From a virus: DNA of 64,000 nucleotides. Of the stretch, positions 1 through 64,000 are shown one piece after another. The position numbers and the translations under genes were made by a program. How positions within the stretch are numbered: the stretch's first letter is position 1; the number at the start of each line of letters is the position of its first letter. Location: IMG/VR virus record IMGVR_UViG_3300031111_000003, positions 1 through 64,000 of that record. One strand, 5' to 3'. Below the pieces are notes generated by a model that had not been told where the DNA came from, ran no database searches, and worked only from the letters and a program-made list of their open reading frames with translations.

Positions 1-1
1 G

Positions 2-121
2 GGCAAGAGCTACGCCGGTCGGGCCGGTGGCCCGACCCCGTCGCTGAACGACGGCGACGAAGGCCCCGGTGACATGGCGCCCTGCGTCCTGGCCGAGACC
101 CAGGCCCCGAAAGACCAGTAG
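2..121 (+). CDS. C-terminal end of an unidentified head protein (partial)
   Basis: An open frame enters from the left edge and stops at TAG 119-121, leaving the last 39 residues. They are rich in Gly, Pro and Asp and end in APKDQ, which looks like a disordered tail. The next gene is a decoration protein and then the capsid gene, the place where a prohead protease or scaffold usually lies. The function is therefore guessed from position only. The N-terminal part must lie in sequence missing from this window, beyond its right end if the genome is circular. Confidence 0.6.
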   Translation, partial: GKSYAGRAGGPTPSLNDGDEGPGDMAPCVLAETQAPKDQ

Positions 122-159
122 GCCTTCAACCATAACGAGAGCACATAGGAGGATATACC

Positions 160-636
160 ATGAGCTCGTATCGCAACACGGTCGTCAAGGGTGATCCGAT
201 CACCAAGGAAGCCACCGCCGGGGGTACCCTGTATCCCGGGTATCTCGTGGTGCTCAACTCGTCTGGCAACCTGATCGCCCACGCTACGGCGGGCGGCAAC
301 GCCATCCCGCGTTTCTGCGTGGAGAACTCCGACATCGGCGATACCGTCGATGACACCTACGCCAGTGGTGACAACTGCAAGTACGTCGTGGCCCGGCCCG
401 GTGACGAGATCCAGGCCCGCATGGCTACCGGCCAGAACATTGCCATCGGCGACGCCCTGGTCTCCAATGCCAACGGCCAGCTCAAGGAGTACTCGGCCGA
501 GACCGTGACGGTGGACATGTCCAAGACCACCTCCACCTATACCGAGACCATCTACGATACCACGATCGTCGGTTACGCCCTCGAGGCCAATGCCTCGACC
601 AGCGCCAACGACAAGCTGCTCATCGAGGCCGCGTAA
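160..636 (+). CDS. Capsid decoration (cement) protein
   Basis: 158 residues, with AGGAGG ten bases before the ATG. The protein is small, beta-rich in appearance and full of Gly, Ala, Thr and Val, with segments such as GGTLYPGYLVV and GDALVSNANGQL. This pattern is typical of the small head-stabilising proteins encoded just before the major capsid gene. It should bind the outer surface of the mature capsid. There are Thr/Ser-rich stretches near residues 110-125 (TTSTYTET) and at the C terminus. Family membership was judged by composition, length and position, not by a match to a named structure. Confidence 0.65.
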   Translation: MSSYRNTVVKGDPITKEATAGGTLYPGYLVVLNSSGNLIAHATAGGNAIPRFCVENSDIGDTVDDTYASGDNCKYVVARPGDEIQARMATGQNIAIGDALVSNANGQLKEYSAETVTVDMSKTTSTYTETIYDTTIVGYALEANASTSANDKLLIEAA

Positions 637-669
637 GCGGACCCGCAAGCATCAAAAGGAGACAACGCT

Positions 670-1704
670 ATGAGAGCCAAAGTCAACGTGTCTTCGCCGA
701 AGGGTCTGTTCAGCATCGGGGCCGGTATGGAGCCGCGTCTCGTACAGAACCTGATCGCGAACGACTTCAACATCAATGGCCTGCGCACCAACGGTCTGCT
801 CCGCAAGGACGAGTGGAAGTTGTTGGACACCGCCATCATCCAGGCCACCATGCAGCGCCTGTCCGGCATCGCCGATCTGCGCGCCATGGGCCTGGTCCAC
901 AACTTGGGCGGCCTGGGCGTCCTCACGTCTGAGTGGGAGAACACCAGTGCGATGTCCGACGCCAACGTGGACATGAGCGGTGAGACCCCCGGACAGGAAG
1001 ACTCGATCGAGTTCACCACGCAGGGAGTCCCGGTGCCCATCATCCACAAGGGGTACCGGATCAACATCCGGCGTCTGATGGCCAGCCGCAAGCTCGGCCA
1101 GTCCATCGACACCGTCCAGGCCGCTGCCGCCACCCGGCGTGTCGTCCTCAAGCTTGAGGACATCCTGTTCAACGGCCTGACCCTGAAGAACGACTCCTAC
1201 TCCGTCTACGGCTACACCACGTTCCCCTCACGCTTGCGCACCAACATCGGCACCGCATGGGACGCCGCGTCCGGCCAGGATCCGGTCGCCGACGTCCTGC
1301 ACATGATCGAGACCGCCGCCGACGCGGGCTTCTACGGCCCGTTCAACCTGTACGTGCCCAGCAACTACTGGACCACCCTGATGGAGGACTACTCCGACTA
1401 CAAGAACGGCTCTTGGATGGATCGTCTGATGATGATCCCGCAGCTCAACGCCGTCAAGACGTCCGACGTCATCGAGTCCGACGAGGTCATTCTCGTGCAG
1501 ATGACTTCCGACGTCGTGGACCTGGCCTTGGGTCAGGACATCAGCAATGTAGAATGGAACAGCCTGGGCGGTCTCGTGTCCCACATGAAGGTCATGGGGG
1601 CCATGATCCCGCGCATGAAGAGCACCGAGGACGAGGATGGCAACACCGTTGCCGGCATCGTCCATGCCTTCGAGGCTGCGACCTCCACGACTACCACGGC
1701 CTAG
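670..1704 (+). CDS. Major capsid protein, HK97/encapsulin-like
   Basis: 344 residues, with AAAAGGAG before the ATG. It is the right size and in the right place (decoration protein upstream, connector genes downstream) for an HK97-fold major capsid protein. The segment around residues 155-185 (LKLEDILFNG, then YGYTTFPSR) and the later LYVPSNYW and MIPQLNAVKTSD stretches resemble the encapsulin-like branch of the fold. No long N-terminal delta domain is visible, so scaffolding is probably separate. The protein ends in a run of Ser/Thr (ATSTTTTA), a tail also seen in the tail-tube protein. Confidence 0.85.
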   Translation: MRAKVNVSSPKGLFSIGAGMEPRLVQNLIANDFNINGLRTNGLLRKDEWKLLDTAIIQATMQRLSGIADLRAMGLVHNLGGLGVLTSEWENTSAMSDANVDMSGETPGQEDSIEFTTQGVPVPIIHKGYRINIRRLMASRKLGQSIDTVQAAAATRRVVLKLEDILFNGLTLKNDSYSVYGYTTFPSRLRTNIGTAWDAASGQDPVADVLHMIETAADAGFYGPFNLYVPSNYWTTLMEDYSDYKNGSWMDRLMMIPQLNAVKTSDVIESDEVILVQMTSDVVDLALGQDISNVEWNSLGGLVSHMKVMGAMIPRMKSTEDEDGNTVAGIVHAFEAATSTTTTA

Positions 1705-1731
1705 TAGGTCGGTAACAAAGGAGTGTCCGCC

Positions 1732-2118
1732 ATGGCAAAGACCGAGCGCAAACCCTACCGGATGAAGAGTGGTTTGTACCGTCGTCGTGTGGACGGCGAG
1801 TCGCGGCTGTTCAAGCCGGGTGATGGGCAGGTGTTCTACCCCAGCTCGGCTGAGATCCGTCAGCTGGGTGACCAGATCGAACCGGTGGAAGGAGGGCGGA
1901 GGCGTCCCCCGCCCCCGAAACAGGCTCTGCCCCCTGAAAAAGAGAGCGACAATCGGGCCGACAAGTCCTCCGAAAAGGAAAACCCGACCCAGGTCCCGTC
2001 CCCGAAACCTGAAAAGCTGCAAGTGGAGCAGGAACTCGGCGGCGGTTGGTACTTGCTGACCGACGGCCGAAAGGTCCACGGCAAGGCGGCTCTCGGGGAG
2101 ACGCTGAAAAATGGCTAG
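1732..2118 (+). CDS. Hypothetical protein with a charged, proline-rich middle
   Basis: 128 residues. An in-frame GTG exists at 1723, but AAAGGAG lies nine bases before ATG 1732, so that start is chosen. Residues about 50-95 are low complexity (Pro, Arg, Lys, Glu) and likely disordered. The ends are better ordered (MKSGLYRRRVDG and GGWYLLTDGRKV). It lies between capsid and connector genes and its last codons overlap the next gene. It may be a head-associated or head-completion protein, but no family was recognised. Confidence 0.65.
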   Translation: MAKTERKPYRMKSGLYRRRVDGESRLFKPGDGQVFYPSSAEIRQLGDQIEPVEGGRRRPPPPKQALPPEKESDNRADKSSEKENPTQVPSPKPEKLQVEQELGGGWYLLTDGRKVHGKAALGETLKNG

Positions 2119-2479
2119 AGTTACGGCAGATGAGGTCCGTGCGATCATCGACGTTTCCACGGAGGTGACGGACCTCACTCCGTTCATCACGGCAGCAGGG
2201 TTGCTCGTTGACAAGGTGGATGAAAAGGCCATCTTGACTGATGCCCAGCTGAAAGAGGTGGAGCGGTGGCTTGCTGCCCACTACGTTGCCTTGCGTGACC
2301 CCCGCCGGGCCAGTGAAAAGGCTGGCTCGGTCGGGGAGTCATACCAATACAAGCTCGGACTCGGGCTTGAGGTGACGACATACGGTCAGCAGGCCATCAT
2401 GCTCGATACAACCGGGACGCTGTTCCAAATCAACAAGTACGGCGGGACACGTTCTGCCGTTCTGCAGGCGCTGACATGA
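2111..2479 (+). CDS. Head-tail connector (adaptor) protein, putative
   Basis: 122 residues overlapping the previous gene by 8 bases. The N-terminal half is helical (VTADEVRAIID, then LKEVERWLAAHYVALRD) and the C-terminal half carries a YGQQAIMLDTTGTL segment. This helix-helix-AAH pattern is common to gp6/gp15-type adaptors that dock under the portal. The next three genes have the sizes and order expected for head closure, tail completion and tail terminator proteins, which supports the call. It is expected to act in the neck of the virion. Confidence 0.6.
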   Translation: MARVTADEVRAIIDVSTEVTDLTPFITAAGLLVDKVDEKAILTDAQLKEVERWLAAHYVALRDPRRASEKAGSVGESYQYKLGLGLEVTTYGQQAIMLDTTGTLFQINKYGGTRSAVLQALT

Positions 2480-2835
2480 GTATCATCTCACGTATGCGCA
2501 AGCAACAGGCCACGTACTGGCCTGCGACTCCAGACATGTACGGGGGAGTCGCGTTTGGCTCCCCCATACTGGTGGAGTGCCGGTGGGAAGACATCACGGA
2601 AAACTTCATCGACGCTGAGGGGCGGGAAGCCGTCTCTCAAGCGAAAGTGTATGTAGACCAAGTCCTTAAAGTCGGAGGCTTTCTGGCTCTCGGCGATTAC
2701 ACCGGCGTAACTTCAACAACTACAACGGCGGAAGAACCCACGTTCATGCCGCCAGATGCAGCTCGTCCGATCCGCAAGTTCGAGAATCTGCCAAACCTGC
2801 GGGCGACCGAATACCTGAGGACAGCATGGCTCTAA
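2476..2835 (+). CDS. Head closure (stopper) protein, putative
   Basis: 119 residues, starting in an ATGA overlap with the adaptor gene. The segment PILVECRWEDITENF, an acidic loop and then AKVYVDQVLKVGGFLALG is the usual look of the small beta-barrel stopper proteins that seal the neck. A TSTTTTAEEP run around residues 80-90 resembles the Ser/Thr tails of the capsid and tube proteins but is internal here. Function rests on order and size. Confidence 0.55.
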   Translation: MSIISRMRKQQATYWPATPDMYGGVAFGSPILVECRWEDITENFIDAEGREAVSQAKVYVDQVLKVGGFLALGDYTGVTSTTTTAEEPTFMPPDAARPIRKFENLPNLRATEYLRTAWL

Positions 2836-3191
2836 GAGGGATGTCAATGGTACTAGGCAACGTGTCCCGCAAGATGGCCAAAGTGGCTGTTCGTGAGCGA
2901 GGGGCACTTGCCAAAGCGGCCCTGCTGGTGAAGCGGGGGTCGATGGAGCATTGCCCTGTAGGAGACACGGGCAACCTCGTGAACAGCCATGAAACGGAAG
3001 TGATGCCGGACGGTGCATTCGGTTCCAGGGCTGAAATTCGTGTGACGGCGGACTACGCTGTGTACGTGCACGAAATGCCAGAGACGTACCACTTCCGCAA
3101 GCCCGGTTCTGGTCCCAAGTTCCTGGAGCGGGCCTTGTTCGAAAACCAGAAACGTGTGTTCGACATCTTGGTAAGGGAGGGACGGATATGA
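2826..3191 (+). CDS. Tail completion / neck protein, HK97 gp10-like
   Basis: 121 residues overlapping its neighbours on both sides. The sequence has a basic helical start, CPVGDTGNLVNSHE (residues about 40-55), then ITADYA-like VTADYAVYVHEMPE and a KFLERALFE segment. This P-V-D-T-G-x-L-x-x-S followed by YAxYVHE arrangement is the hallmark of HK97 gp10-type neck proteins. It should sit between the head-closure ring and the tail tube. Confidence 0.75.
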   Translation: MALRGMSMVLGNVSRKMAKVAVRERGALAKAALLVKRGSMEHCPVGDTGNLVNSHETEVMPDGAFGSRAEIRVTADYAVYVHEMPETYHFRKPGSGPKFLERALFENQKRVFDILVREGRI

Positions 3192-3577
3192 GCTCGCCCG
3201 CCGTGGACATGGCCACAGCCCTGCAGAGTGCTGGTGTGGGTACGACTGGCGTTGACATCTTCGTCAATGTGCAGCCGACGGATCCAGACCAGTGCATCAC
3301 GCTCCGGGACACCGGATCGTGGCGGGAGCCTGAAAAGGGGTTGGACCTCTACTACCCCTTGGTGCAGGCCTTGATTCGTGGTGGTCCGAACCAGTTCGTC
3401 CCAACATATGCACTGGCAGAAACGGTCCGGGATACTATCCTGGGACTGTCGCCGCAAACGATCAACCTGACTAAGTACAACGGGTTTTGGTGCAATAGCG
3501 ATATCCTGACCTTGGGGCAGGACCAGCAGCGCCGCAACCTGTTTTCCGTCAACTTCCGTTTGATGCGGAGCACATAG
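3188..3577 (+). CDS. Tail terminator / minor capsid-type protein
   Basis: 129 residues, ATGA overlap with the gp10-like gene. The size, the alpha/beta appearance (DLYYPLVQALIRGG; FSVNFRLMRST at the end) and the location just before the tail-tube gene fit a tail terminator, the hexamer that caps the tube and joins it to the neck. No catalytic motif is seen. The identification is positional with some resemblance to the Minor_capsid_3 type. Confidence 0.6.
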   Translation: MSSPAVDMATALQSAGVGTTGVDIFVNVQPTDPDQCITLRDTGSWREPEKGLDLYYPLVQALIRGGPNQFVPTYALAETVRDTILGLSPQTINLTKYNGFWCNSDILTLGQDQQRRNLFSVNFRLMRST

Positions 3578-3590
3578 GAGGATCAACGCC

Positions 3591-4025
3591 ATGTCTGATG
3601 CTTTCAGTGGTGTCGGAACAGTACTTTACCGAGAGGACACACCCGGTTCGTGGTCGTCCCTCGGTGAAGTCCGGAACATTTCCGGCCCCGGCATGAGCCG
3701 CGAGACCATTGACGTCACCAGCCTGAACTCGACCGGCGGTTACCGCGAGTTCATCACGGGCTTCCGTGATGGTGGCGAGGTGACCTTGGGCATGCTGATG
3801 ACCAACGCTGCTTATGACAAACTGATGACTGACTTCGAATCGGACACGGTGGTCGACTACAAGATCGTGCTGCCGGACGACGACGAGTCCACGTTCAGCT
3901 TCTCGGGCCTGGTCACCAACATCCCGCTCAACATTCAGCCCGACGATGCGGTCATGGTCGACGTCACCATCAAGGTAACCGGCGCCACTGACTTCTACGC
4001 CGGTTCGACCACCACGACCACCTAG
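3591..4025 (+). CDS. Major tail tube protein
   Basis: 144 residues, AGGAGG nine bases upstream. The features of a long-tail tube protein are visible: GPGMSRETIDVTSLNS, the GYREFITGFRDGGEVTLG strand pair, and a C-terminal FSGLVTNIPLN...VMVDVTIKVTG segment. Many copies stack to make the tube. It ends in GSTTTTT, a Ser/Thr tail like that of the capsid protein. The next gene, only 15 bases away, is a glycosyltransferase, which is unusual; a tail assembly chaperone would be expected here. Confidence 0.85.
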   Translation: MSDAFSGVGTVLYREDTPGSWSSLGEVRNISGPGMSRETIDVTSLNSTGGYREFITGFRDGGEVTLGMLMTNAAYDKLMTDFESDTVVDYKIVLPDDDESTFSFSGLVTNIPLNIQPDDAVMVDVTIKVTGATDFYAGSTTTTT

Positions 4026-4040
4026 AACATGGAGTAGGGG

Positions 4041-5318
4041 ATGGAACACCATCAGCCCAGGATCGGGATTCTGACCCACTTCAATAGTTACCAGGCCGGG
4101 TACGCTCTGTCCGTTGGTTGGCATGAGCGTGCCCGGCTCCTGGAGTACTACGACCAGGACTTCGAGTTCTTGGTCAACGAAACGTGTCCGCCCGATCTTT
4201 ACCCGAGGCAGAGGAGTTGTCTAAAGTCCATCCCGAAGGACGAGGACTTTGACAAGCGCGTCCGGTTCTTCCGCAAGGATTATCGCAGAGTGTTGGAGCC
4301 GTACGACATCATAATGACCGCAGACCTCATCTACCAAGGCAAAGGCAATTTCCTGGCTTGGAATGCGGCCATGCGGCAGGCCAACGAGGACTTCAAGGCC
4401 CGTGGTCAGCACAAGTATTGGCTCCACTGGATCCATTCGGCGTTCAACAAGCCCAAGAGAGCCCCGTACCCCGAATCCCTGCGGTTCACCCCTATGGAGA
4501 ACTCGACACTCGTGTACATGAACGAGTCCGAGAAGTGGGGTGTGGCACAACAGTACGGGGTGCCAGAGGAAGACGTGGCGTGTGTCTGCAATCCCAAGGA
4601 CTTCCGCAGCCAGATGGGATTTCACGACTACGCATGGCAGATCACCAAGATGCTGGACATTCCGAACAAGCAGGTCGTCCAGATCTTCCCGTTCTGCATC
4701 ACGCGGGCTGACGCCAAGGGGCTGAACGAAGTCCTGCATATCCACGCCGCCCTCAAGCGCCAGGGGGCTTCCATCGCCCTGATCTTGGCCAACGCTAACG
4801 CGCGGGCGCATGCCTTCCAAATCCAGCGCAAGAAGGAGCTGGCTGAGCGTCTTGGGCTGGCCTACGGAGAGGACTACATTTTCACCAGCGACATCGTGGA
4901 TCAGAAGGGGCCGCTGCCCCGGCAGGCGGTGATGAACCTGTTCAGCGTCGCCAACGTATTCGTTTTCGGTAGCTGGCGGGAGGTTTGTCCCAACGTGCTG
5001 TTGGAAGCCAAGATTTCCGGCAACCTGCTCGTCGTCAATGAGAACCTCGCGCCCGGCGTGGAGTTCGCAGGCGAAGACGCCATTCTGTTCAAGGCAACGG
5101 CCAAGATTCCTGGCGAGCCTGACGCCCGATCCGGCGACAGGATCAAAGTCCGCAACGGTGAGGACTACTACGACAAGCTGGCCCGCCGAATCTTGGATCG
5201 TCTGCCAAGCAGGGAGCACGTTTGGGAGTTCGGTTTCGAACGGATTTGGGACACGCAGCTTGTTCCGTTGCTAGTGCATGCTGTCAATCATTCGGGGGAG
5301 TCATGTCAGACTTTGTAA
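4041..5318 (+). CDS. GT4-like (GT-B fold) glycosyltransferase
   Basis: 425 residues. The C-terminal half carries the GT4 donor-site pattern: VANVFVFGSWREVCPNVLLE, where the two acidic residues (E in REV and E after LL) match the E-x7-E motif, followed by SGNLLVVNEN and FAGEDAILF. The N-terminal half (residues 1-200) is an alpha/beta acceptor domain beginning RIGILTHFNSYQAGYA. It should move a sugar from a nucleotide donor to an unknown acceptor in the host cytoplasm. It opens an island of four sugar/sulfate-transfer genes inserted between the tail tube and tail chaperone genes. Its end overlaps the sulfotransferase start. Confidence 0.8.
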   Translation: MEHHQPRIGILTHFNSYQAGYALSVGWHERARLLEYYDQDFEFLVNETCPPDLYPRQRSCLKSIPKDEDFDKRVRFFRKDYRRVLEPYDIIMTADLIYQGKGNFLAWNAAMRQANEDFKARGQHKYWLHWIHSAFNKPKRAPYPESLRFTPMENSTLVYMNESEKWGVAQQYGVPEEDVACVCNPKDFRSQMGFHDYAWQITKMLDIPNKQVVQIFPFCITRADAKGLNEVLHIHAALKRQGASIALILANANARAHAFQIQRKKELAERLGLAYGEDYIFTSDIVDQKGPLPRQAVMNLFSVANVFVFGSWREVCPNVLLEAKISGNLLVVNENLAPGVEFAGEDAILFKATAKIPGEPDARSGDRIKVRNGEDYYDKLARRILDRLPSREHVWEFGFERIWDTQLVPLLVHAVNHSGESCQTL

Positions 5319-5887
5319 AATCCGTCACCGGACACAAGATGCGGCCCGTGCCGAAGTGTTTCATCGTGCTCGGTATGCATCGCTCGGCGACCAGCCTTGT
5401 TGCTCAAGGCCTCAGTCAAGTCGGTGTGAATATGGGGGACGTATCCCGGTTCCATTGGGAGGACCAGCAGTTCATGCGGCTAAATGATAAGATTCTCAAG
5501 GCTGCCGGGGGTAGTTGGTGTTGCCCACCGCCCGAGGATGAGATTATCAATGCTGGGCTGCAATACCGGATGGAAATACTGGCAATCGTCCGTCAGACTC
5601 AGCAGAAAGCAATCTCCAACAAGACTTACTTGTGGGGCTGGAAGGATCCGCGAAATTGTTTGACGGCCAAGTTGTATCTTCCCCTGGTGGAGAATCTCCA
5701 CTTCGTTTACATCCAGCGGGAGGTGCTGGATGTGGCACAGTCTCTGGCCAGGCGCAACAAGTTTACCCTCAACCGGGGGATCAAATTGGCGCGGGAGTAC
5801 AACCGTCGAGCGCTGGAGTTGCTCAGTTGGTGGGATGGGGTGAGTTACGGCAAGGCCAAGTGCATGAAGCCGGAGGTGGTTGAGTGA
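5303..5887 (+). CDS. Sulfotransferase-family protein (PAPS-dependent)
   Basis: 194 residues; the ATG at 5303 is preferred because GGGGGAG precedes it, although the frame opens at 5222. Near the N terminus, FIVLGMHRSATSLVA matches the 5'-phosphosulfate binding loop, WGWKDPRN is a typical central motif, and FVYIQREVLDVAQSL matches the 3'-phosphate region of the sulfotransferase family. It would transfer sulfate from PAPS to a sugar or other hydroxyl. At 194 residues it is short for the family. It overlaps both neighbours, suggesting one operon with the transferases. Confidence 0.8.
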   Translation: MSDFVKSVTGHKMRPVPKCFIVLGMHRSATSLVAQGLSQVGVNMGDVSRFHWEDQQFMRLNDKILKAAGGSWCCPPPEDEIINAGLQYRMEILAIVRQTQQKAISNKTYLWGWKDPRNCLTAKLYLPLVENLHFVYIQREVLDVAQSLARRNKFTLNRGIKLAREYNRRALELLSWWDGVSYGKAKCMKPEVVE

Positions 5888-6711
5888 TGTACCACCCGCC
5901 TGTTCCTACTCCGGAAAGAGACCGGACAGTATTTGCTTTGGAGAAGCAGCACGTCGGCGAGACGGTGTTCATCATAGGAGCCGGGCCGCAGTTGCTGTTC
6001 TTAACTCAGCCGCAGATGCAGCAGCTCAGTGGGAGTACCGCCATCGGTCTTAACATGGTGCCATACCGCATCCCGACTAAGTACTTCCTGTCGTCTTATG
6101 TAGCGATGGGGGTTTTCGCAGAATGCGAATATGAACGACGGGAGTACAAGGCTCTCTTATTGCATCTGTGCTGCTCCAAGGGGATGCGGTCCTTCGGCAA
6201 TCTGACTCCTATTGGCAAACGGCAGTATCAGGGATTCCTGGAGCGGGACTTTCGGGGTGGTTCACATGTTCGGACCAGTAAGAATGTGGCGCTGGCAGCG
6301 ACACATCTTGCTCACATTATGGGAGCTAATCGGATCGTTTACGTCGGAGTCGAGCAGAACGACTGGCGGCATTTCTACCAATACTTGCCGGATGTGCATC
6401 TGCGGGCTGTGGCGGACGTTGAGAAAACCTTACGCTCCGGAACGGATCTCGCCAAGCATCTGACACGGCGTTGGCAGGATTATCGGGATCGATACCTCAA
6501 GCAGTTTGCACTTCGTAATGGCAACGAACCGCCACGCCGCAATTGGGGACGGGATGGAATCTTTGCGGAGTACATCACCACGTTACAGGAGCGTGGTGTG
6601 GATGTCATAGCGACCATGTGGGACTCCACCCCCCGCCGGGCGGGGGCTAGGTACGTCCCGCTGGTTAAAATTTTACACGAGGAGCGTCAGACATGCGCGT
6701 TGCCGGCCTGA
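5884..6711 (+). CDS. Putative glycosyltransferase-like protein (GT42/DUF115-type nucleotide-binding fold)
   Basis: 275 residues, starting with an ATGATG inside the previous stop. The N-terminal ETVFIIGAGPQLLFL is a Rossmann-like glycine loop, followed later by TSKNVALAATHLAHIMGA and NRIVYVGVEQND. This spacing (glycine loop, then a Ser/Thr-containing helix, then a YxxGxxxxD strand) is seen in CST-type sialyltransferases and DUF115 proteins. The exact reaction is not readable. Base composition of this and the preceding gene looks more A/T-rich than the head genes. Position in the sugar island supports a role in glycan building. Confidence 0.5.
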   Translation: MMYHPPVPTPERDRTVFALEKQHVGETVFIIGAGPQLLFLTQPQMQQLSGSTAIGLNMVPYRIPTKYFLSSYVAMGVFAECEYERREYKALLLHLCCSKGMRSFGNLTPIGKRQYQGFLERDFRGGSHVRTSKNVALAATHLAHIMGANRIVYVGVEQNDWRHFYQYLPDVHLRAVADVEKTLRSGTDLAKHLTRRWQDYRDRYLKQFALRNGNEPPRRNWGRDGIFAEYITTLQERGVDVIATMWDSTPRRAGARYVPLVKILHEERQTCALPA

Positions 6712-7280
6712 TGGCGATAAGCGACTTCTCCATGGCCACTACCATGGTCGCAGACCTTGCGCAGTACTGCGATACGTTAGTCTTGCGGTTTGACAAGATC
6801 ACCGGGTGCAAGCAGCTTTACAAGGAATGTGTGGCTTCCATTCCGCCGACGGTCAAAGACGTGATCGGCGTTCGGGGCCGGGAGAAGTGGAACCGCTGGA
6901 ACTGGCGCGAGCAACTGGTCCGGGCATTGGATCCGGTGAAGCCGGATGTGGTTTTGTTCCCGGACTCGGATGAGCGGTACGGAGAGGGTTTCGCCGGAGA
7001 GCTATCCGCGTTCATGGATTCGCAGCGGCACATGATGATGTTTGACTATGAAATGGTCGTGGACAATCCAGGTCGTAAAGTCCGCAAGTACCCCGGCGCA
7101 CGCCACTGTAAGGCGTTCAAATGGATTCCGAACATTGGCTACCGACCGTACAAGGGATATGCCAGGCCGACGTGGCCTGGCAAGGGCTGTATGGCCTGGC
7201 TGGCAGACACCAAAATTCACCACTATTGCTTCTATACGCCTGAAATGGAGGCGGAGAAGCTCAACAACCTGCACAAGTAG
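6693..7280 (+). CDS. GT2-like (GT-A fold) glycosyltransferase, short
   Basis: 195 residues, overlapping the previous gene by 19 bases; ATG 6693 follows GAGGAGCG. The order DLAQYCDTLVLRFDKITG, WREQLVRALDP, then DVVLFPDSDERYG looks like a GT-A domain in which DSD serves as the metal-binding DxD. A C-terminal KGCMAWLADTKIHHYC segment with two His and a Cys may complete the site. It is small for a full GT2 enzyme. It is the last gene of the sugar island, followed by the tail chaperone gene. Confidence 0.6.
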   Translation: MRVAGLMAISDFSMATTMVADLAQYCDTLVLRFDKITGCKQLYKECVASIPPTVKDVIGVRGREKWNRWNWREQLVRALDPVKPDVVLFPDSDERYGEGFAGELSAFMDSQRHMMMFDYEMVVDNPGRKVRKYPGARHCKAFKWIPNIGYRPYKGYARPTWPGKGCMAWLADTKIHHYCFYTPEMEAEKLNNLHK

Positions 7281-7289
7281 GAGGCAGTC

Positions 7290-7706
7290 ATGGAACAGGA
7301 ACTGAAGTTGTTGGGTCGGGATGACATTCTTGGCACCAAGGACAGGATCTTTGACTACGTCGGCTGTCCTGAGTGGGGAGGAAAGGTTCGTGTCCGCTCC
7401 CTCTCCGCCCAGGAGAACGACGAGTATGAGATCTCCATCTATGAGAACAACCTCCCGGCGGTGGAGGGAGAGAAGCCCAAGGAGCGCAACGTCAAGGCAG
7501 TCCTGGTGGCGCTCAGTGTCGTGGACGAAAAGGGTCGTTGCTTGTTTACCACGGCTGACATCAAGGAACTGGGCAAGAAGTCCAATGCCCCGATCGTGCG
7601 CATCTGGCGGAAGGTCCGCCAGATTTCTGGTATTGGTGAAGGTGCCGTGGATCGGGCCGAAAAAAACTCCGAGACAGGCCAGAGCGGCGATTCGACTTCC
7701 GATTAG
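7290..7706 (+). CDS. Tail assembly chaperone (lambda G-like)
   Basis: 138 residues, AGGAGG before ATG. The body (KVRVRSLSAQENDEYEIS, then AVLVALSVVDEKG and FTTADIKELGKKSNAPI) is the usual form of phage tail assembly chaperones, placed directly before the tape measure gene once the frameshift partner is counted. It should bind the tape measure protein and recruit tube subunits. Near its end, codons AAA-AAC preceded by A (7661-7667) form a slippery heptamer that lets a fraction of ribosomes continue in the -1 frame. Confidence 0.8.
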   Translation: MEQELKLLGRDDILGTKDRIFDYVGCPEWGGKVRVRSLSAQENDEYEISIYENNLPAVEGEKPKERNVKAVLVALSVVDEKGRCLFTTADIKELGKKSNAPIVRIWRKVRQISGIGEGAVDRAEKNSETGQSGDSTSD

Positions 7707-8059
7707 CTCTGCGCCTGGGTATGACCGTGGCTGAGATGAATTCCAAGATGAGTTCAATGGAGAAAACAGAATGGAAAGCGTTTTTCAAATTGGAGCCATG
7801 GGGCAGGCAGGCGGAAGACACCGGGTCTGCTATTGTTGCTGCCACCTTGGCCAACATCAACCGGCAGAAGGGGTGCAGGCCGTTCAGCCCCTTGGACTTC
7901 ACCATGGATTGGTCTGGGGAACTGGCGGTGCTGCGGTCTCCGAAGCAGTCAACAGAAACGATGAAGACGTTGCTCAAGGGTCTTCACAAGGAACAGCAGC
8001 GTAAACTCGGCCGCAACAAGGGAAAGAAACGAAAACGCAAGAAGGACAAGGGGAAGTAG
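7290..8059 (+). CDS. Tail assembly chaperone frameshift product (lambda GT-like)
   Basis: Slipping back one base on A-AAA-AAC (7661-7667) joins G codon 126 to the -1 frame, which stays open from 7667 to TAG 8057-8059, giving about 256 residues. The -1 frame just after the slip reads LRDRPERRFDFRLALRLGM, then TVAEMNSKMSSMEKTEW and FFKLEPWG. This is the characteristic T-domain pattern (LALRLGMTVAEL...MSSxExxEW...LEPWG). Its first part lies upstream of any ATG in this frame, so it can only be translated by frameshifting. The C terminus is a run of Lys/Arg. Confidence 0.8.
7661..7667 (+). promoter_or_regulatory. -1 ribosomal frameshift slippery site A AAA AAC
   Basis: Within a run of seven A (7660-7666) followed by C, the zero frame reads GAA AAA AAC. 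The heptamer A-AAA-AAC therefore has the correct X-XXY-YYZ phase for tandem -1 slippage. The frame entered after the slip has no stop until 8057 and encodes a recognisable T domain. I did not identify a downstream pseudoknot by eye. Confidence 0.75.
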
Positions 8060-8060
8060 G

Positions 8061-10523
8061 ATGCCTGGTGAGAACATTGGTGAATTGACCGCGCATTTGC
8101 GGCTGTCAGGCCACCAGCTTGCGGGAGACATGGCCCGCGCCAAAGCGCAGTTCCGCGGTATGGAGAACACCGTCGGCCGTTCCATGGCTACGATGCGCAC
8201 CAGCGTCCTCTCCCTGCAATCCGCAATTGCCGGGCTTGGTATTGGCCTTCTGGCGAAGGAGATCATGTCCCTTGGCATGGAATTTGAGCAGACCATGCGA
8301 ACGGTTCAGGGCGTGATGCGGGCTGCTGAGGGGCAGTACAAAGAGCTGGAAGCAGCCGCCCGCAGGATGGGTGAGACCACAGAGTGGACCGCCAACCAAG
8401 CGGCTGAATCCCTGAAGTTCTTGGGCATGGCGGGCTTCGAGGCAGACAAAGCCATCGAAGCTCTGCCCGGAACTTTGGATTTGGCAACGGCTGGAGCTAT
8501 AGATCTTGGTCGGGCTGCTGACATTTCCACCAACGCCTTAACGGCCATGGGGCTTGGAGTAGATGAGCTAACCCGTGTTGGTGACACGTTCATTGGTACC
8601 ATCACTCGTACGAACACCAATATGGATATGATGGCCGAATCGTTTAAGTACGCGGCTCCCGTAGCCAAGGGCTTCGGGATCAGCGTTGAAGAGCTGTCGG
8701 CCATGATCGGCACCCTCGGCAACGCGGGCGTCCAGGGCAGCATGGCCGGTACGCAACTTCGAATGGCGTTCACTTTGGCAACGAAGGCGTTCGAGCATTA
8801 TGGGGAGAGTGCCTACAATGCGGATGGCACGACCAAGTCATTCGTCGATGCTCTCAAGTTGTTGAACGAACGCGGGGCTGACACACAAACCATGCTGGAC
8901 ATTTTTGGCCAACGAGCCGGATTGGCTGCTCTTATCCTCAAGGAGAATATTCCGTTTTACGAGGAGCTGGCCGAAAAGCTGCGCAACGCCGATGGTGAGA
9001 TGAAGACACTCGCCGACCGGATGCGCAACACCACTGCCGGAGCCTTCAGGGAATTGAAGTCCGCTCTGGAGGGGGTGGCTTTGGATATCTTCGCGCAGGA
9101 GGCGAGCGACGCAGAAGATGCCATTCGCAGCTTAACGAATTTCGTTCGAGAGAATAAGGGAGAATGGGCGGACATGGCTGGGGATGTCGCGGCCCTGACG
9201 AAGAACGTCGTGTCTCTGTTTGCTAGCATAGCACAGGGATGGGCGAATCTGCCGCAGATCGTACAAGAAACGGGTTTGTTGGTCGCTCTGTTTGGGGGCA
9301 AGGCAGGAGTTGCTTTTGCTGCTCAAGCTCTTGCCGTTGGTATTGCCATTGATGAGGTCATTCGCAAGCCTATGGAAGCCGCGAATGACTGGTGGCTGAA
9401 GTGGGGGGCTGGCTATTCTAATGAAGAACTGCAGCGGGCACGTGAACTCAGCAACATGAGTTGGGGTGAGCTCTGGACCCGCATGTCCAGCAGTGACGAA
9501 GAGCTGGATCGGATGAAGGGGATGGCCAATTCAAGAGACATCTCTCTTGACCCAGCCATTCGAGCAGCCCAGATCAATGCCAGCCGGGCCAAGTTCAACG
9601 AGGTCGACAAAGGCGCGGTCACTGGTGGTGGTAAGGGCGGAGAAGACCCGAATTGGCTGTCCCGTGGTGAGGAGCTGGTGTGGATGCAGCAGCGCCGGGC
9701 CGGGGATGGCGGTTTGGCTGAAGCCCGTAAGATCATCAAGAACCAGCAGGCCTTTCGTGATAAGCTGTACGAGATCAACGCCACTGCCGATCAGAAAGAA
9801 ATTGATATGTGGCTGGCCAAGAATACAGCCATTGAGGAGAGCACTAACGAGCTGACGGACGGCTTGGTTCGCGGCTTTAAGGACTACGCTACGGAAGCGG
9901 GCAAGTTGTCCGACCAGCTTGCTAATGCAGTGGAGTTTGGTATGAAGGGAATGGAGGACGCCATTCTCCAGTTCACGGAGACCGGCAAGTTTTCCTTCCG
10001 CGACATGGCGAATTCCATCATCAGCGATCTCATGCGGATCACCATTCGATCGTCCATTACAGGTCCTCTAGCCGGGGCTTTGGCGAGGGTCTTCTCCGGC
10101 CCGACGTACAACGTCCGTGGCTACAGCTCGTCGGGGGTCTGGACTGGGGCAAAGGGAGGGGCTTTCGGTCACGATGGCGTGATGGCTTTTGCCCAAGGAG
10201 GCATTGTCAGCCAGCCCACTCTGTTCCCCTTTGCAAAGGGGACGGGCTTGATGGGTGAGGCCGGTGAGGAGGGGATCCTGCCGCTGGCACGGATGAATAA
10301 TGGAGTATTAGGTGTCCATGCTGTGGGTGGTGGCGGTGGAGATATCACAATTAACGTGTATGGTGGTGGTGACGCCGATGTCCGCACGTCACAAGGTGGT
10401 GGTGGCTTCAACATCGATGTGCTCGTTGGCGAGGCCATGGTGCGGGACATTGACCGTAACGGTCCTGGTACTCAGAAGCTGACGAAGACGTTCAACCTCA
10501 AGCGGTCCGGGAGGATAGGATAA
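8061..10523 (+). CDS. Tail tape measure protein
   Basis: 820 residues, the second largest protein here. The N-terminal 350 residues follow the TP901-type core (MRTSVLSLQSAIAGLGIG, EQTMRTVQGVM, TEWTANQAAESLKFLGMAG, TNTNMDMMAESFKYAAPVA). A middle part with hydrophobic helices (about 375-430) is followed by a lambda H-like C terminus (FTETGKFSFRDMANSIISD, GLMGEAGEEGILPLA). It sets tail length and probably is ejected with DNA. It begins two bases after the GT stop. Confidence 0.9.
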   Translation: MPGENIGELTAHLRLSGHQLAGDMARAKAQFRGMENTVGRSMATMRTSVLSLQSAIAGLGIGLLAKEIMSLGMEFEQTMRTVQGVMRAAEGQYKELEAAARRMGETTEWTANQAAESLKFLGMAGFEADKAIEALPGTLDLATAGAIDLGRAADISTNALTAMGLGVDELTRVGDTFIGTITRTNTNMDMMAESFKYAAPVAKGFGISVEELSAMIGTLGNAGVQGSMAGTQLRMAFTLATKAFEHYGESAYNADGTTKSFVDALKLLNERGADTQTMLDIFGQRAGLAALILKENIPFYEELAEKLRNADGEMKTLADRMRNTTAGAFRELKSALEGVALDIFAQEASDAEDAIRSLTNFVRENKGEWADMAGDVAALTKNVVSLFASIAQGWANLPQIVQETGLLVALFGGKAGVAFAAQALAVGIAIDEVIRKPMEAANDWWLKWGAGYSNEELQRARELSNMSWGELWTRMSSSDEELDRMKGMANSRDISLDPAIRAAQINASRAKFNEVDKGAVTGGGKGGEDPNWLSRGEELVWMQQRRAGDGGLAEARKIIKNQQAFRDKLYEINATADQKEIDMWLAKNTAIEESTNELTDGLVRGFKDYATEAGKLSDQLANAVEFGMKGMEDAILQFTETGKFSFRDMANSIISDLMRITIRSSITGPLAGALARVFSGPTYNVRGYSSSGVWTGAKGGAFGHDGVMAFAQGGIVSQPTLFPFAKGTGLMGEAGEEGILPLARMNNGVLGVHAVGGGGGDITINVYGGGDADVRTSQGGGGFNIDVLVGEAMVRDIDRNGPGTQKLTKTFNLKRSGRIG

Positions 10524-10891
10524 TGGCAGACGTCTGGCCGACAGCCAACGGCTTTCCTCAGGCCATGATGCCTGATTCGGTCAAGGATAATCCTGGGGAC
10601 AGCCGCGTGTTCAGCGAAATGAGTGCAGGCCCCCCCAAGGTTCGGGCCAGAGGATCTGCTGTGGTTCGTACCGTGAGTGGCCGTTACTACATGACGGCTA
10701 CCAATAGGGTCACGCATGAGACGTTCTTTACGTCCACCCTGTCCAACGGTGTTGGCACTTTCGAGTGGCCCGGCCCGGCAGGAGATGAGAACCTGACCAA
10801 ATGCCGTTATGGTAAGAAGAGGCCCGTCTACACTCCGGCGGGGCCGAACGATTATTTCTGTGACGTCGAAATCATGGTGCTACCGACATGA
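10523..10891 (+). CDS. Distal tail protein, lambda M-like position
   Basis: 122 residues, starting in a TAATG overlap with the tape measure stop. The protein looks beta-rich (VRARGSAVVRTVSGRYYMT, FFTSTLSNGVGTFEWPGP), and lies where the distal tail protein of a lambda-like tail tip is found. No enzymatic motif. The call rests on gene order plus the compact beta fold suggested by the sequence. Confidence 0.55.
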   Translation: MADVWPTANGFPQAMMPDSVKDNPGDSRVFSEMSAGPPKVRARGSAVVRTVSGRYYMTATNRVTHETFFTSTLSNGVGTFEWPGPAGDENLTKCRYGKKRPVYTPAGPNDYFCDVEIMVLPT

Positions 10892-11400
10892 CACCCAGCG
10901 ATGACTTTGTCCGAGAGGCTACCGCGCCCCAGAGCACAGACGTTCTGTGCATACTGGTCACGATCGAACACGATGACCTCAGTGAGACGCTGTATTTTGT
11001 TCAGGACGAGGTGCGGCCAGAGACCAGCGGGGACAACGCGGGGATTACCAGCAACGGTAATTTCCATATTGCATTCCCCTTCCGCATCACGCTGCCCAAC
11101 GACAGGGACCAGGAAGTGCCCAGGTCCACTCTGCGGATTGACAATGTCAGCCGGGAGATCATCGACAGCATTCGGTCCATCTCGTCCAGTCCGACCATAT
11201 CCATCAACATTGCTCGACAGTCGGATCCGGATACGATCGAACGTGGGCCTATTGTGATGACGTTGGAAGACGTCATCTACAATGCCATAGTCATTCAGGG
11301 CAACCTTGGGGCGGAGCTGTTCCTGGATACTCAATACCCGTACCAGAAATTCACCCCCAACACCGCACCGGGACTGTTCGGCCATGAAACGACAAGTTAA
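10888..11400 (+). CDS. DUF1833-like minor tail protein (lambda L-like position)
   Basis: 170 residues, ATGA overlap with the previous gene. The sequence pattern (FVREATAPQSTDVLCILVTI, then IAFPFRITLPNDRDQEVP, TLRIDNVSREIIDSIRS) resembles the DUF1833 group of tail-tip proteins. In lambda this position is held by gpL, which binds an iron-sulfur cluster; here only a single Cys is visible, so that property is not supported. It overlaps the NlpC/P60 gene. Confidence 0.65.
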   Translation: MTPSDDFVREATAPQSTDVLCILVTIEHDDLSETLYFVQDEVRPETSGDNAGITSNGNFHIAFPFRITLPNDRDQEVPRSTLRIDNVSREIIDSIRSISSSPTISINIARQSDPDTIERGPIVMTLEDVIYNAIVIQGNLGAELFLDTQYPYQKFTPNTAPGLFGHETTS

Positions 11401-11803
11401 CATACCACAGATGGTGCGTGACGTGCTGGGGAAGCCATACCAGCGACGAGGTCGTGGCCCGGATGGTTTCAACTGCTACGGTTTGTATTATTACTGTGCC
11501 ACTGAATACTTCGGTCTGGATGTGCCCGCATACAGCGCCGCCATGGTGCTGGACGGGGACAGGGAGGCCGTCGCCGTCGCCGTCGCTGACCGTCTGGGTG
11601 AGTGGACGCAGGTGGGTCGCGTGTATGCCGAGCCGGGGGATGCCGTACGGCTGCTGGTGGCCGGGTATGACCATGTGGGGGTATACCTGGGGGGCAAAGA
11701 ATTTCTGCACATACTGAAAGGCAAGAACGTGTCCACGGCAAAGTTTACCGACGGGGAATGGGAGAAGCGATTCAAGGGGATATTCAGGTATGTCGGAACA
11801 TAG
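11384..11803 (+). CDS. NlpC/P60 cell-wall peptidase, tail tip (lambda K-like)
   Basis: 139 residues from ATG 11384, which overlaps the previous gene by 17 bases. The catalytic Cys is in DGFNCYGLYYY and the His in YDHVGVYLG, with a third polar residue expected near EFLHIL. This is the Cys-His arrangement of NlpC/P60 peptidases. In the tail tip it should cut a peptide bond in peptidoglycan during DNA entry. The N-terminal Mov34-like half found in lambda gpK is absent. Confidence 0.85.
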   Translation: MKRQVNIPQMVRDVLGKPYQRRGRGPDGFNCYGLYYYCATEYFGLDVPAYSAAMVLDGDREAVAVAVADRLGEWTQVGRVYAEPGDAVRLLVAGYDHVGVYLGGKEFLHILKGKNVSTAKFTDGEWEKRFKGIFRYVGT

Positions 11804-14800
11804 CCGGACTCAGATCAAGACGCTAGTTCGTCCCAGCATATTCAGCGACCAAGTTGACCTCATTTCGTATGGCGAGGGGGCCAGCATTGCTGAAATCGTG
11901 GCCCATGCTGCGGAAAAGATGCTGCCGGAATCAGACATCCTGGTATGGATGAATGATGGCCGAGCCATTCCAGTGGTCAAGTGGGAGTCGACCTACCCCA
12001 CAGTAAACGACGTCGTTTACGTGAAGCAGATCCCCGCCAGTGGCGGGGGCGGTGATGGTGGTAAGGACACCGGCATGGTGGTGCTGCAGATAGCCATCAT
12101 GGCGGCAGCCATTGCAGTGTCAGCTGGAGCCCTGGGCCCTGCTGGTCTTGGATTGCTCGGTGAGTCGTTTGCTGCTGGTGGGATGGGAGCCATGATTGCT
12201 GGTGCTTCCGTCAGCATCGTTGGTGGGCTGGCAATGAACATGCTCAGCCAACCGCCCAGTCCCAATGCGTCGCTGCCCACTTTTTCTGGCGGCATATCCG
12301 GCATTCAGGCCGGATCCAATGTGTACTCCATAGATGGTCCTCGCAACCGGATCAACAAATATGGAATACTGTCCCGTGGGTTTGGTAAGTTCCGGTCTTG
12401 GCCGGACTATGGGGCGCTGCCTTACACGTTCATCAACGGGGATGATGAATACGTGCGGTGTCTGTTTGTGATTGGGGCAGGCGACTACGAGCTGTCGGAA
12501 CACAAGCTCGGCGAGACCGACTTCGGGGACTACGAAGATGTTAAATTTAACATCTATCGCAATCTGGACGTGCGAGATTGGTACCCACCGTTGTACAAGG
12601 GCTCCGTGGTGCAGGAGAACCTGGAACTGGAATTGATATATGGAGACGACTACACTACGCGCACGACGAAAGATGGTGTGACCGAGATCGGGTTCGACAT
12701 CGGGTTCAACCAGTTGTTCGGAGTGACCAGTAGGGGTAAAGACAGGGAAGTATCGGTAGCATTTCAGGCACAATACAAGAAAGTGGGCAGTGCAACGTGG
12801 AAAGCTGCCATACTTGGTGGGACGACACCAGATTCGAATACGTTAACTGCACACGAAGGAATAGGGTACGGAGCAAGTAACAGCCGTGCAGGTAGGATGT
12901 ATTTGTATGGTGCGTGGAGCAACAATGTAGGAGAGGACGAAAATACCATCCAGATGTTCAATGGGCAGACTGTAGCTATTACTGGATTTACAGATGCCAG
13001 GCTCAATGTGGATGATTTACAAATACAGAATGTGGAATTTCTTAGTGGGACGCGTGGCGGTGTCCCGTTCGATTTCGTAATATACGGATATAGTGCAACT
13101 TTGGCAGCAACTGCTGTAAACTACATAGACGCTCCTGGCGACGATTGTATAATAACAGAAACGTCGTATGGGACGACATACACGTTTACGGAGTCGACCC
13201 GATCCATGTTCCGCAAGTCGTTCCGTATCCCAGTGGCGGAAGGGCAATACCAGTTTCGCATCAAGCGTACGACTGAGAGCAATACGTCGTTGCGCCAAGT
13301 GTACGACACCATGTACCTGACGGCCATCAAGTCGTTCCAGAATTTTGCCCCGCTGAATTTCGACATTCCAGTTACCGTTGTGGACATGGAGATCAGGGCC
13401 AGTAATCAGCTGAACGGGGCCGTGGACAATTACAACTGCATTGCGGAAGCGCTGATACCGGTGTACGACGATACACTGGAAACGTGGAGCACCGAGAAGA
13501 CACGCAACCCGGCTTGGGCCTATTGCGAAGTGATGAAGGGGGACAGCAACAACTTGGCCATCAGCGACTCCCGCATTTACTTCGACAATATCGTGGACTG
13601 GGCTAATGATGCGGATACGAACGGGTGGTATTTCGACCACGTGTTCGACTACCCGACGATAGTGGCCGAGGCATTGGACTTCATCGCCAGCACGTATCGG
13701 GCCAGTCGGGGTATGTATGATAACAAGCACACGGTGGTACAGGACAAGGTGCACACCACCCCGCGAGCCTTGATCACGCCGCGCAATAGCCGGGATTTTA
13801 GCGCGTCCAAGAATTTTAAAAACGCTGCCCCTCACACCCTGCGGGTCCGATTCCCCAACGCGGAAGCCGGGTACCAACAGGACGAGATCGTGGTGTACGA
13901 TGACGGGTACGACGCTGACAGCGCCACCAACATCGATACTTTGGACCTGCTCGGCGTATCCAGCGCGGATCAGGCTTGGAAAGAAGCCCGGTACCGCTTG
14001 GCAGCGGCCCGGTTGCGCCCGGAGGTGTTCAGCTCCGTTCAGGACTTCGAGTACCTGCTTCTCAACAGGGGCGATATGTTCGTCTTCCAGCATGACGTCC
14101 CGCTGCTGGGGGTTGGTGTGAGCCCCCGCATTTCCAGCATCGATGATACGGACGGAAGCGGTAACGTGACGCAGGTGAGCGTGGATGGTAGCTTCGACTT
14201 GGACAGCACCAAGACGTACCAGGCGCGGGTCCGGTTGGCCGACAATACGTTCGCCATCGGCACGGTGGAGCCGGGGGCAACCACCACGTATACACAGTTG
14301 ACGTTTACCAACAGCGGTGGCATCGGCACTAGCGCGGCAGTGGATGACCTCATTTCCCTGCGTGAATCCACCATTGACGAATCCGAGATGGTGTGCGTTG
14401 GGGTGCAGCCGGTGTCCGAACTGGAAGCGCGGATCTTCTTCCAGGAGCATGCCCCTGCAGTGCACTCGGCTGACACTGGGGCTATTCCCGACTATGACCC
14501 TAAGATCACGTACCCTGTGCGGTACGAGAGAGACGTGCCACCGGCCCCGTCCCTGCAGCAGATTTACGCGGACGAAACCGCCCTCGCTGTCTATACTGGG
14601 GGTATACTGCAGCCTGGTATCCGGGCGAACTTCATCTGGAATCGGGCTGGCTGGCCAGGACAGGTGGACTTTCAGTTCCAGTACAAATTGTCAGATGCGG
14701 GGGACAGTTCGTGGGCTCAAGGTGGAGTAGTTTCACACGGCACGTGGTCACAGTTCATGGGCCCATGTACTGAGGGGGAATATTACGATGTCCGGGTCCG

Positions 14801-15905
14801 GGCCGTGTCCCTTGTTGGCCTTGGTTCCAAGTGGGCCACTCGTGAGGGCATATACATCATCGGCAAGTCCTCGCTGCCCCCGGACGTGGGTCAGCTGATG
14901 TATGAGGATGGTAGCCTCGTCTGGGCCGACATCTCTCGCCCGGCTGACTTCTCCCACTACCGTATTGCCTACAATGAGGGGAACAACCGCAACGGCAACT
15001 CAGCCACCGACATCAAGGGCAGCCCGACTACGGCAACCACGGTGGACGTTTCCTGGGCCAGCGGCACCACCACATTCTTCGTGTGGGCGGTTGACAGTGC
15101 TGGAAATGAAAGTGAAAATCCCGCCATTCTCGTCCGTAACATAATTGGCGTAGAAGCGGCCAATGTGATAGAAACGGATAGTGAGGATCCTACCTTCTCC
15201 GGCACCAAGACGAATTGTACTGTCGACGGTGGCGTGCTCAAGGCCGACGGTGCCGACATTTGGGAGGGGGACGACGACAACCCGACTTGGACTGGTACGA
15301 GCACGAACGAGTGGTGGAGCAGTACGTACAAGAAGATGACTTACGAATGGACATATTCGGTGCCAGCAGCCGCCAGTCCATTACGAGCTGAGGACCGGCT
15401 GATCATAGACAAGACCACTACAGGGGCCGATGTCAAGCTCTACTACGCCACTGACAGCCAGGCCATCCTCTGGACAGGGAATGATGACAACCCGATCTGG
15501 ACCGGGGATGACGACGCGGCGTTCTGGGAAGGCCCGACTGACTATGCCAACTGGCCTGGATACTTATCCCCACCCGAGGACGATCTGGAATACTTCTTCA
15601 AGCTGGAGATCGGGCGCGGCAACACGCAGGGAACTGTGTCCGAGCTGGATGTGGTGTTCGATGCCGTGGACGTCAATGAGTTCTTCAACGACGTAGCCAT
15701 CGCAGCATTAGGGACTCGACTGCCCCTGACCAAGACGTTTCGGTCCATCAAGCAGGTGCTACTGACGTTGCAGGATGACGGCGGGGATGCGGAGTCAGTC
15801 AGAGTGCATGATAAGGATGAAACGGATGGTCCATTGGTTAAGGCGTATAACGATCTTCAAGCGGCCACGACCGGATCTGTGGACGCACATATACAAGGCT
15901 ACTAA
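11790..15905 (+). CDS. Central tail hub / host-specificity protein (lambda I+J-like)
   Basis: 1371 residues, the longest gene. Residues 1-175 look like lambda gpI: a ubiquitin-like start, a Gly-rich linker, a long hydrophobic alanine/glycine stretch (about 95-155) and NMLSQPPSP. The remainder follows gpJ: GISGIQAGSNVYSIDGPRN, hub domains, and fibronectin-like repeats near residues 970-1150. Near residues 1160-1260 are three imperfect W-x-G-D/E-D-D-N-P-x-W-T-G repeats (WEGDDDNPTWTG, WTGNDDNPIWTG, WTGDDDAAFWEG). The C-terminal part likely contacts the host receptor. Confidence 0.85.
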   Translation: MSEHSRTQIKTLVRPSIFSDQVDLISYGEGASIAEIVAHAAEKMLPESDILVWMNDGRAIPVVKWESTYPTVNDVVYVKQIPASGGGGDGGKDTGMVVLQIAIMAAAIAVSAGALGPAGLGLLGESFAAGGMGAMIAGASVSIVGGLAMNMLSQPPSPNASLPTFSGGISGIQAGSNVYSIDGPRNRINKYGILSRGFGKFRSWPDYGALPYTFINGDDEYVRCLFVIGAGDYELSEHKLGETDFGDYEDVKFNIYRNLDVRDWYPPLYKGSVVQENLELELIYGDDYTTRTTKDGVTEIGFDIGFNQLFGVTSRGKDREVSVAFQAQYKKVGSATWKAAILGGTTPDSNTLTAHEGIGYGASNSRAGRMYLYGAWSNNVGEDENTIQMFNGQTVAITGFTDARLNVDDLQIQNVEFLSGTRGGVPFDFVIYGYSATLAATAVNYIDAPGDDCIITETSYGTTYTFTESTRSMFRKSFRIPVAEGQYQFRIKRTTESNTSLRQVYDTMYLTAIKSFQNFAPLNFDIPVTVVDMEIRASNQLNGAVDNYNCIAEALIPVYDDTLETWSTEKTRNPAWAYCEVMKGDSNNLAISDSRIYFDNIVDWANDADTNGWYFDHVFDYPTIVAEALDFIASTYRASRGMYDNKHTVVQDKVHTTPRALITPRNSRDFSASKNFKNAAPHTLRVRFPNAEAGYQQDEIVVYDDGYDADSATNIDTLDLLGVSSADQAWKEARYRLAAARLRPEVFSSVQDFEYLLLNRGDMFVFQHDVPLLGVGVSPRISSIDDTDGSGNVTQVSVDGSFDLDSTKTYQARVRLADNTFAIGTVEPGATTTYTQLTFTNSGGIGTSAAVDDLISLRESTIDESEMVCVGVQPVSELEARIFFQEHAPAVHSADTGAIPDYDPKITYPVRYERDVPPAPSLQQIYADETALAVYTGGILQPGIRANFIWNRAGWPGQVDFQFQYKLSDAGDSSWAQGGVVSHGTWSQFMGPCTEGEYYDVRVRAVSLVGLGSKWATREGIYIIGKSSLPPDVGQLMYEDGSLVWADISRPADFSHYRIAYNEGNNRNGNSATDIKGSPTTATTVDVSWASGTTTFFVWAVDSAGNESENPAILVRNIIGVEAANVIETDSEDPTFSGTKTNCTVDGGVLKADGADIWEGDDDNPTWTGTSTNEWWSSTYKKMTYEWTYSVPAAASPLRAEDRLIIDKTTTGADVKLYYATDSQAILWTGNDDNPIWTGDDDAAFWEGPTDYANWPGYLSPPEDDLEYFFKLEIGRGNTQGTVSELDVVFDAVDVNEFFNDVAIAALGTRLPLTKTFRSIKQVLLTLQDDGGDAESVRVHDKDETDGPLVKAYNDLQAATTGSVDAHIQGY

Positions 15906-15924
15906 CTGACTGGAGGATAAAGAC

Positions 15925-17166
15925 ATGACGGACATTCCGGCTACTACTTACTTGAACGACGCAAGGGATGAGGGCGAGTTCAAGACCGGGTTGATCACAC
16001 CCATCTTGAATGTGTTGGCGGAAATTCTTGGTGGTGCCGCCGAATCGGAGCTGACCGTCAGTGGCGGATCAATCACGCCGACCGCTGCCAGTCACACGGT
16101 CGATACCGAGTCGGATGCAGCATCCGATGATTTGGATAACATAGCCACTACCAACCACCCTGAGAGTCGCTTCATCATTTTGCGATGTGCAGATGCCAGT
16201 CGGGTAACGACTATTAAGCATGAAAGTGGTGGAGCTGGTCAGATACACACTGGTGGCAGTGATATTGATCTGGACAGCGTAAATAAACGAGTGCTGTTGC
16301 AGCGGGTGGGTGCCGACTGGTATGTGGTGGCAATATTTCACGCCGAACAAGACACCTACCTTTATAGCGCCAACAACCTTTCCGACCTGGCCGACCCGGC
16401 CACGGCCTGGAGCAACCTGGGCCTGGACCCGGCTATGACTGCGGTCATGAGCCGGGCCAAATTCACCTACAGTGACACGGATGAATTAACCGTCGGGCCT
16501 GGGGTCTATTACCACAGTGGGACGACCAACCAAGTCGTTCACTGGGATTCAGACATTACATTCCAAATTGGTTCTGGCGGTACAAACGGCGATTCCTCAG
16601 ACGCCGGTACCTCGCAGTGGCAATACCTCTATATCGACGATTCGGCAGTGGTCACGTTAGGGTCCAACGAGCTGACGGCCACGGAGCTGCTCAACTCCAC
16701 CACGGCCCCTACCTGGAGCGATGCCAAGGCCGGGTTTTATAACGGCAACGACCGCTGCGTATTTGCGTTTTATATAGATGGTTCCGGCAACATCGAGTAC
16801 TTCTATCATGACGGCGGCGATTTCGTGCAATTCGATGAATTACAGGCAACTAACATTAACGATACGGACGTTGACGCGTGGACTGATTGTGTATTGGTAA
16901 TCCCGCTCTTCGGTTGTGCTCAACGCGCTGTCGTTGCAGCAAAATTACGCTACGTTGATGGGAATATGGTCGGGTATTGGAGAACGAACGGCAGTTCAGC
17001 CACAGATAATCAAATGGGTCAAATTGTAAATACTTCAACATTGACCTTTAGCTCGTTTCCCGTGACGACCGATGCAAACGGCAAGATCGAAGTCCTCGGG
17101 AATGCGGCCAACAATTCAACTATTTATATATGGACAGTGGGATGGTTTCTGCCCAGGGGGATATAA
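15925..17166 (+). CDS. Tail fibre / receptor-binding protein
   Basis: 413 residues following the J-like gene, with GGAGGATAAAGAC before ATG. The N terminus (residues 1-45) probably docks to the tail tip. Two beta-rich modules follow, with many Thr, Ser, Asp and aromatic residues, and a linker LYSANNLSDLADPATAWSNLG, a phrase common in phage fibres. The C-terminal domain (TDANGKIEVLGNAANNSTI) looks like a globular head. No depolymerase motif is seen. Adhesion is inferred. Confidence 0.7.
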   Translation: MTDIPATTYLNDARDEGEFKTGLITPILNVLAEILGGAAESELTVSGGSITPTAASHTVDTESDAASDDLDNIATTNHPESRFIILRCADASRVTTIKHESGGAGQIHTGGSDIDLDSVNKRVLLQRVGADWYVVAIFHAEQDTYLYSANNLSDLADPATAWSNLGLDPAMTAVMSRAKFTYSDTDELTVGPGVYYHSGTTNQVVHWDSDITFQIGSGGTNGDSSDAGTSQWQYLYIDDSAVVTLGSNELTATELLNSTTAPTWSDAKAGFYNGNDRCVFAFYIDGSGNIEYFYHDGGDFVQFDELQATNINDTDVDAWTDCVLVIPLFGCAQRAVVAAKLRYVDGNMVGYWRTNGSSATDNQMGQIVNTSTLTFSSFPVTTDANGKIEVLGNAANNSTIYIWTVGWFLPRGI

Positions 17167-17170
17167 CGCT

Positions 17171-17389
17171 ATGGAAATAGCAATTATCTATCAGGTGTCG
17201 GATGGTGAGATCGTGGATCAGATCGGTGTGGACGCGCAGGTGGCAGGCGACGGCTCCACGGCCTGGGATCATGTCCAACGCAAGCTGTCCGACCCGGCTC
17301 TGGCCGTGCTGTTGGTACCGTGGCAGGATGGTTATCCCGATCGCGAGACGCAACGTGTGGAGGCCGGGGCCGTGGTGGATTATGAATAG
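17171..17389 (+). CDS. Small acidic protein downstream of the fibre gene
   Basis: 72 residues from ATG 17171, chosen because it starts right after the fibre stop, although a longer in-frame start exists inside the fibre gene. The protein reads MEIAIIYQVSDGEIVDQIG at its start and is acidic overall. Its place suggests a fibre-associated protein or chaperone, but no family was recognised. Confidence 0.55.
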   Translation: MEIAIIYQVSDGEIVDQIGVDAQVAGDGSTAWDHVQRKLSDPALAVLLVPWQDGYPDRETQRVEAGAVVDYE

Positions 17390-17443
17390 CCCTCCCGTGG
17401 TAGCGACTTTTCCACGTCAGTGAATTAAGCAGGAGAACGCAGA

Positions 17444-17989
17444 ATGACCATTCCCTCGCATGAAGAAATGGACCTGAACTGGATTGCAGATGTCGCAGGA
17501 CACCACGTTCGCAACCTTTGTGACGTCGGAGCTATCAAGACTTTGGTCGCACTCCCGGCGTCCTTGGCCACGTGGCTGTTCGGCGGATTTGGTGAGCTGC
17601 TTCTGTCCCTCATCCTGATCATGGTGATCGACTTCACACTCGGGTTCATCCGTGCTTGGCGGGAACATAATGTCTCCAGTCACAAGATGATGGGATGGGT
17701 GGTTAAGTTCTCCATGTACGGGATCGGCGTCATCCTGGCCAATCGGCTTGATACGGTTTTGGGGATGTGCTTAGTGGACTTGCCGGTAGACCAGCTCAAT
17801 GCCAACCTACGCACGTTCGTCATAGCCTACTTGTGCATATCCGAGTCCATATCGGTTTTGGAGCACATGGGGCACTTGGGATTCCGGGTGCCGAGAATAT
17901 TCATTAAGCGCCTTCAGCAATATCGGGATGGGCTCGATGGCGGTGAAGGGGATGGCAGTCCGCCCACGGACAAAGGGGATGACAAATGA
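17444..17989 (+). CDS. Phage holin (Phage_holin_4/TcdE-like)
   Basis: 181 residues, preceded by AGGAGAACGCAG. Hydrophobic segments lie at about residues 35-65 (LASWLFGG region, then LLLSLILIMVIDFTLGFIRA), 80-100 (FSMYGIGVILAN) and 125-145 (FVIAYLCISESISVLEHMG). The ordering IDFTLGFIRAW...SxKMMGWVVKF...ISESISVLEH fits the holin family whose members open the inner membrane at lysis. The C terminus is charged. It starts the lysis cassette with a lipoprotein gene overlapping its stop. Confidence 0.8.
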   Translation: MTIPSHEEMDLNWIADVAGHHVRNLCDVGAIKTLVALPASLATWLFGGFGELLLSLILIMVIDFTLGFIRAWREHNVSSHKMMGWVVKFSMYGIGVILANRLDTVLGMCLVDLPVDQLNANLRTFVIAYLCISESISVLEHMGHLGFRVPRIFIKRLQQYRDGLDGGEGDGSPPTDKGDDK

Positions 17990-18429
17990 AATATGTGAAG
18001 GCAGGACTCTTCGTATTCGCGGTGGTCTTGGCCGTGTGCCTTTCGGCATGCAATAAGACCGAGTTCGAGAAGATGGCCTACAACATCGACAACACGGCTC
18101 AGACGACGTACGATCTGTCCATGACGTTGGCCGCGAAGATGGCCGACGACGGAACCATCTCGGAGGAGCAGTGGGCGACGATCGCCAAGTACGGCGGGCA
18201 CGTCCAGTCTGCGGGCCTGGTCGCCACAGCGGCTATGAAGGAATACCACGCCGTTATCAACGCCGATACCGTCGACGCCACCAAGGCTGAAGCCGCCTTT
18301 GCCCAGGCGAGGGCGGCACTGCTGGCCTTGATTGAGAGCGCCGATGCTTTGATTGGCGTGGCCAACAACTACGGGATCCAGGTGCCGACCGCCATTTGGC
18401 CATCGATACCCGAATCCGAATCCCAGTAG
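17986..18429 (+). CDS. Phage lipoprotein, lysis-cassette (possible spanin subunit)
   Basis: 147 residues in an ATGA overlap with the holin gene. The N terminus is a lipoprotein signal: a Lys pair, a hydrophobic stretch FVFAVVLAVCL, then the lipobox LSAC with Cys22 as the lipidated residue. The mature part is Ala-rich and helical. Being next to the holin suggests an outer-membrane spanin component, but it is longer and less proline-rich than typical o-spanins, so this is only a possibility. Confidence 0.7.
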   Translation: MKYVKAGLFVFAVVLAVCLSACNKTEFEKMAYNIDNTAQTTYDLSMTLAAKMADDGTISEEQWATIAKYGGHVQSAGLVATAAMKEYHAVINADTVDATKAEAAFAQARAALLALIESADALIGVANNYGIQVPTAIWPSIPESESQ

Positions 18430-18439
18430 GAGGTGAACC

Positions 18440-18616
18440 ATGGAAGGTCTCAGCATAACCACTATCCTGGCCATCGTCAAGTTCGGCATCGAGGAGGGCG
18501 TTCCGGCAGTGCAGAAATTGCTGGATGGATACAACAAGGAAAAGATCACGGACGATGACTGGGACGAGCTGATGGAAGCCTGGGGCAAGCCCCCGGAGGA
18601 CTACCGTAAGTCCTAG
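18440..18616 (+). CDS. Small protein, last gene of the late operon
   Basis: 58 residues, preceded by AGGAGGTGAACC, a very strong ribosome site. It begins MEGLSITTILAIVKFGIEE, an amphipathic or membrane-touching helix, and ends in an acidic helix (DDDWDELMEAWGKPPEDYRKS region). It follows the holin and lipoprotein genes, so a role in lysis is possible. The terminator lies 56 bases beyond its stop. Confidence 0.65.
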   Translation: MEGLSITTILAIVKFGIEEGVPAVQKLLDGYNKEKITDDDWDELMEAWGKPPEDYRKS

Positions 18617-18671
18617 TCTGGAATAGCCTGAAAGCTGCTAGCGGGTTCAGCCCCGTAGTGGTCTTGAAGGT

Positions 18672-18717
18672 GGCGGGAGCTCGTCCCACTGGGCGGACAG
18701 ACGGGCTCCCGCCTTTT
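18672..18717 (+). terminator. Rho-independent terminator ending the late operon
   Basis: GGCGGGAGC (18672-18680) pairs perfectly with GCTCCCGCC (18705-18713) and TTTTGTG follows. The convergent minus-strand gene stops at 18739. The loop of 24 bases contains further G/C that could extend pairing. On the minus strand the hairpin is followed by ACAAGACC-like sequence without a U tract, so it serves mainly the plus strand. Confidence 0.8.
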
Positions 18718-18738
18718 GTGTGTAGTACAGTTAGTTAC

Positions 18739-18987
18739 CTACAGTGCATCAAACTGCGCTTTTGCAGCAGCGAGGCGGGCTTTGAAGTCCGCAATAACAG
18801 CGGCTCTGAAATCGGCAACGATGTTCTTATCACATTTAGCACCGTTCATTGTACGGTATATACCGCTATCCCCGGGGATTCTGACGGATGGGACAATACG
18901 GTTGCCTTCCCAGTCACGTATTGCCTCGTTTAGCTCGTCCATCTCGTGCACAAGTTCCACTGCCTTGTTGAAAAAGTCTTTGTCCAT
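18739..18987 (-). CDS. Small charged helical protein, unknown function
   Basis: 82 residues. The start at 18987 is chosen over 18993 because AAGGGG lies six bases before it. It begins MDKDFFNKAVELVHEMDEL and has an Ala-rich helix at the C terminus (AVIADFKARLAAAKAQF). It is the last gene of the leftward block, facing the late operon terminator. No family was recognised. Confidence 0.6.
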   Translation of the reverse strand: MDKDFFNKAVELVHEMDELNEAIRDWEGNRIVPSVRIPGDSGIYRTMNGAKCDKNIVADFRAAVIADFKARLAAAKAQFDAL

Positions 18988-19098
18988 TACCATCCCCTTT
19001 TTGTGACGTTTGCTTAGGGTTAGAAGACATCCTAAATAAAATTAAGGGCCGTGGTCCGCGTTTTATGGTAAAACATGTCAGGCGAAGTGCTAGACGTG

Positions 19099-19308
19099 TT
19101 AAACGACGTCACCGTGTTTTTTGTTGATTCTTTCCGGGCTTCCATTTCGTTTGGATTTTACCCACAGTCTAAAACGGCACTTCATTATAGAAATTTTCTT
19201 ATATATTTTTGCGATGGTTTCACAGATGACAAAAATAAACAGCACTGCAAGGATTATTATATGAACACCAGCACCACTTTCGTACACGATTTTTGTAAAA
19301 GGATCCAT
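19099..19308 (-). CDS. Small membrane protein
   Basis: 69 residues with AAGGAATTAACT before ATG. One strong membrane segment, IIILAVLFIFVICETI (residues 17-33), is followed by a very basic tail (KCRFRLWVKSKRNG), so the C terminus should face the cytoplasm. Unknown function. The 111 bases between its stop and the next gene are A/T-rich and hold no clear signal. Confidence 0.6.
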   Translation of the reverse strand: MDPFTKIVYESGAGVHIIILAVLFIFVICETIAKIYKKISIMKCRFRLWVKSKRNGSPERINKKHGDVV

Positions 19309-19362
19309 AGTTAATTCCTTGTTGAACAGTAAAAGGTGTTGGGTAGTATGCTAGATGCCTTA

Positions 19363-19671
19363 TTACTGTGTTTTGTTGGTTCTTTCCGGGCTCTCTCCAG
19401 GCTTCCACTCCTGCTCCACGGCCCGGCACCGGCCCATGAACATGTCCGGAACAATGCCGTGTGCGACCTCAACTTCCACCAACTCGAATTTCACTAGGCT
19501 GTGCTTAAATTCGACGATGAACGTGAACCCCCTTTGGGGGTGCGGCGTCTTCCAGCCATGCACCCTATACGTCTCACTGCCGCTAAGCCCCTTGCGCCGC
19601 ACCTCGTCGTTATCCAGGTGGACGGCGTTGCCCCAGCCATTGTCACGGCAGTCGTGGTCAGCCTTCATCAT
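19363..19671 (-). CDS. Hypothetical protein
   Basis: 102 residues. The frame opens at 19740, but AAGGAG seven bases before ATG 19671 marks the start, which overlaps the end of the next upstream gene. The middle is beta-like (GFTFIVEFKHSLVKFELVEV) and the C terminus charged. No motif recognised. Confidence 0.55.
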   Translation of the reverse strand: MMKADHDCRDNGWGNAVHLDNDEVRRKGLSGSETYRVHGWKTPHPQRGFTFIVEFKHSLVKFELVEVEVAHGIVPDMFMGRCRAVEQEWKPGESPERTNKTQ

Positions 19672-20746
19672 CTTGTGTCTCCTTGGGCATCCCGGCCTCG
19701 ACGGCGTCGAGGGCATTCTTGAACTCGCGCACTTGGCCATCCCAAGCCGTTCTTATCGAAATTGGCATATACTCATCTGCTGTTTCGTACATGCTATCAG
19801 AGGTATCGCAAAGACACCGCACCTTCTCAACCCACTCGCGGTTCACGGTGACGGTATCAGGCCGCGAAACGCCACCGTCGCCATGGCGGATGTGCTCTAG
19901 GTCCATGGGGACGGCAGGGCTGGGCTGCCATTCATCATAATCACAGACACCTGTATGACCACAACCCTCACAGTTGCATTTATAACAGTTATTTACTCCA
20001 GCTAGTTTTGCTGCCATACGGTGTTTTATTTTTTCGTGATATTCGCCCATCACTTCCCCCTCCCGCCACTTGGCGAGGATGTTACAAATTCGCTTATACA
20101 TACAGTAGTCAGCGTGATATTGTGGTTCGTCCGTCTTGGTCGTGCAGGTACAACTTGCAACCTGTAACCTAACAACGTCGGCAACCATGCCCTCCATGGC
20201 CGTTTTGGAGGCGGCGAGTTGTTGCTGTCGCCAGCAATATGTCTCGCCGTCCACGTCGCGGACAATACCGCTTGGCATTGCAGCGCACTTTTCCTTTTTC
20301 GCGGCGGCGAGTTGGATGGCTAGATCATGCGCTCGATTGCGCCAGTGCTGGCGACGTTGTTCCACAGCGGCGAGTTGTTCCTCCAGGTCTTCGGCCCGTG
20401 CCTTCCACACCTTTTTCGACCCCACCATCCACTGTTCCTTGCCGGAATACTCGACGTGGCCGCCACACTTGGGGCAAGAAATGCCGCGCCTGTCGCCCTG
20501 TACCTCAAGGATAGATTCATTTGGTTCACCGACCCACAGACACTCCTGGTTGGAGCAGTAGATGATGCAGTTATCCATGATGACGGACCAGTAGAAGTCC
20601 CGCTCCTCCTCCATGGCGGCGAGTTGGGCGCGGAGTAACAAAGCTGTCTTAGCAACTCTCCAATACACATGCGGAGTGTAATCAGAAGCGACTAAATATT
20701 TCGCTGTTTCTAGTCCTTCTTTGATATTGATATCTTCAAACATCAC
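19658..20746 (-). CDS. Cys-rich coiled-coil protein of unknown function
   Basis: 362 residues. A zinc-ribbon-like CPKCGG near residue 91 may pair with an earlier CSNQEC. Helical coiled-coil stretches follow (LEEQLAAVEQRRQHWRNRA). More Cys/His clusters appear later (CTCTT, CYKCNCEGCGHTGVCDYD near residues 262-278). The modular look suggests stitching of zinc-binding and helical pieces, possibly DNA or RNA binding. It overlaps both neighbours by about 10 bases, as in a tight operon. Confidence 0.6.
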   Translation of the reverse strand: MMFEDINIKEGLETAKYLVASDYTPHVYWRVAKTALLLRAQLAAMEEERDFYWSVIMDNCIIYCSNQECLWVGEPNESILEVQGDRRGISCPKCGGHVEYSGKEQWMVGSKKVWKARAEDLEEQLAAVEQRRQHWRNRAHDLAIQLAAAKKEKCAAMPSGIVRDVDGETYCWRQQQLAASKTAMEGMVADVVRLQVASCTCTTKTDEPQYHADYCMYKRICNILAKWREGEVMGEYHEKIKHRMAAKLAGVNNCYKCNCEGCGHTGVCDYDEWQPSPAVPMDLEHIRHGDGGVSRPDTVTVNREWVEKVRCLCDTSDSMYETADEYMPISIRTAWDGQVREFKNALDAVEAGMPKETQDDEG

Positions 20747-21020
20747 TCTCTCCCGTCGCTTCTTGATTTAATAGTTGCTTTAAGATATCTGCATTAGCAA
20801 CACAAAGTCCTTTACAGCGGTTACACAATTCATAATCAAATGAATCCATATCAATTATTACTCTCACTTCTCCTTGCCCGTTACATTTTGGGCAAACTCC
20901 AAGTATTTTATCGCGCATTGTTTTATAAAACCTCAAATCATCTTCTATTTTTTTCTGTTTTGCTTCCAATTCACATATCTTGTCAAGAACATGCCTGCCG
21001 AACTCACTAATTGTTTTCAT
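20736..21020 (-). CDS. Small zinc-ribbon protein, DnaJ-type Cys repeats
   Basis: 94 residues. An N-terminal coiled coil (residues 5-35) leads to CPKCNGQG (43-50) and CNRCKG (about 65-70), two CxxCxG-type repeats as in the DnaJ zinc domain. This suggests a single zinc site formed by four Cys. Partner and function unknown. Confidence 0.6.
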   Translation of the reverse strand: MKTISEFGRHVLDKICELEAKQKKIEDDLRFYKTMRDKILGVCPKCNGQGEVRVIIDMDSFDYELCNRCKGLCVANADILKQLLNQEATGESDV

Positions 21021-21688
21021 TACTTTTCTCCCATCGCCTCGCGGGCGACTGGTGAACCGCTGTACCCATTGATAAATGCTTCCACTTCTGCAATGGCACT
21101 TTCACTTGGGCAATAATACTTTTCGGCATACTCAATCGCAGCCAATGCAGCAGCTAGCGCCGCGTCCTTGCTGGCCACCTCGGCCTTGAGCACCTCGTTT
21201 TCCGTCAGCACGGCGGCGACATCAAGGTCCGGCTGCGATCCGTCAGGATTGGCCGGGAAGCGTTTTTCGAGCAGCGAGACAAGCCGGTTGTAATCGGCCT
21301 CAAGCTCGGCAACGCGGGCCTTGAGGTCGTGGTATTCCTGGTAGGTACATTGCCGATGGTATGTTCTATCAGCGATTGTACCGACAACGCGCTCAAAGAT
21401 GCGTGCAAGTTGTTTGTTCCCTTCGACCTTCTTGCGCGACAAAATACGCCTATCATCCTCGACGGTGTCTAACCGCTGGATAATCTCATCCAAGCACTCC
21501 ACCGCCTCGTCGCGGGCGTTGGTCATGCACTCCAACCGCTCCGCGTAGTCCTTCAGCGCGGCGGCGATCAGTTTGTGCGAGGTAAGCACTTGAATATGTT
21601 GTAACCCGTCATCGTCATAAATACGTTCTCCCGTAGGAGTATCCATCATCAGTTGCGCCAACTCCAGCGCGTCCTTGTGCTTATCCAT
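21020..21688 (-). CDS. Coiled-coil protein of unknown function
   Basis: 222 residues. The open frame extends to 21886, but AAGGAGG six bases before ATG 21688 and overlap with the next gene fix this start. Most of the protein is helical with heptad-like runs (LEADYNRLVSLLEKRF, LTENEVLKAEVASKDAALAAALAAIEYAE). Stop and the start of the zinc-ribbon gene touch at 21020. Likely a structural or interaction protein of the early phase. Confidence 0.6.
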   Translation of the reverse strand: MDKHKDALELAQLMMDTPTGERIYDDDGLQHIQVLTSHKLIAAALKDYAERLECMTNARDEAVECLDEIIQRLDTVEDDRRILSRKKVEGNKQLARIFERVVGTIADRTYHRQCTYQEYHDLKARVAELEADYNRLVSLLEKRFPANPDGSQPDLDVAAVLTENEVLKAEVASKDAALAAALAAIEYAEKYYCPSESAIAEVEAFINGYSGSPVAREAMGEK

Positions 21689-21935
21689 TGTCGGCCTCCT
21701 TCGGCCAAAGTGCTCTACGCAAATTTTCAAGTTTCTCCGCATCAGACAAGGGGCGAGTGGCCAAATGGAAAGTGCTGTATGACAGGATAGACTCAAGCCG
21801 CTGTATGATGCAGCACCCACAGAGCAGCCCCGCGCCCTTGGCCTTCCCTTCTGGCTTGATCTTTTCCCAGACGTAATCGGGGACAATCAAGTCCATGGTG
21901 TATTGGCGTCCGCACCCTTGACATATGCAACTCAT
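21681..21935 (-). CDS. Small Cys-rich protein
   Basis: 84 residues from ATG 21935, with GGGAGGAAGACAA before it; the longer frame upstream belongs to the ASCH gene on a different frame. CICQGCG at residues 3-9 and CGCCIIQ near 47-53 give two CxxC-type pairs that could bind one zinc. It overlaps the ASCH gene by 4 bases and the following gene by 8. Confidence 0.6.
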   Translation of the reverse strand: MSCICQGCGRQYTMDLIVPDYVWEKIKPEGKAKGAGLLCGCCIIQRLESILSYSTFHLATRPLSDAEKLENLRRALWPKEADNG

Positions 21936-22636
21936 TTGTCTTCCTCCCAGCCCTCGGGCATGCCGGTGCGCTTGAACGTGTTGGCGAATACCCATGGGTT
22001 GGCGTCCCAGCCCAGGCCCCGCTTGGCGTAGATGGAGTCCCAGAGGGTGCGGAAAGCGGTAAAGATGCCAGCATGATATGTGGAACCGTCCGCCGTCCAA
22101 AGGCCGAGTTTTGTCGGATGTGCTTTTATGCCTTCCGCCATTGCATCGCGGACCGTGATGTCCTGCACCCGCTGGACTTGCACGTCTTCCACTTCGAGGA
22201 ACAGCCGGGCGGCCTCGCGGAATATGCCGTTGGGGATGCCGTGAAATTTCCGCGCCCAAAACGGCAAGTCACCGCCGCCAATGCGCTTCGGGAGGTCAAT
22301 CCATTCCGATACCGTCCCGTCGGCAGGATATTTGACCTTTACCCTGGCAGGAACTCCAATGCCGCTATACGACGCCGCCACCACCCGCCCCGGTTCCCTG
22401 ACCCAGAGAATATCGCCGCGCTGGTAGGGGGGCAATATCAGCCTTGCATGTTCGTCATAGACGTTGGGACCATCCTGCATGAACGGTTGCGGATTCACCG
22501 GCCTTCGCGTGTTCGTCTTCACGAAGTCCGTGCTCCCACAGGTGCAGGGAAACTCGACGCTCACGCGACCACAACGGGCACAGGTCATGATCGCCCGCGT
22601 CATGGCGGCGGTGAACGGAATGGCTTTGCAGGTCAT
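21932..22636 (-). CDS. ASCH/PUA-like domain protein
   Basis: 234 residues. The start MTCKAIPFTAAMTRAI matches the common opening of phage ASCH-type proteins, followed by a four-Cys knuckle (CARCG...CTCG) and TNTRRP. Later, YQRGDILWVREPGRV and the RIGGGDLPFWARKF, VEDVQVQRVQDI and TAFRTLWDSI blocks complete the domain. Such proteins bind RNA or modified nucleotides. The start at 22636 has GGAG eight bases upstream and overlaps the previous gene by ATGA, although the frame is open back to 23176. Confidence 0.75.
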   Translation of the reverse strand: MTCKAIPFTAAMTRAIMTCARCGRVSVEFPCTCGSTDFVKTNTRRPVNPQPFMQDGPNVYDEHARLILPPYQRGDILWVREPGRVVAASYSGIGVPARVKVKYPADGTVSEWIDLPKRIGGGDLPFWARKFHGIPNGIFREAARLFLEVEDVQVQRVQDITVRDAMAEGIKAHPTKLGLWTADGSTYHAGIFTAFRTLWDSIYAKRGLGWDANPWVFANTFKRTGMPEGWEEDK

Positions 22637-22812
22637 GAGTTGGCTCCATATTTTGAGGCTAGCCAAGCCGCGACTCGCTTGGACACGGCAGCATCGCCGT
22701 CGTTGGTGGATTCGAGCCATGCCATAATTTGGTCCAGCATGTTCATGGCTGCAAGCTCTGGGTTTTGTTCGGGCTCGACGGTCACGTTCATTTTGAGCGT
22801 TTCTTGGTTCAT
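22633..22812 (-). CDS. Small hypothetical protein
   Basis: 59 residues (MNQETLKMNVTVEPEQNP at the start, ending WLASKYGANS). AAGGAGG precedes the ATG, and both ends use ATGA couplings: its start overlaps the stop of the upstream frame and its stop overlaps the ASCH start. The tight coupling is good evidence that it is real although it is very short. Confidence 0.65.
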   Translation of the reverse strand: MNQETLKMNVTVEPEQNPELAAMNMLDQIMAWLESTNDGDAAVSKRVAAWLASKYGANS

Positions 22813-23143
22813 TTCCCACCCTCCTTGTCTCCGGGCATGATTTCGCCCTCCAGGTCGAGTCGGGCCGCACTTTTTTCCACGCTTGGCGCGGCAAAGTGAT
22901 CGGAGACGGTACCGGCTTCCCAGAAATTTGCCCTATTCCGGTATGCCGCATGTCCGCTTGGCCAAACTCATACCCCTCATAAAACGATCTGCGCATGGCC
23001 GTGATGCCCACCTCCACGGCCTTCTCCGCGTCCTCGGCCTTGACGTACAGGGTCGCGTCCATCTCTTTGGTTTTTTCGGTCCATCCGGGGCCGGTGCACA
23101 TCATGCGTTCGTGTTGGAGTTGTTTCAAAGACTTCGCGTCCAT
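22809..23143 (-). pseudogene. Hypothetical gene apparently broken by a one-base frameshift
   Basis: ATG 23143 has AAGGAGG upstream and starts a convincing protein (MDAKSLKQLQHERMM ... SFYEGYEFGQAD). In this frame no stop occurs before the ASCH gene. Near 22940 coding character moves to the -1 frame, which reads ANFWEAGTVSDHFAAPSVEK and ends at TGA 22811-22809 in an ATGA coupling with the next gene. One extra base is needed to join the halves into about 111 residues. No slippery heptamer is seen, so an indel or sequencing error is likelier than programmed frameshifting. The broken joint was found by eye. Confidence 0.5.
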
Positions 23144-23501
23144 GGGGTCCTCCTTCGTTTTCAGTCCGTCCCCCATCGCCCCGGTCGCCCGAGGCTGATG
23201 GGAGGGAGGGGCTAGGTTGTTGCCTTACGCCTTCGGCGGTTGACATATCGACGGTGACACGTTCCTCACCGCACTCACAGTGGCCGATGCAGCCGCAAGC
23301 CAACTGTTCCTCCTTGGGCCCATCCTCCTTCAACTGGTAGACCTTGCATAGTGGATAGTTGCGCAACAGTTCAACATACCCATCAGCAACGGCCTTGGCA
23401 CATGCATTGTCAAGGATGCTACCGTGCTTAGCCATGATGCAGCGGTCTTCCCGGTCCATCGCAATGTTCACCACCAGTGGATCACGTTCGGTATCACTCA
23501 T
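22977..23501 (-). CDS. Hypothetical Cys-containing protein; C-terminal part doubtful
   Basis: ATG 23501 is favoured over 23504 and GTG 23507 by spacing to GGGAGG. Residues 1-92 look real (MSDTERDPLVVNIAMDRED, then CGCIGHCECGEE, a Cys/His cluster). After about residue 95 the frame is Gly/Arg-rich and runs antiparallel-like through the next gene, so it is probably a shadow. A lost stop or another small frameshift near 23200-23250 is possible. Its start overlaps the stop of the preceding gene by 8 bases. Confidence 0.45.
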   Translation of the reverse strand: MSDTERDPLVVNIAMDREDRCIMAKHGSILDNACAKAVADGYVELLRNYPLCKVYQLKEDGPKEEQLACGCIGHCECGEERVTVDMSTAEGVRQQPSPSLPSASGDRGDGGRTENEGGPHGREVFETTPTRTHDVHRPRMDRKNQRDGRDPVRQGRGRGEGRGGGHHGHAQIVL

Positions 23502-23871
23502 CATCACCCTCCCCTCTTACCATTTTTACCAGTTCTGTATTCCTTGCCTCCAGGTGCCCTATTTTTACCCTGGCTCGATACAGTTCCACTCGGCACAATA
23601 TATGGTCTGCCAGCAACACTTTTGGCCACCGTTTGTAATATTCCCGTATCTCATATTCATCCGGGGCCTGTACCGTTTTTGGTAAACCACTAGCCTCCCC
23701 CATCCGGCCCATCAGGTCGTCCATGCGGTCCTGGGTTCGGCACGATGCTCGGTACGCTCCCAGGAGGCACGCCCCGTGGTAGTACAGGACCACGCCGTCA
23801 CCCACCTCGTCCTTGACCGTGCTGTGGGCTCGGGGGTTGAGGTCCTTGTGGCAGATGGAGCAGATGATCAC
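23494..23871 (-). CDS. Hypothetical protein with N-terminal zinc knuckle
   Basis: 125 residues from GTG 23871. This start is chosen because GTGA couples it to the stop of the previous gene and AAAGGA lies eight bases upstream; it also makes the protein open with the zinc-binding CSICHKDL, completed by HGAC near residue 32. The rest is helical with a C-terminal coiled coil (VKIGHLEARNTELVKMV). Function unknown. Confidence 0.6.
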   Translation of the reverse strand: MIICSICHKDLNPRAHSTVKDEVGDGVVLYYHGACLLGAYRASCRTQDRMDDLMGRMGEASGLPKTVQAPDEYEIREYYKRWPKVLLADHILCRVELYRARVKIGHLEARNTELVKMVRGEGDDE

Positions 23872-24179
23872 GGAGTGGATCCTTTGTCCGGTTTGGTACA
23901 GTTGCACGATTTCGGCATGTTGCACGCGTACTCGTCGTTCCAGTCTATGACCGGGGAAGGAGTACCATCCCTGCTTATGAGGAACGCTTGGCCCGTCTGT
24001 TCCCCGTCGAAGCAGGCACAGTAAGGAGTAGGCAGGTTAGATTCCACAATTGGCACTGTAGTTTCCGTCTGGCGCTGGACTCCGTCTGATATGATAAGTA
24101 TGAAAATTACCGCCGCTATGGTAACCCAGGTCACAGAAATTGCAACGGAGTCACCGTCGAAAAATGAATATAGTCCCAT
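23868..24179 (-). CDS. Small single-pass membrane protein
   Basis: 103 residues from ATG 24179, which starts one base after the stop triplet of the DUF5675-like gene. A membrane helix (VTWVTIAAVIFILIISDG, residues 17-33) is followed by a soluble domain with four Cys (PYCAC, YACNMPKSCNC). Coupled to a possible wall-active gene, it could be a lysis accessory protein, but this is only context. Confidence 0.55.
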   Translation of the reverse strand: MGLYSFFDGDSVAISVTWVTIAAVIFILIISDGVQRQTETTVPIVESNLPTPYCACFDGEQTGQAFLISRDGTPSPVIDWNDEYACNMPKSCNCTKPDKGSTP

Positions 24180-24181
24180 GG

Positions 24182-24598
24182 CTAGTAATGCTCCGTGATG
24201 GTGAGGTGGAATCGCAGATCGGCAGGGGCTATTCCTCTTTTGAACAGCTCCGTAAAGCCACCGAACGCTTTGCCGCTTGCCAGCACGGCCCGGTCCGCTC
24301 CCAGGTGTCCGAACGACGAGCCTAGGATAATGCACCCCGCCGTGTCGTCGTCCGTATTCCCCTTGTGGAACAGGATGTTGGTCCGGCCCGGCACGTCCTT
24401 GACCATGAACGTCTCCCCGAACTTGGGAGACTGGTGGCGCACCGCGATGTACTGGCCCGGCGGGATGGCCGAGATATTGTTGGCGTTCAGTCGATCCCTG
24501 GGCTCCAGGGTGCAGCAGAAGGCCTGCTTGTCGATCTTGAGGACGCCGAAGGTTCCCTGTTCGCCAGACTCCAGTCGTACGAGTTCAACGATACGCAT
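24182..24598 (-). CDS. DUF5675-like protein
   Basis: 138 residues with AGGAG upstream. The pattern RIVELVRLESGEQGTFGVL, FCCTLEPRDR, IPPGQY, then NTDDDTAGCIILG is that of DUF5675 proteins, small phage proteins with a beta-rich fold resembling YkuD-type domains in layout (the His/Ser/Gly-Cys of YkuD is not clearly complete). A role in cell-wall processing has been suggested for such genes but not established. It is on the leftward strand, away from the holin. Confidence 0.65.
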   Translation of the reverse strand: MRIVELVRLESGEQGTFGVLKIDKQAFCCTLEPRDRLNANNISAIPPGQYIAVRHQSPKFGETFMVKDVPGRTNILFHKGNTDDDTAGCIILGSSFGHLGADRAVLASGKAFGGFTELFKRGIAPADLRFHLTITEHY

Positions 24599-24608
24599 GT
24601 GGCCCTCC

Positions 24609-24809
24609 TTACAGGTTGTTCATTGCTTCTTCCAGCGAATTTTGCATGCGCTGTATCTTGATGGCAACGAAGGCCATGACTTCATCCTCGTCGTAGGACT
24701 CTTCGTCTATTTCCTTCAATTTTGAAAGATGTGCGGCCACATTCTTTCCGGCATCGGCGAAACCATCCACTACTTCTGTCAGTTCCTTCTTCCACTCTTC
24801 AATGGTCAT
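24609..24809 (-). CDS. Small acidic helical protein
   Basis: 66 residues; ATG 24809 has AGGAG seven bases upstream. It starts MTIEEWKKELTEVVDGFAD and is helical and acidic throughout. It lies between two small unknown genes. No family recognised. Confidence 0.55.
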   Translation of the reverse strand: MTIEEWKKELTEVVDGFADAGKNVAAHLSKLKEIDEESYDEDEVMAFVAIKIQRMQNSLEEAMNNL

Positions 24810-24819
24810 GTCAATGCTC

Positions 24820-25038
24820 CTAGTAGTTGACTTCATGGGTTTCGACCACGCGGCCGATGCAGCAAAGTATCAAACCATACTTCATGCCGTGTTCAGTCAT
24901 GTACTGTAGGCTGATATCCACCTTGAGACCAAGGCGACTGGCCTCGTGTAAAGCGGCGTTGAGGTTGTTGGCGGTCTCGCGCACAGCAGCGGCTGCTTCA
25001 CGCTTTTCCTTCACGGCCTGTTCATGCTGAGTGGGCAT
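24820..25038 (-). CDS. Small hypothetical protein
   Basis: 72 residues; AAGGAG precedes ATG 25038 by seven bases. An N-terminal charged helix (EQAVKEKREAAAAVRETANNL region) leads to a more hydrophobic C-terminal half containing LILCCIGRV. No family recognised. Confidence 0.55.
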   Translation of the reverse strand: MPTQHEQAVKEKREAAAAVRETANNLNAALHEASRLGLKVDISLQYMTEHGMKYGLILCCIGRVVETHEVNY

Positions 25039-25055
25039 GGTCTGTCTCCTTGTGT

Positions 25056-25277
25056 TTACCATCTGACTTCAACTGGTTCAATAGGTTTTGCATCGTCCTT
25101 TGGAAGTGGCGGTCTGTTCCCTGTGTCTTTCCCCTCTCCACAGTAATCCCCCGCCCGCACCACCGGCCATATACCCCTTTTCCCAGGCTCTGTTGCTTTC
25201 GGCGGATATATCCGGCATTCAAATTGCCCAAAGTCCGGTAATTGGTGAGAGTATTGACAGTCTTCACATTTGATCAT
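25056..25277 (-). CDS. Small Cys-rich protein
   Basis: 73 residues. The start MIKCEDCQYSHQLPDFGQFECR has three Cys, and a fourth (DYCGEGKD) lies near residue 46, so a zinc site CxxC...C...C is plausible. This is the usual form of the small phage proteins that begin KCxxCxY. It overlaps the end of thyX by 14 bases. The longer open frame upstream is only a shadow of thyX. Confidence 0.6.
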   Translation of the reverse strand: MIKCEDCQYSHQLPDFGQFECRIYPPKATEPGKRGIWPVVRAGDYCGEGKDTGNRPPLPKDDAKPIEPVEVRW

Positions 25278-26052
25278 TGTACAGCCCCTTTTCCTTGGCC
25301 GCCATGTACAAGTCCTCGTACATGGCGGGCATGGCTTCGTACAGCTCGGCCAGCAGGGGCAGCATGAGGGCCTGCATCTGCGGGTGGGGCTTGCCCGTGG
25401 TACCAACAGCCCGAAGTGCCATGATGTGCCGCCACTCGCGCAGGTTGCCGCCGACGACGATTTCGGTCTTGAGGGAGTTGGGGAGAACCTCGCGGGCGAA
25501 CTCTGGGGGCCACAGTTCCCCACCCCACGATTGGCGCAATTCTTGGTAGTGCACTTCTGCCCTGGCAATCGCCAGAAGCCAAGACACCAATGGACAGTTG
25601 CTTTTTGTAGAGTTCACCAGTTCCACAGAGTTGTGTTCCATGCACACGCTCTTATCCACCCACACCGGCCTGATGAACTCGACATGTCCATCCTTGTAGT
25701 CGCAGAACCGCGTGCTCTCCTGGGCGAACGAAGCGATGCGGTGCCGAACCATCTCGTGCGTGACGCCCCGGTTGGTGATGAACTTGACGGCGATCCAGCC
25801 GAACTCCAGCATGGCGTGGTGGCCACGCTTGATCAGCATGCGAACGAATTTGTTGCTGGAGTGATGAGGGCAACTAGGACCATGACAGGCTGTCCCGCCC
25901 TGACAACCAGTGAACTCCTGTCGCTGTTCTTTGGGTACAGTGCACCCTATCTTGTCCTCGCTCTTGTAGCACGTCCGCCCAGCCCGTTCCACCAGGGCCA
26001 GTGCGTTCGGGTCCATCGCCAGTATCTCGTGTCCTTGCTCAACGATTCTCAT
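25264..26052 (-). CDS. thyX: Flavin-dependent thymidylate synthase ThyX
   Basis: 262 residues from ATG 26052 (AAGGGG upstream). The ThyX signature RHRxxSxxxxSxR is present as RHRIASFAQESTR (about residues 105-117), with HHAMLEF upstream and an IVVGGNLREWRH segment downstream. It converts dUMP to dTMP using methylene-tetrahydrofolate, FAD and NADPH. The insertion of Cys residues near 38-60 (CTVPKEQRQEFTGCQGG) is unusual. It supplies thymidine for phage DNA and shares folate-type metabolism with the FolE gene elsewhere. Confidence 0.92.
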   Translation of the reverse strand: MRIVEQGHEILAMDPNALALVERAGRTCYKSEDKIGCTVPKEQRQEFTGCQGGTACHGPSCPHHSSNKFVRMLIKRGHHAMLEFGWIAVKFITNRGVTHEMVRHRIASFAQESTRFCDYKDGHVEFIRPVWVDKSVCMEHNSVELVNSTKSNCPLVSWLLAIARAEVHYQELRQSWGGELWPPEFAREVLPNSLKTEIVVGGNLREWRHIMALRAVGTTGKPHPQMQALMLPLLAELYEAMPAMYEDLYMAAKEKGLYNDQM

Positions 26053-26054
26053 CT

Positions 26055-26297
26055 TTATCCCCTTGGTGAGTTTTTGTGCACAATGGCACCGCCGATACCA
26101 CCATTTTCGTGTGGAATTGCAGAAAATATCACCCCGTACCGTATGCAAATCTCGCGTATTGATTCAAATGTCGCTTCAACAGAGCAGTTATTGGAGGTGG
26201 CGTTGAGAATCGCCAGTATTTCATCAACCTCTGCTTCCGGGACTCCAATAAACGTGATTTGCACTCCGTTTGGTCCTAAATAGTCGCTGATTTCCAT
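26055..26297 (-). CDS. Small hypothetical protein
   Basis: 80 residues, AAGGAGG before ATG. It reads MEISDYLGPNGVQITFIGV, then a helix (AEVDEILAILNATSNN) and a beta-like end. It lies two bases upstream of the thyX start, so the genes are probably translated together. No family recognised. Confidence 0.55.
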   Translation of the reverse strand: MEISDYLGPNGVQITFIGVPEAEVDEILAILNATSNNCSVEATFESIREICIRYGVIFSAIPHENGGIGGAIVHKNSPRG

Positions 26298-26320
26298 ATT
26301 TGTCCTCCTTATGCCCCTTT

Positions 26321-26503
26321 CTAATAATTTTCTTCTTCTTGGTTTTTGAAAAATGCTTTTCTTGCTGCTTCCAACTCAGCAGCAAGATCTTTCTTGTCAC
26401 TCCGAAGTGCCGCCACTACGGCCCGCAGTGTTCGATTCAATTTGTCCATTCTGTGGTCCTCCACTTCATAAATCACTACGGGACGGGTTTTTTGATTAGC
26501 CAT
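26321..26503 (-). CDS. Small coiled-coil protein
   Basis: 60 residues, AGGAGG before ATG. It begins MANQKTRPVVIYEVEDHR, then a charged helix (DLAAELEAARKAFFKNQEEE). Its start overlaps the previous gene by 8 bases. Unknown function. Confidence 0.55.
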   Translation of the reverse strand: MANQKTRPVVIYEVEDHRMDKLNRTLRAVVAALRSDKKDLAAELEAARKAFFKNQEEENY

Positions 26504-26705
26504 TTGTTTCCTCCTGTAAACTTACTTCGTATGTGGTTGTGGCTTTTGCTCCACTGAGCAACCTGTCATACGCCAGCAACTGATCCACAGTTCCTCGAGG
26601 TGATACGTAACCAAGCCGGGCCTTGAGGTGGTGTAAAAGCTGTTCTTCAGGTACCTCAGGAGGTACTATAAGCTCAATTTGGAGGGTGAGAGTCGCGTGG
26701 CGCAT
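26496..26705 (-). CDS. Small hypothetical protein
   Basis: 69 residues from ATG 26705, which shares a TAATG with the previous stop. It begins MRHATLTLQIELIVPPEVPE and continues LLHHLKARLGYVSPRGTVDQ. The frame is open further upstream, but that part lies within the next gene. Unknown function. Confidence 0.55.
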   Translation of the reverse strand: MRHATLTLQIELIVPPEVPEEQLLHHLKARLGYVSPRGTVDQLLAYDRLLSGAKATTTYEVSLQEETNG

Positions 26706-26950
26706 TACAAATCTTCCCTTTTGAATTTGAGTGGCACATACTGCATTTCGTAGCGAATCATCACCGAGTTCTGCATGTAATCGAATCCGAGGAACCGAAA
26801 AGTACGCCGGTGGGTGCGGCGGTATGGATTTGGTTCTGCACAAGCAGAATCCAAGAGTGCCCGCGCCGCCAGTAGTCCCACACGGTAGTCTTCCGCAGTC
26901 GTTTTCTGGCGGGCGAAGCTGGTGTGTAATTCACGAGGTTGCATGCTCAT
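26705..26950 (-). CDS. Hypothetical protein
   Basis: 81 residues from ATG 26950, coupled by ATGA to the Rad50-like C-terminal gene. GGAGG is eleven bases upstream, a little far. The protein is basic with RVGLLAARALLDSACAE helix and a YRRTHRRTFRFLGFDY stretch. Unknown function; linkage to the SbcC-like pieces may be meaningful. Confidence 0.55.
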   Translation of the reverse strand: MSMQPRELHTSFARQKTTAEDYRVGLLAARALLDSACAEPNPYRRTHRRTFRFLGFDYMQNSVMIRYEMQYVPLKFKREDL

Positions 26951-27606
26951 TTTTCTCTGGACCTCCGTGGTTTTCTTCTGCGCCTGGAAACGGGGCTGCA
27001 TTCTAATTTCTCCTTGCTGGACATGTCAAAGACCTTGTCAGCCGTGGCAACCAGGGAGGGGTCGTGACTGACCATCAGTATCTGTACTCCGAGTCGGGTG
27101 GCCAATTCTTTGATGATCGCGGCACCACGTTCTGGCATGTCTCCCCCCTTCAAGAACTTGAGGGGTTCGTCCAGTACTAACAGGGACCTTGTTCGAGGTG
27201 CTCTGAGAGTCCATAGTGAAATTTGCAGGGCCAGCGCGGCCGCATCCACCGGTCCACCGCCAGCACACGCCATGGGATCCACCTCGTGTCCAGAGCGGGC
27301 GAACAGAAGACGGGCAGCGGTCTTACCGCGGTGCTCTTCAAACCGCAACACCAGTTCGTAGGGGTCGTCGAATACTGACGACAGCGCTAGGCTGGCGAGT
27401 TCGCTAATCTTGTATTCTAGTTGTTTCTGGGTAGCCTGAGCAACTGTTTGGATGATTTCTTGCGCTATCTTGGCGTCAGCGAGACGGTCTTCGGCCACTT
27501 CGAACTTCGCTCCGGCAGAGTCTAGGGCTCGGCGGGCTTGGGCGCGTTCGCCGAGCTTCCGATTCAGGATCCGCTCCCAGGTGGGCAGATTACGAGACGA
27601 GTTCAC
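26947..27606 (-). CDS. Rad50/SbcC-like ATPase, C-terminal half as a separate gene
   Basis: 219 residues from GTG 27606 (AAGGGG six bases upstream; the frame is open to 27642). A short coiled coil at the start is followed by the C-terminal lobe of an SMC/Rad50 ATPase: a Gly-rich signature CAGGGPVDAAALALQISLW in place of LSGG, Walker B LLVLDEPLKFL, and the H-loop MVSHD. Walker A is missing here and is found in the gene at 30149-31057. It overlaps a pure coiled-coil gene by 17 bases. Confidence 0.75.
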   Translation of the reverse strand: MNSSRNLPTWERILNRKLGERAQARRALDSAGAKFEVAEDRLADAKIAQEIIQTVAQATQKQLEYKISELASLALSSVFDDPYELVLRFEEHRGKTAARLLFARSGHEVDPMACAGGGPVDAAALALQISLWTLRAPRTRSLLVLDEPLKFLKGGDMPERGAAIIKELATRLGVQILMVSHDPSLVATADKVFDMSSKEKLECSPVSRRRRKPRRSREK

Positions 27607-27838
27607 CGTATTCCCCTTCAAGCTCGTCGAGCCCGTTGGCAATCTTGTCTTCGAGGTCCTGCCCCTTTCGGCGCAGTTTTTTCAGCGCCTTTTCAGCAGC
27701 AGCCACGGTCTTGTAGCCGAGGGATTTCAGTTCCTGTTCGGCTGCTTCCAGGGCTCCAGCAGCCCGGTCCTTTTCCGTTTGGTTGTCTTCGACAGCCTGC
27801 TTGAGTTCGGCCAGACGTTTTGCGTTAGTCGTCGACAT
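27590..27838 (-). CDS. Coiled-coil protein, possible arm fragment of the split Rad50
   Basis: 82 residues from ATG 27838. The protein is one continuous heptad-rich helix (AKRLAELKQAVEDNQTEKDR; ALEAAEQELKSLGYK; LKKLRRKGQDLEDKIANGLD). Its place directly before the C-terminal ATPase half suggests it supplies coiled-coil arm in trans. That link is inference from order and composition only. Start overlaps the previous gene by 14 bases. Confidence 0.6.
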   Translation of the reverse strand: MSTTNAKRLAELKQAVEDNQTEKDRAAGALEAAEQELKSLGYKTVAAAEKALKKLRRKGQDLEDKIANGLDELEGEYGELVS

Positions 27839-28415
27839 AAGGATTATCCTCATTTTGGTTAGTAGAAAGTCCTTGAATACGATTGAGTTCTTTGCACATT
27901 TGACATTGTGCCAAATCAACGTAAAGCAGCCCATGTGGTGGCCCGGCCCAACGGCCTGTCCAGTTTTCCAATTTATCCACGATCATCTTACCATTGATGA
28001 TTTCTTTACCACCTGCAAACGATCCAGAACCATGTTCTTCTGCTTCCTGTTTCGTTGTTTCTTTGGTATGTGGGGGAATGAATACGTAAGCAAACAGTTC
28101 ATTCTCCATAAACGGATTTCGAAATACTTCCACAATACCCAGGCGTTCCCCGTTCGGTCCAGGCAGTGGCCCGTCGTAGTAGAAGTGGCCGGGGTGCTCC
28201 GGTTGCTTGTCTGTCCAGTCATAGAGGAAGCGGGGTTGTACTGGGGCACAGGCAACCAGATCTTCGACCACTTCGGCAGCCTTTTCTTCTCTTTTCAAAC
28301 AGTAGTACTCCTCCAGACAATCCTCCCAAAAATCCTCGCAGGTGTCACAATCTTCATATTGATCCACATCCTTACCGAATGTGTGACCGAAGGGACACTT
28401 TTTCTCGTCAGTCAT
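27825..28415 (-). CDS. Hypothetical protein with an N-terminal Cys module shared with the SSB
   Basis: 196 residues. Residues 6-33 form a Cys/His/Gly module: CPFGHTFGKDVDQYEDCD, then TCEDFWEDC. The same pattern occurs at the C terminus of the gp32-like SSB in this phage (CPHGFTYGKDTDKHDECD...CELWENC). Two more Cys near residues 170-173 (CQMC). The module likely binds zinc and perhaps a common partner. It lies between the nuclease and ATPase pieces of the SbcCD-like system. Confidence 0.6.
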   Translation of the reverse strand: MTDEKKCPFGHTFGKDVDQYEDCDTCEDFWEDCLEEYYCLKREEKAAEVVEDLVACAPVQPRFLYDWTDKQPEHPGHFYYDGPLPGPNGERLGIVEVFRNPFMENELFAYVFIPPHTKETTKQEAEEHGSGSFAGGKEIINGKMIVDKLENWTGRWAGPPHGLLYVDLAQCQMCKELNRIQGLSTNQNEDNPYVDD

Positions 28416-29349
28416 TTTCTCCCTCCATGGCTTCGTTAATGATGATGCGGAGCCGCTTTGGCAGCTTATTCACCCGCATGTATTCGTCCAGGTTGTGGCG
28501 GAAGGATAGCTCCACCTCAAACTCATGTTCCAAAGTTTCCACGAACGCCGAAATGCGTTGCTCTTGTTGGGACTCCCGTTCCAGGTGTTCCCGGCTGACA
28601 GCGTCTCGGTCGAACGGCAACGGCTCGATTACGATGCTGTTATTCTTGGCGTAGTACAGATACATGCGGGGATCGTGGTCCACTTGGTCAGCACTGATCC
28701 GCATCAGGGAGCCAGGCACCAGAATCTTACGTCCGTTCTTGAAGCTGGTCAGGCTGGGCGTGTGGTTGTCCCCGGCGACCACGAGGTCATATCCTTTGAA
28801 CTTGCGAAGCAGGGCCTTATCTGTGGGGGCCACACAGCCTGGCCAGGGGGCCTTGCCTTTGTAGGTGAAGGTATGGGTCAGGGCCACAATACGAAGTTCT
28901 GGTGTGGAATCCCAATCCGTAGGACGTTCAGGCGTTGTTCCCCAAGGCCAGCCTACAATGACAGCAGAACAATCTGGGAGGAGGACACCTTCTGCCGGAC
29001 CTAGGATCCTCACCACACCAGCGGCCTCAAGAACACCAAGGGTGGACTTTTCAACCCGGTCCAGACGGTGTGCTGGAAGATCGTGCTGTCCGCAGACAAC
29101 GTATGAATCCGGTGGGAAATATTTGATGAGCCAGCGCAGGAACCACGGTGGATTGTTCCAGCGGTGTGTGATGTCCCCAGCGACGAAGATGGGAACAGGC
29201 TCACGCCATTGGCTGCGGAAGGCTTGGATATATTCCAGCTTGGTCCACATGGCGTGCAGAAACTCCCCCTCCTGCCTGCACTTTGGTGTGGTCGGCTGGA
29301 GGTGGAGGTCCGCGAGAAATATGGCGTCAGGGCGGGGTGGTTGTTCCAT
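28408..29349 (-). CDS. SbcD/Mre11-like metallophosphoesterase (DNA nuclease)
   Basis: 313 residues from ATG 29349, which shares a TGATG with the upstream stop. The calcineurin-like metal ligands appear in order: FLADLHL (DxH), VAGDITH (GD), VVCGQHDLP (GxHD in place of GNHD), ALTHTF and VAGDNHT (GDxH). This is the arrangement of SbcD/Mre11 nucleases. With the Rad50-like halves nearby it should form a DNA-end processing complex in recombination-dependent replication. Confidence 0.85.
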   Translation of the reverse strand: MEQPPRPDAIFLADLHLQPTTPKCRQEGEFLHAMWTKLEYIQAFRSQWREPVPIFVAGDITHRWNNPPWFLRWLIKYFPPDSYVVCGQHDLPAHRLDRVEKSTLGVLEAAGVVRILGPAEGVLLPDCSAVIVGWPWGTTPERPTDWDSTPELRIVALTHTFTYKGKAPWPGCVAPTDKALLRKFKGYDLVVAGDNHTPSLTSFKNGRKILVPGSLMRISADQVDHDPRMYLYYAKNNSIVIEPLPFDRDAVSREHLERESQQEQRISAFVETLEHEFEVELSFRHNLDEYMRVNKLPKRLRIIINEAMEGEND

Positions 29350-30149
29350 CAGCTTGATCTCCCTGTCCAAGTATAGCTATCACTTGGCCCTGTGGGACAA
29401 ACGGGGGGCTTGACGTGCTTATGTTTATCAACGGGAACGAGTTTGCCACTCACCAAATTGAATTCGCCAAAGTACTCTTCGATGGTTGTGGTTTTGGACA
29501 CGTCATCTAAACGAATGTCCAATTCCCCCTCCGTTTCCACGTTGAGGTGACACATCTCGCTGACGATGCCACGATAAAGATTCATCGCAGTTTTTCTGAT
29601 AGCTGCATCAGGATGTTTATACCCCACGATTTCTAAGGTATAGATGAAGTGAGATACGAAATGGAGGGTGCAATAATTGAGTTCATTCTCCATATCTTCC
29701 CAACTAGCAACATCCTTTTTACGACACATAAATGTATGATTCTTGTCCGCGTTGCCCAAAACCACACCCCGAACAAATGCCTCGGCCTGCCCTTTTAATT
29801 CGTCCAGCGTATCGGCCTCGAACTCACGCCTGGAAATTGTTTTTCCCAATAGTCGAATGCTAACAGAGCCATCCCACTTGGGGCCGTAGTGTGTCTTTGG
29901 CGGGTAAAATCGGCTGGACACATCAACTAGTGGTCCATCGAAATCCAGCTTAAACCCACAGTCGAACGACCACATGGGCTCATACCAGTTCCCGGGATCA
30001 CCCTTACCCTCGTTCGCTTTGTCTGCCCAAGCGTTTGCCTCGTCATAGGATTTAGGACATCCAGGAAGCGGATTGCCGCCATTTATAACGACTGTCCCGC
30101 GATCGTGTTCAATGATGCCGCCGTTGGTTTGCTTTATCGTATAGGCCAT
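29349..30149 (-). CDS. Hypothetical protein between SbcD-like and SbcC-like genes
   Basis: 266 residues from ATG 30149 (AGGAGG upstream, TAATG with the previous stop). It begins MAYTIKQTNGGIIEHDRGT and is rich in Asp, Lys and aromatic residues, with no metal or nucleotide motif. Its position inside the SbcCD-like operon suggests an accessory role or an insertion. Unknown. Confidence 0.55.
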   Translation of the reverse strand: MAYTIKQTNGGIIEHDRGTVVINGGNPLPGCPKSYDEANAWADKANEGKGDPGNWYEPMWSFDCGFKLDFDGPLVDVSSRFYPPKTHYGPKWDGSVSIRLLGKTISRREFEADTLDELKGQAEAFVRGVVLGNADKNHTFMCRKKDVASWEDMENELNYCTLHFVSHFIYTLEIVGYKHPDAAIRKTAMNLYRGIVSEMCHLNVETEGELDIRLDDVSKTTTIEEYFGEFNLVSGKLVPVDKHKHVKPPVCPTGPSDSYTWTGRSS

Positions 30150-31057
30150 TACTTCCTCCTGGATCCACACAGTGGACAAATGTTGGGCATTTGTTTCTCG
30201 AACCGCTTCTTGGCCTGGGTCAGATCATGTTCAGCGACCTTCACTAAGGCTTGTTTATTCCGCACCGAATCGATGGCTCTGGCCAATCGAGATACCTGTT
30301 TGGTTATAGCCTTCTTGGCGTCGATGTGATCCTGGATCTGCTGCAGCTTGTCCTTCAGTTGGGACAGATCAGGCAGCGTGTCAACCCGCTTTTGCAGCCC
30401 TGTGATCTTCGCGACGACACCCGCCAGCTCGTCGAAGGATTTTTTCACCTTGTTCAGCTTGGCCTGCTTGCGCTGTAACGCCAGCACCTGCTTTTTGAGC
30501 TCTGAGAGGTATGAGAATGTGTTCAAGGCCTCTTGTGCGGCCTTTATGGCGTTGTCGGCTTCGGAAAGTCCCTGTTGGTCCCTACGGACCCGCAAGGAGA
30601 TATTACGCAGTGCCCTGTCGATATCGTCCAGGTTGGCAAACTCGTTGATGGTGCGGGCCACCTCCAGTGGGCTCGCTGACAAGAGGAACGGACTGGAGTG
30701 CTGTGGGCTGAAGTTGATGTCGCCAATGTTCAGCACCTTCTGCACGTCGTCCGGAACGGACGAGCCAAACCCTTTGTACTCTTCGTCGTCAATGAGGTAC
30801 AGATTCTTTGTCTTGGTGCGCCGCCGCTCCACGGTGGTTCCGTTGGCAGTTTTGACTTTGACACTGACGGAGCTGGTCCCGTGAGTGATTAACGGATCTA
30901 CGGACAGGGGTCGGTTGAACACCAACCACTGAAGGGCACGGATAACGGTGGTCTTCCCTGTATCAGACGGACCGACGATGGCGTTTACACCCTCTGCCAG
31001 ATCCAAGTGCAGGAATTTGTGCCCCTGGAAGTTCTCGAGTGTGATGGACTTGATCAT
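30149..31057 (-). CDS. Rad50/SbcC-like ATPase, N-terminal half ending at a zinc-hook motif
   Basis: 302 residues from ATG 31057. It starts MIKSITLENFQGHKFLHLDL and has Walker A GPSDTGKTT at about residue 33 and a Q-loop region near SPQHSSPFLL. A long coiled coil follows (residues 150-285). It then ends abruptly with NICPLCGSRRK, the CxxC of a zinc hook, just before the stop. In normal SbcC the hook sits mid-protein and leads to a returning coil and Walker B; here those are in separate genes at 26947-27838. Confidence 0.85.
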   Translation of the reverse strand: MIKSITLENFQGHKFLHLDLAEGVNAIVGPSDTGKTTVIRALQWLVFNRPLSVDPLITHGTSSVSVKVKTANGTTVERRRTKTKNLYLIDDEEYKGFGSSVPDDVQKVLNIGDINFSPQHSSPFLLSASPLEVARTINEFANLDDIDRALRNISLRVRRDQQGLSEADNAIKAAQEALNTFSYLSELKKQVLALQRKQAKLNKVKKSFDELAGVVAKITGLQKRVDTLPDLSQLKDKLQQIQDHIDAKKAITKQVSRLARAIDSVRNKQALVKVAEHDLTQAKKRFEKQMPNICPLCGSRRK

Positions 31058-31091
31058 ACGTTCCTCTGTGAAAAACAAACGAGCTTGGGGA

Positions 31092-31235
31092 GGCTGGCGG
31101 CTGGTGTCTATTCACCTTTGATGGACCCCCGCTAGAGCAGGAGAACACCGCCAGCCTGGCCCGGAAGGCCATGGGCCTCCACTTACGGGACGCAGTGCGT
31201 CTCGCTGGGCCAAAGAGACAAGACCGGGCCAGGCT
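31092..31235 (-). other. Structured leader upstream of the SbcC-like gene, with competing helices
   Basis: Two perfect inverted repeats share an arm: 31092-31100 (GGCTGGCGG) pairs with 31148-31156, and 31153-31164 (AGCCTGGCCCGG) pairs with 31224-31235. Because AGCC at 31153-31156 belongs to both, only one helix can form at a time. The transcript of the minus strand would carry this just before the SbcC-like start at 31057. Such mutually exclusive helices are typical of regulatory RNA, but no known riboswitch was recognised. Confidence 0.45.
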
Positions 31236-31267
31236 TGATACTGGCTGGTGCTTTTTGCCGCTGCGCG

Positions 31268-31459
31268 CTAGGAGTTTTGCTCCGTTTTCAGCCTAGCTAC
31301 TTCGCACCGCAGGCGCGCTGATCCCCTCGCGTGTCCTTCCACGCCGCCGGTCCTGTCCCAGTCGGGGGAGGGTGTGGCCGGGGGGTTGCAACAACCAACC
31401 GCATACGCAGCCAGCACCCCGGTTAGATCACACACACCGTCCCCCTGTACGATCCGCAA
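31268..31459 (-). CDS. Possible small protein in the leader region (start unclear)
   Basis: 63 residues if TTG 31459 is used; no good ribosome site is visible. The reading DLTGVLAAYAVGCCNP...ARLRCEVARLKTEQNS has plausible amino-acid use and the frame is open back to 31509. It may be a real small gene with an unusual start or a chance frame in G/C-rich DNA. Confidence 0.25.
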   Translation of the reverse strand: MRIVQGDGVCDLTGVLAAYAVGCCNPPATPSPDWDRTGGVEGHARGSARLRCEVARLKTEQNS

Positions 31460-31621
31460 GCCGTCTTGCGAGTCGTCCTCAAACTCGTTCCTATTTAGTT
31501 GTCAAAGTGGCCGGGGGCCTTGTGCTTTGCCGCTTCATCGCGTTTTGCTCCACGACTTGGCGACCCCCGGCCAGGGGTGCCCTGAATTAGAGGGCTGGCA
31601 TTTGCCGATGCCCAGGTCGGC

Positions 31622-31699
31622 CTAGTGGCCGCCGTGCAGGCCGTCGCCGATGATCAGATTCGCATCCAAATTCAACATGTGGTTCATTTGCCATCGCAT
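31622..31699 (-). CDS. 25-residue peptide with a strong ribosome site
   Basis: AAAGGAGGTGATGTGT precedes ATG 31699 (another ATG at 31705 is closer to the site). The peptide reads MRWQMNHMLNLDANLIIGDG and stops at 31622. A perfect 10-bp hairpin lies just upstream (31729-31751). The ribosome site is too good to ignore, and a leader-peptide role for the structured region downstream is possible. Confidence 0.4.
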   Translation of the reverse strand: MRWQMNHMLNLDANLIIGDGLHGGH

Positions 31700-31728
31700 A
31701 CACATCACCTCCTTTGGATTGTTTTTTG

Positions 31729-31751
31729 GGTGGGGGTCTGTGACCCCCACC
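31729..31751 (-). repeat. Perfect hairpin in the leader region
   Basis: GGTGGGGGTC (31729-31738) and GACCCCCACC (31742-31751) form a 10-bp stem with a three-base loop. On the minus strand it is followed by CAAAAAAC and then the ribosome site of the 25-residue peptide. No U tract follows on either strand, so it is not a standard terminator; an mRNA-stabilising or translation-control hairpin fits better. Confidence 0.6.
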
Positions 31752-31771
31752 GGCGTTGCTTGCCTGCCGTA

Positions 31772-31897
31772 TCAGGCGGTGTGTCTGTGCTGTCCTCCGG
31801 CCAGAACGGAGCGCTCATCAGACTGAGGCCAGATCGATGGCAGGCGAAGGAGTAGAATGGGGGTCGTCCAGATCGCCCCGATCCATTCATACAGCAC
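31772..31897 (-). CDS. Small putative membrane peptide
   Basis: 41 residues from GTG 31897, with AAAAGGAG seven bases upstream. It starts MLYEWIGAIWTTPILLLRLP, a likely membrane-inserting helix, and ends in a polar tail. It is the first gene downstream of the promoter-like motif at 32029-32056. Coding is supported only by the ribosome site and composition. Confidence 0.4.
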   Translation of the reverse strand: MLYEWIGAIWTTPILLLRLPSIWPQSDERSVLAGGQHRHTA

Positions 31898-31935
31898 TGC
31901 TGTTCTCCTTTTGTCTTTGTGACTCTTGGAGGAGC

Positions 31936-31962
31936 GGGAGGGCCAGCCGTTCCGGCCCTCCC
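31936..31962. repeat. Perfect inverted repeat GGGAGGGCC / GGCCCTCCC
   Basis: Nine-base arms (31936-31944 and 31954-31962) with a nine-base loop, between the promoter-like motif at 32029 and the 41-residue gene. Neither strand continues with a U tract. Apart from this and the small genes listed, the stretch 31058-32028 holds no convincing gene; it is unusually G/C-rich and hairpin-dense. Confidence 0.6.
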
Positions 31963-32028
31963 TTACCTCAGATCCTCGGACAGCTCCGGAATGGTGAAGG
32001 AGCGGAGCTATCGGCGGGCTGCATTCCG

Positions 32029-32056
32029 TTATTCGCATTCGACTCTAGTAGCGTCA
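32029..32056 (-). promoter_or_regulatory. Phage promoter-like motif, copy 1
   Basis: On the minus strand TGACGC, 16 bases, GAATAAC. Five copies with the same 16-base spacing lie in this genome, all leftward. Here the motif covers the last codons of the gene 32029-32379 (GAC GCT ... GAA TAA). It would drive the leader region and the SbcCD-like operon. The -35-like TGAC and -10-like GAATAA suggest host sigma70 or a phage-modified polymerase. Confidence 0.6.
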
Positions 32057-32379
32057 CAGGCTTTTTTCGCTTCGTCCAATATCTGTAGATGTAAAGAGCA
32101 AAGCCGTTCGAGCATGCCATGTTCTTGTAAGTATTGTGCAAGACTGTGTGCTCTCCTTCGGGTTTGTATATGGCGTACGGCACAAGTTCCCCATGGGATG
32201 GCGGTAACGCTCCACGTCCCATCTATTGTTTTATGATAACCAATTTCACCAAAGGAAAACCCGTTCACCTTTATCATCTCGGGTCCACAATCTCCCTTGA
32301 CGAAGATGGTGAAGGAGCATTTCTTCGCTTTGGGAGCAATTCGGGAAGGTGCTGGCGGAGGAACACATCTACGTGCCAT
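32029..32379 (-). CDS. Hypothetical protein
   Basis: 116 residues; AAGGAG lies twelve bases before ATG 32379, inside the previous gene. Basic N terminus, then FTIFVKGDCGPEMIKVNGFS and a C-terminal helical part with CSLHLQILDEAKKACDA. No family recognised. Its 3' end doubles as a promoter-like sequence. Confidence 0.55.
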   Translation of the reverse strand: MARRCVPPPAPSRIAPKAKKCSFTIFVKGDCGPEMIKVNGFSFGEIGYHKTIDGTWSVTAIPWGTCAVRHIQTRRRAHSLAQYLQEHGMLERLCSLHLQILDEAKKACDATRVECE

Positions 32380-32710
32380 AGTATGGAATTTCTCCTTCTG
32401 GCCCGTGGAACCGGGTCCAGTGGCTGATGAATAAGGCGACGTTCACGAGGGCGTCGAACGCCGCAGGATCCGCCACGAGTCGAGCTGCATCTTGCCGGGC
32501 CACGCGAGCCACCATAACCCAGGGGCGGTTTAATTCGTAGTTCCAGACCAGAATGAGTTCGTCTGTATCCGGCGGCAGCCGTTTCTCGATTGAAATCCAC
32601 GCGGAGCAGAGCAGCTCTAATCGAGACCGACGTTGCCGTACTCGGCTGCTGCTACCTCCGCCAACCACATGGCGTCCGCTTGGTTGTCGTCTCCGTCCCA
32701 TGTTGGCCAC
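32369..32710 (-). CDS. DUF551-like small protein; start uncertain
   Basis: The recognisable part is WISIEKRLPPDTDELILVWN ... ISHWTRFHGPEGEI, which has the W-I-S-x-x-x-R-L-P...D...W...T-H-W layout of DUF551-type phage proteins. This begins near 32600. The ATG at 32710 would add about 37 Arg/Ser-rich residues that overlap the RuvC-like gene, so translation probably starts nearer 32625, perhaps at a rare codon. No clear ribosome site was found there. Confidence 0.5.
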   Translation of the reverse strand: MANMGRRRQPSGRHVVGGGSSSRVRQRRSRLELLCSAWISIEKRLPPDTDELILVWNYELNRPWVMVARVARQDAARLVADPAAFDALVNVALFISHWTRFHGPEGEIPYYGT

Positions 32711-33123
32711 TTCTCCTTGGCTGCTTCTATCATGGCCGGCTTGCCAGCGTTTCCTTTTCCTGTTGCAAATTTCTTGATCGTTCCTACCGGGATAGCGTAG
32801 TACGGAACCCCTTGGACTTCACATTCTTGTGTGATTGTAGCGATGATCCCACCGTAGATATGGGCGGCGTCTACCCCTTTATGTTTGCGTACTTCTTCGT
32901 ATGCAACGAACAGCGGCTTTGTCAGTAGCAGTAGTTCTCGGAAGTAGGACAGCAGGCGAATGAAGCGCATACCTCCGCCTTCGTACCGCTTTGGGGCGAG
33001 ATTCCACGTTCCCACTCCTTCTATGTCGGAGCAGCCGCGGACTGCCCAGCCACACTTCGTGCCTGGATCTACCGCGACAATACAATGCGTCACTTTCTTC
33101 TTGGGTCTTTTGCGTCTGGCCAT
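32617..33123 (-). CDS. RuvC-like Holliday junction resolvase
   Basis: 168 residues from ATG 33123 (TAATG with the RecA-like stop). The RNase H-fold acidic residues are visible: IVAVDPGTKCGWAV (first Asp), FVAYEEV (Glu), and a C-terminal WDGDDNQADAMWLAEVAAAE (Asp pair). These match RuvC-like resolvases of phages. It should cut branched recombination or replication intermediates before packaging. It follows the recombinase gene directly. Confidence 0.8.
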   Translation of the reverse strand: MARRKRPKKKVTHCIVAVDPGTKCGWAVRGCSDIEGVGTWNLAPKRYEGGGMRFIRLLSYFRELLLLTKPLFVAYEEVRKHKGVDAAHIYGGIIATITQECEVQGVPYYAIPVGTIKKFATGKGNAGKPAMIEAAKEKWPTWDGDDNQADAMWLAEVAAAEYGNVGLD

Positions 33124-34232
33124 TAGAAGCGCCTCTTGCGTCCGAGCTTCATATCTTCCACGACTTGGGTCCATGCTTTCTGAACCAAACGCTGAAGCTT
33201 TCGCTCCTTGTCATTATTTTCGATGTAGCGGATGAGAGTTTCTCGTTTGAGCTTCTGACGGAAGTGCTTGGCATTGATCTTCCCCTCCGCCTTCGACCAT
33301 ACTTTTTCTTGCAGGAGAAAGTCGATGTTGGCTCCGACATCGTCCACACCCAGGTCATAGAAAATGTCGAACTCCACCGGCCAGCACTTGCCCGTGATCG
33401 AATTCTTTTCAAAATCGGCCCGTGTCCGGACACCGGAGGGACGGGCAACCCCACGAACTGTCTTTTTGTGCGTTTTGATCTTTTTGAGGAGAGGACGGGC
33501 ATGGCTATAGAAGAACGGAGCTTCTCCGCCGGACGTGACCCACTTCTTGTCAAACGGAGTCCGGGCCTTCGTATTCTGGCGGAGCTGCTGGATAATGAGC
33601 AAGGCCGACTTTGAATTGGACATGCTCGAAGCTATCTGCCGCAGGACTTGGCCCCCGATTTTCGCTTTCTCCATGTTAAAGCTGCCGGCGATCTTCTTGA
33701 CTGCCTCGTCTGACTTGGCCGCAGCCAGCGCCTTTCGCATGTCCTTTTCGAGCTCTTCGTCACTGGTCATAGCGTCGAAGCTGTCCAGAATGTAGATGAA
33801 AGGATCCTCCGAATCGCACAAGGTCAGTGCATTGTGTTTGAACAATTGCACCGTGCGGGATGTATCCAGCGGCGGCGGTTCTATCCGCTCCGCAAGAGCG
33901 TGGCCGAACAGGTACTCCACGTCGAAGGACTGGCGGCGCTCCACATCGTCAAAGATCAGGCGGTAGTCGTCGAAGGCGGGCAGGGAACTGGCCATCGCCA
34001 GACTGGACAAGGCGATGAGTGTTTTGCCTGCGGATGAAACACCGGGCAGTGTAGAGATATTGCCCAGGGGCCATCCTCCATCAATATGGTCCGTCATGGC
34101 AAGATTCAGCAGAGTACATCCGGTGGGCAGGTAGCCGGTGATTTTGTGCTTCTTAAACTTGACCGGGCTCTTGCTTGTACTTCGTATCTGGTCCACTTCC
34201 GAGACACGGGATGGCTTTCGTTTACGCGCCAT
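33123..34232 (-). CDS. RecA/UvsX-like recombinase
   Basis: 369 residues. Walker A is GVSSAGKTL (about residue 65), Walker B-like IYILDSFDAM (about 147), and a LIIQQLRQ segment matches the L2-side strand of RecA proteins. It begins with a GYLPTGCTLLNLAM segment typical of UvsX/RecA N-terminal parts. It should form filaments on single-stranded DNA and drive strand exchange with the SSB and the mediator-like protein encoded nearby. The C terminus is basic. Confidence 0.85.
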   Translation of the reverse strand: MARKRKPSRVSEVDQIRSTSKSPVKFKKHKITGYLPTGCTLLNLAMTDHIDGGWPLGNISTLPGVSSAGKTLIALSSLAMASSLPAFDDYRLIFDDVERRQSFDVEYLFGHALAERIEPPPLDTSRTVQLFKHNALTLCDSEDPFIYILDSFDAMTSDEELEKDMRKALAAAKSDEAVKKIAGSFNMEKAKIGGQVLRQIASSMSNSKSALLIIQQLRQNTKARTPFDKKWVTSGGEAPFFYSHARPLLKKIKTHKKTVRGVARPSGVRTRADFEKNSITGKCWPVEFDIFYDLGVDDVGANIDFLLQEKVWSKAEGKINAKHFRQKLKRETLIRYIENNDKERKLQRLVQKAWTQVVEDMKLGRKRRF

Positions 34233-34425
34233 TGATGAACTCCTTGAACCGTTTCTTGTCTATGTGGTAGTGTCCACCACTTCCCGGTTGCTTTACCATA
34301 TCCGGGTATTGTTTTTTCCACTTCTGGAGCCACAAACGGAAGGCGGCCGGTGTCATATAGATGTTGAGTTTCTCCTCGTACATTTTCTGGGCTTCCGAGG
34401 AGTCTATCATATCGCCTTTTTGCAT
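34222..34425 (-). CDS. Small DNA-binding-like protein
   Basis: 67 residues with GGAGG before ATG. The sequence IDSSEAQKMYEEKLNI, then LWLQKWKKQYPDMVKQ and GGHYHIDKKRFKEFI resembles a MerR/excisionase-type winged helix in which a Gly-His wing is followed by a final helix. It overlaps the RecA-like gene. DNA binding is inferred. Confidence 0.5.
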   Translation of the reverse strand: MQKGDMIDSSEAQKMYEEKLNIYMTPAAFRLWLQKWKKQYPDMVKQPGSGGHYHIDKKRFKEFINGA

Positions 34426-34444
34426 TTGTACCTCCGGAAGTGGC

Positions 34445-34466
34445 CCCGACCCTTGTTTGGGTCGGG
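34445..34466 (-). repeat. Hairpin downstream of the SSB gene
   Basis: CCCGACCC (34445-34452) and GGGTCGGG (34459-34466) form an 8-bp stem with a TTGTTT loop, just past the SSB stop at 34479. The minus-strand sequence after it has no U run. It could slow RNase decay or act as a weak terminator. Confidence 0.55.
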
Positions 34467-34478
34467 ACCGTAGTAGTG

Positions 34479-35717
34479 TTACTTCTTCTTGCGCTTTTTG
34501 TTGCTTTTGTTGGCGATGCGGAGGTCGTCACAGTTCTCCCACAGCTCACAGTCGTCGCACTCGTCGTGCTTGTCTGTGTCTTTGCCGTAGGTGAAGCCGT
34601 GTGGGCACTTGCCTTTCTTCCTGGACCTGGACTTGGACTTGGACTTGGATTTGGATTTGGACTTCTTGGCCTTCCGCTTCGGAGCCGGCTCTTCTTCCTC
34701 CTCGTCCTCGTCGTCGTCGTCGGAGTCCTCGTCGTCCTCGTCGCCGTCGTCGGAGTCCTCGTCGTCCTCGTCCTCGTCGTCCTCGTCCTCGTCGTCCTCG
34801 TCCTCGTCGTCCTCGTCCTCGTCGTCCTCGTCCTCGTCGTCCTCGTCCTCGGGGTCGGGCCTGGACTTCTTCTTGGATTTGGACTTCTTGCGACGCGGAG
34901 GCGTGTCATCATCGTCCTCGTCCTCGTCGTCCTCATCGTCCTCCCCTTCGGGGATTTCGTAGTACAAACGATTGAGCTCCTTGTAGGACATGATCTTGAG
35001 GACTTCTTCTAGGCAGACAGCCTGGTCCAGAATCTCCTCATCGAGAGGCTCATCCCGCTCGAGGAAGTCCACCCGGGAGATTTCGAAGAACTCCCGTTTG
35101 TTGAACGTCTTCTCCTCGAACAAGCACTGCAGATCGAATCCGTCCTCGTCGGGCAGGAAGTAACCGGCCCACAGCTCGTCCCCGTCCTCCAGCCACTTGT
35201 CCATCTGCTTGCCGAAGTTGTGGTACGAAACGTCCCACAGCCGCACTTCGTCCCGGCGGAAGTCGTAGACGTTGTACAGCTCCCGATCCTTGGCACGCTG
35301 GGAGCCAATGATCTTCTTGTTGACCTCGTAGTCCTGGCGCAGGCGCTGGATGTCTTCGCAGATCGGACAGGGCTTGCCGAAGGTTGTCGGACAGATCACC
35401 ATCCGCTTGTTGGCGCCGATGTTACCGTGGTACTTGTACGGCAGTCGGTACCACATCGATCCCTTGGGAGCCCGGCCGTTCCCGTTGTCCGGATGATCAT
35501 CGATGGACACGATATACGGCAAGATGGCGATCTTGCACTTGGGGCGAGGAGAGAACATCTCTCCATCGAATGCCAGAGTGCTGGATCCGCTCCTTTCTTT
35601 CTGTCGCTCTTTCGCCCTGGCGCGAGCGTTTTCACGCGCCTGTTGTGCTGCGGCCTTGCGGGCGTTGGCCTTCTTCTTGCCCTTACCGCCCTTGTTACCT
35701 TTCTTTGCTCTTGCCAT
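34479..35717 (-). CDS. gp32-like single-stranded DNA-binding protein with acidic repeats
   Basis: 412 residues. A basic N terminus (residues 1-45) precedes an OB-type core with a zinc-like pattern MVICPTTFGKPCPICEDI (about 107-125), as in T4 gp32-type proteins. Residues about 263-350 are mainly a run of Asp and Glu, in place of the short acidic tail of SSBs. Then comes a Lys/Ser-rich stretch and a final Cys module (CPHGFTYGKDTDKHDECD) also present in the protein at 27825-28415. It should coat single-stranded DNA and recruit replication proteins. Confidence 0.8.
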   Translation of the reverse strand: MARAKKGNKGGKGKKKANARKAAAQQARENARARAKERQKERSGSSTLAFDGEMFSPRPKCKIAILPYIVSIDDHPDNGNGRAPKGSMWYRLPYKYHGNIGANKRMVICPTTFGKPCPICEDIQRLRQDYEVNKKIIGSQRAKDRELYNVYDFRRDEVRLWDVSYHNFGKQMDKWLEDGDELWAGYFLPDEDGFDLQCLFEEKTFNKREFFEISRVDFLERDEPLDEEILDQAVCLEEVLKIMSYKELNRLYYEIPEGEDDEDDEDEDDDDTPPRRKKSKSKKKSRPDPEDEDDEDEDDEDEDDEDEDDEDEDDEDEDDEDSDDGDEDDEDSDDDDEDEEEEEPAPKRKAKKSKSKSKSKSKSRSRKKGKCPHGFTYGKDTDKHDECDDCELWENCDDLRIANKSNKKRKKK

Positions 35718-35856
35718 TGTCGTCCTCCTGTATCGGATAGGATTTGCGCATGACGTCGAACTTTGCTCGATGCCACGCTTGTGAAACCAGTTTTGTCGCC
35801 GCGTATATGATGAAAGGGGCCAAAAAGACTCCTAGGATCCACAGTAATGTTTTCAC
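35695..35856 (-). CDS. Small single-pass membrane protein overlapping the SSB start
   Basis: 53 residues from GTG 35856 with GGAGG eight bases upstream. It starts MKTLLWILGVFLAPFIIYAA, a membrane helix, followed by a basic then acidic tail. Its last codons overlap the SSB start by 23 bases, with the SSB ribosome site inside it, so it may be translationally coupled. Too short to classify. Confidence 0.55.
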   Translation of the reverse strand: MKTLLWILGVFLAPFIIYAATKLVSQAWHRAKFDVMRKSYPIQEDDNGKSKER

Positions 35857-36365
35857 TTAGGAGCCCTCCTTCGTCCCTTCTTTTTGTCATGGCGGGCGGC
35901 CGCGTCAGCAGCTCGATCTCGAGCTTTTTCTCGAGCTTGGGCGTATTCCTCGGTCAGGTTTCTCGGGACTCTGGGTCCGGCGAAGTATTGCTGCCCGTGC
36001 AAGATCACCAAGTTCTCCAGCGCGGCCTTCCGTTGGTGGAAGGCAAACACAGCCGCGTCAAGGATATCGGCTTCAAACTCTGCTGTGATCTGTTCTTCTT
36101 TTGCCTCGATGTAATCCGGATGGGCACGCACCCAAGCGTCCACCGTTGGTCCCGTCGGGGTGCACCCAATCAATTTCTTGCCTCCGCTGTGGGCCTGCAT
36201 TATTAGTTCGGAGCGTATGGTCTTGAGTTTTTCGTGTGTCCGTTTGGCTCGAAGAAGCGCCTTGGCTTTCTTGCGAGAGTACTTCATAAACAACTTGGGC
36301 TGCTCCAGCCACTCTACATCGAGCGCCTCGGTGTCTATTGTCAGTTCTCGTTCATATTTGTTCAT
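35853..36365 (-). CDS. Putative recombination mediator (UvsY-like role)
   Basis: 170 residues. The N-terminal helices (LFMKYSRKKAKALLRAKRTH) and a long charged coiled coil up to AFHQRKAALENLVILHGQQY are typical of a family found beside RecA/UvsX and gp32-like genes in many phages. T4 UvsY has a comparable helical layout, but sequence identity to it cannot be claimed here. It should help load the recombinase onto SSB-covered DNA. It follows promoter-like copy 2. Confidence 0.5.
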   Translation of the reverse strand: MNKYERELTIDTEALDVEWLEQPKLFMKYSRKKAKALLRAKRTHEKLKTIRSELIMQAHSGGKKLIGCTPTGPTVDAWVRAHPDYIEAKEEQITAEFEADILDAAVFAFHQRKAALENLVILHGQQYFAGPRVPRNLTEEYAQAREKARDRAADAAARHDKKKGRRRAPK

Positions 36366-36386
36366 TGTACCCTCCTTTCTCTGCTG

Positions 36387-36414
36387 TTATTCGGCTCCGT
36401 GTTAGTTTGCGTCT
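36387..36414 (-). promoter_or_regulatory. Phage promoter-like motif, copy 2
   Basis: Minus strand AGACGC, 16 bases, GAATAAC. It touches the stop codon of the clamp loader gene (36413) and lies 22 bases upstream of the mediator-like gene start. It would start a transcript for mediator, membrane peptide, SSB and RecA-like genes. Confidence 0.6.
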
Positions 36415-37342
36415 ATTCGGCCACCAACGCTTCGTAGCACGCCATGGTCAGGCCGGCACGGCCGGTATCGTAGAAAGGAGCACGGAACGAGTCCATAACT
36501 ACATACGCGGACTCATCTCCACCAAGCATGACTTTGTCGAAGTATGCAAGGATCTTCCGCCTGATAGATTCTGGATCTTCTTTTTCCAGTTCCTTCAACA
36601 TGGGTAGGATCTTCTCCCAAGATACGTGTTTGAGCAAAGCACGACAAAGTGCTATCACAATGTCTTGCTTCTCAGCCGCTTTCTTTGCGGCAGCCACCAT
36701 TTCGTCGGGATCAAGCCCTGCTACCTTGTCCAGAATAGCTAGGGCGAAGCCGGGACTGCCGAGACAGTCTCGGCAGACTTGGTTGAGAAGCTGCTTCGTC
36801 GGCCGAATCCCCTCCGCTTTTGCCACACGCTTTAACAGCCCACGGATTTGTGCATCCGTCAACATGCCCACCGTGTACTCCGCCAATCGGCGGCGAAACG
36901 TCGGCTTGAACGTCGACGGCTCGGTCGTGGCTAGGAGGAACCATGTTTTCGCAGGAGGATGCTCCAGCAGTTTGAGAATGGCCTCTCGAGCATCGGTGCT
37001 GAGTTTGTGGCACTCATCGAGCAGCCAGACACGAGCTGGGCCGGAGGGAGCATATTGGCTTTTCCGACGGATGTCCCTCACCATATCCTTCCCACCGAAA
37101 TCTGAGGCGTTGATTTCATGGTAGTCGGGTGAGCCGGCAGGGTTCTTGGGGTTGAGGCTACCTAATTCAATGGCAAGGATTCTCGCCAGGGTTGTCTTGC
37201 CACATCCGGCGGGTCCGGTAAACAACATGGCCCGGTTGCACTTGTCCTTACGGGACAAAGCGGATTGCAGAGCGCGAACGACATCCTCATTGCCTCGGAC
37301 CTCTTCAAACGACGTCGGTCTATAATCTATGTGTAATGGCAT
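36413..37342 (-). CDS. Clamp loader ATPase (T4 gp44 / RFC-small-subunit-like)
   Basis: 309 residues from ATG 37342 (TGATG with the previous stop). Walker A GPAGCGKTT, Walker B WLLDECHKLS, sensor-1-like LLATTEPS and a Pro-Thr-Phe-Arg-Arg-Arg segment in the SRC/arginine-finger place are all present in AAA+ order. It begins HIDYRPTSFEEVRGNE, as clamp loaders do. It should load the sliding clamp encoded at 40394-41413. No obvious second loader subunit was found, though the small upstream gene could be one. Confidence 0.85.
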   Translation of the reverse strand: MPLHIDYRPTSFEEVRGNEDVVRALQSALSRKDKCNRAMLFTGPAGCGKTTLARILAIELGSLNPKNPAGSPDYHEINASDFGGKDMVRDIRRKSQYAPSGPARVWLLDECHKLSTDAREAILKLLEHPPAKTWFLLATTEPSTFKPTFRRRLAEYTVGMLTDAQIRGLLKRVAKAEGIRPTKQLLNQVCRDCLGSPGFALAILDKVAGLDPDEMVAAAKKAAEKQDIVIALCRALLKHVSWEKILPMLKELEKEDPESIRRKILAYFDKVMLGGDESAYVVMDSFRAPFYDTGRAGLTMACYEALVAE

Positions 37343-37560
37343 CAGATCAGCCCCTTCTTCTGAAGAATCCACGTTGTAATTTTGATGGACATTTCAAAAT
37401 CGAGATCGCCCTTGTCGTGGAGGATGGCCACATCCACTTCATCAATTTGTGACTTGGGAATGATGACTTCCTTGTTGGTCAATTCCGGTATTTTGAGAAT
37501 GAACGCAGCGTCTAATTCGCGTATCCAAATGGCGTCATACTCTAAGTATTCGTACCCCAT
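37342..37560 (-). CDS. Small protein coupled to the clamp loader
   Basis: 72 residues with AGGAGG before ATG. It starts MGYEYLEYDAIWIRELDAAF and is alternately hydrophobic and acidic. It is fused by TGATG to the clamp loader gene. A loader accessory role is possible but not shown. Confidence 0.5.
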   Translation of the reverse strand: MGYEYLEYDAIWIRELDAAFILKIPELTNKEVIIPKSQIDEVDVAILHDKGDLDFEMSIKITTWILQKKGLI

Positions 37561-37570
37561 TTCAGACCTC

Positions 37571-38968
37571 CTACTGTATTATATACTTTTCAGCAGTATT
37601 CCAAGATGAGTCGACCGGTGCCACATCTGCATCAACTTCTAACGGCACAATGATCCACGGCCACGCTTCCGGCAGCTCCTTAGTCATAACCCGTTGTGCT
37701 GTCTGCAATACGTACTGTGTTTCATCTGGATGGAAGTCAAACAAAATACTGTCGTGAATTTGTCCCACGATTTTGGTCCGCCAATTCTCTTCGTGCATGA
37801 TCTGATTCAGTCGGATCAAAGACCACAGCAGCATGTGGAAGGAGGTCCCTTGCACGGGAAAGTTGATGACCTGATTGTGCCGCATGTGTCCCAGGCAGCG
37901 GAACCCGGTCTTGAGATCCACATACCCTCGGCGTTCATACTTAATAATCTGCCGTCTTTTCCACTCGGCGTACACCGGGAACCGGTCATACCAGAATCGG
38001 TGCTCCACCTCTTCCAAGTGATCCAGGAAGTCGTTGTACGACCGGATGCCTTTCTTGGTCAGATGACGCCGCATGGGAACACCTTTTGCCGTCTTGAGCT
38101 GCAAAAGGTCTATCTCGTCCCACAGGTCCTGGGCGACTTGGGCAAAGTAACTTCCGTAGAACTCGGGGAAAACGTATTTGTTTTTGCCGCAGTGCCGCAG
38201 CATTTTGTAGATGGGAGATCCTTTCTCCCCCATATCCGCTGTGGACAGTTTGTAGCACTCCATTGCCATATCTCGGTGCATGTCTCGCTTGGAATTGGTC
38301 AGCTCGTCATACATGCCTGGATCTTTGTGATAGCAGTAAGCTGTCCGGATCTCGGCTCCAGAAAAGTCAACCTCACCAAGCTGGTGCCCGGGTCGGGCCA
38401 TTATGGCCCTACGGACAATCCGCATGATGTATTCTACCCGCTTGGGGAAGTTCTGTGCGTTTGGATCCGAACTGGAGGAGCGGAAGGTGCCCACCCTGGA
38501 CAGATGGAAAAAGGGATGTAACCGCCAGGATCCATCCGGATATAGTACCGTCTCCCGCATGATTCGGTCTAGCACCTTCGCGGCTTCCTTAAGTCGGGAT
38601 AGGCCCACAATATGTTCAACCGCGGGCAGACGTAGAGCTTCCAAAGCCCCCTGGGAAGTGGATGGATTGCCCTTCTCCGTGAACGTCTTGGCTTTGTACC
38701 CAAGCACGTTGTATACGATGTCGGCCATCTGCTCGTTAGAGTCCCAGTTCATTCGCCGGCCGTACTTCTTCTTCCACTGCTTGACGAGATCGGTGGAAGC
38801 CAGGCGGGAGTGCAGCTTTTTCGTCTGCCTGTCCAGGTGTTTGCGTTTGCGCTGGCAGTACTCCACATCAACATGAAGGCCGGCCGCGGTGACCTCGGTC
38901 AGCGCTAGGGTTCCATCATGCAAGAATTTATATGCTTGCGGAGTTCGTGGATGCAAAGTGATCGACAC
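37571..38968 (-). CDS. Family A DNA polymerase, polymerase domain only
   Basis: 465 residues. Motif A is GEVDFSGAEIRT, the motif B helix is represented by the KNKYVFPEFYGSYF segment, and motif C is VGQIHDSILFD, each with its catalytic acidic residue or Lys. RxGTFRSSSSDPNAQNFP matches the conserved template-binding motif before motif A. There is no exonuclease domain in this gene; it is on the upstream gene, which overlaps by 41 bases. It should replicate the phage genome with the clamp. Confidence 0.9.
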   Translation of the reverse strand: MSITLHPRTPQAYKFLHDGTLALTEVTAAGLHVDVEYCQRKRKHLDRQTKKLHSRLASTDLVKQWKKKYGRRMNWDSNEQMADIVYNVLGYKAKTFTEKGNPSTSQGALEALRLPAVEHIVGLSRLKEAAKVLDRIMRETVLYPDGSWRLHPFFHLSRVGTFRSSSSDPNAQNFPKRVEYIMRIVRRAIMARPGHQLGEVDFSGAEIRTAYCYHKDPGMYDELTNSKRDMHRDMAMECYKLSTADMGEKGSPIYKMLRHCGKNKYVFPEFYGSYFAQVAQDLWDEIDLLQLKTAKGVPMRRHLTKKGIRSYNDFLDHLEEVEHRFWYDRFPVYAEWKRRQIIKYERRGYVDLKTGFRCLGHMRHNQVINFPVQGTSFHMLLWSLIRLNQIMHEENWRTKIVGQIHDSILFDFHPDETQYVLQTAQRVMTKELPEAWPWIIVPLEVDADVAPVDSSWNTAEKYIIQ

Positions 38969-40217
38969 CGATCAGCTCCATTTGTTTGCGGGCCAGCATC
39001 ATTTCATAGATGGAGTCAAGCCCGTTGTACGTTAACAGAGTGTTCCAACCATCCTTTTCTTGCACCAGCTTGAAGATCTTGTTCTTTGCGTTGGCTCCGT
39101 ATTTCTTTACATCCTGTGGACTGGAGTGCAGCCAAGTACCCATGTGACTATCGTAGTCGATCACACCAAAGTTGACGTACGTTTGAAATTTGAGGCTGGT
39201 GATATATGAGCGGTTGTCTATAATATGTGCCGCTAGTTGAGAATCCCACTGCCATCCCTGTACTATTGTTTTGAGATCGTGCCCCGCCCATAGATGTTCA
39301 AATCCCATGTTGTGCGCTCCCTTACCCACACTCCAGTCGGAGAGTAAGCGCCGTAGGTGCACTCTCCGACTCTTGTGTCGTGGCATGGGGAAAGCTATCA
39401 CATCCAGGTCAGGGGTGCAGATAGAACAAGAAACGATTCGGTGCCCCTTGGCGTACGGGCGAATCCCTGTTGTCTCCCAGTCAAATACAAAGAAGGGGGA
39501 TTGCAGATGGATTCGTTCAAGCTCTTGGTCCAATAGGTTCGGGTTCATGATTTGGCGGATCCGCTTGGCTTCATCCCCGTATTTGGGAAAAGGTGTCTCA
39601 AGTATGGTGCGGACGGCGTTTTCCAGATCCATTTCAAACAGGAGCTGAACGGATGGATCCTTTTCCGACCGATTGACGTAGGCCGGATGCCAAGTAGGAC
39701 AAAGCCAACAGCCGAGGTCCTGGTCCGGTATCGTGAAACCCCGCCAGCGTTTGATCGCGTTGACTCCCATTTTGTCGCCGATCCAGCGGTGCTGAATAAC
39801 GGATTTGAGAGCAGGCAGGCCCATGACGATGATGCCACGGGGCTTGAGCCGTTTGATCTCCTTGAACAAGCGAGGGCGGCAGTATGCTATCTGTTGATCG
39901 GTAGGCGTCTTGTTCTTTTCAGGTCGGCAGATGTTAGCGTTGGTTCGCCACAGATCCAAGTCCAAGTCCAAGCCCATTCGCTCCAGGACCCGAGTCACGG
40001 TTCGTCTGGAGCGACCGACAAGTGGCTTCCCAACACGGTCCTCTCGTCCACCGGGCGCTTCCAGAACCAAGAGAATTCCCTTGCGCCCCTTACCGGCCGT
40101 ATCCATTTTTGGAGAGAGGCAGTGCTTATACAAGCCACAAGCACCACACCCCGTCGCTTTTTTGGCAATGTCCACTTTGACCGTGGTCTGGTCCGCGGTG
40201 AAGAAGCCCTTGGACAT
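38928..40217 (-). CDS. Uracil-DNA-glycosylase-like (Fe-S family) plus 3'-5' exonuclease fusion
   Basis: 429 residues. Residues 20-215 resemble family 4/5 UDG: CGACGLYKHC and NICRPEKNKTPTDQQIAYC hold four Fe-S type Cys, LVLEAPGGREDRVGKPLVG is the first active-site motif and LCPTWHPAYVNR the His motif. Residues 240-420 are a DEDDy-type exonuclease: FVFDWETTG, AHNMGFEH, and YNGLDSIYEM. Some phage polymerases, such as that of SPO1, carry UDG-like, exonuclease and polymerase domains on one chain; here the chain is cut in two genes. Confidence 0.85.
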   Translation of the reverse strand: MSKGFFTADQTTVKVDIAKKATGCGACGLYKHCLSPKMDTAGKGRKGILLVLEAPGGREDRVGKPLVGRSRRTVTRVLERMGLDLDLDLWRTNANICRPEKNKTPTDQQIAYCRPRLFKEIKRLKPRGIIVMGLPALKSVIQHRWIGDKMGVNAIKRWRGFTIPDQDLGCWLCPTWHPAYVNRSEKDPSVQLLFEMDLENAVRTILETPFPKYGDEAKRIRQIMNPNLLDQELERIHLQSPFFVFDWETTGIRPYAKGHRIVSCSICTPDLDVIAFPMPRHKSRRVHLRRLLSDWSVGKGAHNMGFEHLWAGHDLKTIVQGWQWDSQLAAHIIDNRSYITSLKFQTYVNFGVIDYDSHMGTWLHSSPQDVKKYGANAKNKIFKLVQEKDGWNTLLTYNGLDSIYEMMLARKQMELIGVDHFASTNSASI

Positions 40218-40220
40218 GGG

Positions 40221-40388
40221 CTACCACCAGAATCCGCCCCACCACAGCAGGGCGTTCCAAATGAAAAGCCGGAAAAGAGCTAGACGAAGATCATATGTTT
40301 TTTGGAGTATGGGCTGTCCGTGCTTTGCAAGGTTTACACCAAGTATCAGGGACATATACACTATCAAAATGATTTGTGGGGCATACAT
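40221..40388 (-). CDS. Small two-helix membrane protein
   Basis: 55 residues, GAGGAG eight bases before ATG 40388, too short for most gene finders. It begins MYAPQIILIVYMSLILGVNL (first membrane helix) and ends FIWNALLWWGGFWW (second). The start codon overlaps nothing, and the ribosome site lies in the end of the clamp gene. Unknown function; its place between clamp and polymerase genes is odd for a membrane protein. Confidence 0.6.
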   Translation of the reverse strand: MYAPQIILIVYMSLILGVNLAKHGQPILQKTYDLRLALFRLFIWNALLWWGGFWW

Positions 40389-40393
40389 ATCTT

Positions 40394-41413
40394 TTACTCC
40401 TCGGTCTCGTCTTCTTCCCCGAACAGTGAAACCACGTGGGAGAACGTGTCCGTATTGAACAGAATGGCATGCTCCCCCAGGAGGGCCTTGCCCGAGTGCT
40501 TCAGGATTTCGCGGAGCATATGTGGGTTCAGACGTGCGGTCGTCTCCGGGCCTTTGTACTTGATTTTGTAACGCCCCTCGAACCAGCCGCTGGCACCGTC
40601 CGACCGGATCTTGAGCTTGCCCGGCTTGAACGTGAGCTTCACCGCGGCTTCGAGACGGTGCTCCGCGTCGATGAAGACAGAAGCCGATTCCAGAAGGTCG
40701 GTGATGCCCTTTTTGGGTAGGATGACCTTGGTGCCCTTGTCCGGATACAACCGGGACAAGTCCGGATAGTCTTCGCTATAGGTTCTGCACGAGAAAACGA
40801 TTCCGTCTCGGGTCCGGAAGTGGAGCCAGCCTTCTGATGTTTGGAGCGTTCGTATGGGGAAATTTCGCAGGTGCTCAGCATAGCGACCTGGAATCAGCAC
40901 GGCCTTCTTGACGCCGGTGTCGAGCGGGAACCGGGTCAAACGGAAGTTGTCACACGACTCGACCAGATCCGGAGCGACGTGGATGCAGGTCAAGAGAGGT
41001 CGGGAGGCATCATCACTGACGCTGAACATGCACGCTCGGATGGCGTCCAGCAGATTCTTGTGCAACCGCTTCTTCTTGCCAGGCTTGCCCATTTGCGGGA
41101 CTAGCTCCACCGTCTGGCGTCGGACTCCCGACTTGAATCCCTTGCCGGTGATCCGGAGCTCTTTTTTCAAGCTCTTGATTTCGATCTCGTCCTGGTCCAC
41201 TTTGTGGAGCAGATCATGCAGTTCCTGGGCGTTGACGGCACCCTCCAGGTCGGCACAGTCCTCCGGAAGGGGCGCTTGGACACAAATCTCGTCATTGAAC
41301 GTGGTCACGGTCCCGTCCACGAACAAGAATGTGTTGGATTGTTCGACGATCTCCTTCTTGGCCAGACCCGGGCGGACCTGTTCCAAGGTGGACAAAAGTA
41401 GTTGGCGGTTCAT
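40394..41413 (-). CDS. Sliding clamp, DnaN-like
   Basis: 339 residues, AAGGAG before ATG. Although divergent, the layout of a DnaN-type clamp is visible: VESCDNFRLTRF (the S/A-T-D-x-x-R-L strand), IPGRYAEHLRNF, and a third domain with VKLTFKPGKLKIRSDGASGW. The protein is slightly shorter than bacterial beta. It should form a ring that keeps the polymerase on DNA. The acidic end GEEDETEE is unusual for beta clamps. Confidence 0.8.
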   Translation of the reverse strand: MNRQLLLSTLEQVRPGLAKKEIVEQSNTFLFVDGTVTTFNDEICVQAPLPEDCADLEGAVNAQELHDLLHKVDQDEIEIKSLKKELRITGKGFKSGVRRQTVELVPQMGKPGKKKRLHKNLLDAIRACMFSVSDDASRPLLTCIHVAPDLVESCDNFRLTRFPLDTGVKKAVLIPGRYAEHLRNFPIRTLQTSEGWLHFRTRDGIVFSCRTYSEDYPDLSRLYPDKGTKVILPKKGITDLLESASVFIDAEHRLEAAVKLTFKPGKLKIRSDGASGWFEGRYKIKYKGPETTARLNPHMLREILKHSGKALLGEHAILFNTDTFSHVVSLFGEEDETEE

Positions 41414-41694
41414 TTGTGGCTCCTTTTCGGTCTACAGAGAAAACAACGAACAGGTACAAACCGTGCTTGGAAATTTATAACACGATCGTACAAAGAGGAG
41501 ACGTTATGTGTTTCTAGAACGCAATGATATTTCTCACACCAGAAGGTGAAGCTGAACTTGTCATGCTCCACGTTGCATTTATGTATATGTGGACAAGTTA
41601 CAAGACATAATTTGTTCTTTTCAGCTTGTTTTTGTATTGCTTCGAGTGAAGCAATAAAAATTTCTGCTCGCTTCTTTGGTTTTCTACGTCGCAT
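41410..41694 (-). CDS. Small Cys/His-rich protein
   Basis: 94 residues from ATG 41694, inside the end of the previous gene, with GGAGGAAGAAG upstream. A basic start (MRRRKPKKRAE) is followed by LVTCPHIHKCNVEH, then FWCEKYHC and VRCFLCRPK, so one or two zinc sites are likely. Unknown function. Confidence 0.55.
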   Translation of the reverse strand: MRRRKPKKRAEIFIASLEAIQKQAEKNKLCLVTCPHIHKCNVEHDKFSFTFWCEKYHCVLETHNVSSLYDRVINFQARFVPVRCFLCRPKRSHK

Positions 41695-41953
41695 CTTCTT
41701 CCTCCAGCAGGCAGGCGTACAGCATGCAAGCATAGTGTGCGATCTTGAGAGCGTCTCGCTTGGCTTCCCCCACGCCCCGGCGATTGGTGCCGATCCGGCA
41801 GACGTATCGATCGATGCTCGCCTTGATGTCGGCAGCGGAGAACCTACTGGCCAAGTCGTTCGGCATGTCCCCATATTGCGGCACGGTGTACTTCTCAACG
41901 TGGGCAAACACCTCACGAGAAAACTCGATCCACTGCTCTCCTCGTCTGCTCAT
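41684..41953 (-). CDS. Conserved-looking small phage protein
   Basis: 89 residues (MSRRGEQWIEFSREVFAHVE, then VPQYGDMPNDLASRFSAAD). The pattern x-YTVPQYGD-x-P resembles small phage proteins of unknown role found near nucleotide-metabolism genes. It sits just after the DpdA-like gene and before the clamp gene. No catalytic motif. Confidence 0.55.
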   Translation of the reverse strand: MSRRGEQWIEFSREVFAHVEKYTVPQYGDMPNDLASRFSAADIKASIDRYVCRIGTNRRGVGEAKRDALKIAHYACMLYACLLEEEDAT

Positions 41954-41963
41954 GGTAATCTCC

Positions 41964-42878
41964 CTACAGATGGAATCCGCGCTTTTTGCGCGGGATGTAA
42001 TTTATCGGGGCGAGGTGGTCCAGGACCAGCTCGAAAAACATGACGTTGACCGCAGCACGGACCAACGTGGCTTCAGTCGTTGTAGCTTTGGCCTGCTCCA
42101 ACGTGACACCCATCCCCAGAGATTCCACCCATTCTGCTACAAGGTCGTGCAGTGTTTTCTGTAGTGGGCTAAGGGATCGGCATTGCACAGCAGGATTGAC
42201 TTTGAAGACTCCGAAGGGGGTGAACATACCACCAAACCGGGCTTCCACGTGGGCAGAAGTAGCGTCGGCACTGAACCAGGGAAACATTGACAGGATCTTA
42301 ATGTCTTGTATGCCGAAGCCGTGCACTCGGGTTGTTGGATCCACCTGCCAGATCACCGTCCAACAGTCGTGCAGCCATTCCTTCAGGCTATACCGGTTGC
42401 GAAGCTGGGCGACACCACCAAGTGCGATGTAGTCATAATACTTGGCGTAACGACGCAGGTAGTTGGCGGGCTCCCCATAGTGGTATGTGGGAATCGGTGT
42501 TATGCCGTGATCCTCGACGTACAACTGGTTCTCGTACGTGGCTTGTGCATTCCCGATCACGTCCAGTCCGGCGAAAGCGTAGATAGCTTTCGTGTTGTCC
42601 AACACGAACTGGATGTACTTGTCGAGATCTATCTCCACCCCACTTTTAAACGCGGAGAAGGCGCCGCTATCTAGGAAGATGTCCCGAACAAAGGGGAGCT
42701 CAGGCAGCTTCTTCAATCCGTGGAATGACACGAGAATGTCGATCAGGTGGCCGTCTGGCAGCAACGTCTCGAGACCCTTCGCCGATGCCATGTTCGAGTG
42801 GAACATCTTGACCGGCTTGCGCGAGTCGTGTCCCTCACGAATGTGATCGATCAGATCTTTGTGGAACCCGACAGCCAC
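41964..42878 (-). CDS. dpdA: DpdA-like 7-deazaguanine DNA transglycosylase (TGT superfamily)
   Basis: 304 residues from GTG 42878, three bases after the folE stop. FLDSGAFSAF holds the Asp-Ser-Gly motif of TGT-type enzymes, IYAFAGLDVIGNAQATYENQ and YDYIALGGVAQLRNR match the second Asp and the GG substrate loop, and RVHGFGIQDI and WFSADATS complete the TIM-barrel order. Phage DpdA proteins of this kind swap guanine in DNA for a 7-deazaguanine base. FolE, QueD and QueE genes in the same region make the precursor, which strongly supports the call. Confidence 0.8.
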   Translation of the reverse strand: MAVGFHKDLIDHIREGHDSRKPVKMFHSNMASAKGLETLLPDGHLIDILVSFHGLKKLPELPFVRDIFLDSGAFSAFKSGVEIDLDKYIQFVLDNTKAIYAFAGLDVIGNAQATYENQLYVEDHGITPIPTYHYGEPANYLRRYAKYYDYIALGGVAQLRNRYSLKEWLHDCWTVIWQVDPTTRVHGFGIQDIKILSMFPWFSADATSAHVEARFGGMFTPFGVFKVNPAVQCRSLSPLQKTLHDLVAEWVESLGMGVTLEQAKATTTEATLVRAAVNVMFFELVLDHLAPINYIPRKKRGFHL

Positions 42879-42880
42879 GA

Positions 42881-43495
42881 CTACTTCCCGATGAGCTGCA
42901 TGAGCTCGTTGCGCGCGGCCAGACCGTTGGTGTCCTTCTCGCGGAAGACACCCCGCAGAGAACTGGTGATCATGGTGGAATGTTGTTTGCTGACACCCCG
43001 CATCCGCATGCAATAATGCACGGCCTCTATGATGCAGGCGGCTCCTCTCGGCTGGAGGTGCTGCATGAGCGCGTCGACGACTTGATCTCCGAGTCGTTCC
43101 TGGATCTGGAGACGTCTGGCAAACAAGTCGACAAGCCGAGCGAGCTTGGAGACACCCAAAACCCGCTTATCAGGCACGTACGCGACATGAGCCTTGCCCA
43201 CGAACGGAAGCATGTGGTGCTCACACATCGAATACAGTTCGATGTCCTTGAGAACAACGATCTGGTCATGGCCGTCTCCATCGAAGGTCTTCATCAGGTC
43301 CGCCGGATCCTTGCCGTAGCCGGAGAAGATCTCCCGCCAGGAGTTGACGATCCGCTTGGGTGTCTCCACGAGACCTTCTCGCGTTAGGGGCAGTTCATCT
43401 GGGTTCATCTGTTTGAAATCTTCTCCGATGTATCGGAGAAGCCACCCGAGATAGTATTGTGCTTGAGGCTGGTCTAATTCATTCAAAGGTCTCAT
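42881..43495 (-). CDS. folE: GTP cyclohydrolase I (FolE)
   Basis: 204 residues with GAGGAGG upstream and an ATGA link to the nitrilase-like gene. Zinc and active-site motifs are complete: [14 protein letters not shown] (Cys-Glu-His-His), [40 protein letters not shown]. It turns GTP into dihydroneopterin triphosphate, the first step of both folate and 7-deazaguanine synthesis. In this phage the neighbours point to the latter. Confidence 0.93.
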
Positions 43496-44514
43496 AGCCC
43501 GAATCCTCCTCGCCGCTTGGCAACGGCTTTGTCCGTGACGGCCGCCTCACGGCCGGAAAGCATACGGTCTTCGATCCGGTTGATCTTGAGCATCATGGTA
43601 AACCGGCCCAAGTCGAACGGAGGGAAATCTCCGACCGCGTCCTTGTACGTGAATTTGTTTTGCAGAGCGTATTGCACCCGAGCCGGATCGATCTCGTCCA
43701 CGACGATCTTCTCAGGGACAGACTTGAGCTTGTCTTCTTTCGTCGGATGCCACAGCGTGTGATCCGCCTGACCGGGGATCTCGCAGATGGTCCCGCAGAT
43801 GGGCATGGAGATCGGCCGTAAGCCCCAGCTGTTGGTGGAATTGACGATGGGGCATTTGACCTGCCATTTGCTGGCGACGTGGAGCCGCTCGATCCAGCCA
43901 CCACCCTCGGCCCATGTCCCGTAGCCGAAATCAACGACTGTGGCCTTGCCTTTCCTTTTACGGACTTTTGGCCATGCGTTGGGACCGAACTTGATCATGG
44001 AGAAGACGACGTCCGGTTTGAGCAGGCCGAGGCCAGTCCACAGCAGGTCACTGTAGACCTCCCAACAAAACACGCCGGATACCAGCATGCCCTGCATCTT
44101 GAAAAGTTTGAAGCGGTTCATCATGTCCGTTTCGGGAACGACATCACCGAATCCGTTGGTGGCTACGTGATCGTACTTCGGCAGTGCAAATTTGAATAGA
44201 CTGCCTTGGAATTTCCCTTTTTCGTTGATGAACCAGATTGCTTCTCGGTTGGTCTTGTCGTCCATGCGCTGTTGAACGCCAACAGCTAAGGCACACTTGT
44301 GTTTGAGAACCAGCTTTTGCAACGTCGGAAACAAGTCCTCAAAGCGGTGATCTCGGTTGTGCAGCATCTGGACTGCCCCACCGAAGAACTCTTGTGGAGT
44401 GACTACGATGTGTGGTCGATGTCTGGCCATGGCAGTGTCCAACCAGTCCAGCTTTTCATCTTTATCCGTCAGCTGTTGGGGGACACATGATAAAATTCGT
44501 CTGGGGCCGTGCAC
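43492..44514 (-). CDS. Carbon-nitrogen hydrolase, nitrilase-like, in the deazaguanine cluster
   Basis: 340 residues from GTG 44514 (AGGAGG six bases upstream). The nitrilase-superfamily triad is visible: Glu in [10 protein letters not shown], Lys in FALPKYDH, Cys in [11 protein letters not shown]. Cys-Trp-Glu after the nucleophile is the arrangement of true nitrilases rather than most amidases. The gene is coupled to folE by ATGA and thus to DpdA. PreQ0, an intermediate of the pathway, carries a nitrile, so it or its DNA-bound form is an attractive substrate. That link is inference. Confidence 0.65.
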
Positions 44515-44532
44515 GGTAAATCCTCCTACGTG

Positions 44533-44563
44533 AAAAAGGGAGGGGCTGATTTGCCCCTCCCTT
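44533..44563 (-). terminator. Rho-independent terminator after the acidic-repeat gene
   Basis: On the minus strand GGGAGGGGC (44562-44554) pairs with GCCCCTCCC (44546-44538) around a short A/T loop and is followed by TTTTTC (44537-44532). The acidic-repeat gene stops at 44585, 22 bases upstream. The ribosome site and GTG start of the nitrilase-like gene follow right after, so that gene needs its own promoter or readthrough. Confidence 0.8.
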
Positions 44564-44584
44564 GCCGGCGGATCGGGCGCCGTG

Positions 44585-45424
44585 CTACTTCTTCTTGGAC
44601 TTCTTGGGCTTCGCGGGGGCCTTCATCAGGCCGTTGTCGCGGAGCAGGCCCACGATCTTGCGGACGGATCCCCAGGCGGTCTGGATGCCGGCCTTGCCCG
44701 CGTCGGTGTCGATGCCGGCCTTGGTCAGGCCCTTGAGCAGGGATTCCTTGGACTGGTCGGGGTCGGCGCACATCAGCTCGACGGCGGTGCCGTACGGGCT
44801 GGGGCCGCGGTTGACCTTCTTCTTGGCGGCCTTCTCGGGCTTGCCGACGATCTTGATCATGGCGGCGCGCAGGGCCTTTTGGCCGTCGAGCCCCTTGGCG
44901 GACTTGGCCTTCTTGCGGAGCTTCTTGAATTCGTCGTGGTGGTCGATGATGTCCTTGAGATCATCGAGCTTCTTGGTCTTGGAGACCAGGGTGGCGAGGT
45001 CTTCCTCGTCCTCGTCCTCGTCGTCGGAGTCCTCGTCCTCGTCGTCCTCGTCGTCGGAGTCCTCGTCCTCGTCGTCGGAGTCCTCGTCCTCGTCGTCGGA
45101 GTCCTCGTCGTCGGAGTCCTCGACTTCCTCCTCGTCGGTGCCGGTGGTGTCCACCTCGTCGTCCTCGGCGGCCTCGTCACAATCCTCGTTGTTCTCGGGC
45201 TTGCAGCCCAGTTCGAGGAGCACGGCCCAGGTGCGTTCGGTGTACTCGTCCTGCTCCTGCGGGCAGACGAACGGCAGGCCGTTCTTCTTCATGTCGGCGA
45301 TCAGCTTGGACGAGTCCTTGACGATCTTGATCTTGGGGTCGAGGTCCATGACCTTGTTCATTTCGCGGGCCGCGGTCTGCAGCTCCTTGAGGGTCGGGGC
45401 GGACTTCTTCTTGCTCTTGGCCAT
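44585..45424 (-). CDS. Acidic-repeat protein of unknown function
   Basis: 279 residues, AAAAGGAG before ATG. Residues about 83-144 are an almost pure Asp/Glu run with repeats of DSDDEDED. It is flanked by ordered parts: FVCPQEQDEYTERTWAVLLE upstream, and downstream TAVELMCADPDQSKESLLKGL followed by IQTAWGSVRKIVGLLRDNG, which looks like a winged-helix-type unit. It has its own promoter-like motif and terminator, so it is probably made in large amounts. A DNA-mimic or host-protein-binding function is possible. Confidence 0.6.
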   Translation of the reverse strand: MAKSKKKSAPTLKELQTAAREMNKVMDLDPKIKIVKDSSKLIADMKKNGLPFVCPQEQDEYTERTWAVLLELGCKPENNEDCDEAAEDDEVDTTGTDEEEVEDSDDEDSDDEDEDSDDEDEDSDDEDDEDEDSDDEDEDEEDLATLVSKTKKLDDLKDIIDHHDEFKKLRKKAKSAKGLDGQKALRAAMIKIVGKPEKAAKKKVNRGPSPYGTAVELMCADPDQSKESLLKGLTKAGIDTDAGKAGIQTAWGSVRKIVGLLRDNGLMKAPAKPKKSKKK

Positions 45425-45482
45425 TGTTGATGCTCCTTTTCAGGGGTTGTGGTTGGTTTTGCACATTGCCTCAGACGCACCG

Positions 45483-45510
45483 TTATTCGGGACTGTGCGC
45501 GTTTCCGTCA
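45483..45510 (-). promoter_or_regulatory. Phage promoter-like motif, copy 3
   Basis: Minus strand TGACGG, 16 bases, GAATAACGG. It begins at the stop of queE (45508) and lies 59 bases upstream of the acidic-repeat gene, which ends in a strong terminator. Together these bound a single-gene transcript. Confidence 0.6.
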
Positions 45511-46215
45511 CTCCATGTCAAGGAGCTTGTGAATCTGCACGTTAAGAACGGCATGGAAGGGAGCCAAGTCCTGCCAGTTTTCCAGGAACCAGTGCGACAG
45601 GAAGTTCTTGGGCAGATTCTCCGTCTGCCCGATGGCGATTCGTGTTCGGCTTAGGACCGTTGGATCCGCCGCCAACCATTCGCGCAGTAGAGTCATCGTG
45701 TAAATCAGATCTGCCGGAGCATTCGCAACGAACTTGATCCAAGACCCTGCAGGCAGATTGGTGAATGCAGCCGGATCGCTGTGCCCCCCGGAGCCGGGTA
45801 GCTTGAAGTCAATGACGAAGTTGACGCGGGAATGAAATGTCGGGTTCAGTTCCTCGAGGAACTCGGCGGGGGAACACGTGCCGTTGGTCTCGATCTGGAC
45901 AACAGGAGCGCCGTATCGCAGAAACCCTTCAACGAGAGCTGCCAGCAGAAATTGGGGCTGCGTCAGCGGCTCGCCACCGGTAATGACGACGGGCAGTCGA
46001 GAGCTTCGTCCGGATAGCTCGATCCAGGTTTGGATCAGGGATTCGACATCCGTGGCCGTGTCCGCGCGCCCCCAGTTTTGGGCTTCGGGGGCATCACAAT
46101 ACTCACACCGGAGATTGCACCCTTGCATCCGAATGAAGATGCACATGCCTCCTTGGGGGATAGCTCCAACCTCGCCAGAGATCGAACGGAAGATGCTGTG
46201 GACATGCAGGGGCAT
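45508..46215 (-). CDS. queE: 7-carboxy-7-deazaguanine synthase (QueE), radical SAM
   Basis: 235 residues from ATG 46215, TAATG with queD. FIRMQGCNLRCEYCDAPEAQ holds the CxxxCxxC-type cluster in its QueE form (Cys-Asn-Leu-Arg-Cys-x-Tyr-Cys), with VHSIFRSISGE as the usual opening, VVITGGEPLTQ as the SAM-binding GGEP motif and VQIETNGT next. It turns 6-carboxy-tetrahydropterin into 7-carboxy-7-deazaguanine. This is the last pathway step found here. Confidence 0.93.
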   Translation of the reverse strand: MPLHVHSIFRSISGEVGAIPQGGMCIFIRMQGCNLRCEYCDAPEAQNWGRADTATDVESLIQTWIELSGRSSRLPVVITGGEPLTQPQFLLAALVEGFLRYGAPVVQIETNGTCSPAEFLEELNPTFHSRVNFVIDFKLPGSGGHSDPAAFTNLPAGSWIKFVANAPADLIYTMTLLREWLAADPTVLSRTRIAIGQTENLPKNFLSHWFLENWQDLAPFHAVLNVQIHKLLDME

Positions 46216-46613
46216 TACAATACCCTCCGCTCGGTCTTGGCCCAAGATGTCGGAGTTTCCGACACCTCCACGGACACCAGCATTTCCCGAAAGACCTCGT
46301 CCAAGTACATGAACAGATATCTGCTGATATTCTCGGCCGTGGGCGGTTGGTACTCTTCGGGAAGGACGTCGTTCAAATCCTTGTGGTCCAGTTTCTCCAA
46401 CAGGGGGCTGACATGGGACTTGATGCTCCCGAAGTCCATGACCATGCCGGCATACGCCTGACCCAGGCCAGTACCAGGGGAAATCGGGCCGGTTACGGAA
46501 ACACGAACGACACTGTTGTGTCCGTGGAAGTTACAGCACTTGCCATTATAGTCGGGCAGATGGTGCCCGTAGCAAATGCTGAACTCTTTTGTCACAACCG
46601 TTCTCAGGTGCAT
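46215..46613 (-). CDS. queD: 6-carboxy-tetrahydropterin synthase (QueD)
   Basis: 132 residues from ATG 46613 (AAGGAGG five bases upstream; the frame opens at 46727). Zinc and catalytic motifs: FSICYGHHLPDYNGKCCNFH (His pair, Cys, His), then GHN, GMVMDFGSIK, LDHKDLN and PTAENISRY. It acts on the FolE product. Promoter-like copy 4 is 29 bases upstream, which would start the queD-queE transcript. Confidence 0.9.
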   Translation of the reverse strand: MHLRTVVTKEFSICYGHHLPDYNGKCCNFHGHNSVVRVSVTGPISPGTGLGQAYAGMVMDFGSIKSHVSPLLEKLDHKDLNDVLPEEYQPPTAENISRYLFMYLDEVFREMLVSVEVSETPTSWAKTERRVL

Positions 46614-46641
46614 TGAATCCTCCTTTTGTTTTGCTTTTCGG

Positions 46642-46669
46642 TTATTCGGAATCGCGGTTGGTTGCGTCA
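46642..46669 (-). promoter_or_regulatory. Phage promoter-like motif, copy 4
   Basis: Minus strand TGACGC, 16 bases, GAATAACC. It begins immediately after the helicase stop codon (46670) and precedes queD. Same spacing and core as the other four copies. Confidence 0.6.
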
Positions 46670-48196
46670 CTAGAACGAGGCAATCAGCGGGCGTCCTGTT
46701 GTTAAACTCTGAACAAGATGAACGCACCGTCTTGTATCATAATCGTCCTCGCGGACCACAATCTGGTTGACACGAAGAAGCCCGCGGGCCTTTTCCGAAG
46801 CAAGCTGGTTAAGCCCTAGCATGCTTGTAACGTGGGCAAATTTACGTTTGTCTCTAGAGAAGTTCTTCATGGTCAATGTTTTCTTCGTGTAGGAATCTGC
46901 GTCGGCCTGCGTCCCGGTTACAACACAGCACTTTTGTTCCTGTGACATACGCCGCATCAGCATCCACCGCATGTTTTCATTGTCCTGTTCACTGCGGCGT
47001 GGATCCTCCGGGGCCAGAATGTCGGCGTAGTCGATGATGATGAGATCGGGAGTGAACCCGTCTTCCACCTCGAGACGGTGGAGGATCCCCTGTATTTGCC
47101 GCATGGTCAAAGTGTACATCGGGTGGCAGGAGAGTCGGAAGTCAGCACCGTTGGCTTTCATAAAGCGTCGGCCATTGTCTATGGCCACGTCTGCCGTCAA
47201 CGGAGAAATGTGCTTGGGGATTCTCCACACCGCGCCACGGAATTTCTTTTTGCCTTCACATTTGGTGCAAGGCTGATACCCCTCAGCTTCTTCCGGAGAC
47301 AGGTAGATCGGATCTTCCCATGTGCCGTCTTCTACAACACCATCATCGTTCGGGCTTTCGTCACACTCACCTGTTTGATTGTGCCAGCAATCCAGCACAG
47401 GGAGAAGGACATCTCCACAATATTTGACTTTGTTGCTACGACCAGCTAGGCGAACACCAAAGCGAATGATTTGCTGGTGCTTGGACATATCTCCCGCCTG
47501 GACAAAGAGCACACGTAGCCCAGCGCGCAAGCCCCGCATGGCTATCTCCATCAACGTCCAGGTCTTGCCTATCTTCTCCCGGCCCATAATTCCGACCAGA
47601 TTGTCACGACAGAATTGGTCGTTGATGGCTTTTCCTAAAGCCCCGGGCAGGGAGAGGAGTGGATTTGATTGAAACTCAAAAGCATTCCTTATGGCGTTGG
47701 GATCGTCAAAAGGATTGACGATGGATGAAGATGACAGGCGGATGATGCGGTGCTCAGTCAAAGCCTGCTCGGCTTCCTCTAACTCGCCGTCTTCAACTTC
47801 AATCTGGATCCTCTCTGTCAGCCGCTTGAGCGATCGGGCCCGGAACAGATCCTCTGCTTGTTTGAGCAGGTACTCGGAGTTTAGTTTGGGTTCGCCGTCT
47901 TCATATTCTCGAGACAGCCCTTCAAGGAACGCGCCGACGTCTTCCGCCAGATCCGGATCCATTCGTTTGTAGTGTTTGGTAAAAATGTCCTGAATGGACT
48001 GACCTGGGGCTTCGCCATGCTTTTCTAAATACTCCACACACCAGCGGAGCACTGTGCGGAGCAAGTCCCCTTCCACCAGACTTTCGTCGTAGACAGAAAC
48101 AATCCCACGGAGAAAGGAAGTACTGACAATGGCAGCCGTGGCAAGCCGGCGGTCTAGCATGCCGTCGTATTTGCGTGACTTGATTTTAATTCCCAT
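46670..48196 (-). CDS. DnaB-like replicative helicase with Cys-rich insertion
   Basis: 508 residues. Walker A MGREKIGKTWT (near 205) and Walker B LIIIDYADILAPE (near 385) give a RecA-fold DnaB motor, with CCVVTGTQADADSY as motif H3 and FAHVTSMLGLNQLASEK later. Between the Walker motifs lies an insertion with Cys pairs (VLDCWHNQTGEC and CTKCEGKK), likely a zinc site, which is unusual for DnaB. The N-terminal part is helical. It works with the loader and initiator encoded just upstream. Confidence 0.85.
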   Translation of the reverse strand: MGIKIKSRKYDGMLDRRLATAAIVSTSFLRGIVSVYDESLVEGDLLRTVLRWCVEYLEKHGEAPGQSIQDIFTKHYKRMDPDLAEDVGAFLEGLSREYEDGEPKLNSEYLLKQAEDLFRARSLKRLTERIQIEVEDGELEEAEQALTEHRIIRLSSSSIVNPFDDPNAIRNAFEFQSNPLLSLPGALGKAINDQFCRDNLVGIMGREKIGKTWTLMEIAMRGLRAGLRVLFVQAGDMSKHQQIIRFGVRLAGRSNKVKYCGDVLLPVLDCWHNQTGECDESPNDDGVVEDGTWEDPIYLSPEEAEGYQPCTKCEGKKKFRGAVWRIPKHISPLTADVAIDNGRRFMKANGADFRLSCHPMYTLTMRQIQGILHRLEVEDGFTPDLIIIDYADILAPEDPRRSEQDNENMRWMLMRRMSQEQKCCVVTGTQADADSYTKKTLTMKNFSRDKRKFAHVTSMLGLNQLASEKARGLLRVNQIVVREDDYDTRRCVHLVQSLTTGRPLIASF

Positions 48197-48647
48197 GGAG
48201 TGTCTCCAGTGTGTAGATCTTTTCCAGATCTCCCCGCAGATGCACTCTGCGCAGTGCCGAAGCCATAAGTATGATCTCTTTCTTGCGGCTGAAGCGTTTG
48301 AACACAGCCGAAGGTACTATCTTTCGTACTTTCTTCGGATAGCAGTAGAGTAATCCCCAGCCTTCTGGTTGTTTTCCTGGTTTTATTAGGTTCGGTGGAC
48401 AAAACATAAAACGCCGGTGTCCCATGCCGCAGGCAGGGTACCTGCGCCAGATCTTCTTTTTGTCGGCGTATACGTCGGATATAGAAGCTTTACATTCTAT
48501 CAGCACAGAGGTCAGACCACATTCTTTGAAACCGAGGACGTCTGGCTGCTCTCCGGCGAATGTACGAAACTCATGGAAAGCGAAATCACACTTTCCAGCC
48601 CCGAGAACCCAACGGAAGGCACGATCTACTAACTGATCGTGTGTCAT
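48186..48647 (-). CDS. PD-(D/E)XK-type nuclease-like protein
   Basis: 153 residues from ATG 48647, ATGA with the loader gene. EQPDVLGFK then TSVLIECKASISD gives the Asp...Glu-x-Lys core of PD-(D/E)XK nucleases, and CGMGHRRFMFCPPNL and GWGLLYCYPKK follow in the usual order of such domains. It may act on DNA ends or recombination intermediates; target unknown. Confidence 0.65.
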   Translation of the reverse strand: MTHDQLVDRAFRWVLGAGKCDFAFHEFRTFAGEQPDVLGFKECGLTSVLIECKASISDVYADKKKIWRRYPACGMGHRRFMFCPPNLIKPGKQPEGWGLLYCYPKKVRKIVPSAVFKRFSRKKEIILMASALRRVHLRGDLEKIYTLETLHGN

Positions 48648-49171
48648 CCCGTTCTCCAATCCTTTTTGCTCATCGAGATAATTTGATATGTCTCCACAAT
48701 TCTGGAGGCGATTCGCGTACTGATGCTCGTCATCTCGTCCAGCGATTTGTTGGACGAGATGACCGTTTGGAGCAAATCGTTGTAGCGGCGACTGATAATC
48801 GAGTCTAGGATCTGGAGCACCCATTCGGACACCTTTGACACACCAAAGTCGTCGAGGAAAAGAACGTCCACGGTACTGCACCGATCCTCCATCAAATCGA
48901 CCTCGGTGCTGCTCCGTATCTCAGATCGACACTGACGCAGTAGGTCGTCTACCGAAATAAACAGGCAGGAACGCGTGGCCTTCTCACTCTTGACTGCCAG
49001 CAGGTAGGCACACATAAAGTATGTCTTGCCTGTTCCTGGTGGACCGGTCACGAAGATAGAACGGTCCGTTGGAGAAAGCAGTTGAGGATCCACATCATCC
49101 GGCAACACGGACAGATACCGTTTGGGGACGCCGGCACGTTGAAGCACCCGTGGGAAGGCGGTCTTACGCAT
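48644..49171 (-). CDS. DnaC-like helicase loader (AAA+)
   Basis: 175 residues from ATG 49171, overlapping the initiator gene by 8 bases. Walker A VTGPPGTGKTYF, Walker B VLFLDDFGV, sensor 1 ISSNKS, and a final RIASRIVETYQIIS segment holding the arginine finger. This is the size and form of DnaC/DnaI loaders. It should place the DnaB-like helicase at the origin. Confidence 0.85.
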   Translation of the reverse strand: MRKTAFPRVLQRAGVPKRYLSVLPDDVDPQLLSPTDRSIFVTGPPGTGKTYFMCAYLLAVKSEKATRSCLFISVDDLLRQCRSEIRSSTEVDLMEDRCSTVDVLFLDDFGVSKVSEWVLQILDSIISRRYNDLLQTVISSNKSLDEMTSISTRIASRIVETYQIISMSKKDWRTG

Positions 49172-50078
49172 GTATGGCTCTCTCCTCTTGGATCTTCCTG
49201 TACTTGTCCCGTTCTTCATCCGAGGCTGTGCACGCATTCCATGGTTGTTTTCTGTCAGTGGGGTTTGCCCCCTCACGATCTCGTTCCCAACAGGCGTATA
49301 TGGACTCGAAAGGTGTTTGATCCTTGCCTCGCCGTTTTCTCGTTAAGTATTCGGGAGCCGCTCCTTTGAGGTAGTACGCCCAACCTTTGAAGTCGCCGTT
49401 ACCTGGCTGGTTGATGGCCCAAAGTAAGCAGTCGCGGATTGTCTGGAATGTGTACCCCTGTTGGTGCAGTTGCTCAATGACCTTCGCCGCTTTGGGCAGC
49501 TTCATGGGGGACTTTGGGTTGAGTGTCCCGTATACTTTTTGGGCGATTGTTTCTGCCTTGGGGGAGACCTTCTCACCAGAACTGGAGCGAGCTTTTTTAA
49601 CTCGACTCTTCAACGGGTCTCTTTCCTTTTGTTCTCTTTCTATATGGGTCTCTTTAATTAGTTCGGCCCTTTTGGCCGAACTGGTTATGCCCTTTTGGCC
49701 GAACTGGTTATGCCCTTTTGGCCGAACTGAAGGGCTTATTTGCCGGATTACTTGAAGAACCTGTTCATAATCTATCCAAAAATATTGTCTGGCGGGCACC
49801 CCACGACGTCGGATTTTTAATACACCACCATCTACAAGCTCTTTGATAAGTCGTCCAGCTTGCTTGTTGGAAACGCCAGTGTCTTCATAGATCATTTCCC
49901 TAGTGCGGAAGAACCAGCCGTTGGATGGGGCCAGATGTGTATCGAGGTCATTCAGATAAGCGAAAAAAGAAGCCGCTAACAGTCCGAATTGCTTTGCCAA
50001 GACTTTGTCCGTTCGCCAGAAGCGATTCTTCTGACGGCAGAGATCTCGACATTCTGATCGTGTGAGTTTGGAAGACAT
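49164..50078 (-). CDS. Replication initiator-like winged-helix protein (lambda O-like role)
   Basis: 304 residues from ATG 50078 (GGGAGG six bases upstream). The N-terminal part RTDKVLAKQFGLLAASFFAY ... MIYEDTGVSNKQAGRLIKE is a winged-helix domain, followed by a Gln/Gly/Ser-rich segment encoded by three 23-bp repeats, a basic linker and a C-terminal helical domain. Gene order initiator-loader-helicase matches lambda O-P and similar modules. It should bind the internal repeats and recruit the loader. Confidence 0.7.
   Translation of the reverse strand: MSSKLTRSECRDLCRQKNRFWRTDKVLAKQFGLLAASFFAYLNDLDTHLAPSNGWFFRTREMIYEDTGVSNKQAGRLIKELVDGGVLKIRRRGVPARQYFWIDYEQVLQVIRQISPSVRPKGHNQFGQKGITSSAKRAELIKETHIEREQKERDPLKSRVKKARSSSGEKVSPKAETIAQKVYGTLNPKSPMKLPKAAKVIEQLHQQGYTFQTIRDCLLWAINQPGNGDFKGWAYYLKGAAPEYLTRKRRGKDQTPFESIYACWERDREGANPTDRKQPWNACTASDEERDKYRKIQEERAIHA
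49661..49729. repeat. Three 23-bp direct repeats (iteron-like), candidate replication origin
   Basis: The unit GCCCTTTTGGCCGAACTGGTTAT starts at 49666, 49689 and 49712 (third copy 18 bases). An inverted repeat GTTCGGCC / GGCCGAAC (49661-49668 and 49674-49681) overlaps the first copy. Because 23 is not a multiple of 3, each copy is read in another frame, so the repeat is kept as DNA, not as protein. An A/T-rich stretch (49641-49660) adjoins. Position inside the initiator gene recalls the lambda origin. Confidence 0.65.
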
Positions 50079-50111
50079 GAACAACCTCCCTTTAGGTTGT
50101 TTTGGGTGGGG

Positions 50112-50202
50112 AGGGATGGAAAGGGCCATCCCTCCCGTCGGCCGTGCGCGTGGCCTCACCCAAGGTGGAGCCAAGAGGATACACCGGGTCCCTTTCCGGT
50201 GT
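50112..50202. repeat. Two hairpins between primase and initiator genes
   Basis: GGAGGGATGG (50112-50121) pairs with CCATCCCTCC (near 50128-50137), and ACACCGG (50181-50187) pairs with CCGGTGT (50196-50202). The 134 bases between the primase stop and the initiator start contain no gene. No U tract follows either hairpin on the minus strand. A processing or attenuation site is possible. Confidence 0.5.
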
Positions 50203-50212
50203 CAACTCCATG

Positions 50213-51169
50213 TTATTTCAGCCATTTATCCATGAAGTGGAGGGCCGCGTCCGGATCCGTGGAAAACACTTCATCCGGGTCCCCTTCCTCGAGAAGAATC
50301 TCATGCACTTCCAGGCCACGTTGTGACAATTCCGTACAAATACTTTGGCTTTGTCGCCTGGCTTGCACCTCCCCACCATCGAAAAGCACTACGGCTCGTT
50401 TGAAATGCTCGGCCACGAAGCGGACCTGCGGCCGGCGATACGAAATGCCAAACAGGCAGCAGGCCCCAGGTCCCAATCGAAAGACGTCGAAGAATCCTTC
50501 CACCAATACTACCGTGTCCGCTCCCGTTGCTTTCGCTTGGTCGTATCCTCCCACGATGTTCTTGTGGTGGACGGATTCAACTTCCTTGCGGCAGGCTTTA
50601 TACGGGATGTCTTGCTTCCCAGTGTAGTCTCTCCCCTGAAAAGAAACAATCCGCCCCAGGTACGTGATGGGCATGATCACGCGATAGGGATAGTCTGGTG
50701 TTCCTGGGCCTGTGACACAGATTTGCCACATTTCAGCTAGTTCTGTCGGTGAAAACTTACGAGTATTCTTTAACCAGAGGCGAGCTCCTTTTGCTCGTGG
50801 ATCTTGGATGGGAAATGTGTTGCTAGGGAGGGGGATTGAGGTGGGCACCTCAGGAAGGTCGGTGGGCTGGCGAGACGATCTGGGCCGAAGGGAGCGGCCT
50901 TTGTACTTGTGAAAAATGTGTTTTGCTTCTGGCGTGGTCACTCCGAGGAGCTTTTTGATGACCCGGATCGGGCTTTTACCTTTACAGCGCCAACAGACGA
51001 AAGCGCCATAAAACTCTTCACTGGGGTTCATGCAGAAACCAAGGTGCCACCCTGGATTGCCCGAGCAGAAGGGGCAAGGGATTTGGACCCATCCAGGTCG
51101 ACAGTGTTTGTGGCCGGCCTGGATGTGGTCGATGTTGTAGTCCCGGTAGAACTGGAGAACGTCAAACAT
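50213..51169 (-). CDS. DNA primase, DnaG-like (zinc finger plus TOPRIM)
   Basis: 318 residues from ATG 51169 (TAATG with the ACP stop). CRPGWVQIPCPFC and FVCWRCKG give the CHC2-type zinc domain (residues 20-65), and VVLVEGFFDVF then VVLFDGGEVQARR the TOPRIM Glu and Asp motifs; the second is DGG instead of D-x-D. The helicase-binding C-terminal domain is absent, so the protein is shorter than bacterial DnaG. It makes primers for the phage fork. Confidence 0.85.
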   Translation of the reverse strand: MFDVLQFYRDYNIDHIQAGHKHCRPGWVQIPCPFCSGNPGWHLGFCMNPSEEFYGAFVCWRCKGKSPIRVIKKLLGVTTPEAKHIFHKYKGRSLRPRSSRQPTDLPEVPTSIPLPSNTFPIQDPRAKGARLWLKNTRKFSPTELAEMWQICVTGPGTPDYPYRVIMPITYLGRIVSFQGRDYTGKQDIPYKACRKEVESVHHKNIVGGYDQAKATGADTVVLVEGFFDVFRLGPGACCLFGISYRRPQVRFVAEHFKRAVVLFDGGEVQARRQSQSICTELSQRGLEVHEILLEEGDPDEVFSTDPDAALHFMDKWLK

Positions 51170-51444
51170 TACGACGATTCCAAAGGGGCATACTTGTTGA
51201 TGGTGTTCATCACGTCTTGTACAGTATGCCAAGACATTTCTTCTTCGTCCGAGATATCCTCTCCTAGGATTTCTTCGAAGTCAATCCGCATTTCCACGAG
51301 ATCGAGGCTGTCCAGGCCCAGGCTTGTGAGCCTCTCGTGGTATCCTACGTCGAGGACGTTTGGGTTCGTTTCGTGGATCTGCCTTGCGAATACGTCCAGA
51401 AGCGCCCCTCGTACAGTTTCAACGGTTTTGATCAGTTCAGGCAT
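51169..51444 (-). CDS. Acyl carrier protein-like protein
   Basis: 91 residues. LTSLGLDSLDLVEMRIDFEE holds the Asp-Ser-Leu site where phosphopantetheine is attached, followed by ISDEEEMSWHTVQDVMNTIN, the usual helix III-IV layout. It begins like host ACPs (TVETVRGALLDVFARQ). ACPs are rare in phages and there is no fatty-acid or polyketide gene nearby. It is coupled to the primase by TAATG. It could hijack host lipid or lipid A synthesis or regulate through host partners. Confidence 0.8.
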   Translation of the reverse strand: MPELIKTVETVRGALLDVFARQIHETNPNVLDVGYHERLTSLGLDSLDLVEMRIDFEEILGEDISDEEEMSWHTVQDVMNTINKYAPLESS

Positions 51445-51447
51445 GAG

Positions 51448-51618
51448 TTACCCCCAGATTTCGAAGATCATACAGAACCAGGCAGCGAGGCCGGTGCAGA
51501 TGATCAGGTAAAAGGCTGCTTCCATCCAGTCACGGCTGACAACAAACCGTATACGATCCCAAAACTGACCCCAGTGGATACGCCAGGTGAAAGTCCGGGC
51601 TTGGATGTGTTTCTTCAC
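51448..51618 (-). CDS. Small single-pass membrane protein
   Basis: 56 residues from GTG 51618, with GGAG six bases upstream and GTGA coupling to the previous stop. A basic N terminus is followed by a helix AAFYLIICTGLAAWFCMIF near the C terminus, so it is probably an inner-membrane protein with the N terminus inside. It lies just upstream of the ACP gene. Confidence 0.55.
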   Translation of the reverse strand: MKKHIQARTFTWRIHWGQFWDRIRFVVSRDWMEAAFYLIICTGLAAWFCMIFEIWG

Positions 51619-51962
51619 TTCCTTCTCCGGACGGGGTTTCTGCGTCTGGGCTTGGTAGGAATGTCACACTTTTCGTGCTTGACAGTAGGATCGTTCAGTG
51701 AGTAGCCTTCGAAGATAACTTCGATTCTGCCAGAGAAACAATCCAGGCGGAGTTCGGTGATTTCATATTCACCAAGCACAGTACCAATATCAGCGGTGTG
51801 TTGTATCCAACCGTGTTCGCGGGTTTCGAACATTAGTTGAACGGGGATACCGTCGACCTGAACGGAGATTCCATCCGGTTCCGAAATAGTGAGGTTGAGA
51901 AAGTCTTTCAACTCATGAACCTGGATGTACCCGTGGATTCTGACTCGTGTGTGTTTGCTCAT
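51615..51962 (-). CDS. Hypothetical protein
   Basis: 115 residues, GGAGG before ATG and ATGA coupling upstream. It is beta-rich (VRIHGYIQVHELKDF; GISVQVDGIPVQLMF; RIEVIFEGYSL) with a basic tail. No family recognised. Confidence 0.55.
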   Translation of the reverse strand: MSKHTRVRIHGYIQVHELKDFLNLTISEPDGISVQVDGIPVQLMFETREHGWIQHTADIGTVLGEYEITELRLDCFSGRIEVIFEGYSLNDPTVKHEKCDIPTKPRRRNPVRRRK

Positions 51963-52309
51963 CCTTTATTCCTCCGTAGTTTCTGGCGAACTTCCTCCGC
52001 CGTTACACCTTTCTTGGCTCGCCGCCATGTCTTACGGTATGCCAAGTACCGCTCACACTGCTGGGGGCAGGCTCCACAGATGTTGACATCGATCCAGCGA
52101 AATTCGCCACCGTCAACAACGATCCGGTCTCGCTTTCTGCAGTTCCTTGGTGGGTTGTACATGAAGCCACCGCGGTTCTGAGCACGGGCCGGTGGTTCCC
52201 AGGGGAGCCGTGCTCGCATTGGTTTTCTCCTCACCGTCTTCTTGGGACGAGGGGGCCTTCGCCGGCCCCCTCGTTTGGGTTGCTTCTTCGCCAGACGTTT
52301 TCGGGCCAT
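51959..52309 (-). CDS. Basic Cys-containing protein
   Basis: 116 residues, AAGGAGG before ATG. Residues 1-40 are Lys/Arg/Pro-rich and likely disordered or nucleic-acid binding. Residues about 55-90 hold NCRKR and ICGACPQQCERYL, a probable metal or disulfide site. Unknown function. Confidence 0.55.
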   Translation of the reverse strand: MARKRLAKKQPKRGGRRRPPRPKKTVRRKPMRARLPWEPPARAQNRGGFMYNPPRNCRKRDRIVVDGGEFRWIDVNICGACPQQCERYLAYRKTWRRAKKGVTAEEVRQKLRRNKG

Positions 52310-52321
52310 GGTGGATCCTCC

Positions 52322-54478
52322 TTATGCAGCTTGATCGATTTCTTTCAGAGCCTTTTCCATCAGCTTGACCAGGAGTGCGTCGTCCTCGGTGGCTCGGCCG
52401 TCCAGTACCGCGTCCAGGACCTTACGCTTTTCGTCCAGTAGTTCCACGATGTCTTCCTCGACAGTGTTCTCTGCCACGAGGTAGTACGCTTCCACACTGT
52501 CAGCTTCCTGGCCTATTCGGTGCACCCGATCTTCTGCCTGGTCGTGGGCGCCTGGCGTCCATCCCAGCTCGAGGAAGCAGGTGGCGCTGGCGGCAGTCAA
52601 TGTGATGCCCACGCCAGCGGCCTTGATGTTACCGAGGAAGACACGGCAGCTGTTGTCGTTCTGGAAAGTATCGACAACTTCTTGTCTTGCGGCAGCCCGG
52701 GTGCTTCCGTCGAGCTTGACCGGGTTGTAGTCTTTCAGAGCACGTTCGAGGTTCGTCAGCGTTCCCTTGTGGGTGGCGAAGATGACCAGCTTGTTTCCTG
52801 AGTCCAGATAGTCCTTGATCCACTCGGTCGCGCTGGCCAGCTTACCGAGTACGGCAAGTTGCTTGGCTTCCTCGATCATGGTCAAGCCACCGGACCCTGC
52901 CTGGTGGGAGTCTGCCAGGACCTTTCCTCTTTCCTTGGCCGGCTTGGCCACCAGCCACCGCTTGAACTCGTTGTACACCTTGAGGTATCGTTTGTAATCT
53001 GCCTTGCTGACTTCCATAGGGACTACAATTCGTCGCTTGGCTGGTAATTCTGTGAGCACATCCTTCTTGAGTCGGCGCAGCATGATCGTGGAGGACAGTA
53101 GGTGGTGCAGCTCCTCGGTGTTGGATACACCGGTGAAATCCCAGCCGTAGCCGTTGTTTTCCGCGCCACAGTACTTCTGCGCAAACTGCCAGAAGCTGGG
53201 GAAGATGCCGGGCTCGACAAGGGAGATCGCTGGGTAGAATTCAACCGGACGGTTTTCGATTGGGGTACCGGACAGGACCAGGACATGCTCTGCCATCTTG
53301 CACAGGCGGGTGCACGACATGGATCGGGCTCGGTCTCGGTTCTTGATATAGTGACATTCATCTAGGATCACGGCGGACGGATCCGGCAAGCGATCGATCC
53401 AGCCACCAGAGTCCGGCAGTTCTTCGTACTTGGGGCGGCCAGACTTGGTCTTCTTGTACTTGTTCGCTAGCAGATCGTAGTTGATAACGATGACAGGGCC
53501 ACCGGAGCCCTTGCGGACCCGGTGCTTCTTCCATTCGTCGGCGGCGTTTGCCGAAGTGGCCTTTGGGCGCCCGTTGATCACGTAGAGATCCGGGTCTTCC
53601 ATCCAGACCCGGGCTTCCTTCACCCAGTTCAGTTTGACGGAAGCGGGAACAACCACGATTGCCGGGCGGACTTCCGGATGGGCCTGGAGCCAGGCCAGGA
53701 TCTGGATTGTCTTGCCCAGGCCCATCTCGTCGGCCAGCATGGCTCGGCCTTTCTTGGCCTCGATGAAGCGGATGCCTTCTGCCTGGTAGTCGTACAGATT
53801 CTCAGGCAGGACCAGTTCGGTTGTGGTGGATTCTTTTGTTATGGAGGCGTGGCGGGACAGGATGGCTTCCTCGATCGTGAAGCCCCAGGCCTGCAACTTT
53901 TCCACCGAGTCGATGGAGAACGGAGCAGTCCAGTGCTTGTTCTCCGCGTTCCACCTGCGGCCGGCCAGCGTCTTGATTTGAGCCACGAGAGTAGGATCGT
54001 ACGGGAAGGTGATCACCATGATGTTCTTGTCGTACGTCGCCAGGCGGACGCGTTGGGTGCGCTTGGAGGGCTTCTTCTCTGTCTGTGTGAGCATCGGGTG
54101 GTCTGAAGGAACGTCGACATTCTCTACGTTCTCCTGCTCGAGGGTCACGCAAGACTTGGGGATCCAGCCCTCAAACTTAATGGACATGACCATCTGGCGG
54201 AGGCGTTCGGCGTGGGCTTCGGTGAAGCCGTAGGGGCCGAGGACGCTTTCGTCCCACCAGTGCTGCCCACACTCAGGGCCAATGCCGACGAGGCGGGAGA
54301 CGGGGTGCGTCAGCTTGCGTCCACAACGGATGCAGCAGACCAGATCTCCGACATCACCGTGCCCGACGAGATACATGGCCTTGGGTGTTTGTCGGACGAC
54401 TACCCCGGTGATACAGGTGGGGATGTTTTTGGCCTTTGCGAAACCGGGCTTGATCGCGTAGCGATTTGCTTTAGGCAT
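52322..54478 (-). CDS. SNF2-family helicase with HARP-like domain
   Basis: 718 residues from ATG 54478. Residues 45-80 form a zinc unit (CCIRCGRKLTHPVSRLVGIG, then ECG). Residues about 150-210 (FPYDPTLVAQIKTLAGRRW, WTAPFS) match HARP, the annealing-helicase domain of SMARCAL1. The motor follows: Walker A LADEMGLGKTI, DECHYIKN (DEAH-like), SGTP, and C-terminal motifs VFLGNIKAAGVGITLTAA and DRVHRIGQ. It should rewind or remodel forks. The gene is near the start of the replisome block. Confidence 0.88.
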   Translation of the reverse strand: MPKANRYAIKPGFAKAKNIPTCITGVVVRQTPKAMYLVGHGDVGDLVCCIRCGRKLTHPVSRLVGIGPECGQHWWDESVLGPYGFTEAHAERLRQMVMSIKFEGWIPKSCVTLEQENVENVDVPSDHPMLTQTEKKPSKRTQRVRLATYDKNIMVITFPYDPTLVAQIKTLAGRRWNAENKHWTAPFSIDSVEKLQAWGFTIEEAILSRHASITKESTTTELVLPENLYDYQAEGIRFIEAKKGRAMLADEMGLGKTIQILAWLQAHPEVRPAIVVVPASVKLNWVKEARVWMEDPDLYVINGRPKATSANAADEWKKHRVRKGSGGPVIVINYDLLANKYKKTKSGRPKYEELPDSGGWIDRLPDPSAVILDECHYIKNRDRARSMSCTRLCKMAEHVLVLSGTPIENRPVEFYPAISLVEPGIFPSFWQFAQKYCGAENNGYGWDFTGVSNTEELHHLLSSTIMLRRLKKDVLTELPAKRRIVVPMEVSKADYKRYLKVYNEFKRWLVAKPAKERGKVLADSHQAGSGGLTMIEEAKQLAVLGKLASATEWIKDYLDSGNKLVIFATHKGTLTNLERALKDYNPVKLDGSTRAAARQEVVDTFQNDNSCRVFLGNIKAAGVGITLTAASATCFLELGWTPGAHDQAEDRVHRIGQEADSVEAYYLVAENTVEEDIVELLDEKRKVLDAVLDGRATEDDALLVKLMEKALKEIDQAA

Positions 54479-54701
54479 TGTGGAGTCCCCTTTCTTCCGG
54501 GGAATATACATTTTTCCACATCTGCAGAAAGGCGTCCTGTACCCATTGCGGAGCGGTTATTTTGTAGCCCTGTTCGTACCGCCGAACCCAATGCTGCACG
54601 TGGGCATGCAGACGGCGCGCTACCGGGATGGTACAGACACCATATATGCATTTGTTTGGCGTGATGAAAACGGCAAATCCAGAGAAGGTTACTAAAAACA
54701 T
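54471..54701 (-). CDS. Small protein, paralogue of the plus-strand gene at 61347
   Basis: 76 residues. It is clearly similar to the protein at 61347-61547: VTFSGFAVFI against VTYSGFAVFI, GVCTIPVARRLHAHVQHW against GVCSIPVARRLHAHVQHW, and PQWVQDAFL in both. This copy extends about ten residues further. It follows promoter-like copy 5 and overlaps the SNF2 gene start. Function unknown; the membrane-like N terminus (FLVTFSGFAVFI) is weak. Confidence 0.7.
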   Translation of the reverse strand: MFLVTFSGFAVFITPNKCIYGVCTIPVARRLHAHVQHWVRRYEQGYKITAPQWVQDAFLQMWKNVYSPEERGLHNA

Positions 54702-54745
54702 GGTGTTCTCCTTTATCCCTTACGGGGTCGGTGGTTTGCAGTCCG

Positions 54746-54773
54746 TTATTCGGGACCGTGGATAGTAGCGTCT
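54746..54773 (-). promoter_or_regulatory. Phage promoter-like motif, copy 5
   Basis: Minus strand AGACGC, 16 bases, GAATAACGG. It lies directly next to the hammerhead-like element 54774-54840 and 45 bases upstream of the gene 54471-54701. It would start the SNF2-helicase transcript. Confidence 0.6.
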
Positions 54774-54840
54774 GCCTACCTTCATCAGGGCCGGGAGGCA
54801 ATTCCCGACCGACGGGGCCGAAGCCCCGTTTCGGCTTGTA
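54774..54840 (-). ncRNA. Hammerhead ribozyme-like element, copy 1
   Basis: Read on the minus strand in type II order: GAA, then ACGGGGC-TTCG-GCCCCGT (stem III), C as the cleavage base after GT, GGTCGGG...CCCGGCC (stem I, 7 pairs), CTGATGA, then an extra A and GGTAGG. Stem II would be GGT with GCC before GAA, which is weak, and the extra A after CTGATGA is non-standard. Its 61-base core (54774-54834) is identical to copy 2. It sits between the gene 54868-55110 and promoter-like copy 5. Confidence 0.65.
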
Positions 54841-54867
54841 CAAAGAGGAAGCTCGTGTGTCCGTGTT

Positions 54868-55110
54868 TCACCACGTGATCTTGTAATAATTGAGTTTGGC
54901 TGGGGCTCCCTCAATGCACTCCACTTCGAAACCACGATTCAACAACATTTTTACTACATTGTTTCTTGTAAATGCATCCCCCTCCCAGTTCACGTTGGTT
55001 GTGTACTTCCCCTTATCAGAGGCTTTTTGTATTTCGTCCATAATTCGCGCCAGGACCTCTTCTTTTGTGTAGAAAAGGTCAGAGTTCAATCGGGCTTGTG
55101 CGGCATTCAT
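54868..55110 (-). CDS. Small hypothetical protein
   Basis: 80 residues from ATG 55110 (GAGGGG upstream; the frame opens at 55173). It begins MNAAQARLNSDLFYTKEEVL and ends APAKLNYYKITW, alternating helices and strands. No family recognised. Copy 1 of the hammerhead-like element begins about 30 bases after its stop. Confidence 0.55.
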   Translation of the reverse strand: MNAAQARLNSDLFYTKEEVLARIMDEIQKASDKGKYTTNVNWEGDAFTRNNVVKMLLNRGFEVECIEGAPAKLNYYKITW

Positions 55111-55124
55111 GTCTTTCCCCTCTT

Positions 55125-55628
55125 TTATAGCGTATGCTGTGCTACGGTTTGCAGTTCCATGACAGCCTTCCACCAGCGTGTGGTATTCTTGCTGCCGACG
55201 TGGGTCATTACCTTGGACACGAGAGCTCCTCGCATGCGTTTGGGGGCATGTAGGTTGGAAACGACCTCGATGGGGGTCTCGAACAGGATCTGTAGAACTT
55301 GTTTGGCATCGTCCGAAAGCCGGCTGAGGGCTTCACGGAAGGCGGCGATTCGTTCCGGATCCTGTGCCAGGCAGGCGGATGAGGGTGCGTAGGCTGCGTC
55401 AATGTTGGACTGGCGAAATTGCTTGGGACACCACCATTTGAGATACTTTTCGACCACATGGTGGATCCATGTGGACTTGGAAGTGCCTTTGCTCTTCTTC
55501 CACAGCTTTTCGGCTTCGAGTGCCTTCATGACGCACTGCCCGTACACTTCCTCGACTTCAAGAAAGTACGTGCTGGAGTATTTGAGTGCCAACCGCATCA
55601 GCATGTTGTGGTGCTGATATTGTTTCAT
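55125..55628 (-). CDS. Sigma-factor-like protein
   Basis: 167 residues from ATG 55628 (AGGAGG upstream; the long frame back to 55907 is a shadow). The first half LALKYSSTYFLEVEEVYGQC and KGTSKSTWIHHVVEKYLKWW has the helix-then-aromatic layout of sigma-70 region 2 (A-x-x-Y...D-x-x-Q-x-x...F-x-T-W-x-x-x-x-x-x-x-x-x-x). A second helical part (ALSRLSDDAKQVLQILFETP) could be a region 4 start but no complete helix-turn-helix is clear. It may direct polymerase to the phage motif promoters. This is a moderate call. Confidence 0.5.
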   Translation of the reverse strand: MKQYQHHNMLMRLALKYSSTYFLEVEEVYGQCVMKALEAEKLWKKSKGTSKSTWIHHVVEKYLKWWCPKQFRQSNIDAAYAPSSACLAQDPERIAAFREALSRLSDDAKQVLQILFETPIEVVSNLHAPKRMRGALVSKVMTHVGSKNTTRWWKAVMELQTVAQHTL

Positions 55629-55639
55629 ACAAGGACCTC

Positions 55640-55699
55640 CTACACTTCGTTGAGTTGGTTGATCAGGGTTTGGCGATGGGCTATGAGGTCGCGGAGCAT
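55640..55699 (-). CDS. Possible 19-residue peptide
   Basis: ATG 55699 to TAG 55640 encodes MLRDLIAHRQTLINQLNEV, overlapping the end of the next gene and ending just before the sigma-like gene. No separate ribosome site is obvious. It could be a coupled micro-gene or chance. Confidence 0.25.
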   Translation of the reverse strand: MLRDLIAHRQTLINQLNEV

Positions 55700-55932
55700 G
55701 GTTCCGCCTTTGCCTTGGCGATGGCGGCGCGGGCCTTTTCAAACCACAGCCCGCCACGCCTGCCACCCGTCCCTCGACTGGCCTGCTTTTCAAACGCCTG
55801 GGCCACAGGAAGCAGGGCCTCCAGCGCATCCAGCAGGGTCGCGTTGACGGCGCGGAGGCGGGACAGGTCTTGATTTCGTTGCCGCACCAAATCTTCAACT
55901 TCGGCACGGGTCATGTCGGCAAAAGTTCTCAT
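55681..55932 (-). CDS. Small coiled-coil protein
   Basis: 83 residues, AAAGGAGG before ATG. It starts MRTFADMTRAEVEDLVRQRN and runs as a heptad helix (LSRLRAVNATLLDALEALLP), then a Gly/Arg linker and an Ala/Lys helix. Unknown function. Copy 2 of the hammerhead-like element lies 37 bases upstream of its start. Confidence 0.55.
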   Translation of the reverse strand: MRTFADMTRAEVEDLVRQRNQDLSRLRAVNATLLDALEALLPVAQAFEKQASRGTGGRRGGLWFEKARAAIAKAKAEPCSATS

Positions 55933-55968
55933 GGCTCAATCCTCCTTTGTCCAGGTTGGGTTGGAGTA

Positions 55969-56036
55969 GCCTACCTTCATCAGGGCCGGGAGGCAATTCC
56001 CGACCGACGGGGCCGAAGCCCCGTTTCGGTTATTTG
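55969..56036 (-). ncRNA. Hammerhead ribozyme-like element, copy 2
   Basis: Core 55969-56029 is identical over 61 bases to copy 1: GAA, stem III ACGGGGC-TTCG-GCCCCGT, cleavage C, 7-bp stem I, CTGATGA plus an extra A. Here the bases before GAA are AACC, giving GGT with ACC for stem II. The element begins at the very stop codon of the gene 56030-56296 (AAA TAA CC GAAAC), so cleavage would separate it from the downstream message. Confidence 0.7.
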
Positions 56037-56296
56037 GTTTTGAAGGCGAGATGTTTCGCCTTGTCGTTACGTTTCTTGATGACACGCTCGGCCCATTCAC
56101 AGACATCGTTCCAGCTGGTCGAGAGTATGATGCCCACGAGTTCAGCGGTCTGCGCGTCGAACTCGTTTTCGACGCGATGGGCTGCTTCGGTGCAGGTGAG
56201 TGTGTAGGAGCCATACTCATCGTGCATAATAAACGACTTTTCACGCACTTCTGCCGCGTCCAGGATGAAGCGGGCCAGAGCTGGGTTGATGTCCAT
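56030..56296 (-). CDS. Hypothetical protein
   Basis: 88 residues from ATG 56296, AAGGAGAACACC upstream. It starts MDINPALARFILDAAEVREK and contains TAELVGIILSTSWNDVCEWA. Mostly helical. No family recognised. Its stop codon forms part of the hammerhead-like element copy 2. Confidence 0.55.
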   Translation of the reverse strand: MDINPALARFILDAAEVREKSFIMHDEYGSYTLTCTEAAHRVENEFDAQTAELVGIILSTSWNDVCEWAERVIKKRNDKAKHLAFKTK

Positions 56297-56306
56297 GGTG
56301 TTCTCC

Positions 56307-56840
56307 TTACTCAAAAAAGAGTTGGTTAAAGGTATATCCGAGTTCCAGAGCCCCAATACCGACATGGCAGTGGCCGTTGGACATGGCCCCCACCCGGCCC
56401 CCGACAAGGAAGCCGCCGAGCTCTCCCAGGTCGTACCAGGCGGACGCCTCGGGGATGATGATCGGGCCGTTGTAGTTGTTGGAGGGCTTGTTCATCCAGC
56501 CTGGCACGGCTCCGGCGTAGATGGAGAACCGATCGTTGCTCCAGATGCGGTACTCAACAAGACCGCCAACCACCCACATTGAGCAGTCACGGCCTTGAGC
56601 CGAGGGGACGTTGCTGTCCCCCTCCAGGTAAACGCCAAGGACACCCGCACGGACACGTTCCCAGCCCGTTTGCATGGTGAAGGTGCCGAGGATGCCACGG
56701 TGGCTGTCCTTGACTTCGTTGCGATTACCGGAATGAGCGGTTTGGAGCGCCGTGGTTCCGGTGATCGTGTACTTGCGTTCCTCGGCCTGGGCCGGGAGCG
56801 CCATAGTCAGTAGGATGATGAGCAGAATGATGGAACGCAT
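56307..56840 (-). CDS. Secreted beta-barrel-like (outer membrane) protein
   Basis: 177 residues from ATG 56840 (GAGGAGG upstream). A signal peptide MRSIILLIILLTMALPAQA with an AQA cut site is clear. The mature part alternates strands ending in aromatic residues (ERVRAGVLGVYLEGD; VVGGLVEYRIWS; DLGELGGFLVGGRVGAM; ALELGYTFNQLFF), as in small eight-stranded barrels. Expression in the early region suggests a role in the infected cell such as superinfection exclusion or altering the surface, which is inference. Confidence 0.65.
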   Translation of the reverse strand: MRSIILLIILLTMALPAQAEERKYTITGTTALQTAHSGNRNEVKDSHRGILGTFTMQTGWERVRAGVLGVYLEGDSNVPSAQGRDCSMWVVGGLVEYRIWSNDRFSIYAGAVPGWMNKPSNNYNGPIIIPEASAWYDLGELGGFLVGGRVGAMSNGHCHVGIGALELGYTFNQLFFE

Positions 56841-56853
56841 GTTTCCTCCTCGG

Positions 56854-57534
56854 TTACCAGTGGATCCGGCCGTTCTCGTCCAACTGGGCGGGCTGGCCGA
56901 AGAAGTTGTCCTTGCTGGTTTGCATGGCACGATGGTACACGTACTGGCGGACCGTGCTCGGGTTCAGGCCCCGCTCGCGGCCTTCGGCCACGATCTCACG
57001 CTGAGTGTAGCGACCGGCGGCGATCATGTCGCGAACGAACTCGGCCACGATGCCACGGCGACCGGACTTGCGGGCCGAGATGATCGGACGGGGAGCTTCG
57101 TGCTCGTCGGCCTGGACCCATTCCTCGGACAGCATGTGGATGCTGGCGTGGCACAGGTCACACAGTTGGGAAACGTCGTAGTCAGCGACCTCGATGAGGT
57201 ACTGGTACTCGACCTCAGCGTCCAAGCCGAGCTCCCGGCGGGCCTTGTTGACGATGGACTTGGTGTTCATCCGGTTGGACACCAGCTCGCGGCCGGCGAT
57301 TTCGTTGACGGTTTCGATCAGCATGGCTCGCTCCTGTCGGGACATTTGCAGCTCGACCTCTCCGTCCATCTTCTGCAGTTGCAGCATGGCGGTGGTGTTC
57401 CACAAGGACTCGAGCTCGTCCCGCTCCATGGTGGCCAAGGACTTCTTGGTGACCTTGGCTTCGGGAGCCAGGGTGTCAATGATGTTCTTGCGGGTCATGG
57501 TCTCAAACGTGTCGTGATCGATCGAATACAGCAT
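56854..57534 (-). CDS. Hypothetical early protein with C-terminal HTH-like part
   Basis: 226 residues; ATG 57534 has GGAGG seven bases upstream (an earlier start is at 57546). The N-terminal part is helical (MTRKNIIDTLAPEAKVTKK). A pair of Cys (LCDLCHASIH) could bind metal. The C-terminal segment RYTQREIVAEGRERGLNPST, then VRQYVYHRAMQ, looks like a helix-turn-helix. It may be a DNA-binding regulator. Confidence 0.5.
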   Translation of the reverse strand: MLYSIDHDTFETMTRKNIIDTLAPEAKVTKKSLATMERDELESLWNTTAMLQLQKMDGEVELQMSRQERAMLIETVNEIAGRELVSNRMNTKSIVNKARRELGLDAEVEYQYLIEVADYDVSQLCDLCHASIHMLSEEWVQADEHEAPRPIISARKSGRRGIVAEFVRDMIAAGRYTQREIVAEGRERGLNPSTVRQYVYHRAMQTSKDNFFGQPAQLDENGRIHW

Positions 57535-57569
57535 TTTGTCCTCCAAAGGGTTACGCTGTTGTCTGTTGA

Positions 57570-57636
57570 CCTACCTCATCAGCGTCAGGCGGTCAGTCCT
57601 GGCGGACGGTCCCGTAGGACCGTTTCGGTTAGGGGC
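57570..57636 (-). ncRNA. Hammerhead ribozyme-like element, copy 3 (best match)
   Basis: Read on the minus strand: CCCCTAACC before GAA; stem III ACGGTCC-TACG-GGACCGT (UACG loop); cleavage base C after GT; stem I CGCCAGG...CCTGACG with one C-A mismatch; CTGATGA; then GGTAGG. Stem II is GGT/ACC plus AGG/CCT with one bulged A. All core bases of a type II hammerhead are present and spaced correctly. It differs from copies 1-2 in every stem while keeping pairing, i.e. covariation. It starts at the stop codon of the gene 57629-57907. Confidence 0.8.
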
Positions 57637-57907
57637 ATTCGACGGCACAGTTGTCATCGAAGAAGTTGGAGCAGTCACGGATCCGTTCTTGCAGGTTGGC
57701 CTTGCTGATGACCTTGCCGTTTAGCTGGAATCGGACAGGGAAGGACCAGCTCCGGAGATTGCTGTTCTGCCGAACGGTCACGTACACCTCAATTTCACCG
57801 ATAGGCGTTTGGAAGTGCTTGGCGGCGTAGCGGAAGTGCCCGGATTCTTCTGTCCGTCTCTTGGCGAGGTCTTGGGTCTCTTGGATCATTTCACTCAAAG
57901 TCTTCAT
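57629..57907 (-). CDS. Hypothetical early protein
   Basis: 92 residues, GAGGAGGGG before ATG. It begins MKTLSEMIQETQDLAKRRTE and continues with a beta part (GEIEVYVTVRQNSNLRSWSF). No family recognised. Its stop is the first base group of hammerhead-like copy 3. Confidence 0.55.
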   Translation of the reverse strand: MKTLSEMIQETQDLAKRRTEESGHFRYAAKHFQTPIGEIEVYVTVRQNSNLRSWSFPVRFQLNGKVISKANLQERIRDCSNFFDDNCAVECP

Positions 57908-57909
57908 GG

Positions 57910-58092
57910 CTACCCCTCCTCAATTTCGTGGATCAGACAGTCGAGCTCGTACCCGTTGTGGACGATCCCGACGACCTCGCCGGTGTCCTCGTCCATGATC
58001 TCGCCGGTGGCCAGATCGTGAATCAGTCCCAGTTGCTCCAGTCGGTCGGCGTACTCGGTATAGAACCGGTCGGCGGTGATGTCGTTTGTCAT
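57910..58092 (-). CDS. Small acidic early protein
   Basis: 60 residues, AAAGGAGAACGAC before ATG. MTNDITADRFYTEYADRLEQ at the start and an acidic GEIMDEDTGEVVGI core. It is the first gene of the leftward early transcript, two bases from the next gene. Small acidic first genes are often host-takeover proteins, but that is speculation. Confidence 0.55.
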   Translation of the reverse strand: MTNDITADRFYTEYADRLEQLGLIHDLATGEIMDEDTGEVVGIVHNGYELDCLIHEIEEG

Positions 58093-58468
58093 TGTCGTTC
58101 TCCTTTGTCCCTATATGGGGTCGGAAGGTTCAAAACAGCAATCCCGACGGTCCGGGCAACCGGGCCGCCAGGGTGGTGCTTTGAGCCAAGCGTAATTGCT
58201 TGTCGGGGTTGTGAGTCGCAGACCCCGTATCTGCTCCCGTGCGTTTCGTCCGTGCCCCCGAAGGGCACCGGCCAGTGTCGATGGTATCTATTTGCCCGCC
58301 CACTGACTGGGTGTTCGGCCTGAGGTTGTCGTTCGCGGGGTACCAATCCCGCGCCGGGGCAGCGTGACCTGCGACATCCGGCTTTTTCTTCGGTTAGTGG
58401 CCCAGCCGGTCTTCCCGACTTTTGATCCACCCGGCCTCTCGTTGGCCTTGTCCCGTGCTGTTGATTAA
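58093..58468 (-). other. GC-rich structured leader of the early transcript, no gene
   Basis: About 370 bases between the predicted leftward start and the first early gene. I see no convincing reading frame; the frames present lack ribosome sites. Several short G/C hairpins can be drawn, for example GTGCCC-TTCGG-GGGCAC on the minus strand near 58250. A 5' untranslated RNA with regulatory folding is likely, but no known class was recognised. Confidence 0.45.
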
Positions 58469-58527
58469 AGAATATGTTCACCAACGGGGAAAGGCAACAG
58501 AAAAAACAAAAAAAAATAAAAAAACTT
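58469..58527 (-). promoter_or_regulatory. Leftward early promoter with A/T-rich UP element
   Basis: On the minus strand TTGCCT (58497-58492), 17 bases, TATTCT (58474-58469). Immediately upstream of the -35 lie about 28 bases that are nearly all T on this strand (58500-58527), the form of an UP element. It lies in the only divergent gap of the genome. The plus-strand promoter for terminase must lie between 58527 and 58660 but no clear match was found. Confidence 0.6.
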
Positions 58528-58673
58528 AGAACATTATTTCAGGCGATTAGCCCGCACTATTAGTGAATCTTGATCCCAGCCCAAAATCAAATTTGCCGAA
58601 TCCTATGGACCTGACTTGGTAAAAGCCGTATACCCGTGCCTGAAAAACTGTGTCACTCGTTGGAGGAAAAATC

Positions 58674-59396
58674 ATGGCCCGCAGGCGCACTCCAAAGTCA
58701 CCCCAAAAAGAACTTCACAATTCTCGCGACGTCGGTATCCGAGCCCAGGATCGACGCCTCAGCCGACGTTTCATGCTGGACAACGAGCTGACCCCGAAAG
58801 AGTCACTGTACGTGATTGAATACCTCGTAGACCTCAACCAGACCCAGGCCGCTATCCGAGCCGGCTACTCCCCCGAGGCCGCAGCCGGGATCGCCAGCCA
58901 GAAGATGGCCAAGCCTCATATTCGAGAGGCAATCGCCAAGGCCATGAGAGCCAGAGCAGCCCGAACCCAGATCACCGCCGATAGGGTCCTTCAAGAACTC
59001 GGCCGGATTGGGTTCGCTGACCCAGGTCGCTACTACGACAGCGACGGCGACCTAGTCAGCATGAGCGAGCTCACAGAGGACGAGCGTGCGGCCATCAGCG
59101 AGACGAAGATTCGTACACACTACAAGCGCGACAAGAAAACAGGGGACGTCGCGGTCCAGGGATACACCAAGGAGATCAAGCTGCATCCCAAGGAGCCGGC
59201 ACTCAAGCTACTCGCCAAACACCTCGGGGTGCTCCACGATAAGATCACCGTCGACTACAACGAGACCCACGAACACCGGGTGACGTTCGACTACAGCAGC
59301 CTGTCCGAGGAGGAAATGGCGGTGCTGCTGAAACTAATCGGAGCTAAGTACGCCACGGTGGAGGATATGTTGTGTCCGAGCAACATGAGCCAGTAG
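58674..59396 (+). CDS. terS: Terminase small subunit
   Basis: 240 residues from ATG 58674 (GGAGGAAAAATC upstream). LTPKESLYVIEYLVDLNQTQ then AAIRAGYSPEAAAGIASQKM is the typical Terminase_2 helix-turn-helix that binds packaging sites. The tail EHRVTFDYSSLSEEEMAVLL is also common in this family. It overlaps the large subunit gene by 25 bases. It selects phage DNA and stimulates the large subunit. Confidence 0.88.
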   Translation: MARRRTPKSPQKELHNSRDVGIRAQDRRLSRRFMLDNELTPKESLYVIEYLVDLNQTQAAIRAGYSPEAAAGIASQKMAKPHIREAIAKAMRARAARTQITADRVLQELGRIGFADPGRYYDSDGDLVSMSELTEDERAAISETKIRTHYKRDKKTGDVAVQGYTKEIKLHPKEPALKLLAKHLGVLHDKITVDYNETHEHRVTFDYSSLSEEEMAVLLKLIGAKYATVEDMLCPSNMSQ

Positions 59397-60976
59397 ATCC
59401 TCAGGCAGCAGTCCTGAATGGGCTGATTGCCAAGGCGATCGAGAACGGGACCGCAGTACGGGCCGAAGCCTGTCGCCGGTCCTTTTTCACGTTCGTGCAG
59501 GAGTTCTGGGACGAGCTGGTCCCCGATCCTCTCCAGCTGAATTGGCACATGGCCGTTTTGTGCAGCGAGCTGCAGCAATTAGCCGAGGGGGTCGCTCGCG
59601 GAGACGACGCTCCCTACGACCTGATTGAGAACGTGCCTCCCGGGACGACGAAATCAACTTTGTCCGTCATCATGTTCCCCGCCTGGTGTTGGACTCGTTG
59701 GTTGTGGATGCGGTTTATCTGTGGCTCATACTCGGGTCCGCTGGCGGGGGATCACGGTGGATTGTGCAAGGACCTCGTCCAGAGTGAGAAGTATAAGGCG
59801 TATTTCCCTAAGGTACGGATCCGTTCGGACCATGACGCTCGGTCCAACTTCCGGCTGCAGGACGTCAAGGAAATAAACGAGGAGACCGGGCAGCGGTACA
59901 CGATCAAGGGCGGACAGAGGATCGCGTGCTCGGTCGGCGGTACGGTGACAGGCCGCCACGCCCATATCATCCTGATGGACGACCCGCTGAACCCTAAGCA
60001 GGCGGTGTCCAAGACCCAGGCCCAGACGGCGTGTGAGTTCATGGACCAGACGCTGTCCACTCGTAAGGTGGACAAGGCCAAGACGCCGACCGTCTTGATC
60101 ATGCAGCGACTTCACGAGAACGATCCCACGGGCAACTGGCTGAGTCAGGAGAAAGAAGGCAAGCGGATCAAGCACATCTGCCTGCCGATCGAGTGTGTCA
60201 ACTACGAGGTCAAGCCCGCCGAGCTCAAGGCATTCTACACTGCCGACGGCCTGCTCGATCCCAAGCGCATGCCGTGGACCGTAATAGCCGACATGAAAAT
60301 CTCACTCGGCCAGTACGGCTTCGCCGGCCAGTGCGGCCAGAATCCCGCCCCGCCTTCTGGTGGTATGTTTGACGTTGAAAAGCTGATGCAGAACACCGTC
60401 GACGTTCCACCTTCCAAGGTCGTTCGCACTGTTCGCTACTGGGACAAGGCTGGAACTGACAAAAAGGAAAATCCTGGAGCTGCTCACACTGCTGGATTGC
60501 AGATGGGCCTCATGGAGAATGGCGAGGTGATCATTTTACACGTGGAGCGAGGCCAATGGTCGGCGGACAAGCGAGAACGTCGCATGCGATCAATTGCAGA
60601 GGCTGACGGACATGCTACCCGTATCTACGTGGAACAGGAACCGGGTAGCGGTGGAAAGGACAGTGCCCGGATGTCCATCAAGAATCTGCACGGATATTCC
60701 TGCCGAGCTGATCCTCCTCGTGGCGATAAAATCTATCGAGCTGATCCGTTGAGTGCTGCGACTGAAGCCGGGCACGTGTTCCTGCTCCGAGGGGAGTGGA
60801 ATCGGGCGTTCATTGATGAGGCCCGGTTGTTCCCCAACAGTACCTACAAGGACCAGATCGACGCTGGATCCGGAGCGTATATGAAGCTCGTGGGCGGCAA
60901 GCACCGGGCCGGTGCTCTCCGGGGCAGCAAGAAGAAGGAAAAGCTCCGCCGAGCGCGGATGGGAATAGTTTCATAA
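59372..60976 (+). CDS. terL: Terminase large subunit
   Basis: 534 residues starting at GTG 59372 (GGAGGATATGTT upstream). The ATPase has NVPPGTTKST as a Walker A variant, HIILMDDPLNP as Walker B and LIMQRLHENDPTGNW as the coupling motif. The C-terminal nuclease begins RYWDKAGTDKKENPGAAHT with its first Asp and continues to IYVEQEPGSGGKDS (Glu). It packages DNA into the prohead. Headful or cos packaging cannot be told from sequence alone. Confidence 0.92.
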   Translation: MSEQHEPVDPQAAVLNGLIAKAIENGTAVRAEACRRSFFTFVQEFWDELVPDPLQLNWHMAVLCSELQQLAEGVARGDDAPYDLIENVPPGTTKSTLSVIMFPAWCWTRWLWMRFICGSYSGPLAGDHGGLCKDLVQSEKYKAYFPKVRIRSDHDARSNFRLQDVKEINEETGQRYTIKGGQRIACSVGGTVTGRHAHIILMDDPLNPKQAVSKTQAQTACEFMDQTLSTRKVDKAKTPTVLIMQRLHENDPTGNWLSQEKEGKRIKHICLPIECVNYEVKPAELKAFYTADGLLDPKRMPWTVIADMKISLGQYGFAGQCGQNPAPPSGGMFDVEKLMQNTVDVPPSKVVRTVRYWDKAGTDKKENPGAAHTAGLQMGLMENGEVIILHVERGQWSADKRERRMRSIAEADGHATRIYVEQEPGSGGKDSARMSIKNLHGYSCRADPPRGDKIYRADPLSAATEAGHVFLLRGEWNRAFIDEARLFPNSTYKDQIDAGSGAYMKLVGGKHRAGALRGSKKKEKLRRARMGIVS

Positions 60977-61016
60977 CCAAGCAGGCACGAACGCACTAAC
61001 GTAAGGAGAAACGAAC

Positions 61017-61289
61017 ATGATTGCCAAGTTCAAGTCAGGAGACGGGTGGTCATTCCACGAATGTGTCAAGATAGACCTTTGCAGATACGCTTCCATAAAC
61101 GGGCTGGTCCCGTATGAAACCTTTGCGGCGGGATCACAGTCACCATTCTTTTACCACGGTCCTGCTGAGAAGAACCCGGAGTGTAAGGTGGCCCACATCA
61201 CGCGAAAGGACGGCACTGTGCACACCATCCTGTATGCACAGGAGGCTTACCTTCTGAACGACAAGGGCGATACCATCAACGCGATCTAG
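61017..61289 (+). CDS. Small hypothetical protein
   Basis: 90 residues, AAGGAG before ATG. It starts MIAKFKSGDGWSFHECVKID and looks beta-rich (TVHTILYAQEAYLLNDKGD). It lies between terminase and portal genes, an uncommon place for non-structural genes. No family recognised. Confidence 0.55.
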   Translation: MIAKFKSGDGWSFHECVKIDLCRYASINGLVPYETFAAGSQSPFFYHGPAEKNPECKVAHITRKDGTVHTILYAQEAYLLNDKGDTINAI

Positions 61290-61346
61290 ACACAAAGGTG
61301 GGAGGGCGTGTGCCTGCTCCTCCTACCTAACTGAAGGGAATAAGTC

Positions 61347-61547
61347 ATGTTTGCAGTCACATATTCAGGCTTCGCAGTATTCATCGCCCCGGATGATTAT
61401 CTGCACGGCGTTTGCTCTATCCCGGTAGCACGACGGTTACATGCCCACGTACAGCATTGGCTCCGGAAGTATGAACGTGGTTTCAAAGTAACACTACCGC
61501 AGTGGGTGCAAGACGCCTTTCTGTTGATGTGGAGGAGGTCCACATGA
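61347..61547 (+). CDS. Small protein, paralogue of the minus-strand gene at 54471
   Basis: 66 residues, GAAGGGAATAAGTC before ATG. Roughly two thirds of its residues match the gene at 54471-54701 in the same order, including RRLHAHVQHW and PQWVQDAF. The two copies are on opposite strands and under different control (late and early). It ends in an ATGA overlap with the next small gene. Confidence 0.7.
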   Translation: MFAVTYSGFAVFIAPDDYLHGVCSIPVARRLHAHVQHWLRKYERGFKVTLPQWVQDAFLLMWRRST

Positions 61548-61693
61548 TCATAGGTGGAGATTTCGTTATTTTGGGTTCACTCCGGGCTGCAGCTATGCAA
61601 CTGGATTGGGCTTGGCAGTGTCTTTTACAAGAAATGGTGAAGTCGATAGATCCCTTGGTGCAGTATTTTTCTGCACTGTTCGGAAGGAGATAG
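61544..61693 (+). CDS. Small hypothetical protein
   Basis: 49 residues, GGAGGAGGTCCAC before ATG. It starts MIIGGDFVILGSLRAAAMQL and is hydrophobic and helical, perhaps membrane-associated. Its stop is three bases before the portal start. Confidence 0.55.
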   Translation: MIIGGDFVILGSLRAAAMQLDWAWQCLLQEMVKSIDPLVQYFSALFGRR

Positions 61694-61696
61694 ATC

Positions 61697-63184
61697 ATGG
61701 CCAGACGCAAAGCCCCCAAGGCCCATACCAAGGCCAGCCTGCAGCGGACCAAAATGCGGGTGCTCGAGTCAGCACTCGTAGCCCGCAAGAAGCTGTCCGG
61801 CATCCTGGGTCAGTCGTTCGACGGGGACCGGGACCTGTACGAGGCCCTCGGCTATTACCTGACGTTGACGTTCCGCCAGTACTATGGCCGATTCGAGCGG
61901 CAGGACATAGCTCACCGCATCATCACGGCTTATCCCGACGCAACGTGGCGGGGTGTTCCCAGCGTCTACACTCAGGACGGGCCGGAGAACGATTCGTTCA
62001 GCAAGGAATGGGATGCGCTGGTCAAGGACCTGAACGTCTACCACTATTTCAACCGGGTCGACACTTTGGCGGGTATCGGTGAGTATGCCGTTCTGCTGAT
62101 AGGTTTCAACGACGGGATGGATTTGGACCAACCCTGCACGCGGGCGTCCGAGGTCATGTACCTCATGCCATACAGTCAGCAAAATGCTGAGGTGTTCCAA
62201 GTCGAGAACGACTCCCGGAATCCTCGGTACAGCCTGCCCACCGTCTATCGTTTACAGATGCAGGTTGGAGGCACTGGCGACGCGGACAAGCGGACCCAGG
62301 CTGTCAACGTCCACTACACCCGGTTGATCCACGTGGCTGAGGGCCTGTTGGAAAGCGAAATCTACGGCACTCCCAGACTGCGCCCGGTGTTCAATCGCCT
62401 GGAGGATCTGCAGCGTATTACCGGTGGCTCGGCCGAGATGTTCTGGAAGGGGGCGTTCCCTGGTTGGGCCTTTATGGCCAAGGACGACGCCGACTTCGAT
62501 ACGCAAGACATCGACGACTTCAGCGACGAACTCGAGGAATATTTCCACGGCATGAAGCGGTACATCCGCTTGCTGAACATGGAAGCCAAGTCGTTGGGCG
62601 TTCAGGTTGCTGACCCTGAGAAGCACGCCGAACTGCAACTCAAGCTGATCAGCGGCACCACGGGTATTCCGATCCGGATCCTTATCGGCTCCGAACGAGG
62701 GGAGCTTTCCTCGGCTCAGGATGAGAACAACTGGAATAGCCGTGTGGAGGAACGTCGACTGGACTTCGCCGAGCCGTTCATCTTGCGGGCGTTCATCACC
62801 CGCCTTGGTGAAGTCGGTATCCTTGACGTGCCCAAGGAATACGTCGTCGACTGGCCTGACCTCAAGGCCCTGCCCGAGAAGGAGCAGGCGGAGATTGGGC
62901 TGGCACGGGCCAAGACCCTGGCTGAGTACATCAAGTCCGGTGCCGAAGTCATCATGGCCCCCGAGGACTTCCTGGTGCAGATCATGGGCGTCAATGAAGA
63001 TGAGGTGCAGGGAATCATGGAACGGGCTGCAGGTTTGATAGCCGAGGAAGAGGCGATGGCAGCTCAGGACGGGGTGGAGGAAGGGGTGGCCCGGTTACCT
63101 GGCCAGGACGCCCCACAGGATGCGTCAGGTACGGCCATTGCTGTCCAGGTGGGACGGCACCACGTCAATAGGGAGGGTAAGTAG
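61697..63184 (+). CDS. Portal protein
   Basis: 495 residues, AAGGAGATAGATC before ATG. It has the length and position of a portal, and the segments TFRQYYGRFERQDIAHRIIT, PDATWRGVPSV, LKLISGTTGIPIRILIGSE, RGELSSAQDENNWNSRVEER and FILRAFITRLGEVG follow the DUF1073-type portal layout. Twelve copies should form the DNA channel at one head vertex. Confidence 0.88.
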   Translation: MARRKAPKAHTKASLQRTKMRVLESALVARKKLSGILGQSFDGDRDLYEALGYYLTLTFRQYYGRFERQDIAHRIITAYPDATWRGVPSVYTQDGPENDSFSKEWDALVKDLNVYHYFNRVDTLAGIGEYAVLLIGFNDGMDLDQPCTRASEVMYLMPYSQQNAEVFQVENDSRNPRYSLPTVYRLQMQVGGTGDADKRTQAVNVHYTRLIHVAEGLLESEIYGTPRLRPVFNRLEDLQRITGGSAEMFWKGAFPGWAFMAKDDADFDTQDIDDFSDELEEYFHGMKRYIRLLNMEAKSLGVQVADPEKHAELQLKLISGTTGIPIRILIGSERGELSSAQDENNWNSRVEERRLDFAEPFILRAFITRLGEVGILDVPKEYVVDWPDLKALPEKEQAEIGLARAKTLAEYIKSGAEVIMAPEDFLVQIMGVNEDEVQGIMERAAGLIAEEEAMAAQDGVEEGVARLPGQDAPQDASGTAIAVQVGRHHVNREGK

Positions 63185-63565
63185 ATGTCTAAGGAAGCAA
63201 TTTCATATGAGCATCCGTTGATTCGGCAGATCATCGAGGCTTGTGGATTCTCTCTTGACGGCATCCAAGAGTTTCATCTGCATGTGACGACGGACGAGCC
63301 GGTGACTGCCAAGGTCAAACACCTTGTGCAGACAGGCGATAGCGAAGTCAGCACGTACCAGTTCACGGAAGTGCAGCCTGTTAAGGCTGTTCGTGAAACT
63401 TTCAAAGATGATCTTGGCCAGGAAGGAACTCACTGGATAGATCGCAGCAGAGAAGAAAGATTACCGGATGGACGCACCGGTATTAGAGTAGATGTTTCGC
63501 CGCCCCCTCCGGCAGAAGATGCCAAGCCGGTGGAGCGGATCGAGTTCAAGGGACTCCATTTGTAG
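63185..63565 (+). CDS. Hypothetical head-region protein
   Basis: 126 residues, starting directly after the portal stop. FSLDGIQEFHLHVTTDEPVT and AKVKHLVQTGD show a beta part; the C terminus has a PPPP linker and RIEFKGLHL. It is placed between portal and MuF-like genes. Unknown role. Confidence 0.55.
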   Translation: MSKEAISYEHPLIRQIIEACGFSLDGIQEFHLHVTTDEPVTAKVKHLVQTGDSEVSTYQFTEVQPVKAVRETFKDDLGQEGTHWIDRSREERLPDGRTGIRVDVSPPPPAEDAKPVERIEFKGLHL

Positions 63566-63575
63566 GATAATTTTC

Positions 63576-64000
63576 ATGTCTTACTGCACCTGCCATAACC
63601 GCACCCGCAAGGGACCCCTCCTCCATAAGGGTGGTGGTCTGCACGCCAATCGGGTTGTCCAGCTTGACCCAACGCGGACTACTACCCTACGAAGGGCGTT
63701 TATGGCAGCAATGAATAAGCGGTTTCGTTGGCTGAAGGGCCAGATCATTGAAGCGGTGGTGCGCCAAGATGTGTTTGGACTTCAGGCATCCCTTCCGAGA
63801 GTCCGGCTCCAGGCGGTCCCCCAAGCAAGGGCGTTTGAGTTCAAGACCGCTCCTGAGAAGGTCGAGTCATTTATGGCTTGGCTCCGGGAAGCTCAGGACG
63901 AGGGCATCCTCGAGGTTACGACTCGTACCGGGGGCCGTCCGGGGCTGGACCAACGGTGGACGGACACCTATGTGCGGCGGGCCTACGACAGGGGGGTGGA
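63576..64000 (+). CDS. MuF-like minor head protein (partial, runs off the window)
   Basis: The first 141 residues are present and the frame is open to the window end. It starts MSYCTCHNRTRKGPLLHKGG and continues LDPTRTTTLRRAFMAAMNKR, the common opening of SPP1 gp7/Mu F-type proteins (DPTxTxxLRRxFxAxMxxR). These proteins help head assembly and may be ejected with DNA. Four Cys/His residues at its start are unusual. The rest must lie beyond this window. Confidence 0.7.
   Translation, partial: MSYCTCHNRTRKGPLLHKGGGLHANRVVQLDPTRTTTLRRAFMAAMNKRFRWLKGQIIEAVVRQDVFGLQASLPRVRLQAVPQARAFEFKTAPEKVESFMAWLREAQDEGILEVTTRTGGRPGLDQRWTDTYVRRAYDRGV

Follow-up and report, generated by a model that had tools for sequence, protein, structure and literature searches.

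Three type II hammerhead ribozymes between the genes of a phage operon, and the frequent start of phage hammerheads at the preceding stop codon

What does a self-cutting RNA do between the genes of a phage operon? A 2017 review (PMC6155905) listed the role of hammerhead ribozymes in prokaryotes and phages as open, and the question is raised again by three hammerhead-like elements on the minus strand of the stretch of viral DNA analysed here (the window, 64 kb, which is nearly all of a virus record of 66,164 bases). Type II hammerheads, together with their pseudoknot and their clusters flanking prophage genes, are known from Perreault et al. (2011; PMC3088659), who reported that three tandem arrangements were cleaved in vitro and one in E. 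coli, that a pseudoknot between loop I and the tail is needed for fast cleavage, and who already read such clusters as cutting mRNA.

An Rfam scan of the window returned exactly three RNA elements above threshold, all Hammerhead_II (RF02276) and all on the minus strand: copy 1 at 54770..54836 (48.6 bits), copy 2 at 55965..56031 (48.9 bits) and copy 3 at 57565..57630 (49.3 bits), against a gathering threshold of 37 bits. The matches lie within 4-6 nt of where the original prediction had placed three minus-strand hammerhead-like elements, and the check that it had proposed, a covariance search with the Rfam type II model, comes out in its favour. No other Rfam family matched at the three copies, a permissive Rfam search of the window added one match only, at chance level, and the pattern CCGAAAC..GTC..CTGATGA occurs three times in the window compared with none in 100 shuffles.

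The predicted core and type II order were found in every copy: CUGAUGA, GAAAC and the GUC cleavage triplet are present, stems I and III are closed by loops and stem II is open. The predicted cuts fall on the minus strand between 54811 and 54810 in copy 1, between 56006 and 56005 in copy 2 and between 57605 and 57604 in copy 3. The identity claimed for copies 1 and 2 is exact, covering 61 nt (54774-54834 and 55969-56029) whose ends coincide with the ribozyme and whose flanks are unrelated to each other. In both of these copies stem II begins after one extra base, the A after CTGATGA that had been given as a caveat; this is a common kind of natural variation, one extra base after the core giving the best pairing in 47 of 162 type II ribozymes scanned. 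Copy 3, in which stem III carries a UACG loop, was said to differ in all stems and to keep the pairing. Compensatory changes in stems III and I do preserve the fold; however, copies 2 and 3 have one and the same stem II (ACC/GGU), and stem I of copy 3 contains one C.A mismatch.

A feature missed by the original prediction is a possible pseudoknot between loop I and the 3' tail, which can be read directly from the letters as UGACC:GGUCA in copy 3, GCCU:AGGC in copy 2 and 6 bp in copy 1, so that 4-6 bp are possible in each copy. A loop I-tail pairing score of at least 4 is reached by 66% of the 162 type II ribozymes, compared with 23% when the tails are swapped. For copy 3, the minimum-energy nested fold (-27.3) lies below the hammerhead fold (-19.9, with the pseudoknot uncounted), and in this competing fold (57565-57630, minus strand) a long helix takes up the pseudoknot strand. 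The competing fold is possibly a switch, or it may merely mark the limit of nested folding; co-transcriptional folding may spare copy 3 from it. We conclude that membership of the three copies in the type II hammerhead class is well supported, and they would be expected to be active.

All three copies lie between genes of the same strand with a ribosome-binding site downstream, giving several hammerheads on one strand that flank genes of a phage operon, as in the known clusters. In the direction of transcription, a 92-aa gene without a family match (57629..57907), the stop codon of which abuts the ribozyme, is followed by copy 3 and then by a 226-aa gene, likewise without a family match, that has a GGAGG ribosome-binding site (56854..57534), a 177-aa gene with a weak outer-membrane beta-barrel domain match and a signal-like start (56307..56840) and an 88-aa gene (56030..56296). 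Copy 2 is followed by genes of 83 aa (55681..55932), 167 aa (55125..55628, weak sigma-70 region 2 match) and 80 aa (54868..55110), and copy 1 by a 76-aa gene (54471..54701, also with a weak sigma-70 region 2 match) and, further down the same minus-strand operon, an SNF2-type helicase with a DUF6011 segment (52322..54478). The operon is presumably early, because it leads to this helicase and runs away from the terminase genes, with the gene for the terminase large subunit (59372..60976, plus strand) divergent from it. Copies 2 and 3 do begin, as predicted, at the TAA of their upstream genes (56030 and 57629), and the next ATG, with its ribosome-binding site, follows 38-40 nt beyond the edge of stem II. 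Copy 1 lies about 32 nt past the stop of its upstream gene, and its gaps to the neighbouring genes are wider than those at copies 2 and 3.

Given the observed sequence, model match, position and comparative constraint, we think it probable that each of the three copies severs the leftward polycistronic message at its gene junction, on the 3' side of the C in GUC, leaving hairpin-protected ends and uncoupling the cistrons. Such cutting would amount to constitutive processing of a long early message, between cistrons, into shorter mRNAs. From the type II structure, the upstream message would keep stem III as a hairpin closing its new 3' end and would terminate in a 2',3'-cyclic phosphate; the downstream message would start with a 5'-OH and keep stem I at that new end, as a hairpin that precedes the ribosome-binding site. 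With a whole hairpin on each product end, both ends would be shielded, and exonucleases and the 5'-end-dependent RNase E would probably be excluded from them. The three scores above the curated threshold, the pseudoknot potential of all three copies together with its family-wide excess over swapped tails, and the same-strand intercistronic placement all argue for cutting, as does the Agrobacterium tumefaciens triple, which was cleaved both in vitro and in E. coli (PMC3088659). On the other side, 4 of the 18 consensus-like hammerheads assayed by Perreault et al. gave no cleavage (PMC3088659), copy 3 has its stem I mismatch and a minimum-energy nested fold that is not a hammerhead, and copies 1 and 2 have the extra base between the core and stem II.

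Evidence from related phages points the same way. A nucleotide search of phage records gave short helicase matches only. The terminase large subunit was chosen as the query for relatives because helicase-based searches found none in viral contigs or genome contigs, and 73 viral contigs were found to encode a related terminase. Since the Rfam type II model alone found few relatives with hammerheads, a search of all three permutations was needed, and this gave 15 hammerheads of type I or type II on the antisense strand upstream of the terminase, against a chance expectation of about 0.1 per set in simulated sequence of the same dinucleotide make-up; one further match, on the other strand, looks spurious. 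The hammerhead-bearing relatives have terminases about 50% identical and the same divergent operon. Their 15 hammerheads represent about six lineages, with type I in most, and three of the contigs (L026, L027 and L075) carry the same ribozymes, each contig having a type II and a type I hammerhead. Many of the relative contigs are fragments, in which absence of a hammerhead carries no information. In L026 the type I hammerhead at 5322-5371 (minus strand), for which Rfam gave no match even at a permissive threshold, has a gene's TAA stop codon inside stem I. The site of the hammerheads is thus retained even as their topology varies, which favours selection for cutting over selection for a single inherited sequence.

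The stop-codon starts of copies 2 and 3 have many counterparts. A scan of viral contigs with the type II core drew on at least 120 contigs and, among the matches listed, yielded 149 distinct ribozymes after a fold test; in 83 of these (56%) a long upstream frame has a stop codon ending at an offset of -6 to -1 nt relative to the GAA core, compared with 1.2% for random positions on the same strands. In a held-out scan with another core variant the stop ended within 6 nt of the GAA core in 23 of 65 matches (35%, versus 1.5% at random). Some matches of the survey may be chance folds; five of the 65 held-out ones lie inside a frame of at least 100 aa. Type I ribozymes have a stop within -12 to +7 of CTGANGA in 55 of 106 cases (versus 3.2%), with the TGA of the catalytic core itself serving as the stop codon in 15, and none of the 106 is spanned by a frame of at least 100 aa. 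Gene calls in the survey were simple open frames of at least 60 aa, so that short upstream genes were missed. Slack in the gaps was on the 3' side at 81 junctions and on the 5' side at 10. We also considered whether the stop triplets arise only from an A-G preference in stem II, and this is an insufficient explanation, because the long upstream frame terminates at 22 of 46 held-out stop triplets (offsets -6 to -2) and because stops occur at several offsets. We conclude that type I and type II hammerheads alike often begin at the stop codon of the preceding gene.

Two contigs deserve separate description. The minus strand of L097 packs nine type II hammerheads into 4.3 kb; nearly every gene there is followed by one, and several of the nine are nearly identical. 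L077 has two type II hammerheads, at 9288-9355 and 9913-9982, both of which begin at a stop codon; an A inserted into the core of the first (CUGAAUGA) may make it slow or abolish its activity.

One contig led to isolated phages of Streptomyces lividans. The fold test found 11 type II hammerheads within 9 kb of phage Alvy (L322), of which 9 or 10 also pass the Rfam threshold, and 8 in phage Andris (L323), where 7 matches exceed it. By the deposited annotation most of these ribozymes are intergenic and start mostly 2-47 nt past a stop codon, so the tight stop-codon rule is not universal. One hammerhead of Andris lies 24 nt before a gene for an OCR-like antirestriction protein, recalling ardA in Agrobacterium. 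A link between aminoglycoside action on phages and hammerheads was considered and dropped; the block imposed by the drugs precedes transcription, and lambda is also affected.

Could the stop-codon position mean that cutting is gated by translation of the upstream gene? A ribosome at the stop codon would occupy the 5' side of the ribozyme (stem II, GAAAC and the beginning of stem III) and prevent folding, so that the message would be cut mainly when the upstream gene is untranslated. The placement of upstream stops no more than 6 nt from the GAA core, in the type II ribozymes among the matches listed and in the held-out set, speaks for such gating, as do the similar behaviour of type I and the slack on the 3' rather than the 5' side. 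Against this, copy 1 stands well clear of its stop codon, the annotated gaps in the Streptomyces phages span mostly 2-47 nt, and tight packing in a compact genome, combined with keeping ribosomes out of the ribozyme, could yield the same pattern in sequence. We regard gating as unlikely; our guess, offered tentatively, is that anchoring at the stop codon could result from an interplay of termination and self-cutting, by which arrays of nine or more hammerheads would make single-gene messages in a translation-dependent way.

It is also rather improbable, in our judgement, that the hammerheads are selfish or chance-copied elements of no benefit to the phage, which would spread between junctions because self-cutting there does little harm. 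The 61-nt block shared by copies 1 and 2 in unrelated flanks has the look of such copying, similar near-identical pairs occur in L097 and L140, and both topologies are found in related phages. However, copy 3 and the hammerheads of the relatives retain their pairing with different letters, the side of the operon is constant among phages of such divergent terminases, and neither a mobility gene nor a target duplication was seen. We find it very hard to credit that the elements merely look like hammerheads and are in fact plain hairpins, serving as intrinsic terminators or RNase III sites. Stem III does form a strong hairpin with a UNCG loop shortly past a gene, but the unpaired core is conserved across the three copies and the relatives, the covariance-model scores exceed threshold, and intrinsic terminators were rejected because no terminator-like site was found on the minus strand at any copy.

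Cutting of the message between cistrons remains the reading that we prefer, and the stop-codon starts bear directly on the question of what phage hammerheads are for. The position rule, together with the arrays in phages that were isolated with laboratory Streptomyces lividans strains as hosts, makes that role testable, and a functional test is practical because the phages carrying these arrays have been isolated. The words 'stop codon' are absent from the main text of Perreault et al. (2011; PMC3088659), and we found no mention of the rule in the set of papers covered by our search.

Compared with the type II hammerheads of bacteria and phages (RF02276; PMC3088659), the three copies have the same core, topology, short stem II, pseudoknot and gene-flanking clusters, and nothing essential differs; here copies 1 and 2 have the extra base after the core, and two copies in one operon have an identical 61-nt block. 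The A. tumefaciens triple around ardA (PMC3088659) likewise consists of three tandem hammerheads between short phage genes, although the genes are different ones, and the operon in the window leads to an SNF2-type helicase; cleavage of that triple was demonstrated in vitro and in E. coli. HHphage of the haloviruses HF1 and HF2, as summarised in PMC3088659, similarly precedes a helicase gene within an early operon, and work cited there mapped an RNA 5' end near its cut site; it differs in having a variant core with an insertion near C3, in belonging to an archaeal virus and in being described as one element. The theta ribozymes of gut phages (PMC10879173) are also small ribozymes of phages that sit exactly at the border of a gene, but they have an HDV-like fold and cut beside tRNA 3' ends, not between protein genes. 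Phage hammerhead clusters are thus a known kind, to which the present analysis adds the stop-codon position rule and the hammerhead arrays of phages available in culture.
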